A stretch of 38,418 bases of DNA from Gammaproteobacteria bacterium (lineage in GTDB: Bacteria; Pseudomonadota; Gammaproteobacteria; UBA6429; Thiohalophilaceae): the NCBI GenBank assembly GCA_022712915.1, contig JAFLJQ010000154.1, positions 1-38,418 on the forward strand, read 5' to 3'. How positions within the stretch are numbered: the stretch's first letter is position 1; every line of letters begins with the position of its first letter. This document shows positions 1 to 38,418 of the stretch, in pieces. The position numbers and the translations under genes are program-made. The notes below the pieces were generated by a model, which was not told the origin of the DNA, did not search any database, and saw only the letters and a list, made by a program, of their open reading frames with translations.

Positions 1-59
1 GCATAGTCCAATTTCTGTTCAGGGCTGAAACTGACTCTCGCTTTTCGTGTCTTCGTCAT
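1..59 (-). CDS. Transposase OrfA-like N-terminus (partial, runs off the window)
   Basis: Reading from the ATG at 59 down to 1 gives 19 codons: a basic start (MTKTRKAR) followed by VSFSPEQKLDYA. The FSPEQKLDYA pattern resembles the start of the helix-turn-helix OrfA protein of IS3-family insertion sequences, where a basic leader is followed by F(S/T)PE(Q/F)K. OrfA binds the IS ends and is normally fused to OrfB by frameshifting; none of that can be seen here. With only 19 residues the family call rests on pattern recall and is tentative. Confidence 0.4.
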   Translation of the reverse strand, partial: MTKTRKARVSFSPEQKLDY

Positions 60-119
60 AAGTACTCCACTAGTTTTCAGGTTTAGTAAGCTATAATACC
101 TTCCAACTTTATTAGACCA
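1..119 (-). mobile_element. End of an IS3-like insertion sequence (partial)
   Basis: The window opens inside the 5' part of a transposase-like reading frame on the minus strand. About 60 bases upstream of its ATG the minus strand reads TGGTCTAATAAAG, starting at 119. This begins with TG as IS3-family ends do and could be the terminal inverted repeat. The other end lies outside the window, so neither the inverted repeat nor a target duplication can be confirmed. The boundary at 119 is a guess. Confidence 0.4.
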
Positions 120-200
120 CTATATATGTTATAGCGGGCTAGTAAGGTGGATAGTTAAAGTGCTAACAGAGCTCTCTGATGGGAGAAGTAGGGAGTAAAA

Positions 201-878
201 CTATGATGCGGAGTGCTGTGCTGGCTTGATCAGTTCGGCAGTATCATTGCGAGGATTATTCACCGCTGTGCTGACAGGGTAAATTTGCAAGGCCGTTAGC
301 TCATTGGGAATCAATAAGGTGTTGAGTTGGCCGATATTCTGATTGGTTGGGTCAAGCCATATATCAAAATCAGCCTTGTCGATAATCACCGGCATACGGT
401 CGTGAATGTCTGCGATTAATTTGTTTGCCACGGTGGTGATAATTGTAAATGAGTGAATAGTCTGCTGCCCTTCCCAATACTCCCACAAACCGGCAAAGGC
501 AAATAGCCCGTGGTCTTGCATACCAATATAATAAGGGTGCTTGCCATGGGCGGTGGCATGCCATTCATAAAATCCGCTGGTAGGAATTAAGCAACGGCGT
601 TGTTGATAAGCAAGACGAAAGGCTGGTTTCTCAGACAAGGTTTCTGCCTTGGCATTGATCATCTTGTACTTCGACGTTGTGGTTTTGGCCCAGTGAGGGA
701 TCAAACCCCAGTGCATAATCGAACAGGCCCGACCATCATCCTGTATTTGCCAGACAACCGGGACATGGCTGCTTGGGGGAATGTTGTATGAAGCTTGAAA
801 TACAGGTGCAGGATGCTCCAGTCCAAAGTAGTTATCGATGAGATCGGGGTGAGAATTGAGAATGAAGCGGCCACACAT
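201..878 (-). CDS. yedK: SRAP domain protein (YedK/HMCES family), abasic-site DNA-protein crosslinker
   Basis: The 225-residue product is a full-length SRAP protein. This family caps abasic sites in single-stranded DNA by forming a covalent thiazolidine link through Cys2, which shields the lesion from cleavage. The key residues are visible: the MCGRF start with Cys2, Asn32 in YNIPPS, the WGLIPHW motif near 57-63, Glu105 in SGFYEW and His159 in HDRMP. The start is fixed because catalytic Cys2 must directly follow the initiator Met. The gene stands alone on the minus strand, between a transposase fragment and a receiver-domain remnant. YedK-like genes often sit in accessory regions. The family call is firm; the biological trigger is not visible. 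Confidence 0.93.
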   Translation of the reverse strand: MCGRFILNSHPDLIDNYFGLEHPAPVFQASYNIPPSSHVPVVWQIQDDGRACSIMHWGLIPHWAKTTTSKYKMINAKAETLSEKPAFRLAYQQRRCLIPTSGFYEWHATAHGKHPYYIGMQDHGLFAFAGLWEYWEGQQTIHSFTIITTVANKLIADIHDRMPVIIDKADFDIWLDPTNQNIGQLNTLLIPNELTALQIYPVSTAVNNPRNDTAELIKPAQHSAS

Positions 879-911
879 GGGATCAGTTTATCGTATCATT
901 GAATAACGGTG

Positions 912-1136
912 TTATTTATCTTCTCTTACTAGATTATTTTTTGTGAGTACATTTTTTACATGGTGGGTAAAATCATTCTGACTGATGGGCTTGGTTATAT
1001 ACTCAGTAATCTCAGTCTTGAAAGCATTGTGGGCATTTCTCATTTCATCAAAGTATGCAAACTTAACAACACAAGAATGTATGAATGTGTTTTTTAGCAC
1101 GATGCGTATTATCTGTGAATTCTCAATGATCAGCAT
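912..1136 (-). pseudogene. Response-regulator receiver (CheY-like) domain with its middle deleted
   Basis: The 74-residue frame starts MLIIENSQIIRIVLKNT, like beta-1/alpha-1 of a receiver domain (normally hydrophobic strand, then an acidic pair, then S..(I/M)R..L...L). It ends with EYITKPISQNDF, like the beta-5 lysine, the KP cis-proline motif and alpha-5. An intact receiver has about 120 residues. Here about 50 are missing between the two halves, including the strand bearing the phosphoacceptor Asp. It therefore cannot work as a normal phosphorelay receiver. An in-frame stop (around 1176) lies about 13 codons upstream of the ATG and there is no clear ribosome-binding site. I read it as a decayed fragment; a small expressed protein is possible but unlikely. 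Confidence 0.6.
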
Positions 1137-1341
1137 GTTGATTTTTTTGTCTATAGAGTGGTTTCTTGACAGGGTTTATGTGTTTGCCATGAGGTTTGTT
1201 ATTTGATCTTGCGTATTTATCAGTCTGGACGGTGGTCATTTGTAGGGATAGATTGAATCGGTTTTATCAATGCTGGATTATATTTTTTTGTTTGAGTTGC
1301 CCCCTCTCTACGCTTTCCCCTGCGGGGGATGGAATACGAGA

Positions 1342-1362
1342 AAAACTGGCCTCGCCAGTTTT
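1342..1362. terminator. Perfect 9-bp hairpin with A/T-rich base, terminator-like
   Basis: The arms AAAACTGGC (1342-1350) and GCCAGTTTT (1354-1362) pair perfectly around a 3-base loop. With A4 on one side and T4 on the other, it resembles a short bidirectional intrinsic terminator. It lies 32 bases before holA and more than 200 bases upstream of the minus-strand receiver remnant, so it does not follow any intact gene here. It may be left over from a gene lost upstream of holA. The rest of 1137-1394 has only a small C4/G4 dyad near 1316 and no gene I can support. Confidence 0.4.
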
Positions 1363-1394
1363 GCCTGCGCCCATAAACTGATAACCTTCCCCCT

Positions 1395-2426
1395 ATGAAA
1401 CTTCGTCCTGAGCAATTAGAACAAAATCTCCAATCCACCCTTGCACCTATTTATATCGTCAGCGGTGATGAGCCGTTTCAGGTGGGGGAGGCTTGTCAGC
1501 TTATTCGCCAGCAGTGCCGGGCGCAGGGGGTGTCGGAGCGGGAGGTTTTCCATGTGGATCGTAGTTTTGACTGGTATGACTTGTCTGCTTCGGCTGGTGC
1601 TATGTCGTTGTTTGCGGAGCGTAAGTTGATCGAGGTGCGCCTGCCTACGGGTAAGCCGGGGGATGCGGGGGCGAAGGCTTTGCGGGCTTATGCGGAAAAT
1701 CCATCGCCAGATAATGTTCTGTTGCTGGTGACGGCTAAGCTGGATGCGGCGCAACAGCGGAGCAAATGGTTTAAGGCGCTGGAGGGAGTCGGGGCATTTG
1801 TGCAGATCTGGCCGATTGAGGCAGCCCGCTTGCCGCAGTGGATCCAGTTTCGCTTGAATCAGCGTGGTTTGCTGGCCACGACAGAGGCCGTGAAGTTGCT
1901 GGCTGACCGGGTTGAGGGTAATTTGCTGGCGGCAGATCAGGAAATGGAGAAGTTGCTGTTGCTGAATGGTCCCGGCCAAATCGACATACAACAGGTGGTT
2001 GCGGCGGTGGCCGATAGTGCGCGCTATGATGCTTTTAGCCTGATGGATGCGGCTCTGGCGGGGGATGCGGCGCGAGTCTGTCGGGTTCTCTATGGTCTGA
2101 AGGGAGAAGGTGTGGAACCGATTGCCCTGATGGGGGCCATGAATTACCAGTTGCGTAACATGTGCGCCATGGCGGCTGACATGCAGCAGGGGGACTCTGT
2201 GGATCAGGTGTTGACTCGTCATCGGGTGTGGGACAAACGCAAGCCATTGGTGCTCGGTGCCTTGCAACGCCACAATCTCAAGCGCTGGCAGGGCTTTATC
2301 TGGCGTTCAGGGGAGATTGATCGCATGATCAAGGGACTGGCGCAAGGCACCGTGTGGGATGAACTGTTACAATTGAGCCTTCGAATGGCGGGTGTCGAGG
2401 TCGTCAAAAGCCGACCTGCGGCATGA
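1395..2426 (+). CDS. holA: DNA polymerase III subunit delta
   Basis: The 343-residue protein has the same length as E. coli HolA. It is the clamp-loader subunit that opens the beta sliding clamp. The N-terminal PIYIVSGDEPFQVGEA motif and the fold without a Walker A site are typical of delta. Further motifs are VEGNLLAADQEMEKLLLL in the middle and a helical C-terminal collar domain. No strong ribosome-binding site precedes the ATG, but the start matches family length. In most gammaproteobacteria holA follows leuS and lptE. Here those are absent and the upstream side is accessory DNA, which suggests a rearrangement breakpoint just before this gene. proA follows after 55 bases. Confidence 0.95.
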   Translation: MKLRPEQLEQNLQSTLAPIYIVSGDEPFQVGEACQLIRQQCRAQGVSEREVFHVDRSFDWYDLSASAGAMSLFAERKLIEVRLPTGKPGDAGAKALRAYAENPSPDNVLLLVTAKLDAAQQRSKWFKALEGVGAFVQIWPIEAARLPQWIQFRLNQRGLLATTEAVKLLADRVEGNLLAADQEMEKLLLLNGPGQIDIQQVVAAVADSARYDAFSLMDAALAGDAARVCRVLYGLKGEGVEPIALMGAMNYQLRNMCAMAADMQQGDSVDQVLTRHRVWDKRKPLVLGALQRHNLKRWQGFIWRSGEIDRMIKGLAQGTVWDELLQLSLRMAGVEVVKSRPAA

Positions 2427-2481
2427 CAGGCAGCCATTATCTATCAAGGGCAAGATTTTACTGGATTGATGGGAAATTTTT

Positions 2482-3750
2482 ATGGATGCAATAGTGGATA
2501 TCAAGACTTACATGACTCAACTGGGTCAACAGGCCCGTGCGGCCTCTCGTGTGCTGGCTTGTGCCACGACATCAGAGAAAAACAGGGCCCTGCTCGCCAT
2601 GGCCGATGCCATTTTGGCTGATCAGTCTGCTTTGTTGGCGGCCAATGCCAAAGACATGGTTGCGGGCAAAGAGAAGGGCTTGGATGCGGCCTTGCTGGAT
2701 CGGTTGGCGCTGAACGAAGAGCGTGTTCTTGGTATCGCCGAAGGCATTCGTCAGGTTGCGGCCCTGCCTGATCCGGTGGGGGCGATTAGTGATATGAACT
2801 ATCGTCCCTCAGGTATTCAGGTCGGCAAGATGCGTGTGCCATTGGGCGTGGTGGGGATTATCTATGAGTCACGGCCCAATGTGACGGCCGATGCTGCTGC
2901 GCTGTGCCTGAAGTCGGGCAATGCCGCCATTTTGCGTGGCGGTTCTGAGGCTCTACATTCCAATCAGGCCATTGCCGAATGCATTAATACTGGTGTGAGA
3001 CAGGCCGGTTTGCCGGAGGCGGTGGTACAGGTGGTTGAAACACCTGATCGGGCGGCGGTGGGTGAGTTGATCACCATGCAACAATATGTTGATGTCATTG
3101 TGCCTCGTGGTGGCAAGCGCCTGATCGAACGTATCAGTGCTGAGGCTCGTGTGCCGGTCATTAAGCATTTGCACGGTGTTTGTCATGTGTATATTGATAG
3201 CAAGGCCGACAAGACCAAGGCCATCATGGTGGCCTTTAATGCCAAGACCCAGCGTTATGGTACTTGCAACACCATGGAGACCCTGCTGGTTGACCGTGCT
3301 ATTGCGGCTGATGTCCTGCCTGAACTGGCCAGACAATATCAGGTGGAGGGTGTGGAGTTGCGTGGCTGCGATGCGACGCGCGCCATACTCACGGGCATCA
3401 ATGCGGCTACAGAGGAAGATTGGGATACCGAATACCTGGCCCCCATCCTGTCCATTCGTGTGGTTGATGGTTTGAGTGAGGCGATTGAACATATCCACCA
3501 GCATAGCTCGGGTCATACTGAGTCGATTATGACGGAAGATCTTGGGCGGGCGCGGCGCTTTATGATGGAAGTGGATTCCAGCTCCGTGATGGTGAATGCC
3601 TCGACTCGTTTTGCAGATGGTTTTGAATACGGCCTGGGGGGCGAGATTGGCATTAGCACGGATAAGATCCATGCCCGTGGGCCGGTTGGGCTGGAAGGTC
3701 TGACTTCACAGAAATACATTGTTATTGGCGACGGCCATATTCGAAGCTGA
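2482..3750 (+). CDS. proA: Gamma-glutamyl phosphate reductase
   Basis: The 422-residue enzyme performs the second step of proline synthesis, reducing glutamyl 5-phosphate to glutamate 5-semialdehyde with NADPH in the cytoplasm. The aldehyde-dehydrogenase fold shows the [21 protein letters not shown] segment near 122-142 and the catalytic Cys262 in [14 protein letters not shown]. The C-terminus carries [11 protein letters not shown]-like residues ([11 protein letters not shown]) and the [11 protein letters not shown] signature. A GGGAA-like stretch seven bases before the ATG can act as ribosome-binding site. Its stop codon overlaps the nadD start by one base (TGATG), so the two are translationally coupled. 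Confidence 0.97.
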
Positions 3751-4385
3751 TGATTGGGATTCTTGGCGGGATGTTTGACCCGATTCATTATGGTCATTTG
3801 CGGACTGCGCTGGATGTCACGGAATCTTTGAACCTTGAGCAGCTTCGATTTATCCCTTGTGGGGAGCCTCCTCATCGTGATCCACCATATGCCAGTGCAT
3901 CGCAACGTCTCGCTATGGTACGGGCAGCTATTACAGATGAACCCCGCTTTGTCGTGGATGATCGGGAAATTCAACGAGGCGGTTCATCTTATATGGTGGA
4001 GACACTCGAATCCTTGCGAGAGGAGTTGGGTGATACAGCGTCACTTGGTTTGATCTTGGGACTGGATGCTTTTGTAACACTGGATAGTTGGTTTCGTTGG
4101 CAGGATTTGATCTCATTGGCACATTTGATTGTCATGACCCGGCCTGGTTGGTCTATGGATGATCTCATGCGTCCAGATTTGCAGACTCTGGTGCGTGAAC
4201 ATCGTGCGGAAGATTTGGGACGCTGCAATAAGTTGGCAGCAGGTTGCGTGGTGTTTTGCCCGGTAACGGAGTTGAATATTTCGTCAACGGGTATACGCCA
4301 GCAATGGCAGGCAGATAAGGAAGTTCGGTATCTTTTGCCCGATACCGTTTTGGAATTAATGAAACAACAGCATATTTATGCCTAG
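3750..4385 (+). CDS. nadD: Nicotinate-nucleotide adenylyltransferase
   Basis: The 211-residue enzyme transfers AMP from ATP to nicotinate mononucleotide, giving deamido-NAD for NAD synthesis. The nucleotidyltransferase signature GGMFDPIHYGHL is at residues 6-17, with His13 and His16 forming the HxGH motif. The ISSTGIR motif near the C-terminus binds the triphosphate. The length matches E. coli NadD (213). The start overlaps the proA stop by one base. Linkage proA-nadD-rsfS-rlmH is common in gammaproteobacteria. Confidence 0.96.
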   Translation: MIGILGGMFDPIHYGHLRTALDVTESLNLEQLRFIPCGEPPHRDPPYASASQRLAMVRAAITDEPRFVVDDREIQRGGSSYMVETLESLREELGDTASLGLILGLDAFVTLDSWFRWQDLISLAHLIVMTRPGWSMDDLMRPDLQTLVREHRAEDLGRCNKLAAGCVVFCPVTELNISSTGIRQQWQADKEVRYLLPDTVLELMKQQHIYA

Positions 4386-4397
4386 GTAGTAAACATA

Positions 4398-4754
4398 ATG
4401 TTAGACATTGAAAGATTGCAGGCGTTGGTCATTGACGCGCTGGAAGATGTGAAGGCCACCGATATTCGTGTCCTGGATGTTGTGGAAAAGAGCAGCTTTA
4501 CCGATGTACTGGTGATTGCTAGCGGTAATACGTCACGTCAGGTCAGGGCTTTGGCTAATTCTGTGGTAGTGAAAGCCAAAGAAGCGGGGGTTAACGTCGT
4601 GGGTGTGGAAGGGGAACAAGAAGGTGAATGGGCCCTGGTTGATCTGGGAGATGTTGTGGTGCATGTCATGCAGCCTTCTATTCGAATTTTTTACAATCTG
4701 GAAAAACTCTGGGGTGACGATAGCCCGCAGGCCAGCCAGGATCAACAGGCCTGA
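4398..4754 (+). CDS. rsfS: Ribosomal silencing factor RsfS
   Basis: The 118-residue Iojap/RsfS-family protein binds ribosomal protein L14 (uL14) on the large subunit and blocks subunit joining when nutrients are short. Typical segments are [32 protein letters not shown] near 21-53, then [23 protein letters not shown] and the closing [12 protein letters not shown]. It is somewhat longer than E. coli RsfS (105) because of a polar C-terminal tail. It lies 12 bases after nadD and 25 bases before rlmH, in one apparent operon. Confidence 0.96.
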
Positions 4755-4779
4755 ATGTCTGATGATGGCTTGAGGTGAA

Positions 4780-5247
4780 ATGCAGATTTCACTGATTGCC
4801 GTTGGGCAAAAGATGCCTGCCTGGGTTAATCAGGGCTATGAAGAGTATGCCCGGCGCATGCCGCCAGAATGTCAGTTACACTTAATTGAGATACCGCTAG
4901 CCAAACGCAGCAAGGGCAGTGATGTCAGCCGCTCAATGAGCAAGGAAGGCGAGCAAATGCTGGCGGCGATTAAAAAAGACAGTCTGGTGGTGGCTATGGA
5001 GGTTAGCGGCAGACCCTGGTCGACGGGTCAGTTGGCCGATCAATTGACCGACTGGTTGCAATCTGGACGTAATATTGCCCTGCTGGTCGGTGGCCCTGAG
5101 GGCATGGCTCCTGCCTGCCTGAATAAGGCCGATCATAAATGGTCGCTTTCTAATTTGACTTTGCCGCATCCTTTGGTGCGTATTGTGATCGCCGAACAAT
5201 TGTATCGCGCCGTATCCATTCTCAAGAATCACCCCTATCATAAATAG
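4780..5247 (+). CDS. rlmH: 23S rRNA pseudouridine-1915 N3-methyltransferase
   Basis: The 155-residue protein has exactly the length of E. coli RlmH, a SPOUT-fold methyltransferase. It methylates the pseudouridine at 1915 in helix 69 of 23S rRNA on assembled 70S ribosomes. The SAM-binding trefoil knot is recognisable from LLVGGPEGM near 104-112 and the following [19 protein letters not shown]. The C-terminus ends in the conserved NHPYHK. Pairing with rsfS is near-universal and supports a shared link to late ribosome quality control. Confidence 0.97.
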
Positions 5248-5256
5248 AGAAAAACA

Positions 5257-5850
5257 ATGCGAGAGGATGATGAGTTTGATATTTACCTTGCTTCGGCATC
5301 CCCTCGTCGTCGTGAGCTACTGGATCAGATCGGGGTGCGTTATCGTTTGCTGAAGAGTGATATCCCGGAGAACCCTGAAGCGGGTGAGTCTGCCCGGGAA
5401 TTTGTGGTGCGCATGGCTGTTGAAAAGGCTCAGGCTGGTAAGGGGTGTCTTGAGGTACAAGCTTATAAACCGGTTGTGGGTGCAGATACCGTTATTGTGG
5501 TTGATAATGAAATTTTAGGAAAGCCACGTGATAAGGCGCATGGCCTGGATATGTTGGCCAGGCTTTCTGGCCGCACCCATAAGGTTATCAGTGCGGTGGC
5601 GCTGATTGGTGAAACAACGAATACGCGATTGAATGTTAGTCAGGTGACGTTTCGTCAAATGAGTAATGTCGAACGGGAAAAATATTGGCAAACCGGTGAA
5701 CCAAAAGACAAGGCCGGTGCCTATGGCATACAGGGCAAGGCCGCTATATTTATACGTGAGCTTCATGGTAGCTATTCTGCTGTCATGGGTTTGCCCTTGT
5801 ATGAGACGGTAGAACTATTAGAACAAGCTGGCATTAAGCCATTGCGGTAA
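5257..5850 (+). CDS. maf: Maf-family nucleoside triphosphate pyrophosphatase (YhdE type)
   Basis: The 197-residue protein shows the Maf signature LASASPRRRELL at 11-22, the catalytic Asp77 in VVGADTVIVV and the ILGKP motif just after. KDKAGAYGIQGKAAIFI near the C-terminus is also conserved. Family members hydrolyse non-canonical or modified nucleotides to monophosphates; the YhdE subgroup prefers dTTP and UTP. Assignment to that subgroup rests on position (maf next to rng, as yhdE-rng in E. coli) and on matching length (197). rng begins 10 bases after the stop. Confidence 0.94.
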   Translation: MREDDEFDIYLASASPRRRELLDQIGVRYRLLKSDIPENPEAGESAREFVVRMAVEKAQAGKGCLEVQAYKPVVGADTVIVVDNEILGKPRDKAHGLDMLARLSGRTHKVISAVALIGETTNTRLNVSQVTFRQMSNVEREKYWQTGEPKDKAGAYGIQGKAAIFIRELHGSYSAVMGLPLYETVELLEQAGIKPLR

Positions 5851-5860
5851 TCAGAAATCG

Positions 5861-7336
5861 ATGAGCGAAGAAATTTTTATTAATGTGACCCCTCAGGAAA
5901 CACGTGTAGCTTTTGTTGAAAATGGGGTTCTACAGGAAGTTCAGATTGAACGAGCCCAGAAACGTGGCCTGGTCGGAAATATTTACAAGGGCAAAGTGTC
6001 CCGGATTTTACCGGGTATGCAGGCAGCTTTCATAGATGTTGGGCTGGAGCGCACGGCCTTTTTGCATGCTGCTGATATTGCGATGAATGCTGATGAGTCA
6101 AAGGCCCATACTGAGAATGGTAAACCCCATGCGGATATTAGTAGTTTGTTGCGTGAAGGGCAAGATGTGGTTGTGCAGGTTATTAAGGATCCACTGGGGA
6201 CAAAAGGGGCTCGACTGATTACCCAGGTCTCGATCCCGTCTCGTTATTTGGTGTTTTTGCCTGGAACACATCACATCGGAGTTTCACAAAAAATTGAAAG
6301 CGAAGAAGAAAGGCTACGATTGAAAGATATCATTGCCCAACTGATGCCGGAATTGGAAGTGGGTGGCTATATTGTTCGTACCGTGGCCGAGGGTGTTAGC
6401 AAAGAGGCTATCAGAAATGATATGCAATTCTTGCAAAAACTTTGGTTGACCATTCAGCAACGCACCAGTGATGTCGAATCACCCTGTATGATTCACGATG
6501 ATTTGCAGATTGTCATGCGTACCATGCGAGATTTGGGAAGTAGTGAGATAGAAAAAATTCGTATCGATTCACGCGAAACATATGAAAAAGTCAAAAAGTT
6601 TACGGGCAAGTTTATTCCTCATCTGGAGGACAGGGTTGAACATTATCCCGGTGAAAGACCCCTTTTTGATTTATATGGTATAGAAGATGAGATACATAAG
6701 GCCCTGGATCGGAAGGTACAGCTTAAATCTGGTGGCTATCTTATTATCGACCAGACTGAGGCTATGACGACTGTTGATGTCAACACTGGCGCCTTTGTCG
6801 GTCATCGTAATCAGGAAGAAACTATTTTCAAAACTAATCTCGAAGCCAGTCAGGCCATTGTCAGGCAATTACGATTGCGCAATCTTGGCGGGATTATTAT
6901 TATTGATTTTATTGATATGAATGATGTTGAACATCGCCGACAGGTGATTAGAGCATTGGAAAAATATCTTGAGCGTGATAGTGCCAAATCCCAGATTACT
7001 GAAGTTTCAGTGCTGGGCTTGGTTGAAATGACCCGTAAACGTACACGGGAGAGTCTTGAGCATGTTCTATGTCAAACCTGCCCAACTTGTCATGGCCGGG
7101 GTTCATTATTATCGGCCGAGACTGTTTGCTACGAAATTTTTCGTGAAATTATGCGTGAGGCAAGACAGTTTGATGCGAAGAAACTGCTGGTGCTGGCATC
7201 ACAAACGGTAGTCGATATGCTGGTTGATGAAGAATCAACCAGTCTGGCTCAGCTTGAAGAGTTTATTGATAAACCCATCAAACTGCAGGTGGAGACGGAA
7301 TACACCCAGGAACAGTTTGATGTGGTGCTGATGTAA
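5861..7336 (+). CDS. rng: Ribonuclease G
   Basis: The 491-residue endoribonuclease belongs to the RNase E/G family and processes the 5' end of 16S rRNA and some mRNAs. An S1 RNA-binding domain covers roughly residues 38-120 (GNIYKGKVSRILPGMQAAFIDVG). The catalytic Mg-binding aspartates lie in TTVDVNTGAFVG and in IIIIDFIDM. The zinc-link cysteines appear in CQTCPTCHGRGS. It ends without the long disordered scaffold tail of RNase E, which separates it from rne. Length is close to E. coli RNase G (489). yhdP follows after 40 bases. Confidence 0.96.
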   Translation: MSEEIFINVTPQETRVAFVENGVLQEVQIERAQKRGLVGNIYKGKVSRILPGMQAAFIDVGLERTAFLHAADIAMNADESKAHTENGKPHADISSLLREGQDVVVQVIKDPLGTKGARLITQVSIPSRYLVFLPGTHHIGVSQKIESEEERLRLKDIIAQLMPELEVGGYIVRTVAEGVSKEAIRNDMQFLQKLWLTIQQRTSDVESPCMIHDDLQIVMRTMRDLGSSEIEKIRIDSRETYEKVKKFTGKFIPHLEDRVEHYPGERPLFDLYGIEDEIHKALDRKVQLKSGGYLIIDQTEAMTTVDVNTGAFVGHRNQEETIFKTNLEASQAIVRQLRLRNLGGIIIIDFIDMNDVEHRRQVIRALEKYLERDSAKSQITEVSVLGLVEMTRKRTRESLEHVLCQTCPTCHGRGSLLSAETVCYEIFREIMREARQFDAKKLLVLASQTVVDMLVDEESTSLAQLEEFIDKPIKLQVETEYTQEQFDVVLM

Positions 7337-7376
7337 CATGCCATTCTTATATTTTTGAGCGATAACAGTTTTATAT

Positions 7377-10300
7377 ATGCAACAATCTGGTAAATTATTA
7401 ATACAACTACGTAGAGCCATGTTGTATGCGTTGGCTGTATTTGTTGTCACCGCTGCGGTAGCTTTGTCGATTACGCGATTGTTGTTGCCTGAGGTGCAAG
7501 GCTATAAGGTGCTAATTGAACAACAGCTTGGTGAAATTATCGAGCAAAATGTACATATTGATAAGATTGATGCAAGGCTTGTTGGTTTTACCCCGACTAT
7601 TATCTTCAACGGTGTGCATCTGATTGATGACAGTGGCGTAAAAGAACTTGTATCATTTAAAAAGGCTTATCTGGGCATATCCATTGTCCAGTCTATATTT
7701 CAAATGACGCTTGTGCCAAGTAGTTTTACTGTATTTGGCACCGTTATATCGGTTTTGCAAAAAGCGGATGGGTCGTATGCGATACAGGGTTTTGACCTTT
7801 CAGCACTTGGTGATACGGGGGGGCTTGATACTGTTATTAGTAAAGAGCTTGCAAACTGGTTACTGGAACAATCAAGCATCAGTATCAAGGAAAGTACCGT
7901 TGTATGGAAACAAAGTCAGAGTGAAAAATGGCATCGTTTTGATGATGTCAATGTGGTTTTGCATAACCGTAATAATCGTCACCAGCTAACAGGGGCGTTT
8001 CAAATTCCTGAGGGAATGGGTCAACACTCTAATATTGCAGTCGATGTGACGGGTGATCTATTAAAACCAGAAGAGTGGCATGGTCTTTTATACATAAAGA
8101 GCAAAGGGTTGCGTTTGTCTGAATGGGGTATAAAACCAGAATTCAGGCATATAAAACTCAAGGGAGGTGAAACAGATTTTGAACTTTGGGGTGAGTGGGC
8201 CGGGAGTGGTTTGACGCACCTGTCAGGTAAATTGGCTGTTCATGATTTACAGTTTCAGAATAGCAAAACAGGGAGTTCATCAAATATAGAACAATTGAAA
8301 GGTGAGTTTGATTGGTCAGGGAAATTGTCAGACTGGGAGTTACGGGTTGATCATCTGGAGTACGCAACAAAGTTAAGAGCCTGGAAAAAATCTGCAGTTG
8401 TTGCAAGTTGGAATGAACAAAATGGAGATTCAGAACTTAATTTCGGTTTGTCGTATGCAACAATAGAGGATATAAAAAATTTATTAACTGATGTTGGTTT
8501 ATATAAAACAGGGCAGATTGAAATGCTGGATGGTTTAAACCCACAGGGTGATTTGGCGAACCTGCACATTAATGTAAATTTGCCAGTAAAAGGTAAGCCT
8601 CGTTATACAGTGGTTGCGGGCATACAAAAACTGAGTCTGCAAAACTGGCAAAAAATGCCCGCTCTTGTTGGATTAAATGCCCATATTAATCTCAATGAAT
8701 CACATGGGCAGATTATGCTTGATGGAACCAACGTGATGATGACCAGTCCAGAATTATTGCGGCAGCCTGTGATATTTAAAGATCTTTCTGGCAAAATTGA
8801 TCTGTATAACAGCGGTAATGGTTGGCAATTGAATAGTAACGGTTTTGTTGCAAGCAATGATGATTTTAAGTTGGCATTAGACATGATGTTAATGATGCCG
8901 GATAATAAAAAATCGCCTTATCTGGAACTGGCTCTTTCATTAAAAGATGTGGATATTGCGAGCATTCACAATTATCAGCCAGTATTTATCTTGAAAGAAA
9001 AATTTGTTGAATGGATTGATTATGCCTTAGTGTCAGGTCGGTTGACTGAAGTCAATGCGATATTCAGAGGTTGGGCCAACCAGTTTCCATTCAAACAGAA
9101 ACAAGGCGTATTGAATGGTGAGTTACATGGAACCAATGTCAGGATGAAATATTTTTCTGGTTGGCCGGAAATTTCTGGAGTAGAGGGTTCAGGAGAGTTC
9201 ACACAAAATACAATAATCATTAAACCTGATACAGCTAGTTTACATAACGGTTCAATTCGTAACCTGTCTGTACGAATTGATGATTTTGATTTGCCTATAT
9301 TAAAAGTTGAAGGTCATGCCTATGGTTTGACAGAAGATGGATTTCAGTTTTTCTCTAAAACTCCGATGGGTCTACGCGCGGAGCGATTTGTTAATACAAC
9401 CCGTTTTACTGGTGATATGCACACTTTCATGAAGTTTAGTGTGGCACTGGACAAAGAATTGGCAAAAAAGTACAAAAAAAGATTTACAGGGTATGCCGAA
9501 ACCACTAATAGCGCTATGTATCTGATGCGTGAGCGTGTGGATGTGAAAGGTATTAATGGTAAAGTGCATTTTTCGAATAAGAAGTATTCTGGTGAGGGTC
9601 TTACGGCAAAACTACTTCAGGGTGATATAAAAATTCATATTGGTTCCAGAATTGTTGGAGACAAACCTGTCATGCAAATTGCCGCTGAAGGTGAGTTTGA
9701 TTCAATGTTGCTTGATGAGCGTTTTAAAAAACTTGGTTTGTTGAGGGTGAGTGGACAGTTGCCATGGAAAGGTAAAATAACATTGGGGCACTTGAAAGCG
9801 TCAGGAAAAGGGCGTGAACCGACAAAAATGATGATTGAATCAAACTTGCTGGGTGTGACGATTGATTTACCTGAACCGTTTAGAAAATCAGCAGAAACAA
9901 GTCGTCACACTGTCATGCATTCGACTTTTTTGCCTGATATAAAAACCATACTTAATCTTCAGTATGGCGATCGTATGTCGACAGAGATGAGAATGAACAA
10001 TCTGTTTTTTCCAGCACGTATTGAAATTGGAGAAATGAAGTTATCTGCGGGCAAGGCAAAATTACCTGATGTGGATGAATTTCGTTTGTCTGGCGTGGTA
10101 AATAATATGGATCAATATGGTTGGCGTGAGGTGATGTTGCAGCATTATACCAAGTACAAGAAACTTCGTACTCGCCCTATTGTTGATGTGCCCGTGGTGG
10201 TGGATCTTGCTTATATCAATATACCTTTTGATAAAACAAAGGCTAAACCGCGCAAACGGTATACAAGTCCAAAGGTTCTTCCTGCATTTAAAGGGCAGAT

Positions 10301-11108
10301 TAGACGTTTTGTGTTTGCCGGAAAAGAATTTGGCAAGCTTGAATTTGATAGTCGTCGAGATAATTTGGGTCTTGCCTTTGATAAGATTCGTTTGACATCG
10401 CCTCACATGGAATATAACGCCAAGGCAACATGGCATTATGTGGGTAATTGGCATAAAACAAAAACAACAGGCGTGCTCAAAATCTCTAATTTGGGAGACT
10501 TGATGACAAGTTTTGGTTTTGCCGGTAAAGTTGAGGATGGTGAAGGTGAAGTAAAACTTGATTTAAATTGGGATAATCCCTTTTATGTTTTCAGACCAGG
10601 TTATACCAATGGTAAGCTTGATCTTTCTTTTGAAGATGGTGTTGTCACGGCCATTAATCCAGGGGCGGGTCGTTTTCTGGGGTTGCTAAACTTATCAACT
10701 TTGCCAAGGCGACTATTATTAGATTTCAGTGATGTGGGTTCCGGTTTTGGTTTTGATTCCCTCAAGGGAAATGTCAGTCTGAAGAATGGTATGGCCTCGA
10801 CGGATAATATGTTTGTTGATAGTACGGTGGCCGACGTCCTTGCCGTAGGCCGCGTGGATGTTCGGAATAAAAAATTTGACCAGATTGTGACGGTGACACC
10901 CCAGGTGGCGGGCACTTTACCTATCGTTAGTGGTCTTTTGATGGGTGTGGGCGTGATACCAATAGTCTGGCTTTTTGAAAGGATGTTTGGTTCGGATATG
11001 GATAAATCCCTTTCACGGCAATATCATATTTCGGGGCCATGGGCTGAACCTAAGGTAGAAAGGATAGATAAGGAAGAAGAGACCGAGAATTTTGATGATG
11101 ACTTTTGA
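7377..11108 (+). CDS. yhdP: YhdP, AsmA-like envelope-spanning lipid transport protein
   Basis: The 1243-residue protein has one N-terminal membrane segment (about residues 14-38). It is followed by a long periplasmic region of repeating beta-rich segments and a C-terminal AsmA/DUF3971-type domain (VTVTPQVAGTLPIVSGLLMG near 1180). YhdP-family proteins form a long hydrophobic groove between the inner and outer membranes and, with TamB and YdbH, support phospholipid transport. The length is close to E. coli YhdP (1266). The coding sequence looks more A/T-rich than its neighbours. The order rng-yhdP-nit-tldD is a conserved gammaproteobacterial neighbourhood. The start has no clear ribosome-binding site but places the membrane anchor correctly. 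Confidence 0.93.
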   Translation: MQQSGKLLIQLRRAMLYALAVFVVTAAVALSITRLLLPEVQGYKVLIEQQLGEIIEQNVHIDKIDARLVGFTPTIIFNGVHLIDDSGVKELVSFKKAYLGISIVQSIFQMTLVPSSFTVFGTVISVLQKADGSYAIQGFDLSALGDTGGLDTVISKELANWLLEQSSISIKESTVVWKQSQSEKWHRFDDVNVVLHNRNNRHQLTGAFQIPEGMGQHSNIAVDVTGDLLKPEEWHGLLYIKSKGLRLSEWGIKPEFRHIKLKGGETDFELWGEWAGSGLTHLSGKLAVHDLQFQNSKTGSSSNIEQLKGEFDWSGKLSDWELRVDHLEYATKLRAWKKSAVVASWNEQNGDSELNFGLSYATIEDIKNLLTDVGLYKTGQIEMLDGLNPQGDLANLHINVNLPVKGKPRYTVVAGIQKLSLQNWQKMPALVGLNAHINLNESHGQIMLDGTNVMMTSPELLRQPVIFKDLSGKIDLYNSGNGWQLNSNGFVASNDDFKLALDMMLMMPDNKKSPYLELALSLKDVDIASIHNYQPVFILKEKFVEWIDYALVSGRLTEVNAIFRGWANQFPFKQKQGVLNGELHGTNVRMKYFSGWPEISGVEGSGEFTQNTIIIKPDTASLHNGSIRNLSVRIDDFDLPILKVEGHAYGLTEDGFQFFSKTPMGLRAERFVNTTRFTGDMHTFMKFSVALDKELAKKYKKRFTGYAETTNSAMYLMRERVDVKGINGKVHFSNKKYSGEGLTAKLLQGDIKIHIGSRIVGDKPVMQIAAEGEFDSMLLDERFKKLGLLRVSGQLPWKGKITLGHLKASGKGREPTKMMIESNLLGVTIDLPEPFRKSAETSRHTVMHSTFLPDIKTILNLQYGDRMSTEMRMNNLFFPARIEIGEMKLSAGKAKLPDVDEFRLSGVVNNMDQYGWREVMLQHYTKYKKLRTRPIVDVPVVVDLAYINIPFDKTKAKPRKRYTSPKVLPAFKGQIRRFVFAGKEFGKLEFDSRRDNLGLAFDKIRLTSPHMEYNAKATWHYVGNWHKTKTTGVLKISNLGDLMTSFGFAGKVEDGEGEVKLDLNWDNPFYVFRPGYTNGKLDLSFEDGVVTAINPGAGRFLGLLNLSTLPRRLLLDFSDVGSGFGFDSLKGNVSLKNGMASTDNMFVDSTVADVLAVGRVDVRNKKFDQIVTVTPQVAGTLPIVSGLLMGVGVIPIVWLFERMFGSDMDKSLSRQYHISGPWAEPKVERIDKEEETENFDDDF

Positions 11109-11155
11109 TTATCAATATGCTTACGTCCATCATTATTATCTCTAGTGAGTTTTTT

Positions 11156-11548
11156 ATGCGATTTATATTTTTGACTATTTTGACATTGATATTTATTGTC
11201 AAAGTGCATGCCGATGGCGCTTATTTTATAAGCCATGACCAATGGGCTAAGCCAAAGCGTGTGGAAACAGTACTACAGATGACCGCGATTAATAGTGTGT
11301 TGTCAGATTTTACAAACACGCCTAATAGTCAGTTATTGATTCTGTATCCCGGAGGGGACGAAGGGACATTGTGGGCACATGATGTTAAGGCGTGGTTGGT
11401 CTCGCTTGGCGTCTCTTCGCGCAAAATTGAATTACGCCCCGGCGGTGGTGAATCAACGTCGATTGAATTGCAGGTAGAGTCGCCATTATTTGGTATGATT
11501 AATATAGAGCCAGGATTTTCCAGGCATAAAGATGTAAAGCAGGAGTAG
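11156..11548 (+). CDS. Small secreted protein of unknown function
   Basis: The frame is open from 11105, but the start at 11156 is preferred because it gives a clean signal peptide (MRFIFLTILTLIFIVKVHA, cleavage before DGAY). The mature protein is about 111 residues and is expected in the periplasm. It shows a YPGGDEGTLWAHDVKAWLV segment and RKIELRPGGGE, suggesting a small alpha/beta domain. I do not recognise a named family. It sits between yhdP and the amidase gene, 47 bases from yhdP and 3 bases from the next start, so it is probably co-transcribed and may share an envelope role. No catalytic motif or lipobox is visible. Confidence 0.75.
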   Translation: MRFIFLTILTLIFIVKVHADGAYFISHDQWAKPKRVETVLQMTAINSVLSDFTNTPNSQLLILYPGGDEGTLWAHDVKAWLVSLGVSSRKIELRPGGGESTSIELQVESPLFGMINIEPGFSRHKDVKQE

Positions 11549-11551
11549 CAG

Positions 11552-12379
11552 GTGAATCGAGTAGCAGCAATTCAAATGGCTTCAGGTCCTAATATAGGGG
11601 CAAATCTGATTGAGGTGAGTAAGCTGATCGGCCAGGCAGTCAATACGGGTGCGGGTATGGTCGTATTGCCGGAAAATTTTGCCATTATGGGTATGGCTGA
11701 AAAGGACAAGATAAAGGTGAAAGAAAAACTTGGCCAAGGGCCTATTCAGGACTTTCTGGCAAAAGAAGCTCAGAAAAACGGCATCTGGATTGTGGGAGGG
11801 ACGCTTCCTCTTGAAACAAGTGATCCGAATCGCGTCAGGGCGACGTGTTTGGTCTATAACAATTTGGGTGAGCAGGTGGCTCAGTATGACAAAGTCCACC
11901 TGTTTGATGTCAAGCTGGAAGAGTCTGGTGAAACCTATAATGAATCAGAAACAATAGAATCAGGGAACTCGGTAACAGTGATTGATACGCCCTTTGGGCG
12001 TTTGGGCGTAGCGATTTGTTATGACCTGCGTTTTCCTGAGTTGTTTCGAAGTATGGCAAATGAAGGAGTGGACATTGTTGCTGTTCCATCGGCCTTCACA
12101 GCGATTACCGGCAAGGCACACTGGGAAGTTCTGCTGCGGGCTCGCGCCATTGAAAATCTGATTTATGTCGTTGCGGCTGCTCAGGGAGGGTATCATGTCA
12201 GTGGTCGGGAAACGTATGGTAATAGTATGATTGTGGATCCTTGGGGCATGGTACTGGATTGTCTTCCGCGTGGTTCGGGTGTGGTGATGGCCGCTATCGA
12301 TCAGAAAAAAATACAGGATACCCGCCGTAGTTTCCCTGTGTTGGAGCATCGCCGCATGCAGTGTGCTACCTCAAAATGA
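11552..12379 (+). CDS. Nitrilase-superfamily amidase (Nit1/deaminated glutathione amidase type)
   Basis: The 275-residue enzyme has the full nitrilase catalytic triad: Glu41 in VLPENFA, Lys114 in [10 protein letters not shown] and Cys156 in [15 protein letters not shown]. The YDKxHLFDV form is typical of Nit1/Nit2-like proteins, whose known members hydrolyse deaminated glutathione or alpha-ketoacid amides. The exact substrate cannot be read from sequence. It starts with GTG, preceded by AGGAG about six bases upstream, which decides the start. The stop overlaps the tldD start (ATGA), indicating coupling. A nit gene between yhdP and tldD is usual in non-enteric gammaproteobacteria. Confidence 0.92.
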
Positions 12380-13818
12380 ATCATTCTTCCCTCGATATTG
12401 CTGAAGATCTGTTACTCGTTCCTGCCGGAATGGGGGATTCTGATTTGCAATCCGTGCTTGGCCAATTAATGAGCCATCAAATTGATTATGCTGACCTCTA
12501 TTTTCAGTCATCACAACATGAATCCTGGATGTTGGAGAATGGCATTGTTAAAGAGGGTAGTTTTAATATAGAACAAGGTGTTGGGGTTCGAGCCGTTAGC
12601 GGTGAGAAGACAGGTTTTGCCTACTCCGATGAGATTATCCTGCCTGCATTGACTCAGGCGGCCAGTACGGCAAGGGTAATAGCCCGAAGTGGCCAACAGG
12701 GTGGGGTCAAAGCGTGGTCTAATAGTTCGTCTCACCATCTTTATTTAGCCAGTAATCCGATACAAACCTTTTCCGCTGATGACAAAGTTGCGTTATTGCA
12801 GGCGGTGGATGCCGAGGCACGCCGACAGGATTCACGGGTTTCTCAGGTTATGGCCAGCCTTGCAGGGGTTTACGAAGTCATCCTGATTGCCGCAACAGAT
12901 GGCACGCTGGCTGCGGATATTCGACCACTGGTGCGAATGAGTGTCACGGTCATCGCTGAGCAGGATGGTCGTCGTGAGCAGGGCAGCTCCGGTGGCGGTG
13001 GTCGTTATAGTTTTGATTATTTCCAACAGCAAGAACGCAGTCTTGATTATGCACGCGAAGCGGTCAGGCAGGCATTGGTGAATCTGGAGGCGGTCGATGC
13101 CCCAGCGGGTGCCATGCCCGTTGTTCTTGGCCCAGGTTGGCCCGGTGTCTTGTTGCATGAGGCTGTGGGACATGGACTGGAAGGTGATTTTAATCGCAAG
13201 GGCAGTTCGGTCTTTTCAGGCCGATTAGGTCAGCAAGTTGCTTCACCTTTATGTACGGTGGTTGATGAAGGTTCCATTGCGGATCGTCGTGGCTCCTTGA
13301 ATATTGATGATGAAGGTACGCCGACAGGCCAGACGGTGTTGATTGAAAAAGGCATCTTGAAAACGTATCTACAGGATAAGCTCAATGCCCGCTTGATGAA
13401 TATGCCCCTGACAGGCAATGGCCGACGTGAATCGTATGCCCATCTTCCTATGCCGCGTATGACCAATACTTATATGCAGTCGGGTGAACATGATCCAGAA
13501 GAGATTATTGCTTCGGTAGATAAAGGTATCTACGCCGTCAATTTTGGTGGTGGTCAGGTGGATATTACCTCGGGCAAGTTTGTGTTCTCGACCAGTGAGG
13601 CCTACCTGATTGAAAAGGGAAAAATTACCCGGCCTGTAAGAGGTGCGACTCTGATTGGTAATGGGCCGGAGGTTATGCAAAAGATCAGTCTGGTGGGCAA
13701 CGACATGGCATTGGATACGGGGGTGGGTGTTTGTGGCAAGGAAGGCCAGAGTGTCCCGGTTGGGGTTGGCCAACCTAGCCTGTTGATCGATGAATTGACC
13801 GTGGGCGGGACCGGCTAG
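12376..13818 (+). CDS. tldD: Metalloprotease subunit TldD
   Basis: The 480-residue protein carries the zinc-binding HEAVGH motif at 261-266, followed by [16 protein letters not shown] as in E. coli TldD (481 residues). TldD is the catalytic subunit of the heterodimeric TldD/TldE protease, which trims leader peptides of some modified peptides and degrades unfolded peptides such as CcdA. The GTG at 12361 gives five extra residues. The ATG at 12376 is preferred because it overlaps the previous stop as ATGA and matches family length. Its partner pmbA is only 600 bases away, with yjgA on the opposite strand between them. Confidence 0.95.
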
Positions 13819-13825
13819 CGGCTAA

Positions 13826-14332
13826 CTATTCTTCTGTCATTATGCTTGAACGCAGGTAACGAAATAGGTTTCTGGCTGATGAGGGTGGTTTGTTTTGTTG
13901 CTCTTCCTTACGGGCTGCGCGAATAAGTTGACGTATATGTTGATGGTCAATGTTAGGGTAGTCATTTAATAATGCCGTGAGTGCTTGATCATCGGCGAGC
14001 AATTTATCGCGCCATTGCTCAAGTTTGTGAAAGGCTCTAGCCTGTTCTTTTGATTGTGTGTTGAGTGTAAGTAGTTGTGTGTCGATCTCACTGGCATCGA
14101 TTAGCCGCAATAGTTTGCCAAGAAAGAGTAATTGACGTTTACGTGCACCGTGCTGTCTGATTTTGCGTGTTGCAATGACGGCATCCAGGATATTCTCGGG
14201 TAAGGAAAATTGGCGTAACTGTTTTTCTTCCAGTGCGACCAGTTGTTCACCGAGCTTTGTCATGGCCAGGGCATCACGTTTAAGTTGTGATTTGCTGGGG
14301 GGGCGATTGGGATCAGGTATTTCGTCAGACAT
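13826..14332 (-). CDS. yjgA: DarP/YjgA-family ribosome assembly factor
   Basis: The product of about 168 residues matches the DUF615 family: SKSQLKRDALAMTKLGEQLVALEE near the start, ARKRQLLFLGKLLR in the middle and KPPSSARNLFRYLR at the end. E. coli YjgA (DarP, 183 residues) associates with late pre-50S particles and helps peptidyl-transferase-centre maturation. The open frame extends to 14536, but the extra 68 residues run antisense into pmbA and do not look conserved. The ATG at 14332 gives the family length; 14356 is an alternative with AAGG too close to it. It is divergent from pmbA, as in E. coli. Confidence 0.88.
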   Translation of the reverse strand: MSDEIPDPNRPPSKSQLKRDALAMTKLGEQLVALEEKQLRQFSLPENILDAVIATRKIRQHGARKRQLLFLGKLLRLIDASEIDTQLLTLNTQSKEQARAFHKLEQWRDKLLADDQALTALLNDYPNIDHQHIRQLIRAARKEEQQNKPPSSARNLFRYLRSSIMTEE

Positions 14333-14427
14333 GGACGGAAAACTAGCATGAGTCATGCCTTTAAATAAAGACATAAAGTGCTTTGACTCATGAAATAATT
14401 TAATGATTGTGTGCAGGAAAGGGTGTA

Positions 14428-15786
14428 ATGGCTGAGATTTCAAAAAAAGAAGCGTCTGGTTTTGATTATGATATTGGGTATTTGCAGAATATTGTTCACG
14501 ATATTCTGAAACAGGCAACGGGCTTGGGTGCTTCATCGGCTGAGGCTGCGGTGAGTAGCCTCGGTGGTTATTCCGTCACGGTCAGAAAAGGTGAGGTCGA
14601 AACCATCGAATATAATCGTGATAAGGGACTGGGTGTCACGGTTTATTTTGGCCAACGCAAGGGCTCGGCCAGTACCACCGATTTCAAGCCCTCAGCCATT
14701 AAGACGACGGTGCAAGCGGCCTGTGACATAGCCCGTTATACCTCATCCGATGAATTTTCTGGTTTGGCCGATGCGAGTTGTCTGGCAACAGAGATCCCTG
14801 AGCTTGAGCTTTATCAACCCTGGTCAGTGACACCTGAGCAGGCTGTGGAATTGGCTGTGCAGTGTGAGCAAGCCGGGTTTGCGGTAGACAAGCGATTGAC
14901 TAATTCAGAAGGGGCTTATGTCAGTACCCATAGTGGCCAGCGTGTTTACGGCAACAGTCTGGGTTTTACGGGGGGATACGCCAGTTCCCGTCATAGTTTG
15001 GGATGTACCTTGATTGCTTCAGCCAATGATGAAATGCAGCGCGATCACTGGTATAGCATGTCTCGTCATCCTGGCCGACTTGAAGATGTACAAAGTATTG
15101 GTCGCAAGGCGGCTGAACGGACGGTACAGCGATTGAATGCCAGAAAACTTTCAACCTGTAAAGTTCCTGTCATTTTTAGTGCCGATGTGGCCAAAGGCTT
15201 GATGGGACATCTGGTCCGGGCGGTGAGTGGGGGGACACTCTATCGTGAGGCCTCGTTCTTGCTGGATTCCATTGGGAAACCGATCTTTGCTGATTTTATT
15301 TCAATGGATGAACGGCCTCACATACTACAAGGATTGGGCAGCGCCCCATTTGACAGTGAAGGGGTGTCGACAAAACCTCGCAATCTGGTTGAAGGGGGCG
15401 TTTTGCAGGGCTATATCCTGGATAGTTATGCGGCAAGGCACCTTGGTATGCAGACCACGGGTAATGCTGGTGGGGTGCATAATTTACATGTCAATTCTAC
15501 GGGCCAGAGCCTGAATGATTTATTGAAACAAATGGATCGTGGCCTGTTGATTACGGAAGTGATGGGGCAAGGTGTGAATATTGTGACGGGGGATTATTCT
15601 CGTGGTGCCAACGGTTTTTGGGTTGAACAGGGTGAAATTCAGTATCCCGTTGAGGAAATTACCCTGGCGGGCAAACTGGAAGAAATGTTCCGTGGTGTGC
15701 AGGCGATTGGCAACGATGTGGATCAACGGGGTAATTTGGTAACCGGATCATGGTTGATGGATGTCATGACCGTAGCGGGTAGTTAA
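14428..15786 (+). CDS. pmbA: Metalloprotease subunit PmbA/TldE
   Basis: The 452-residue protein is the non-metal partner of TldD. It lacks the HExxxH motif but shares the fold: VRKGEVETIEYNRDKGLGVTVYFGQRKGSAS near the N-terminus, LDSIGKPIFADF and FDSEGVSTKPRNLVEGGVLQGY in the middle, and GDYSRGANGFWVEQGEIQYPVEEIT near the C-terminus. With TldD it takes part in the maturation of modified peptides (microcin B17 in E. coli). The start at 14428 has AGGAAAGGG just upstream. The TTG at 14407 would add seven residues that lie across this ribosome-binding site. Length matches E. coli PmbA (450). Confidence 0.95.
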   Translation: MAEISKKEASGFDYDIGYLQNIVHDILKQATGLGASSAEAAVSSLGGYSVTVRKGEVETIEYNRDKGLGVTVYFGQRKGSASTTDFKPSAIKTTVQAACDIARYTSSDEFSGLADASCLATEIPELELYQPWSVTPEQAVELAVQCEQAGFAVDKRLTNSEGAYVSTHSGQRVYGNSLGFTGGYASSRHSLGCTLIASANDEMQRDHWYSMSRHPGRLEDVQSIGRKAAERTVQRLNARKLSTCKVPVIFSADVAKGLMGHLVRAVSGGTLYREASFLLDSIGKPIFADFISMDERPHILQGLGSAPFDSEGVSTKPRNLVEGGVLQGYILDSYAARHLGMQTTGNAGGVHNLHVNSTGQSLNDLLKQMDRGLLITEVMGQGVNIVTGDYSRGANGFWVEQGEIQYPVEEITLAGKLEEMFRGVQAIGNDVDQRGNLVTGSWLMDVMTVAGS

Positions 15787-15796
15787 AGTATTGGCT

Positions 15797-16021
15797 TCAG
15801 AGGCTGGTTAGACGGTAATAGGTCATGAGATCCTTGACCTGTTCAGCCTCATGCTCCTCAACACGCACTAGAGGGATAGAGTCGATATAGCCTTTCATTT
15901 TTCGACGTTGGTACTTGGCGGTAAAACCCCTGGCCACCAGTATGCTGCCCAGCAAACGGGCTACCACAGGCACATCCGACTGGTAAAGGTTAACCCATTT
16001 TTTGCGTTTTTGTATTGCCAT
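15797..16021 (-). CDS. Small DUF2007-like protein, function unknown
   Basis: The 74-residue protein begins with a basic leader (MAIQKRKKW) followed by VNLYQSDVPVVARLLGSILVARGF, then a central basic stretch and PLVRVEEHEAEQVKDLM. The pattern of a strand, a helix hugging the position of A..L...L...G, and a closing VEE.EA..VK.L helix resembles the small DUF2007 (putative signal-transducing) domain. This is a structural impression, not a firm family match. It is convergent with pmbA, ending 10 bases from the pmbA stop, and lies downstream of mgtE. No strong ribosome-binding site is visible. Confidence 0.6.
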   Translation of the reverse strand: MAIQKRKKWVNLYQSDVPVVARLLGSILVARGFTAKYQRRKMKGYIDSIPLVRVEEHEAEQVKDLMTYYRLTSL

Positions 16022-16124
16022 AGTGTTAATCAGTTTGTGGTTTAGAGTTGATAAAACTGCTGCTAAATTTTGTTATCAATCTTTAGTATCGGCCAGTTTG
16101 TCCTGGTGTTAAGTATCCTCAAGT

Positions 16125-17474
16125 CTAGATCAGGAATATTGATGCCAGACCGAGAAAGGCAAAAAAACCAATCACATCAGTAATGGTTGTCAATACGACT
16201 GAACCTGCCAGGGCCGGGTCGGCACCTATTCGCCGCAAGAGCAATGGGATTGTGGCCCCAGCCGTCGCCGCTGCAATGAGGTTAATGATAATTGCCAGGC
16301 CAATGATTAGACTCAGTTTCAGGTTGTTAAACCAGAGGCCAGCCACCCCGGCGATGATAATGGCCCAGATCAGACCGTTCCAGACACCGACCCAGAGTTC
16401 TTTTAAAAACAGGCGGTGGGCATTGTTGGGGCTGATATGGCCAAGGGCCATACCGCGAATCACCAGGGTCAGGGTTTGACTGCCGGCAATGCCGCCCATG
16501 CTGGCGACGACTGGCATGAGTATGGCGAGGGCGACGATTTGTTCGATGGTGGTATCGAATAGGCTAATCACCCAGGATGCCAGAAAGGCAGTGAGCAGGT
16601 TGACGCCTAGCCAGAGACTGCGTCGGCGGGTACTGGTGAAGACAGGGGCAAACATGTCCTGTTCCTCATTTAAACCCGCCATACTCATGAATGAATGGTC
16701 GGCGGTATCACGGATGACATCGACGACATCATCAATGGTGATACGTCCTAACAAGCGGTTTTCCACATCCACTACCGGGGCGGTAATCAGGTCTCGTCGT
16801 TCAAATAGATTGGCGACATCTTGGGCTGGCATGCTGGCAGGGATGGCTTTAACGTTCTTGTCCATTACGGTTTCAACCATCAGCGTCGGGTCACTGGTCA
16901 GTAATTTAGACAGGGATAGCAGGCCAATATATTTGTTTTTCCGGTTAACCACGAACAATTTATCTGTCCCGTCAGGAATGTTGTCGCGACGGCGTAAGTA
17001 GCGTAGGACGACATCCAGGCTAATGTCTTCTCGAACCATGATGGTGTCTGGATCCATCAAACCACCGGCGGTATCTTCGGGGTATGACAGGACGGCTCGT
17101 AATCGATCCCGCTCTTGTGTTTCCATTGTCAACAGGAGTTCCTGTGTGACATTGAGCGGCATTTCCGGGATGATATCTGCTAAGTCATCGGTATCGAGGT
17201 TTTTAGCCGCCTGCCGCAGGTCTTTGTCATCCATCTTGCGTATGAGGGAACCGCGCAATTCCTCATTTAGATGGAGCAAAACCTCACCAGTGATGTCCGG
17301 TGTCAGCAGGGGCCAGACCACATTGCGTTGTTCTGATGGCAGGGACTCGAGCCAGTGAGCAATGTCTGCCGGATGCATTTCCTCCAGTAAGGATTCAATT
17401 CTCTGTGGATCCTTTGCCTTGATGACATCAAGGAGTGCTTGTTGATGAGGGGGCAATGGCTCGTAGTCAGACAT
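16125..17474 (-). CDS. mgtE: Magnesium transporter MgtE
   Basis: The 449-residue protein has the MgtE architecture: a cytoplasmic helical N domain (about 1-125), two CBS domains (about 140-255) and five membrane segments (about 285-449). The pore segment is MPVVASMGGIAGSQTLTLVIRG and the C-terminal helix contains TTITDVIGF with a conserved acidic residue. MgtE forms a dimeric Mg channel gated by Mg binding to the N and CBS domains. The GGIAGSQ form differs from the GGNTGNQ of Thermus but is familiar in Proteobacteria. A hairpin touches its ribosome-binding site. MgtE next to PTS genes is a recurring gammaproteobacterial arrangement. Confidence 0.94.
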   Translation of the reverse strand: MSDYEPLPPHQQALLDVIKAKDPQRIESLLEEMHPADIAHWLESLPSEQRNVVWPLLTPDITGEVLLHLNEELRGSLIRKMDDKDLRQAAKNLDTDDLADIIPEMPLNVTQELLLTMETQERDRLRAVLSYPEDTAGGLMDPDTIMVREDISLDVVLRYLRRRDNIPDGTDKLFVVNRKNKYIGLLSLSKLLTSDPTLMVETVMDKNVKAIPASMPAQDVANLFERRDLITAPVVDVENRLLGRITIDDVVDVIRDTADHSFMSMAGLNEEQDMFAPVFTSTRRRSLWLGVNLLTAFLASWVISLFDTTIEQIVALAILMPVVASMGGIAGSQTLTLVIRGMALGHISPNNAHRLFLKELWVGVWNGLIWAIIIAGVAGLWFNNLKLSLIIGLAIIINLIAAATAGATIPLLLRRIGADPALAGSVVLTTITDVIGFFAFLGLASIFLI

Positions 17475-17483
17475 AATTTATTC

Positions 17484-17499
17484 CTGTTCTTTAGAACAG
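17484..17499 (-). promoter_or_regulatory. Hairpin overlapping the mgtE ribosome-binding site
   Basis: On the mRNA strand the arms CTGTTCT and AGAACAG form a perfect 7-bp dyad with a tiny loop (or 6 bp with a 4-base loop). The mgtE Shine-Dalgarno AGGA at 17485-17482 shares its first two bases with the distal arm, and the ATG is eight bases further on. It could act as an operator dyad, a weak terminator for ptsI or a translational control hairpin. No long U-tract follows, which argues against a simple terminator. Confidence 0.4.
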
Positions 17500-17557
17500 T
17501 TTATCAGGACTCGTTGGAAAAGGGGAAACCACTTAGATTAATGCAAGATTATGGCAA

Positions 17558-19306
17558 TTACGTATATTGGAAATGATTCAGGCAGGTTAAAAATTCTTCA
17601 TAGTTTGTAGTTTGCATGATCTCATTTGTCAAAGTTGTCAGACTGGACAAGGTACTATTGTTAATGACCTGTTTTATGGCAGGAAGATTACTAGCATGCA
17701 TACTGAACTCAGTCAGGCCGAGACCGAGTAGTATACGTGTAAAACGTGGATCGGCTGCCATTTCTCCGCACAACCCGACTGGTTTATCCCATAACTTGCC
17801 CGCTTCAATTGATAAGGCAATCAAATGCAGGACCGCCGGGTTGAGTGGGTCGTATAGATAATTTACTTCTTCATCGATACGGTCGATGGCCAGGGTGTAT
17901 TGAATCAGGTCATTGGTGCCTATTGATAGAAAGTCCAGATATTCGAGAAACATTCTGGCCGTTATGGCGGCTGCAGGAACTTCAATCATGCCGCCAATGG
18001 CAATATCATTATCATATGGAATGCCTTGTGCGGATAATTTTGTTTTTACATCTTTAATTAATTCAAGGATCAGTTTTAATTCATTTATATTGGATAGCAT
18101 AGGTAGCAAGATGCGCACAGGGCCATAAGCTGAGGCGCGTAAAATGGCGCATATCTGCGGTAAAAATAACGCCGGCTCTTTTAGACAAAGACGAATTGCG
18201 CGCAAACCAAGTGCAGGGTTAGTAGTGGCAGATGATGATTGGTGACGGTTTCTGTCAACTTGTTTGTCAGCACCCAGATCAATAGTGCGAATGGTCAAGA
18301 GTTTACCGTCCAGTTTGTCAATGACACCTTTGTAGGTTTTGAATTGTTCTTCCTCCCCGGGTGGACTGGTACGGTTCATGAACAGAAATTCTGTTCGGTA
18401 CAAGCCGATTCCCTGTGCGCCAATCTCATGCACTGCGTGAATATCAGATGTTAATTCAATATTAGCCATGAGTTTGATGGTATGGCCATCCAGAGTAACG
18501 GCTGGTTGATCTTTATTTTTGATGGAGTCGAGATAGCGTAGATGTTCCTGACGGCGTTTTTGATGATAGAACTGTAAACTGCGATCGTCAGGATTGGCCA
18601 GAATCCATCCTTGTTGACCATCCAGAATAATGGTTTCATCATCACGCAGTCGCTCTCTTGCTCGGTGCAGGCCAATAATGGCTGGAATACCAAGACTTCT
18701 GGCCAGAATCGCGGTGTGTGATGTGGGGCCACCACTTTCAGTGATAAAAGCGGCAATGCCCTGATGTTGCATTAATACGGTATCGGCAGGCGAGAGATCA
18801 TCGGTGACTAGGATATGTCCTGAATGAGGTTGTTCTTGCTCAGGGTTTGCACCATGGTGCATGGGGCTATTTAGAAGGATACGTTGTATGGTGTTGACGA
18901 CATGATCAACATCATCCTTCCTTGTACGCAGGTATGGGTCTTCCATTTCATCGAAAACCCGTACCAGTGCATCGCGCTGTAATTTTAGTGCCCACTCGGC
19001 ATTGCATTGTTGCTTAGCGATGATTTGCAAGGGGACTTTGGCCAAGGTGGAGTCATTAAGCATTAACAGGTGTGTATCGATAAACTCAGCAATATCGGGT
19101 GGTGTGTTAGCCGGAATTTGTTTGAGAATATCGTGTAGTTGCTTGCGGGCCAGGATTATGGCGGCGGTATAACGGGTTTGCTCATCGGGAATAAATTTTT
19201 CAGGCAGGGCATATTCGGGTATTTCCAGAGAATCATGATAGAGGATATGCACCGGGCCGATTGCGATGCCTTTTGAAACGCCTGTGCCAAGCTGTGCAAA
19301 TGTCAT
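17558..19306 (-). CDS. ptsI: PTS Enzyme I (phosphoenolpyruvate-protein phosphotransferase)
   Basis: The 582-residue protein starts the phosphorelay by taking phosphate from PEP and passing it to HPr. The phospho-accepting His197 lies in SGGPTSHTAILAR. The PEP-binding signature is GIGLYRTEFLFMNR near 299-312, and the catalytic Cys513 is in KPVGLCGEMAADP. It begins directly with the EI N-domain and has no GAF domain, so it is PtsI-like rather than PtsP (EI-Ntr). It lies 45 bases after ptsH. No sugar-specific permease is present in the window, so its main role is probably signalling through HPr, EIIA-Man and EIIA-Ntr. Confidence 0.95.
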   Translation of the reverse strand: MTFAQLGTGVSKGIAIGPVHILYHDSLEIPEYALPEKFIPDEQTRYTAAIILARKQLHDILKQIPANTPPDIAEFIDTHLLMLNDSTLAKVPLQIIAKQQCNAEWALKLQRDALVRVFDEMEDPYLRTRKDDVDHVVNTIQRILLNSPMHHGANPEQEQPHSGHILVTDDLSPADTVLMQHQGIAAFITESGGPTSHTAILARSLGIPAIIGLHRARERLRDDETIILDGQQGWILANPDDRSLQFYHQKRRQEHLRYLDSIKNKDQPAVTLDGHTIKLMANIELTSDIHAVHEIGAQGIGLYRTEFLFMNRTSPPGEEEQFKTYKGVIDKLDGKLLTIRTIDLGADKQVDRNRHQSSSATTNPALGLRAIRLCLKEPALFLPQICAILRASAYGPVRILLPMLSNINELKLILELIKDVKTKLSAQGIPYDNDIAIGGMIEVPAAAITARMFLEYLDFLSIGTNDLIQYTLAIDRIDEEVNYLYDPLNPAVLHLIALSIEAGKLWDKPVGLCGEMAADPRFTRILLGLGLTEFSMHASNLPAIKQVINNSTLSSLTTLTNEIMQTTNYEEFLTCLNHFQYT

Positions 19307-19351
19307 TATGACTCCTGGCGGCTTGGTCAGACGGACGATATCTGAATCAGA

Positions 19352-19621
19352 TTATTGATCTTCACCAAAGCGCGAGTTGATTAATTCAAGCAAGGCATCC
19401 ATTGCTTGCTGCTCGTCATTGCCTGAAATGATTAGTTCTACTGTATAACCTTGTGCGGCGGCCAGCATCATGACGCCCATGATACTTTTGCCGTTTATCT
19501 GTTTGTCATTAAGGCTCAGTTCGATATCTGACTTGAATTTAGAGGCCAGGGTAACCAGTTTAGCGGCGGCCCGTGCATGCAATCCCAGCTTATTAATGAT
19601 TTTAGCTTGTTTATTTATCAT
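19352..19621 (-). CDS. ptsH: HPr phosphocarrier protein
   Basis: The 89-residue protein carries both regulatory sites: His15 in LGLHARAAAKL, phosphorylated by Enzyme I, and Ser46 in GKSIMGVMMLAA, the target of HPr kinase/phosphorylase. With hprK in the same cluster, Ser46 phosphorylation is a realistic second input here. It lies five bases after the EIIA gene and is probably translated from the same mRNA. Its length matches Npr/HPr of other Proteobacteria (about 89-90). Confidence 0.95.
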   Translation of the reverse strand: MINKQAKIINKLGLHARAAAKLVTLASKFKSDIELSLNDKQINGKSIMGVMMLAAAQGYTVELIISGNDEQQAMDALLELINSRFGEDQ

Positions 19622-19626
19622 ATTTG

Positions 19627-20019
19627 TTAATGTTGATGTGGATAGTGAAAAACACCTTCGTGACCGCCACTTACGGCCTTATTGGCCAGTTGTGATAGAT
19701 TAAGTTGTGGATAATTCATGACTCTGAGCATCATCGGTAAATTAATGCCGGCCACAATATTGACCTGATTATTGGCTAGTTTACAGGCAATATTACTGGG
19801 GGTAGAGCCGTACATGTCGGTGAGTACCAATACACCCTGACCTTCATCGAGTTCTTCAATCTGTTGTCTGGCTTGTTGAAGCAATTTTTCTGGATCGCTG
19901 TCTTGCGATACGGATAATAGCTTGGTTGGCAGGGGAGTCTTGCCTATGACGGAGGTCACCGCTTCATATAAAGACAAACCGATATTGTTATGAGTAATAA
20001 TCAGGATGCCGACACTCAT
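19627..20019 (-). CDS. PTS EIIA component, mannose family
   Basis: The 130-residue protein is a stand-alone EIIA of the mannose family. The phospho-acceptor His10 lies in GILIITHNNIG, and the VLTDMYGSTPSNIACKLA motif near 64-81 is typical. It would receive phosphate from HPr. No IIB, IIC or IID partner is encoded in the window, so it may act as a regulatory sink rather than in transport, as proposed for Neisseria and other Proteobacteria with incomplete PTS. The start overlaps the rapZ stop by four bases (ATGA type), showing tight coupling. Confidence 0.92.
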   Translation of the reverse strand: MSVGILIITHNNIGLSLYEAVTSVIGKTPLPTKLLSVSQDSDPEKLLQQARQQIEELDEGQGVLVLTDMYGSTPSNIACKLANNQVNIVAGINLPMMLRVMNYPQLNLSQLANKAVSGGHEGVFHYPHQH

Positions 20020-20873
20020 AATAATTCTCTGTGGCGCGTGAGGACATTATCATAGATGTTGCAAAAATAGGCGGTTAACTTTTCGGCCATAAAAACGGAA
20101 CGATGTTGACCTCCGGTGCAACCGATGGCAACCGTCAGATAACTTCTGTTTTCTGCCGCAAATTTGGGGATCCATTCGTTCAGGAAGTGTTTCAGATCAT
20201 CAAACATCTTTTTGACATCTTCGTGTTTTTCCAGATAATCGATGACGGGCTGATCTTTACCCGTCAGACCACGGAGTTCTGGAACCCAGAAGGGGTTGGG
20301 AATGCAGCGGATATCAAAAACAAAATTGGCATCTACCGGGGTACTGTGTTTAAAACCGAATGATTCAAATTGTAATGAAAGTTTGCCATTTTGTGAGCCG
20401 TGTATTCGATCCCGGATCAGTTGTCGGAGTTGGTGTACGGTGGTCTTGCTACTATCAAATACCAGATCGGCATAAGAGGATACGGGTTCCAGCATTTGCC
20501 GTTCTTCCTGAATGGCTTCACTCAAAGGCGTGCCTTGATCTGTCAGGGGGTGTTTGCGACGGGTTTCGCTGAATCGTTTGATTAAGGTTGTGTCGTCAGC
20601 ATCAAGGAAAACGACATCACATTTGAGATTATTGCTGCGCATTTCTTCTAGTAACTCGGGAAAAATGGTTAAATCACCCGATAAATTTCGTACATCGATA
20701 CCGACGGCAAAATGATCATATTGACCGTTTGGGTTGCCTAAAATCTGCACAGAAAAAGCGGGCAGCATACCGATCGGCAGATTATCAATGCAATAATAAT
20801 CTAAATCTTCAAGAGCATGCAGGGCAACTGATTTTCCGGAACCTGACATACCACTGATAATAACCAGTCTCAT
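20016..20873 (-). CDS. rapZ: RNase adapter protein RapZ
   Basis: The 285-residue protein has a Walker A motif GMSGSGKS at residues 8-15 and a C-terminal domain with the conserved GCTGGQHRSV. In E. coli RapZ (284 residues) binds the small RNA GlmZ and glucosamine-6-phosphate and delivers GlmZ to RNase E, controlling glmS and so cell-wall sugar supply. Whether that sRNA circuit exists in this organism is not visible. It overlaps hprK upstream and the EIIA gene downstream by four bases each. Confidence 0.95.
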   Translation of the reverse strand: MRLVIISGMSGSGKSVALHALEDLDYYCIDNLPIGMLPAFSVQILGNPNGQYDHFAVGIDVRNLSGDLTIFPELLEEMRSNNLKCDVVFLDADDTTLIKRFSETRRKHPLTDQGTPLSEAIQEERQMLEPVSSYADLVFDSSKTTVHQLRQLIRDRIHGSQNGKLSLQFESFGFKHSTPVDANFVFDIRCIPNPFWVPELRGLTGKDQPVIDYLEKHEDVKKMFDDLKHFLNEWIPKFAAENRSYLTVAIGCTGGQHRSVFMAEKLTAYFCNIYDNVLTRHRELL

Positions 20874-21823
20874 ACTGTTCTCGTATCTATGATTTTCTTC
20901 TGTCGTTTGATAAAGTCTTCGGTAGCATTATAGCCATTTAATCTCAGGACGTGATTACGTACTGCCGCTTCAACAATGACAGCCATATTTCGTCCCGGTG
21001 CAACCGGTATATTGACCAATGGAATTTCCACATCCAGAATACTCTCATAGTGTTCAGAAGTGTCAAGTCGGTTTAGCTTATGAAGTTCTGTTTCTGAGAA
21101 CAGCTCCATATTGATGACCAGGCGCAGGCGCTTGGTCTGTAAGACGGCGGTTTCACCGAACATGGCGCGGACATTTAGAATGCTCAGGCCGCGTACTTCA
21201 ATAAAACCGTGCAGGGTATTTGGGCAGGTACCATATAGGACATCAGGTCCGGCGCGAGTAAATTCGGGTGCATCATCAGCGACAAGCCGATGTCCGCGGC
21301 TTAAAAGTTCAAGTGCTAGCTCACTTTTGCCTATTCCACTGGGACCAGCGATTAGGACGCCGATACCCATTACCTCCATAAAAACACCATGCTTAATAGT
21401 CTGATCAGATATCAACCGGGAGAGGTAATAGCGAAGAAAGTCGATTAGTTTCCGACCTGATAAGGCCGAGCCCAATACAGGGATTGTTTGTTCAGCCGCA
21501 TATTGCAAAATGCTTTCGGGGAGTTTTGAGTTTTTGGCTATGATATAGACAGGCTTTCGGAGATCGTTTACCGCATTTACCGTGTTAAGGATACTGATGA
21601 CGGCGGCTTTATCGAGGCTGTTAAAGTATTCCAGTTCCTTTTGCCCAATAACCTGTATCTGGTTAAGGTGGATGGTGTTGAAATAGCCAATGACCGGGTT
21701 ATCCCTGTTTTCATCCTTGTCCTGGATGATATTAACAATATAATTTTCCCCACTTACCCATTCCAGTTCTAGTTGTTTGTGATGAAGTGTATAGAGTTCC
21801 TGGATTGTTATGCTGTGGTCCAT
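20870..21823 (-). CDS. hprK: HPr kinase/phosphorylase
   Basis: The 317-residue enzyme phosphorylates Ser46 of HPr with ATP or pyrophosphate and can reverse the reaction. The Walker A motif GPSGIGKSE is at 160-168, a conserved His is in IKHGVFMEV near 145, and the HprK signature EVRGLSILNVRAMFG follows near 210. Enteric bacteria lack this gene; its position between ptsN and rapZ is the standard arrangement in many other Proteobacteria. It starts 13 bases after the ptsN stop. Confidence 0.95.
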   Translation of the reverse strand: MDHSITIQELYTLHHKQLELEWVSGENYIVNIIQDKDENRDNPVIGYFNTIHLNQIQVIGQKELEYFNSLDKAAVISILNTVNAVNDLRKPVYIIAKNSKLPESILQYAAEQTIPVLGSALSGRKLIDFLRYYLSRLISDQTIKHGVFMEVMGIGVLIAGPSGIGKSELALELLSRGHRLVADDAPEFTRAGPDVLYGTCPNTLHGFIEVRGLSILNVRAMFGETAVLQTKRLRLVINMELFSETELHKLNRLDTSEHYESILDVEIPLVNIPVAPGRNMAVIVEAAVRNHVLRLNGYNATEDFIKRQKKIIDTRTV

Positions 21824-21836
21824 TTTTGGCGCTTAA

Positions 21837-22289
21837 TTATTTCCAGTCACATAGTAATTGGTAGAGTTGCTCGGATGAATTAGCTTGCCGAAGGTTTTCT
21901 CTGGCTTGCTCGTCATTAAACATGCTGGCGATGCTGGCCAGGGTCTGTAAATGCTCCTGAGTAGAGTTTTCTGGCACGAGTAGGGCGAATAAGAGATCAA
22001 CCGGCTGGTTATCAACCGCATCAAAATTAATGGCACTCTGTAATTTAATGAAGGCACCGATAGTATTCTTCGTGTTCTTAAGCCGCCCATGGGGGATGGC
22101 CACACCATAGCCAATACCGGTTCCCCCAAGACGTTCTCTCGCCAGTAGACTGTCAAAGACCTCATTGGTCGTGACCCTGGGGTCTCCCTGAGAAATAAGT
22201 TCGCTGATGGCCTCTACAGCCCGTTTTTTACTTTGGGCTGAGAGGTCGCAGGCTATACGGTCAGGTGTAAGAAGTTCAGATAATTGCAT
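21837..22289 (-). CDS. ptsN: Nitrogen-regulatory PTS EIIA (EIIA-Ntr)
   Basis: The 150-residue EIIA-Ntr domain shows the active His67 in GVAIPHGRLKNT. Phosphorylation of this residue reports PEP/nitrogen status. Known partners in other bacteria include potassium transporters and sensor kinases such as KdpD. It is linked to rpoN, hpf and rapZ as in E. coli. It starts 15 bases after the hpf stop. Target proteins cannot be inferred from this window. Confidence 0.95.
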   Translation of the reverse strand: MQLSELLTPDRIACDLSAQSKKRAVEAISELISQGDPRVTTNEVFDSLLARERLGGTGIGYGVAIPHGRLKNTKNTIGAFIKLQSAINFDAVDNQPVDLLFALLVPENSTQEHLQTLASIASMFNDEQARENLRQANSSEQLYQLLCDWK

Positions 22290-22304
22290 AGGGTTTGCCA
22301 GAGA

Positions 22305-22631
22305 TTATTCTGCCTGATGTTTTTTTGCTGCGCCTTCTGCGCAGTGATGGTTGGTCACTTTTTCTTTGTGTTTTTTGATTTGACGATCCAGTTTGTCAAT
22401 CAAGGCATCAATTGCCGCATACATGTTTTCATCTTCAGCTTCGGCAAATATATCATTACCTGTAATGTGGATAGTCGCTTCGGCCTTTTGGCGCGTTTTT
22501 TCAACACCGAGAATAACATTAACATTGGTAACATGGTCAAAGTGGCGTTCAAGTCGTTCTACTTTTTTTTCCACATAGGTCTGCATGGCTTCAGTCAATT
22601 CAACGTGATGTCCTGATACATTTAGTTGCAT
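22305..22631 (-). CDS. hpf: Ribosome hibernation promoting factor, short type
   Basis: The 108-residue protein is a short HPF: MQLNVSGHHVELTEAMQTYVEKKVERLERHF-like N-terminus, then VEKTRQKAEATIHITGNDIFAEAEDENMYAAIDALIDKLDRQIKKHKEK. It binds the decoding and P sites of 30S and promotes 100S dimers in stationary phase. It lacks the C-terminal dimerisation domain of long HPF. AAAGGAG lies a few bases before its ATG, the strongest ribosome-binding site in this operon, consistent with a high-copy ribosome partner. Confidence 0.94.
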   Translation of the reverse strand: MQLNVSGHHVELTEAMQTYVEKKVERLERHFDHVTNVNVILGVEKTRQKAEATIHITGNDIFAEAEDENMYAAIDALIDKLDRQIKKHKEKVTNHHCAEGAAKKHQAE

Positions 22632-22648
22632 ATGCTGCTCCTTTGGCG

Positions 22649-24115
22649 TTAGGTTAGTCGTTTTCGTTCATTGGATGGTGGAATATTCATGGCCTCACGA
22701 TATTTTGCAATGGTGCGCCGTGCGACATTGATACCTTGTTCTTCAAGAATATTGGCAATTTTACTATCACTTAACGGCTTATTGGGTTTTTCGGCCGCGA
22801 TCAGTTTCTTGATTAATGCACGGATTGCTGTTGCAGAACATTCCCCTCCGGCTGCCGTGCTGACATGGCTGGAGAAAAAGTATTTTAGTTCATAAATACC
22901 GCGAGGGGTATACATGTATTTCTTGGTGGTGACGCGAGAGATGGTTGATTCGTGCATTTCAACTTCTTCAGCTACATCGTGTAGTACTAGAGCCTTCATG
23001 GCTTCATCACCGTACTCGAGGAAGCCCTGCTGTCTTTCAACGATGCAGGTTGCGACCTTGAGCAGAGTTTCATTGCGGCTAATAAGACTCTTGATAAACC
23101 AACGTGCCTCCTGTAGTTGATTTTTCATGTTGGTAGAATCGGCACTATTGTTAACTTTTTTTATAAGGCTGGCGTAGTGATTGTTCACTCTTAACTTGGG
23201 TGCGGCATCGGCATTCAGTTCAACTAACCAGCGACCCTTGACCTTTTTAACGGTCACATCCGGCACAATGTATTCCGGTTTCGAATCGGTTATCTGGCTA
23301 CCTGGTCGAGGTTGCAAGGATTGAATGAGTTGTACCACTTCCTTTAATTCGTCTTCTGTCACGGCAAGACGCCGCATCAGCAGGTTGTAGTCACGGTTGG
23401 CCAGCAGGTTAAAGTGATGATCAACCAGTTCCTGTGCTTTTTTCTCCCATGGAGATTCAATGGGTAACTGCTTTAACTGGATTGACAGGGTTTCTCTCAG
23501 ATCTCGAGCTGCAACCCCGACAGGATCAAAAAACTGGATGCGATGCAGAACCGCTTCAATTTCATCGAGTTCGACTTCTAATTCATCGGGTAAACTTTGC
23601 AGGATATCTTCGATGGTCGTGTCAAGATAGCCATCATCATTGACTGAGTCGATGATGATCTCGGCTATGATGTGGTCAGTTTCACTAAAGGGGGTTAATT
23701 CCATTTGCCAGACTAGGTGCTCATGCAGTGATTCACTTGAGGACTCTGGAATTTCAAATTCTCTGGAATCAAATTCGCGGCTGGCATTTGTTTGTTGGGG
23801 AACCGTGTCATAGATGTCATCCCAGGCACTGTCGACGGGCAGGTCAGTGGGAATGTTTTCCTGTTGCATAATCAGGCTGTCATCATCAGAAGGGCTTTTC
23901 TCAGAAGGATTGTCGAAGGAAGATTCTTCGTTGGGTTCGCTTTTAGTCTCCGAGTTATCATCATCTGTTAGCTCCAGCATCATGTTGGAGTCGAGCGCCT
24001 CTTGAATCTCGGTTTGCAGCTCGAGTGTCGACAGTTGCAGCAGTTTGATTGCCTGCTGCAGTTGTGGGGTCATGGTCAGATGCTGGCCAAGTCGGAGATG
24101 TAATGCTTGTTTCAT
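22649..24115 (-). CDS. rpoN: RNA polymerase sigma-54 factor
   Basis: The 488-residue protein has the three sigma-54 regions. Region I is glutamine- and leucine-rich ([27 protein letters not shown]). It is followed by an acidic linker at about 50-110, a core-binding and helix-turn-helix part, and the RpoN box [10 protein letters not shown] at 465-474, which contacts the -24 element. Transcription from its promoters needs an AAA+ activator; none is encoded here. It precedes hpf and ptsN in the classical rpoN operon, with lptB 78 bases upstream. Confidence 0.97.
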
Positions 24116-24193
24116 AAGTTGTTATTAAGCCGGACTGTTTTTAGCTTACCGGTAAGCCTTTTATTCTAGCGTATTTACTTGGCTCGAGGGATA

Positions 24194-24919
24194 TTATAAA
24201 TGGAAATGTTCACCTAAATAGACCTTGCGAACTTGCTGATCCTGGAGTAGCGATTCAGGACTTCCTTCGGCAATAACCTCGCCGCTGTTCATGATATAGC
24301 CGCGATTACAAATCCCCAGTGTCTCCCTTACATTGTGATCGGTGATTAATACACCGATATCACGTTCTTGTAAGTGTTTGATGATGCTCTGAATATCCAG
24401 TACTGAAATAGGATCAACCCCGGCAAAGGGCTCATCCAGCAGAATAAAACGTGGATTGGTGGCTAAAGCCCTGGCAATCTCGACGCGGCGGCGTTCTCCT
24501 CCGGAAAGACTCATGCCCATGTTGGCCCTGATGTGGCCAATATGCAACTCTTCGAGTAATTCTTCAAGCGCATGTCCCTGTTGGGTTGGGTTGAGATCCT
24601 TGCGGGTCTGTAAAATAGCGAGGATGTTGTCGGTAACTGATAGCTTGCGAAATACCGAGGCTTCTTGAGGCAGGTAACCAATACCGTGTTTGGCTCGGGC
24701 ATGCATGGGTAACTCGGTAATATTTTCATCATCTAGCATAATATGGCCATTATCGGCGGCAACCAGACCGACAATCATATAGAAGGATGTTGTTTTTCCT
24801 GCTCCATTTGGACCAAGCAGGCCCACCACCTCGCCACTGGAAACATCAAGTGATACACCTTTGACCACATCACGGCCACGATATCGTTTCATAATCTGAT
24901 GTGCTGACAGTTTACTCAT
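24194..24919 (-). CDS. lptB: LPS export ABC transporter ATPase LptB
   Basis: The 241-residue ATPase has the same length as E. coli LptB. Walker A is GPNGAGKTT at 36-44, the signature is LSGGERRR, and Walker B is [13 protein letters not shown]. With LptF and LptG it powers extraction of LPS from the inner membrane and its transport across the LptC-LptA bridge. Its start overlaps the lptA stop by eight bases. lptF and lptG are not in the window, which is normal because they usually sit elsewhere. Confidence 0.97.
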
Positions 24920-25430
24920 GTTGCACTTTTGTCGTTTTTTCTTGCTCTATGATGGCATGGATACGATTTTTGCTAGAGCTGCCTTTATTGGCGACAACCG
25001 TGCCCTTTACCATATCGTATTCGATCTTTTCACCCGAGAAACTGTTATTTCCCTGTGATACTTTGGCAGATTCAAACAGGAATAGACGGGATTGTTTGGC
25101 AATGTATTCTATTTTATTTGCACTGGAAACAATGCTTATGCCTCCTTTGTCTGGTTGTTGCTGAAAACTGGCCGGTTTGCCATGAATAATAATTTTGTCG
25201 ACTGCCCCGTTTTTATGGTAAAGCAAAACGGTCTCTCCCCGGATGATCAGGCTGCCTTGTACAAATTTGACCTGTCCCTGATAACGGCTGAAGCCTTTAA
25301 GCTTATTGACCTCGACCTGTTCGGCTTCAATAAATATGGGTTGATCCCGGTCATTGCTCAGGGCTTGCACGGTATTGGGCAGCCATATGAGAGCCAGCAG
25401 TAGAAAACTATTTTTGTTTCGGGACTTCAT
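24912..25430 (-). CDS. lptA: LPS transport periplasmic protein LptA
   Basis: The 172-residue protein starts with a signal peptide ([18 protein letters not shown], cleavage near LSND) and continues with an OstA-type beta-jellyroll: [31 protein letters not shown] and [20 protein letters not shown]. LptA oligomers bridge LptC to the outer-membrane LptD and carry LPS through the periplasm. The start lies inside lptC (23-base overlap), a strong sign of coupled translation. Confidence 0.94.
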
Positions 25431-25983
25431 ATTTCCCCTGTACCCTGGAATGAAGCTCTACCCGGCCGGATTCCAGATTGACCATCATACCTTTTGCGCT
25501 AATTATATCTTCACCGCTGGTAATTTGTACGTCAGAGTCGGTTCGGGCAATATTTCTTTTCATATCTATTGTAATCGCCTCGGTCAACAGGGTGACTGAT
25601 GAGTTGACTTTATCTGCTGCACGGTGAATGCGAACTTTACCGTTCAAATTTACTGTTTGGTGTTTTTCAAAAAAAACGCCTTGTTCAGCCCAGGTTTGCC
25701 AGGCTTGTTCTTTTTCATTAAATAATTCGATGTAAGGTTTTTTCAGGCTCATACTGCTGTTGTAAGGAAAGTGTTCCAGTCGTTTGGCCTCTAGCCGGTA
25801 ATTGATCTTGCCCTGTTTGTCTCTTGCTGTGGCAACAAATTCTTCAAAAAAATAGTCGGGTTCACGATTGCTCATGCCTGTTTTGACCAGTGGGCTTTCA
25901 CCCAACGTGCGCAGTAACCAACTGGTAAAAAAGGCAATACCGATCACGAACAAGGCGACAGCCAGGTAACGGAATTTGCCCAT
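25408..25983 (-). CDS. lptC: LPS export protein LptC
   Basis: The 191-residue protein (same length as E. coli LptC) has a single N-terminal membrane anchor (YLAVALFVIGIAFFTSWLL) and a periplasmic beta-jellyroll domain that receives LPS from LptB2FG and passes it to LptA. Conserved patterns include EPDYFFEEFVATARDKQGKINYRLEAKRLEHFP and the late TSGEDIISAKGMMVNLESGRVEL. The start is immediately after the kdsC stop, with lptA overlapping its 3' end. Confidence 0.93.
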   Translation of the reverse strand: MGKFRYLAVALFVIGIAFFTSWLLRTLGESPLVKTGMSNREPDYFFEEFVATARDKQGKINYRLEAKRLEHFPYNSSMSLKKPYIELFNEKEQAWQTWAEQGVFFEKHQTVNLNGKVRIHRAADKVNSSVTLLTEAITIDMKRNIARTDSDVQITSGEDIISAKGMMVNLESGRVELHSRVQGKYEVPKQK

Positions 25984-26505
25984 TTACAAAAATCTGTCCC
26001 ACTGGGCCTGGAGCGTACCTTGTGCCTCCATTATGAGTTCGCAGACGTCACGTGCTGCACCCTTGCCACCATCATGAGGCGTTTGCCAGTGGGCATGTTG
26101 TTTGGCCAGTGGGTGGGCATCCTGTACGGCGATGGCCAGGCCAGCCTGACGCATGACGGGTAAGTCAATCACATCATCGCCGACATAGGCGACCTGCTCA
26201 TGCTTGAGTCCAAGCTTGGCCTGTAATTCATTGAAGGCCTTTCGTTTGTCCAGTTGTCCTTGATAGACGTGTTTGATGTCCAGGCTGTGCATACGGTGCT
26301 CGACTAGTTTAGACGTCCGTGCCGTGATAATACCTATTTCGACTCCACTGGCCTGTAAGAGTTTCATGCCCAGGCCATCTTTAGCATTGAAGGCCTTGTA
26401 TTCCAATCCATCATCGCCCAGAAACAGACTGCCATCGGTTAATACTCCATCGACATCAAAGATAACCAGCTTAATTTGACGTGCTTTTTCTAATATATCT
26501 TGCAT
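25984..26505 (-). CDS. kdsC: 3-deoxy-D-manno-octulosonate 8-phosphate phosphatase
   Basis: The 173-residue HAD-family enzyme removes phosphate from Kdo-8-phosphate, giving Kdo for the LPS inner core. HAD motif I is IFDVDGVLTDGSL with nucleophile Asp17 and acid/base Asp19. Motif II is in IITARTS and motif IV is YVGDDVIDLPVM. The small C-type fold without a large cap is typical of tetrameric KdsC. It lies 56 bases after kdsD and abuts lptC. Confidence 0.96.
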   Translation of the reverse strand: MQDILEKARQIKLVIFDVDGVLTDGSLFLGDDGLEYKAFNAKDGLGMKLLQASGVEIGIITARTSKLVEHRMHSLDIKHVYQGQLDKRKAFNELQAKLGLKHEQVAYVGDDVIDLPVMRQAGLAIAVQDAHPLAKQHAHWQTPHDGGKGAARDVCELIMEAQGTLQAQWDRFL

Positions 26506-26561
26506 AGTGGTTTTAAGTATAGTGGGTTAATTTTTGTGCATATGAATGAATGGGTTGGCTG

Positions 26562-27539
26562 TTAAACAACACCGGCGCTGAGCAGGTCGTGCATATTTAG
26601 AGCGCCAATTAATTGATTATTGTCATCAACAACTGGCAGGGCATTAATGCTTTTGCTGTCCATTATGTGCAAGGCTTCGGCGGCCAGCTTATCGGTACCG
26701 ATGGATTTGCAATTGGCGGTCATGCACTCTTTTATGGCCAGGGTTTTGATATTGACCTCGCCATGATCTAGCACTCGGCGCAAATCACCGTCGGTAAAGA
26801 CGCCCAGTAGTTTTCCCTTGCTGTCCACGATGGTGGTCATGCCCAGTTTTTTTCGGGTCATTTCCATCAGGGCCTCACTCAGGCTGGCTGCGTCAGTGAC
26901 TTTTGGGCACTCATCGCCACTGTGCATGATGTCTTTGACATGTAGTAATAGACGCCTGCCCAGTCGGCCACCCGGGTGGGATAGGGCAAAGTCGTTGGCG
27001 GTAAAGCCTCGGGTTTCCAAAAGGGCTACGGCAAGGGCATCGCCCATGACCAGCGTCGCTGTGGTGCTGGATGTCGGGGCAAGTCCCAAGGGGCAGGCCT
27101 CTTTTTCGACACTGACGTCTAAATGAACCGTTGAATCTTTACCGAGCGTCGAATTTGGGTTACCTGTCATGGTGATTAAGGGCACATTGAGCCGTTTTAT
27201 CAGGGGAACTATGGTGAGGATTTCATCTGTTTCACCGGAGTTGGACAAAGCCAGTACCACGTCCTTGCTCGTGATCATGCCAAGATCACCATGGCTGGCC
27301 TCACCGGGATGGACGAAGAAGGCAGGGCTTCCGGTACTGGCCAGGGTTGCTGCGATTTTGCTGCCTATGTGGCCGGATTTACCCATGCCGGTGACGACAA
27401 TACGACCTTCGCATTTCAGCATGTATTGGCAGGCCTGCACAAAGTCATCATTGATGCGGGATTTAAGGGCCTGAATGGCTTGTGTTTCAGTATCGATGAC
27501 GGCCTGTGCCAAGGCTTGAATTTTATTGCTGTCGATCAA
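26562..27539 (-). CDS. kdsD: D-arabinose 5-phosphate isomerase
   Basis: The 325-residue enzyme converts ribulose 5-phosphate to arabinose 5-phosphate, the first step of Kdo synthesis. A SIS sugar-isomerase domain (about 35-170; VVTGMGKSGHIGSKIAATLASTGSPAFFVHPGEASHGDLGM) is followed by two CBS domains (about 205-325). No in-frame ATG fits; translation most likely begins at the TTG at 27539, with AAGGCGG about eight bases upstream. A repeat element ends about 30 bases before the start. Length matches E. coli KdsD (328). Confidence 0.95.
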   Translation of the reverse strand: MIDSNKIQALAQAVIDTETQAIQALKSRINDDFVQACQYMLKCEGRIVVTGMGKSGHIGSKIAATLASTGSPAFFVHPGEASHGDLGMITSKDVVLALSNSGETDEILTIVPLIKRLNVPLITMTGNPNSTLGKDSTVHLDVSVEKEACPLGLAPTSSTTATLVMGDALAVALLETRGFTANDFALSHPGGRLGRRLLLHVKDIMHSGDECPKVTDAASLSEALMEMTRKKLGMTTIVDSKGKLLGVFTDGDLRRVLDHGEVNIKTLAIKECMTANCKSIGTDKLAAEALHIMDSKSINALPVVDDNNQLIGALNMHDLLSAGVV

Positions 27540-27568
27540 GGGTTGATCCGCCTTGTTGTTATTGTTTG

Positions 27569-27778
27569 AAGGGCGTGTCTAAAAATGCACTTTTAACCTT
27601 CAAAGTAGTGTTGAGGCATAAGACTGGGGTGTTAGTAGTAGCATGCCCGGTTCCTTCGTATATCTCCCATATTACACGGCAGTTCATGGTTCTGGCATTC
27701 TGTTTCGTATCGTTCCTGTATTTATGCCGTTTTGTGAGAAATATTGCCTTTATTATCACGAAAAACCATTATTTTTAG
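27569..27778 (-). repeat. Intergenic element A with terminal inverted repeats, upstream of kdsD
   Basis: The ends are exact 8-bp inverted repeats, CTAAAAAT at 27579-27586 and ATTTTTAG at 27771-27778. On the minus strand the kdsD-proximal end reads ATTTTTAGACACGCCCTT (27586-27569). This matches 15 of 18 bases of the equivalent end of element B before hisC. The distal ends also agree (CTAAAAAT then TTTTTCGTGATA, against CTATAAAT then TTTTTCCGCGATA). The centre has an A/T-rich dyad around 27655-27675. It resembles miniature inverted-repeat elements common in gammaproteobacterial intergenic DNA. A 66-codon frame inside it looks incidental. Confidence 0.65.
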
Positions 27779-27791
27779 GTATGCTCTTAAA

Positions 27792-27818
27792 GCATAGCGC
27801 ATAGCGCATAGCGCATAG
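27792..27818. repeat. Short tandem repeat, 7-bp unit GCATAGC
   Basis: The unit GCATAGC is repeated three times perfectly, followed by a fourth copy missing its last base. It begins 13 bases beyond the distal end of element A and stops a few bases past the 3' end of the HMA gene. The unit is not in frame with any gene. On the minus strand the last copy can also pair with AGCATA nearby to form a small hairpin. Such arrays are prone to slippage, so copy number may vary between strains. Confidence 0.8.
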
Positions 27819-27821
27819 TCA

Positions 27822-28022
27822 TCAGGCTTCAGGGTAACCTAAGTTGGCTAGTTTTTCTGTTAGCATATGTCGATCCAGGCCTTGCCCATTAACAATTACT
27901 TCGCCTGAATCAATATTGACCTCTACATCGTTAACAATATTTTGTTCTGTAAGGCTATTTTTGATGTTAGTGGTGCAGCCAGCGCATTTAATATTGAGAA
28001 CTTTAAAGTGTTCAGTTTGCAT
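27822..28022 (-). CDS. Single-domain heavy-metal-associated (HMA) protein
   Basis: The 66-residue protein is one HMA domain with the metal-binding motif IKCAGCTTNI (Cys13 and Cys16) and the ferredoxin-like pattern VEVNIDSGEVIVNG...LTEKLANLGYPEA. Such CopZ-like proteins carry Cu(I) or other soft metals to a P-type ATPase or a regulator. No metal ATPase is encoded nearby, so the partner is unknown. It starts five bases after the antiporter stop and probably shares its mRNA. Its presence interrupts the usual yrbG-kdsD adjacency. Confidence 0.88.
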   Translation of the reverse strand: MQTEHFKVLNIKCAGCTTNIKNSLTEQNIVNDVEVNIDSGEVIVNGQGLDRHMLTEKLANLGYPEA

Positions 28023-28027
28023 TAAAT

Positions 28028-29002
28028 TTAGCCCTTTATTGAATAGTACAGGACGGCCATATAGGCGATATACGCCAGTAACAAGAGTCCGCCTTCAATC
28101 CGATTAATTCGCCCATTGCCACGGAATCCGTAGGCCATGATAAACAGGGCAATACTCAGACCAATCATAAAGGGGAAGTCACGCGTGAGGATGCCCGCAT
28201 CGAGTGTTATTGGGGCAATCACGGCCGGTATGCCAAGCACGGCCAACAGGTTGAACATGTTGGAGCCGATGACATTGCCGATGGCAATATCCGGTTCCTT
28301 TTTCAGAGCACTCATGACTGAGGCGGCCAATTCCGGCAGGCTGGTGCCAATGGCGACAATGGTCAGGCCAATGACTAAATCGGATACGCCGAGTTCGTGG
28401 GCAATATTGATTGAACCCCAAACCAGGATTCTGGAGCTGAATAGCAAGACCATGAAGCCAGCCAGTAGCCAGAGAAGAGCTATCTTGGTTGATATTAACG
28501 GGATTTCCTGGGCATATTCATCTTCCATGGGGTCGGCGCGATTTTTTTGCAGGCCCATGGTGACCATCCAGTAAATCATCAGGCAAAGGCCGAGCAACAG
28601 GATGATGCCATCCATACGACTTAAAGTGCCGTCTATTATTAAAGCCAGTGCTAATAGCATTACAGCAAACATGGCGGGGTACTCGCGGCGTAGAATTTCG
28701 GATTTAACGACGAGAGGGGTAATCAGGGCGGTGATACCCAACACCATACCGATATTGGTGATGTTGGAGCCTAGCGCATTACCGACAGCTAAGCCGGGAT
28801 TGCCTTCCAGTGATGCGACAATAGAGACCAGAATTTCCGGAGCTGAGGTGCCAAAGCCGACAATGGTCAGACCAATTATCAGCGGGGAGATGCCCAGGTT
28901 ACGCGCCGTGGCTGAGGCACCATGCACGAAGCGGTCAGCACCCCATACTAATAGTCCGAAGCCAAGAATCACGGCAATGATAGAGAGAGTAATTTCGTTC
29001 AT
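28028..29002 (-). CDS. yrbG: Calcium/sodium antiporter, CaCA family (YrbG-like)
   Basis: The 324-residue membrane protein has two inverted alpha-repeat motifs: GFGTSAPEILVS with GNALGSNITNIG in the first half, and AIGTSLPELAAS with GNVIGSNMFNLLAV in the second. About ten membrane segments are visible. It would exchange Na+ or H+ for Ca2+ across the inner membrane. Length and the position upstream of kdsD match E. coli YrbG (325). The ion specificity is inferred from the family only. Confidence 0.94.
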   Translation of the reverse strand: MNEITLSIIAVILGFGLLVWGADRFVHGASATARNLGISPLIIGLTIVGFGTSAPEILVSIVASLEGNPGLAVGNALGSNITNIGMVLGITALITPLVVKSEILRREYPAMFAVMLLALALIIDGTLSRMDGIILLLGLCLMIYWMVTMGLQKNRADPMEDEYAQEIPLISTKIALLWLLAGFMVLLFSSRILVWGSINIAHELGVSDLVIGLTIVAIGTSLPELAASVMSALKKEPDIAIGNVIGSNMFNLLAVLGIPAVIAPITLDAGILTRDFPFMIGLSIALFIMAYGFRGNGRINRIEGGLLLLAYIAYMAVLYYSIKG

Positions 29003-29038
29003 GGTTATTTAATACCGGCCAGAAGGGGTTATTCGGAT

Positions 29039-29833
29039 TTATTTTAACAGTTCTTGCTCGAGAGCATCTTCCAGATCTAGGTCTTCCTGGCTCGAAGGTT
29101 CAAAGTTGGGTTTTTCTCGGGGTGGATTGCCATCATAGACTAGATATTTCCTGCGTTGCAGGTAGGCATCGCGCACAAAGGCATACTTATCTATTGTGGC
29201 CTTGGAGACCACTCTATTGATACTGAGTAAACCTTTACGGGTATCAATGGCCTTAAGGCCGATCAAGCCGTATTGGGTTTTTTCGTCGTCCAGATGAAGA
29301 TTAATTGGATCAATATATTCCCAGTCAGCTAGATTACCAAAGGTATCACGGACGCTGCTGGGGCCAAGAAAGGGTAAGACAAAATAAGGTCCAGAAGGGA
29401 CGCCCCATGTCCCCATCGTTTGGCCAAAATCTTCATTCAGCTTTGGCAGTCCCATATGAGAGGCCACATCAATGAGCCCGAAGAAACCAAAAAAGGTATT
29501 GAATACAAAGCGCATAAAGGTATGTAAAAAGTCTTGAACCTTGAATTGCAACAGGCTATTGCTCATGACCAGAATATCATCGATATGGCTGAAAAAATTT
29601 GTGACACCGGTCTGGACAACGTCGGGGGTGATGGTTTCATACGCACCGACAACGGGATCCAGTACGTAGTCATAAAAACCTTCGTTAAAGGAAAACATCG
29701 CCCGGTTATAGGATTCTATTGGGTCGGCTTCATTGGCGGGGCCATGTACCGTTGCACAACCACTGCCCAAGCTCACTAGACCCATAATGAACATTATCAG
29801 AATTATTTTTTGGTTAAGGGCCCGGAATTTCAT
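29039..29833 (-). CDS. mlaA: Outer-membrane lipoprotein MlaA (VacJ)
   Basis: The 264-residue lipoprotein has a signal sequence with lipobox SLGSGC (Cys26). It is followed by DPIESYNRAMFSFNEGFYDYVLDPV and GLPKLNEDFGQTMGTWGVPSGPYFVLPFLGPSSVRDT, hallmarks of MlaA. It sits in the outer membrane with a porin and removes phospholipids from the outer leaflet for return transport by MlaC and MlaFEDB. In E. coli it is far from the mla operon; here it lies about 1 kb from mlaF, in the opposite direction. Confidence 0.95.
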   Translation of the reverse strand: MKFRALNQKIILIMFIMGLVSLGSGCATVHGPANEADPIESYNRAMFSFNEGFYDYVLDPVVGAYETITPDVVQTGVTNFFSHIDDILVMSNSLLQFKVQDFLHTFMRFVFNTFFGFFGLIDVASHMGLPKLNEDFGQTMGTWGVPSGPYFVLPFLGPSSVRDTFGNLADWEYIDPINLHLDDEKTQYGLIGLKAIDTRKGLLSINRVVSKATIDKYAFVRDAYLQRRKYLVYDGNPPREKPNFEPSSQEDLDLEDALEQELLK

Positions 29834-29905
29834 TTATTTAAGTCAGATTGTTCTACAAGGGTGGCAATCTTCACATTCATATTGCAATAAATCAATCATT
29901 GACCA

Positions 29906-30091
29906 TTATTTGGCCTCGGTTTTGGTTGTTCCACAGCGGCTGCATTCATAAGCCGAGACCAGTTTACCGGTTTTAACATCAAATGGTTTTTGCTTGCTGA
30001 CAACCCACTTGTGAAAACCATGGCGGCAGAGCGTTTTGCCTTTGTGTTTGTCTTTTAGTTTTGGTTTTTTGAATTGTAAAATGTCGGCCAT
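29906..30091 (-). CDS. Small zinc-ribbon-like protein, function unknown
   Basis: The 61-residue basic protein holds possible zinc ligands in two groups: Cys22, His24 and His27 in LCRHGFHKW, and Cys50 and Cys53 in YECSRCGTTK. The layout resembles the tiny zinc-binding proteins grouped as DUF1660 and related ribbons, but the match is only by pattern. The N-terminus (ILQFKKPKLKDKHKGK) is strongly basic, suggesting nucleic-acid or ribosome contact. It is divergent from the DUF72-like gene with 57 bases between the starts. Confidence 0.65.
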   Translation of the reverse strand: MADILQFKKPKLKDKHKGKTLCRHGFHKWVVSKQKPFDVKTGKLVSAYECSRCGTTKTEAK

Positions 30092-30131
30092 TTTTTTACT
30101 AAAACTCTTTTGTAGCTATCAACAGAGCTAA

Positions 30132-30137
30132 ATTATA
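30132..30137 (-). promoter_or_regulatory. Candidate -10 box (TATAAT) for the zinc-ribbon gene
   Basis: On the minus strand a perfect TATAAT lies about 40 bases upstream of the 61-residue gene. No convincing -35 hexamer sits 16-18 bases further upstream, so this is a weak prediction. The intergenic space is shared with the divergent DUF72-like gene. Confidence 0.25.
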
Positions 30138-30148
30138 GGATAAACACC

Positions 30149-30847
30149 ATGATTACTCACTCCAGCCGGATTTTAATCGGTGCCAATGGCTGGTTGCACC
30201 CTGCATGGCAAACTTGGTTTTATCCTGATGACCTGCCGGATGACTGGTTGCTTGCTTATTACAGTAATGACTTCCCTGTGGTGCTGATGCCAGCAGCATA
30301 CTGGCAAACCAGCATGAATGATATTCAGGATTGTCTGGAAGACAGTAGTGATCATTTTCGTATAGTCTGTGAAGTCCCGCCAGGCTTATTGCAAAAACCA
30401 AATGATGAAGTGGTTAATGCCATTAATGATTTTATTAATGGTCTATCTATTTTGGGAGAGCATTGCATAGGCCTTCTATTGCCGGTGATGGGTTGTCAGA
30501 CAGGTATAAATGAGATAATCAGTCAATTGGATCGTCGCTTACCCCTGTGCATTGAGCTTGTAGGGGACATATCCATCAGTTCAGGCAAAACAATACAAAA
30601 AATGTGTGAGCAACAAGGGGTGGGCTTGTGCTGGCATGGAGAGGGATCCACCGCAGGATTAGGTTATGGCCCGTTGGCTATCGCCAGGATAGATAGTCAG
30701 GGCATGGCAATGCGGCAGCTCAGAGATATAGTGGAAATGATGTTGTCGGCAACGATACTGGGGCAAACAAGTGTATTGATTATTGATGGCCATCCACCTG
30801 ATGTGGATGCCATTCGTCATGCGGGCGTGATCTTGGATCTTTTTTAG
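30149..30847 (+). CDS. Divergent DUF72-like protein
   Basis: The 232-residue protein begins RILIGANGWLHPAWQTWFYPDDLPDDWLLAYYSNDFPVV. This matches the start of DUF72/YecE proteins (usually G(T/C)(S/N)GW.Y..W...FYP..L....L.YYA..F..V). The rest keeps the expected barrel-like spacing (FRIVCEVPPGLL, LPLCIELVG, GLCWHGEG), although many DUF72 signature residues are replaced. The biochemical role of DUF72 is not established. It lies 46 bases before mlaF and may share its transcript. Confidence 0.7.
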   Translation: MITHSSRILIGANGWLHPAWQTWFYPDDLPDDWLLAYYSNDFPVVLMPAAYWQTSMNDIQDCLEDSSDHFRIVCEVPPGLLQKPNDEVVNAINDFINGLSILGEHCIGLLLPVMGCQTGINEIISQLDRRLPLCIELVGDISISSGKTIQKMCEQQGVGLCWHGEGSTAGLGYGPLAIARIDSQGMAMRQLRDIVEMMLSATILGQTSVLIIDGHPPDVDAIRHAGVILDLF

Positions 30848-30893
30848 GCCATAATGAATCTTCAAAATATAAAGATAATGATGCTTGAGTTGA

Positions 30894-31724
30894 ATGGCTG
30901 ATAACAATATTCTAGTAAAGACACGCGATCTCAGTTTTAAACGTGGTGATCGAGTGATTTTCGATGGCGTCGATATTGATATCCGTCGCGGCAGTGTCAC
31001 TGCCATCATGGGCCCCAGCGGTACCGGTAAAACCACTCTGTTACGCTTGATTGGTGGACAACTGAAGCCGGATAAGGGCTCGGTCATTGTGGATGGTGAA
31101 AATGTCCATGAATTAAGACGCAGCCAACTTTATCAGCTTCGCAAGCGCATGGGCATGTTGTTCCAGAACGGTGCCTTGTTAACCGATCTGAATGTCTACG
31201 ATAATGTTGCCTTTCCTCTGCGCGAACACACTAATCTTTCAGAAAATCTGATTCACAAACTGGTGCTCATGAAACTGGAGGCCGTAGGATTACGTGGTGC
31301 CCGGAATCTGATGCCGAGTGAATTATCGGGTGGTATGGCTCGTCGGGTGGCCCTGGCTCGCGCTATTGCCCTCGATCCTATGATGATTATGTACGATGAA
31401 CCCTTTACGGGTCAGGATCCTATTTCCATGGGCGTGCTGGTACGCTTAATCCGCTTGTTGAACGATGCCCTCGGGTTGACCAGCATTATTGTTTCCCATG
31501 ATATTCAAGACACTTTGTCCATTGCGGATGAAATTTATTTATTAGCCGGTGGCAAGGTAGTGGCCAAGGGTTCCGGTGATGAATTGAAGCAGTCCAGTTC
31601 TGAGTGGGCGCAGCAATTTCTCAAGGGCCAGCCCGATGGGCCGGTGCCTTTTCATTTTCCTGCTGAGGATTATGCCGATGACTTGCTGGACGGCAAACCG
31701 GGCCGAGCCCAGACGAGAATGTAG
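30894..31724 (+). CDS. mlaF: Phospholipid ABC transporter ATPase MlaF
   Basis: The 276-residue ATPase has Walker [10 protein letters not shown] at 40-48, the signature LSGGMARR and Walker [14 protein letters not shown]. With MlaE, MlaD and MlaB it forms the inner-membrane complex that moves phospholipids between the membranes and keeps outer-membrane asymmetry. The C-terminal tail ([18 protein letters not shown]) corresponds to the extension that wraps the partner MlaF and contacts MlaB in E. coli. mlaE starts two bases after its stop. Confidence 0.96.
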
Positions 31725-31726
31725 CT

Positions 31727-32509
31727 ATGCTGGATCCAATTCAAAATTTAGGTAAAAGCGGACTGCGTTTTTTTGAACGCCTGGGCCGGGCTTGTATCCT
31801 GTTTGCCCGTATCTTGGGTGGTTTGCATACATTAATACCCCGTCTCGGCCTAGTGATTTACCAGACCTACTCGGTGGGTGTGCTGTCTCTTCTTATTATT
31901 GTTGTATCCGGTTTGTTTGTCGGTATGGTTCTGGCTTTGCAAGGTTACAATACCCTGGTGGATTTTGGTGCTGAGGAGTCTCTGGGCATTCTCGTTGCCC
32001 TGTCTCTGGTACGGGAACTCGGTCCTGTTGTATCCGCTTTGTTGTTTGCCGGGCGGGCGGGCTCGGCCCTGACAGCCGAAATTGGTTTGATGAAGGCCAC
32101 TGAGCAATTGTCGGCCATGGAAATGATGGCGATTGACCCGGTTCATCGTGTTATGGCTCCGCGCTTTGTGGCGGGCTTTTTTGCCATGCCTTTACTGGCG
32201 GCGATTTTCAGTGCGGTGGGTGTTCTCGGTGGTTATTTTGTGGCGGTTGGGGTGGTTGGGGTGGATGAAGGTGCCTTTTGGTCACAAATGCAGGATGCAG
32301 TTGATTTGCGAGATGATATCTATAATGGTGTTATCAAGAGCGTGGTATTTGGTGTGGTCGTAACCTGGATTGCCATCTTTGAGGGGAGTGATGCCATTCC
32401 CACATCAGAAGGTGTGAGCCGTGCGACCACCCGTACGGTTGTTCATTCCGCCCTGGCAATATTGGGGTTGGATTTTGTCTTAACAGCATTAATGTTCGGG
32501 GAGATCTGA
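31727..32509 (+). CDS. mlaE: Phospholipid ABC transporter permease MlaE
   Basis: The 260-residue permease has the length of E. coli MlaE. An N-terminal amphipathic segment is followed by five membrane helices. The conserved coupling region is [38 protein letters not shown] and the C-terminus has [12 protein letters not shown]. Two copies form the lipid pocket beneath the MlaD ring. mlaD begins three bases after the stop. Confidence 0.96.
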
Positions 32510-32512
32510 ACA

Positions 32513-32992
32513 ATGAATACAAGAATTGTGGAAATATGGGTGGGTATCTTTATTGCGGCGGGTGCAGCGGCCTTGTTTATGTTGGCGATGAAAGTCAGTA
32601 ACCTTGCTACCTATACTAATGATGAAGGTTATACCATTACAGCTAAATTTGAAGATGCCAGTGGCCTGAAGGAGCGCTCGCCGGTGGCTATGGCCGGGGT
32701 GCGCCTGGGTCGGGTAACGGATATTCGCTTTGATAACCTGACCCTGGAGGCCATTGTGACCATGCGTATCGAAAGCAAGTATAATACCTTGCCCAAAGAT
32801 ACCTCGGCCAGTATTTATACGGCCGGTCTACTGGGTGAGAAATATGTCGGTCTGGAACCCGGCGGGGATGAGGCCAGTCTCAAACAGGGTGACAGGATCA
32901 AGTTGACCCAAGGGTCTATGGTGTTGGAAAAACTGATCGGTCAGTTTGTTTCCCAGTTTCTCAGTGACGACAGTTCCGATAAAGCCAAATAA
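32513..32992 (+). CDS. mlaD: MCE-domain substrate-binding protein MlaD
   Basis: The 159-residue protein has one N-terminal membrane helix (about 8-27) and a single MCE domain (about 37-115: YTITAKFEDASGLKERSPVAMAGVRLGRV). A short hydrophobic C-terminal helix (VLEKLIGQFVSQFLS) lines the hexamer pore. Six copies form a ring that passes lipid between MlaE and MlaC. It is a little shorter than E. coli MlaD (183). In most operons mlaC comes next; here the next gene is mlaB after about 15 bases. Confidence 0.95.
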   Translation: MNTRIVEIWVGIFIAAGAAALFMLAMKVSNLATYTNDEGYTITAKFEDASGLKERSPVAMAGVRLGRVTDIRFDNLTLEAIVTMRIESKYNTLPKDTSASIYTAGLLGEKYVGLEPGGDEASLKQGDRIKLTQGSMVLEKLIGQFVSQFLSDDSSDKAK

Positions 32993-33007
32993 GCGAAGCA
33001 TCACTTG

Positions 33008-33310
33008 ATGACAACAAGCATAAAAAAAACCGGCAATGGGCAGCTTGCCATTGAAGGTGAGTTGAGCAAGGTGACGGTGCCCACCATCTGGCGTGAGACT
33101 AAGGGATTAGTGCAGGCGGCCACGCAAAATCTGGTTATTGACCTGAAAGAGGTGACCCGTACCGACAGTGCTGGCCTGGCGATGTTGCTGGAGTTGATGA
33201 CATTGGCCCGAAAAAAAGAGCTACAAATTCATTTTCGTAATCTCCCTGCGCAGTTATGGACCATCGCCAAGATCAGTGATTTAGAGGGTATTATTCCTCT
33301 CGCTGACTGA
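33008..33310 (+). CDS. mlaB: STAS-domain protein MlaB
   Basis: The 100-residue STAS protein shows LVIDLKEVTRTDSAGLAMLLELM, with Thr52 at the position needed for function in E. coli MlaB. It binds MlaF and stabilises the transporter. The TTG at 33005 directly precedes the ATG at 33008; the ATG is the likelier start. No strong ribosome-binding site is present, so translation may depend on reading through from mlaD. Confidence 0.92.
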   Translation: MTTSIKKTGNGQLAIEGELSKVTVPTIWRETKGLVQAATQNLVIDLKEVTRTDSAGLAMLLELMTLARKKELQIHFRNLPAQLWTIAKISDLEGIIPLAD

Positions 33311-33385
33311 CACTTTTGCCCGTTTGTTCTCATATTCTCAAATCTCATCAGGTTAATTTGTGTTCAGTGGTATGCCCATGTTGGT

Positions 33386-33415
33386 TTGGCAGGTAGAATA
33401 CAGCTCTTCTAATAA
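33386..33415 (+). promoter_or_regulatory. Candidate sigma-70 promoter for ibaG-murA
   Basis: TTGGCA (33386-33391) and TAATAA (33410-33415) are spaced by 18 bases, 39 bases before the ibaG start. The space between mlaB and ibaG (143 bases) otherwise holds no gene or hairpin I can support. This is a weak consensus match found by eye. Confidence 0.3.
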
Positions 33416-33453
33416 TATACGAACGATAACTGTTTGCTTTAAGAGGTTTTATC

Positions 33454-33708
33454 ATGGATCCAGAAGAGGTAAAGAAACTCATATTGCTTGGTCTGCCTGA
33501 TTGTGAGGTCACGATAAAAGGTGATGGTAGCCATTTTGATGCTGTTGTTATCGGTGAGATATTCGATGGTAAAAGTTTAGTGGCCAAACAGAAACTGGTT
33601 TATGCCACCGTGAATGAAGCCATCACGGGTGGACAACTGCATGCCTTGTCTATTAAAACCTATACTCCTGCTGAATGGGAGAAGGCCAAGAAGTTACAAA
33701 TTTCCTGA
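33454..33708 (+). CDS. ibaG: BolA-family protein IbaG (YrbA)
   Basis: The 84-residue protein has the BolA-like fold: VTIKGDGSHFDAVVIGEIFDGKSLVAKQKLVY and the closing LHALSIKTYTPAEWEKAKK. His27 and His63 are likely metal ligands; BolA-family members bind [2Fe-2S] clusters together with monothiol glutaredoxin (Grx4). Position between mla genes and murA, and the length, match E. coli IbaG. AAGAGG eight bases before the ATG is a good ribosome-binding site. murA follows after 68 bases. Confidence 0.94.
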   Translation: MDPEEVKKLILLGLPDCEVTIKGDGSHFDAVVIGEIFDGKSLVAKQKLVYATVNEAITGGQLHALSIKTYTPAEWEKAKKLQIS

Positions 33709-33746
33709 GTAGATCATTTTAAGCGGACTACTTTAACACCGTCTGA

Positions 33747-35033
<1,287 letters not shown>

Positions 35034-35087
35034 AATTCCATCTTTGTTTGGCATCCAACTTCGTGGGCCTGTATTGTATATCCTATT

Positions 35088-35729
35088 ATGAGTGAAACAT
35101 TGACCATCGCCCTGTCCAAGGGCCGCATCTATAAAGAGACTGTGCCGCTGTTGAAGCAGGCCGGGATCGAGCCTATTGATGATCCTGAGACCAGTCGCAA
35201 GCTGATCCTCGATACCAATTTACCCCATGTGAAGCTGGTGATCATTCGTGCCACAGATGTACCCACCTATGTGCAATATGGCGCAGCGGATATTGGCGTT
35301 GCGGGTAAAGACGTTTTACTTGAACACGGTGGCGAAGGTTTGTACGAACCGCTGGATTTGAGGATTGCCTGTTGTCGATTGATGGTTGCCGGGCCGATCA
35401 ATGCCGATCCCGTCATTGGCCGCATGCGTGTTGCCACTAAATATACTCACTCGGCACGTAAATATTTTGCCCAGCAGGGTCAACAGGTTGAGATGATCAA
35501 GCTCTATGGCTCCATGGAATTGGCCCCTTTGGTCGGACTGGCCGATTGCATTGTCGATGTAGTGGATACGGGCAATACCCTCAAGGCCAATAATCTCGAA
35601 CCCCGCGAACACATCGCCGACATCAGTTCGCGCTTGGTGGTTAATAAGGCCTCTATGAAAATGAAACACGCCATGGTCAAACCGTTTATCCAACAAATGC
35701 AACAGGCCGTCGCCGATAGGGCGAAGTAG
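35088..35729 (+). CDS. hisG: ATP phosphoribosyltransferase, short form
   Basis: The 213-residue enzyme starts histidine synthesis by joining ATP and PRPP. Motifs are [32 protein letters not shown] and the PRPP-binding [18 protein letters not shown]. It lacks the C-terminal ACT-like regulatory domain of long HisG (299 residues in E. coli). Short HisG needs HisZ as regulatory partner; hisZ is not in this window. hisD follows after 21 bases. Confidence 0.96.
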
Positions 35730-35750
35730 AACAAGTCAAGAGCAAACCCG

Positions 35751-37058
35751 ATGGTTAATATCACACGTCTCGATAGCAATGGCGCCGATTTCTGGTCCCA
35801 GCTCGACAAACTGTTGGCCTGGGATGGTGTTTCCGATGATAAGGTCAATGCCGTGGTGCGTGAAGTGCTGGGTTCCGTGCAACAGCGTGGTGATGCCGCC
35901 GTGCTGGAATACACCAAGAAATTTGATCGCCTCTCTGTCTCCTCTATGGCTGAGCTCAGTATTGATGCTGCTCGGCTGGAACAGGCCGCGAACACTATTT
36001 CAACCGAGCAACGTGAGGCACTCGAACGTGCTGTCGATAGGCTACGTCTCTATCACAATCATCAGAAGATGGAGAGTTGGTGTTATACCGAAGCCGATGG
36101 CACGATGTTGGGTCAGCAGATCACGGCACTGGATCGGGTTGGCGTTTATGTCCCCGGTGGTAAGGCCGCTTATCCCTCGTCGGTATTAATGAATGTCGTA
36201 CCGGCCCATGTCGCCGGTGTGGGCGAGATCATCATGGTGGTGCCCACGCCCGATGGTGTCGTGAATGAACTCGTATTAGCTGCTGCCCATATCGCCGGGG
36301 TTAGCTCGGTGTTTACCATCGGTGGTGCGCAGGCGGTGGCGGCGCTGGCCTATGGTACGGAGACCGTGCCGCAGGTCGATAAGATCGTCGGCCCGGGCAA
36401 TATCTATGTGGCAACCGCCAAGTCGATGGTCTTTGGCCATGTTGGTATCGACATGATCGCTGGGCCGTCTGAGATTCTGGTGATTTGTGATGGCAAGACC
36501 GATCCCGACTGGATTGCCATGGACTTGTTCTCTCAGGCCGAGCACGATGAAGATGCCCAGTCTATTTTGCTTTCACCCGATGCTGATTTTCTCGATAGAG
36601 TACAGTCCAGCATCAACAAACTGTTACCCAGCATGGAACGTGCCGCGATCATCAAGTCCTCACTCGGTGCCCGTGGTGCCCTGGTGAAAGTCGATAGCAT
36701 GGAAAAGGCGGTGGAAGTGAGCAATTACATTGCGCCGGAACATCTGGAACTGTCGGTGGAAGATCCACAGGCCATGGCCACGCAAATACGCCATGCCGGC
36801 GCCATCTTTATGGGTCGTTATACCGCCGAGGCCGTGGGTGATTATTGTGCAGGCCCCAACCACGTCCTGCCGACCTCCCGTACCGCACGATTCAGTTCAC
36901 CACTGGGTGTGTACGATTTCCAAAAACGCTCCAGCCTGATTATGTGCTCCGAAGACGGTGCGTCTGAACTGGGCAAGACGGCTTCGGTGTTGGCGCGAGG
37001 TGAAGGTTTGACTGCCCATGCTCGTTCCGCTGAATACCGCATTAAGCGCACTCTATAA
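35751..37058 (+). CDS. hisD: Histidinol dehydrogenase
   Basis: The 435-residue zinc enzyme performs the last two steps of histidine synthesis, oxidising histidinol to histidine with NAD. Signatures include [30 protein letters not shown], the zinc-binding QAEHDEDAQ and [13 protein letters not shown]. Length is equal to family norms (434 in E. coli). The stop codon TAA falls inside the first terminal repeat of element B (37053-37060), so the last residues may have been shaped by that element. Confidence 0.97.
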
Positions 37059-37204
37059 ATGCACTTTTTCCGCGATAGCGGCGTCAGCGCCGTGCTCGAA
37101 CACCTGGACGGCACCTTGTCCTCATGTATTCTATATACACTACGGTTTTCCGCGCGGTGCTTCCTTGCTCTCACAAAAAAATTACTATTTATAGAAGCGC
37201 CCTT
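37053..37204 (+). repeat. Intergenic element B with terminal inverted repeats, upstream of hisC
   Basis: Exact 8-bp inverted ends are CTATAAAT at 37053-37060 and ATTTATAG at 37187-37194. The outer end continues AGAAGCGCCCTT, as in element A before kdsD. The interior holds nested dyads: GCACC/GGTGC arms at about 37111-37115 and 37156-37160, and TGTAT...ATACA around 37125-37139. It fills the 167-base space between hisD and hisC and ends 21 bases before the hisC ATG. It could fold into a long imperfect hairpin in RNA. Confidence 0.65.
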
Positions 37205-37225
37205 AAACCTTAAAAGGGAACAGAC

Positions 37226-38299
37226 ATGAGTCGCTACTGGAGCAAGGTGGTGCAACAACTGTCACCCTATGTGCCGGGTGAACAACCTAAGCTCGACAAT
37301 CTGGTTAAACTCAACACCAACGAAAATCCCTATGGGCCTTCACCAAAAGTCATAGAAGCCATACAGACCGAGTTGGGCGATAATCTGCGTCTCTATCCCG
37401 ACCCGGCTTCAGAACAATTACGCCAGACTGTGGCCGATTATTACGGCATTCAAGCAGAACAGATATTTGTTGGCAATGGCTCTGATGAAGTGCTGGCCCA
37501 TCTGTTTAATGCTTTATTAAAACATGAGCAATCGATCCTGTTTCCCGACATCAGTTATAGTTTCTATCCTGTCTATTGCGGACTGTATGGCATCGACTAT
37601 AAATGTGTGCCACTGGCCGACGACTTCAGCCTGAAGGTTAAAGATTATCTTCAACCCAATGGCGGCATCATCTTCCCTAACCCCAATGCCCCGACTGGGC
37701 AGTTAGTCTCACTGGTCGATATAGAATGGCTGCTGGAAAACAATACCGACTCCGTCGTTGTTATCGATGAAGCCTATATCGATTTTGGTGGTGAGAGCGC
37801 CGTAAAACTTATAGACCGTTTTCCAAATTTGTTAGTGACTCAAACCCTTTCTAAATCACGATCCCTGGCCGGTTTGCGTGTGGGCCTGGCCTTTGGACAT
37901 GTTGACTTGATTGAAGCCTTGATCAGAGTGAAGGACAGTTTTAATTCTTACCCCATGGATAGTCTCGCTTCAGTTGGGGCGGTTGCAGCCTTTGAAGATA
38001 AAAAATATTTTGAATCGATTTGTAACAAGGTAATTGAAAGTCGCCAAAAATTGGCAGATGAATTAACGCAACTTGGTTTTGAGATGTCGCCATCGTCTGC
38101 AAATTTTGTCTTTGCCCGTCATGCACAACGAGATGCCGGTGAATTAGCGGCTGCCTTGCGGGGGCATGGGGTGATTGTTCGACACTTTAAACAGGATCGG
38201 ATTGAACAGTATTTGCGGATCACTGTGGGGACGGATCAGCAGAACAAGGTTCTGCTTGAGGCTTTGAAGTCTATACTGGCTTCATACGTTAGTTCTTAA
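37226..38299 (+). CDS. hisC: Histidinol-phosphate aminotransferase
   Basis: The 357-residue PLP enzyme converts imidazole-acetol phosphate and glutamate to histidinol phosphate. The substrate loop [12 protein letters not shown] is near 29-40, the PLP-contacting NPNAPTGQL is near 152-160, DEAYIDFG at 181-188, and the Schiff-base Lys210 lies in [25 protein letters not shown] lies eight or so bases before the ATG. It is separated from hisD by element B, unlike the usual tight hisD-hisC junction. Confidence 0.97.
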
Positions 38300-38418
38300 G
38301 CTGTACAAAAAACAGGCGTCAATCCAAGCTTAGCGCGACCTGACAACCTATCACGTTCAGGGTGAGCGCGTTTTGCATTCGTTGACAAGTATTCTAATGC
38401 ACGCAGAACCGCTGCCTT
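38296..38418 (-). pseudogene. Possible C-terminal remnant of a tyrosine-recombinase-like gene (partial)
   Basis: The minus strand is open from the window end to a TAA at 38296, which overlaps the hisC stop. The 40 residues start KAAVLRALEYLSTNAKRAHPERDRL. This resembles the core-binding/catalytic junction of small integrases (K..VL......L.Y......HP.RDR.). It then departs into unrelated residues and stops, where an intact integrase would continue for over 100 residues. It is either a truncated integrase or a chance reading frame; only pattern recall supports it. Confidence 0.25.

Follow-up and report, generated by a model that had tools for sequence, protein, structure and literature searches.

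The window, the whole stretch of 38,418 nucleotides analysed here, is a contig from a gammaproteobacterial genome in which mlaF, mlaE, mlaD and mlaB are encoded together and are followed by a BolA-like gene and murA, with a divergent mlaA about 1 kb upstream of mlaF (Table 1). The operon lacks mlaC alone, and its other genes are in the E. coli order. The stop codon of mlaD (TAA) occupies positions 32990-32992, and the mlaB frame opens with a TTG at 33005, in frame with an ATG at 33008, leaving a gap of 12 or 15 bases according to the start codon chosen. A first-pass annotation of this DNA had put the gap at about 15 bases, which is correct for the ATG start, and had noted that it is too short to encode a carrier some 200 residues long and that mlaA lies about 1 kb away; rereading the DNA bears out both points.

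Table 1. Genes and features of the mla region in the window
Feature	Position	Strand	Basis
mlaA (outer-membrane lipoprotein)	29039..29833	-	divergent, ~1 kb upstream of mlaF; PF04333 249.5 bits
mlaF (ABC ATPase)	30894..31724	+	NCBIfam NF008809 MlaF 414.9 bits, just below cut-off 441; best among 187 families
mlaE (permease)	31727..32509	+	PF02405 250.7 bits; NF033619 411.7 bits, above cut-off 315
mlaD, short form of 159 aa, one MCE domain	32513..32992	+	PF02470 80.4 bits; TIGR04430 184.8 bits, above cut-off 135
mlaD-mlaB junction, site of mlaC in relatives, without mlaC here	32993..33007	+	DNA read
mlaB (STAS)	33005 (TTG) or 33008 (ATG) to 33310	+	PF13466 48.8 bits; NF033618 mlaB 51 bits, below cut-off 90
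BolA-like gene (ibaG position in E. coli)	33454..33708	+	PF01722 53.1 bits; order as in E. coli mlaB-ibaG-murA
murA	from 33777		downstream of BolA-like gene

MlaE and MlaD pass the NCBIfam cut-offs, whereas MlaF and MlaB are the best or first named NCBIfam matches yet fall below their own cut-offs, and the mlaA product scores 140.1 bits against an NCBIfam MlaA cut-off of 375. The region resembles the E. coli mlaFEDCB-ibaG-murA cluster (NC_000913) in gene order, in the flanking ibaG/bolA-like gene and murA and in the protein families. It differs from that cluster in having no mlaC between mlaD and mlaB, the carrier gene standing alone beside hemB, and in the closeness of mlaA, which in E. coli occupies a separate locus (PMC10665443). 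Between mlaA and mlaF lie a 61-residue, cysteine-containing, zinc-ribbon-like open reading frame with no family match (29906-30091, reverse strand) and a 232-residue frame with a sub-threshold match to DUF72 (30149-30847, forward strand). The window also encodes lptC/lptA-type genes and YhdP (7377-11108, forward strand; 1243 residues, PF13116 707 bits), an AsmA-like protein implicated in anterograde lipid traffic, opposite to that of Mla (PMC10665443).

We searched the genome of origin (274 contigs, 97.8% complete) in six frames for MlaC and inspected its neighbours, as had been proposed in the first-pass annotation. A single match to PF05494 was obtained, an intact gene at G000:C165:26983-27498 (E 2.0e-44), on a contig other than that of the window. 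This gene is divergent from hemB, which functions in haem synthesis, and convergent with a TetR gene; genes for MAPEG and thioesterase proteins lie further out. Because the neighbours on both sides run in the opposite direction, it looks like a single-gene unit. A terminator-like hairpin lies 3' of its stop codon; it is only suggestive, since promoter-like and terminator-like sites at this gene are no commoner than in shuffled sequences (2 versus 2.8 and 1 versus 1.4, respectively). The translation begins, by eye, with a hydrophobic N-terminus ending in ASA. The protein scores 151.9 bits against the PF05494 cut-off of 26 and 75.8 bits against the 195 bits of the NCBIfam MlaC equivalog NF011697, and phmmer matches it to 11 distinct PDB sequences (E up to 0.01), MlaC and Ttg2D included. 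In its family and its PDB sequence matches it is thus like the phospholipid carrier MlaC/Ttg2D (PF05494; 5uwa, 6gki, 6hsy, 8oj4 and others), and it differs from E. coli MlaC (22% identity) and from the operonic MlaC of the near genus g9 (G010; 38%) in belonging to a distinct hemB-linked lineage, the hemB copy of G010 being 60% identical. HpnM is a hopanoid-associated relative of MlaC, and the surviving protein could be a carrier of that type, as its score with the HpnM model (64.2 bits) is near that with the MlaC model. The HpnM score is nevertheless far under the cut-off of 160.1 bits (TIGR03481), and the genome has no match to squalene-hopene cyclase, for which only 2 of the 37 genomes of the family gave matches, one of them weak; we rejected the HpnM identity on these two grounds and consider it highly improbable.

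The mla and MlaC loci were then read in those 37 members of family f1, of which the window genome is one. In the reference collection searched, the closest relatives by MlaD are gammaproteobacterial MAGs (90-91% identity), with Thiohalophilus at 72% and Thiohalomonas at 65%. The junction between mlaD and mlaB was readable in 34 of the 37 genomes; mlaC is present there in 16, counting G019, in which the junction spans two contig ends, and absent in 18, namely the window genome, the other two of its genus (G001 and G002) and 15 further members of the family. The absence of mlaC first remarked in the window is therefore confirmed on DNA and is shared across the family. In 15 of these 18 genomes mlaA adjoins the operon, and in the remaining three the contig stops too early for mlaA to be read. 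The MlaC clade defined by the hemB-linked copies was found in 34 of the 37 genomes, one of them (G032) assigned by the tree alone because its copy lies at a contig end. This count leaves aside seven divergent MlaC-like rows from six family genomes (30-74 bits) and an extra copy or fragment in each of G012, G019, G023 and G034 (the second gene of L128, L180, the second gene of L151, and L173). No copy of this clade was found in G011, G013 and G025, which are 70, 84 and 77% complete, respectively; in G025, whose mlaFEDB lacks mlaC, the sole MlaC-like protein found is very divergent. The hemB-clade copy thus accompanies the operonic gene in 14 of the 16 genomes that have it, and is present in 17 of the 18 that do not and in all three with an unreadable junction. 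Both copies occur together in G010 and in Thiohalophilus thiocyanatoxydans, for example.

The first-pass annotation had offered two explanations, that mlaC moved elsewhere or that another carrier links MlaA to MlaFEDB, and had held that an intact mlaC elsewhere would make this a simple relocation. An intact gene does exist elsewhere, as relocation of the operonic gene to a place beside hemB would predict, but its ancestry points the other way. In a tree of 104 MlaC rows (of 124), the MlaC of the window genus clusters with the hemB copies of G004 and G010, apart from the operonic copy of G010. A tree of 59 rows (of 124) places the hemB-linked rows on one side of a branch with support of 97/88, and the operonic rows are likewise set apart (100/98). 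When the three copies of the window genus (g1) were forced together with the 15 operonic copies of the family, the log likelihood was 141 units lower and the grouping was rejected (AU test, p = 1.8e-7). Given also that 14 genomes of the family carry both the hemB-linked gene and an operonic mlaC, relocation is refuted under the model used, and we give it hardly any weight. The suggestion of another carrier came nearer the truth, except that this carrier is itself an MlaC paralog. Taken together, the separation of the two MlaC types in the tree, their coexistence and the rejection of the forced grouping indicate that the operonic copy was lost while the older paralog stayed. A third tree of 71 rows (of 147) contains a clade of 21 rows (96/83) that unites the hemB-linked MlaC of families f1, f20, f35, f88 and f110 and of MAG bin408 with stand-alone copies from Thiohalomonas and from two MAGs. 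The MlaC of Methylomonas, a Methylococcaceae MAG, G051 and G166 makes up a second, small hemB-linked group (96/89). Deep branches of this wider tree are often poorly resolved, so the hemB-linked copies may form one lineage or more than one. Rows dropped from the three trees were duplicates, short fragments and very divergent sequences, and the 59- and 71-row trees were additionally thinned by hand.

On a species tree of six proteins, with the state of the operon assigned by genus and the junction of G026 not readable, five losses of the operonic mlaC are required within the family if regain is disallowed: in g1, in g16, in g5+g6+g7+g17, in g14 and in g13. When regain is allowed, plain parsimony counts 5 changes if the outgroup is included and 4 for a set of 32 rows; the fact that the operonic copies form one group speaks against regain. 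The ancestor of the family appears to have had two MlaC proteins, one encoded in mlaFEDCB and one encoded by a stand-alone gene divergent from hemB.

We also examined a sample of 184 genomes of the class, and in 151 of them an MlaD scores over the family cut-off. In at least 13 of the 151, the window genome included, mlaFED is followed directly by mlaB without mlaC, as seen on DNA; 13 is a lower bound obtained by searching 36 and 39 genomes again individually, judging adjacency by eye and checking candidate junctions on DNA, and it leaves out G074, G082 and G116, in which mlaC and mlaB stand together at a distance from mlaD, G203, in which no mlaB was seen next to mlaD, and G124, whose pieces are spread over two contigs. 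An operon without mlaC is therefore uncommon in the class but not rare. These genomes also bear on whether an operonic mlaC was missed through faulty assembly or binning, a concern that the many contigs of the window genome might raise. The junction itself is contiguous and recurs in the 18 family genomes, and five single-contig genomes of other families (G055, G117, G155, G162 and G166) likewise read mlaFED and then mlaB; we regard an artefact as very improbable. Fourteen genomes of the sample have no MlaC at all, and none of them has an above-cut-off MlaD, so that all 151 genomes, the 13 included, have an MlaC somewhere. In 6 of the 13 it is divergent from hemB within 5 kb; among these six, the MlaC of G125 is a long branch that was left unplaced and that of G166 falls in the second small group with Methylomonas and G051. 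In Methylomonas sp. SURF-1 the arrangement is the same: its mlaFEDB lacks mlaC, one mlaC adjoins hemB, and another, divergent one lies next to an mlaA. In G089 and G107, two of the 13, the sole MlaC is encoded alongside a second mla cluster or a separate mlaA.

The hemB-linked MlaC was compared with E. coli MlaC at 14 positions, against mutational work on residues needed for MlaD binding or function (PMC10245069). All 34 hemB-clade copies keep an aromatic residue at position 82 (Trp for Tyr) and Asp-165, two positions that matter in the E. coli protein according to that study. The MlaC of the window genome keeps the aromatic residue at 82, Arg-134, Asp-165 and Thr-176 and differs at Leu-76 (Trp), Tyr-72 (Ala), Ile-130 (Glu), Arg-147 (Pro), Arg-153 (His), Asn-179 (Thr) and Arg-186 (Val); the operonic copies of the family likewise vary at most of the differing positions. 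The comparison gives mixed support to a role of the hemB-linked protein as the shuttle. Raw Fisher tests between hemB-clade copies with and without an operonic partner gave striking columns at E. coli positions 75, 123, 134 and 140 and at an insertion, the class with a partner holding 14 copies in these tests and 16 in the residue table, where G004 and G005 with their unreadable junctions are included. These columns follow clades, because g9, which has the operonic copy, shows the altered residues and g13, which does not, keeps most of the old ones. Measured against 400 random sets of clades matched for the number of changes, the signature of a takeover is weak: four columns reach p < 1e-4 (4.5% of random sets are as high) and six reach p < 1e-3 (33.5%). 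We claim no residue signature of takeover, as no shift is shown once relatedness is allowed for.

We think it likely that the window contains an ordinary gammaproteobacterial Mla operon that has cleanly lost its mlaC, and that the retained hemB-linked paralog serves as the shuttle. The operonic gene would have disappeared in the window genus and also, as separate events, in about four further lineages of the family, while the hemB-linked copy stayed. Made from its own transcript, apart from the operon, the carrier would be secreted to the periplasm, take phospholipid from MlaA or hand it over, and exchange phospholipid with the MlaD ring of MlaFEDB, as E. coli MlaC does. The different possibility that the hemB-linked MlaC serves another pathway, with MlaA and MlaFEDB working carrier-free or with an unrelated carrier, takes some strength from the retention of this copy even beside an operonic one, because of which it may have a function of its own. 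Some MlaEFD systems also lack both MlaA and MlaC (PMC10665443), and the sole MlaC of G089 and G107 need not serve the main operon. The genome of the window, in contrast, has a single MlaD-type match, the mlaD of the window itself (E up to 0.001), so the MlaC is without another such partner, and no further MlaD-type system was found in that genome. It also has a single MlaA, the usual partner of MlaC, encoded in the window, and in the class sample an MlaC accompanies the above-cut-off MlaD in every one of the 151 genomes. With its 159 residues, the MlaD is unlike the elongated, bridge-forming MlaD described in PMC10665443, and a bridging MlaD is ruled out here. On this evidence we judge service in another pathway unlikely, and the most likely role of the hemB-linked MlaC would be to carry lipid between MlaA and MlaFEDB. 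A broader and more tentative possibility is that many gammaproteobacteria have two MlaC per MlaFEDB, and that the older, hemB-linked one, with a duty of its own (another lipid, direction or condition), may have repeatedly taken over the entire shuttle, the operonic textbook one being dispensable in these lineages.

The MlaC-less systems described elsewhere differ from that of the window. The Veillonella MlaEFD operon also has no mlaC, but there MlaA and MlaC are both absent and MlaD is elongated (PMC10665443), whereas the MlaD of the window is short and its genome retains MlaA and an MlaC paralog. Brucella has an Mpc system and, according to PMC12436622, no detectable MlaC homologue. In a literature search whose bounds left most subscription papers and all of bioRxiv outside, we found no paper with both words mlaC and hemB, and no title or abstract opening among the matches listed reports a hemB-linked MlaC. 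What is new is therefore a second carrier lineage, for which we found no report, and its apparent repeated replacement of the textbook carrier; the proteins themselves are ordinary. The direction of Mla lipid movement and the specific cargo of MlaC are still disputed (PMC10665443, PMC10212509). Genomes with one MlaFEDB and two MlaC, set beside near relatives with the hemB-linked copy only, amount to natural replacement experiments that can reveal which surfaces of MlaC are really needed by MlaA and MlaD. Searches for mlaC confined to the operon overlook the carrier, which lies elsewhere in at least 13 of the 151 sampled genomes with an above-cut-off MlaD.

Several other MlaC-like genes were noted. 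A very divergent MlaC-like family (PF05494 E ~1e-19 to 2e-26) occurs in six genomes of the family (L105, L114, L117, L127, L140 and L154), and at three of these loci the frame of an MlaF-like ABC ATPase lies nearby; the MlaC-like protein of G025 is of this kind. At L128 (G012:C10) a second MlaC gene sits directly beside the hemB-linked one as a tandem pair. An mlaC is paired with mlaA away from mlaFEDB at L200 (Methylomonas), L201 (MAG SH-MAG129) and L244 (G107), and L242 (G089:C3) is a second, divergent mla cluster with the gene order B-F-E-D-A-C; the main mlaFEDB operon of that genome is without mlaC.
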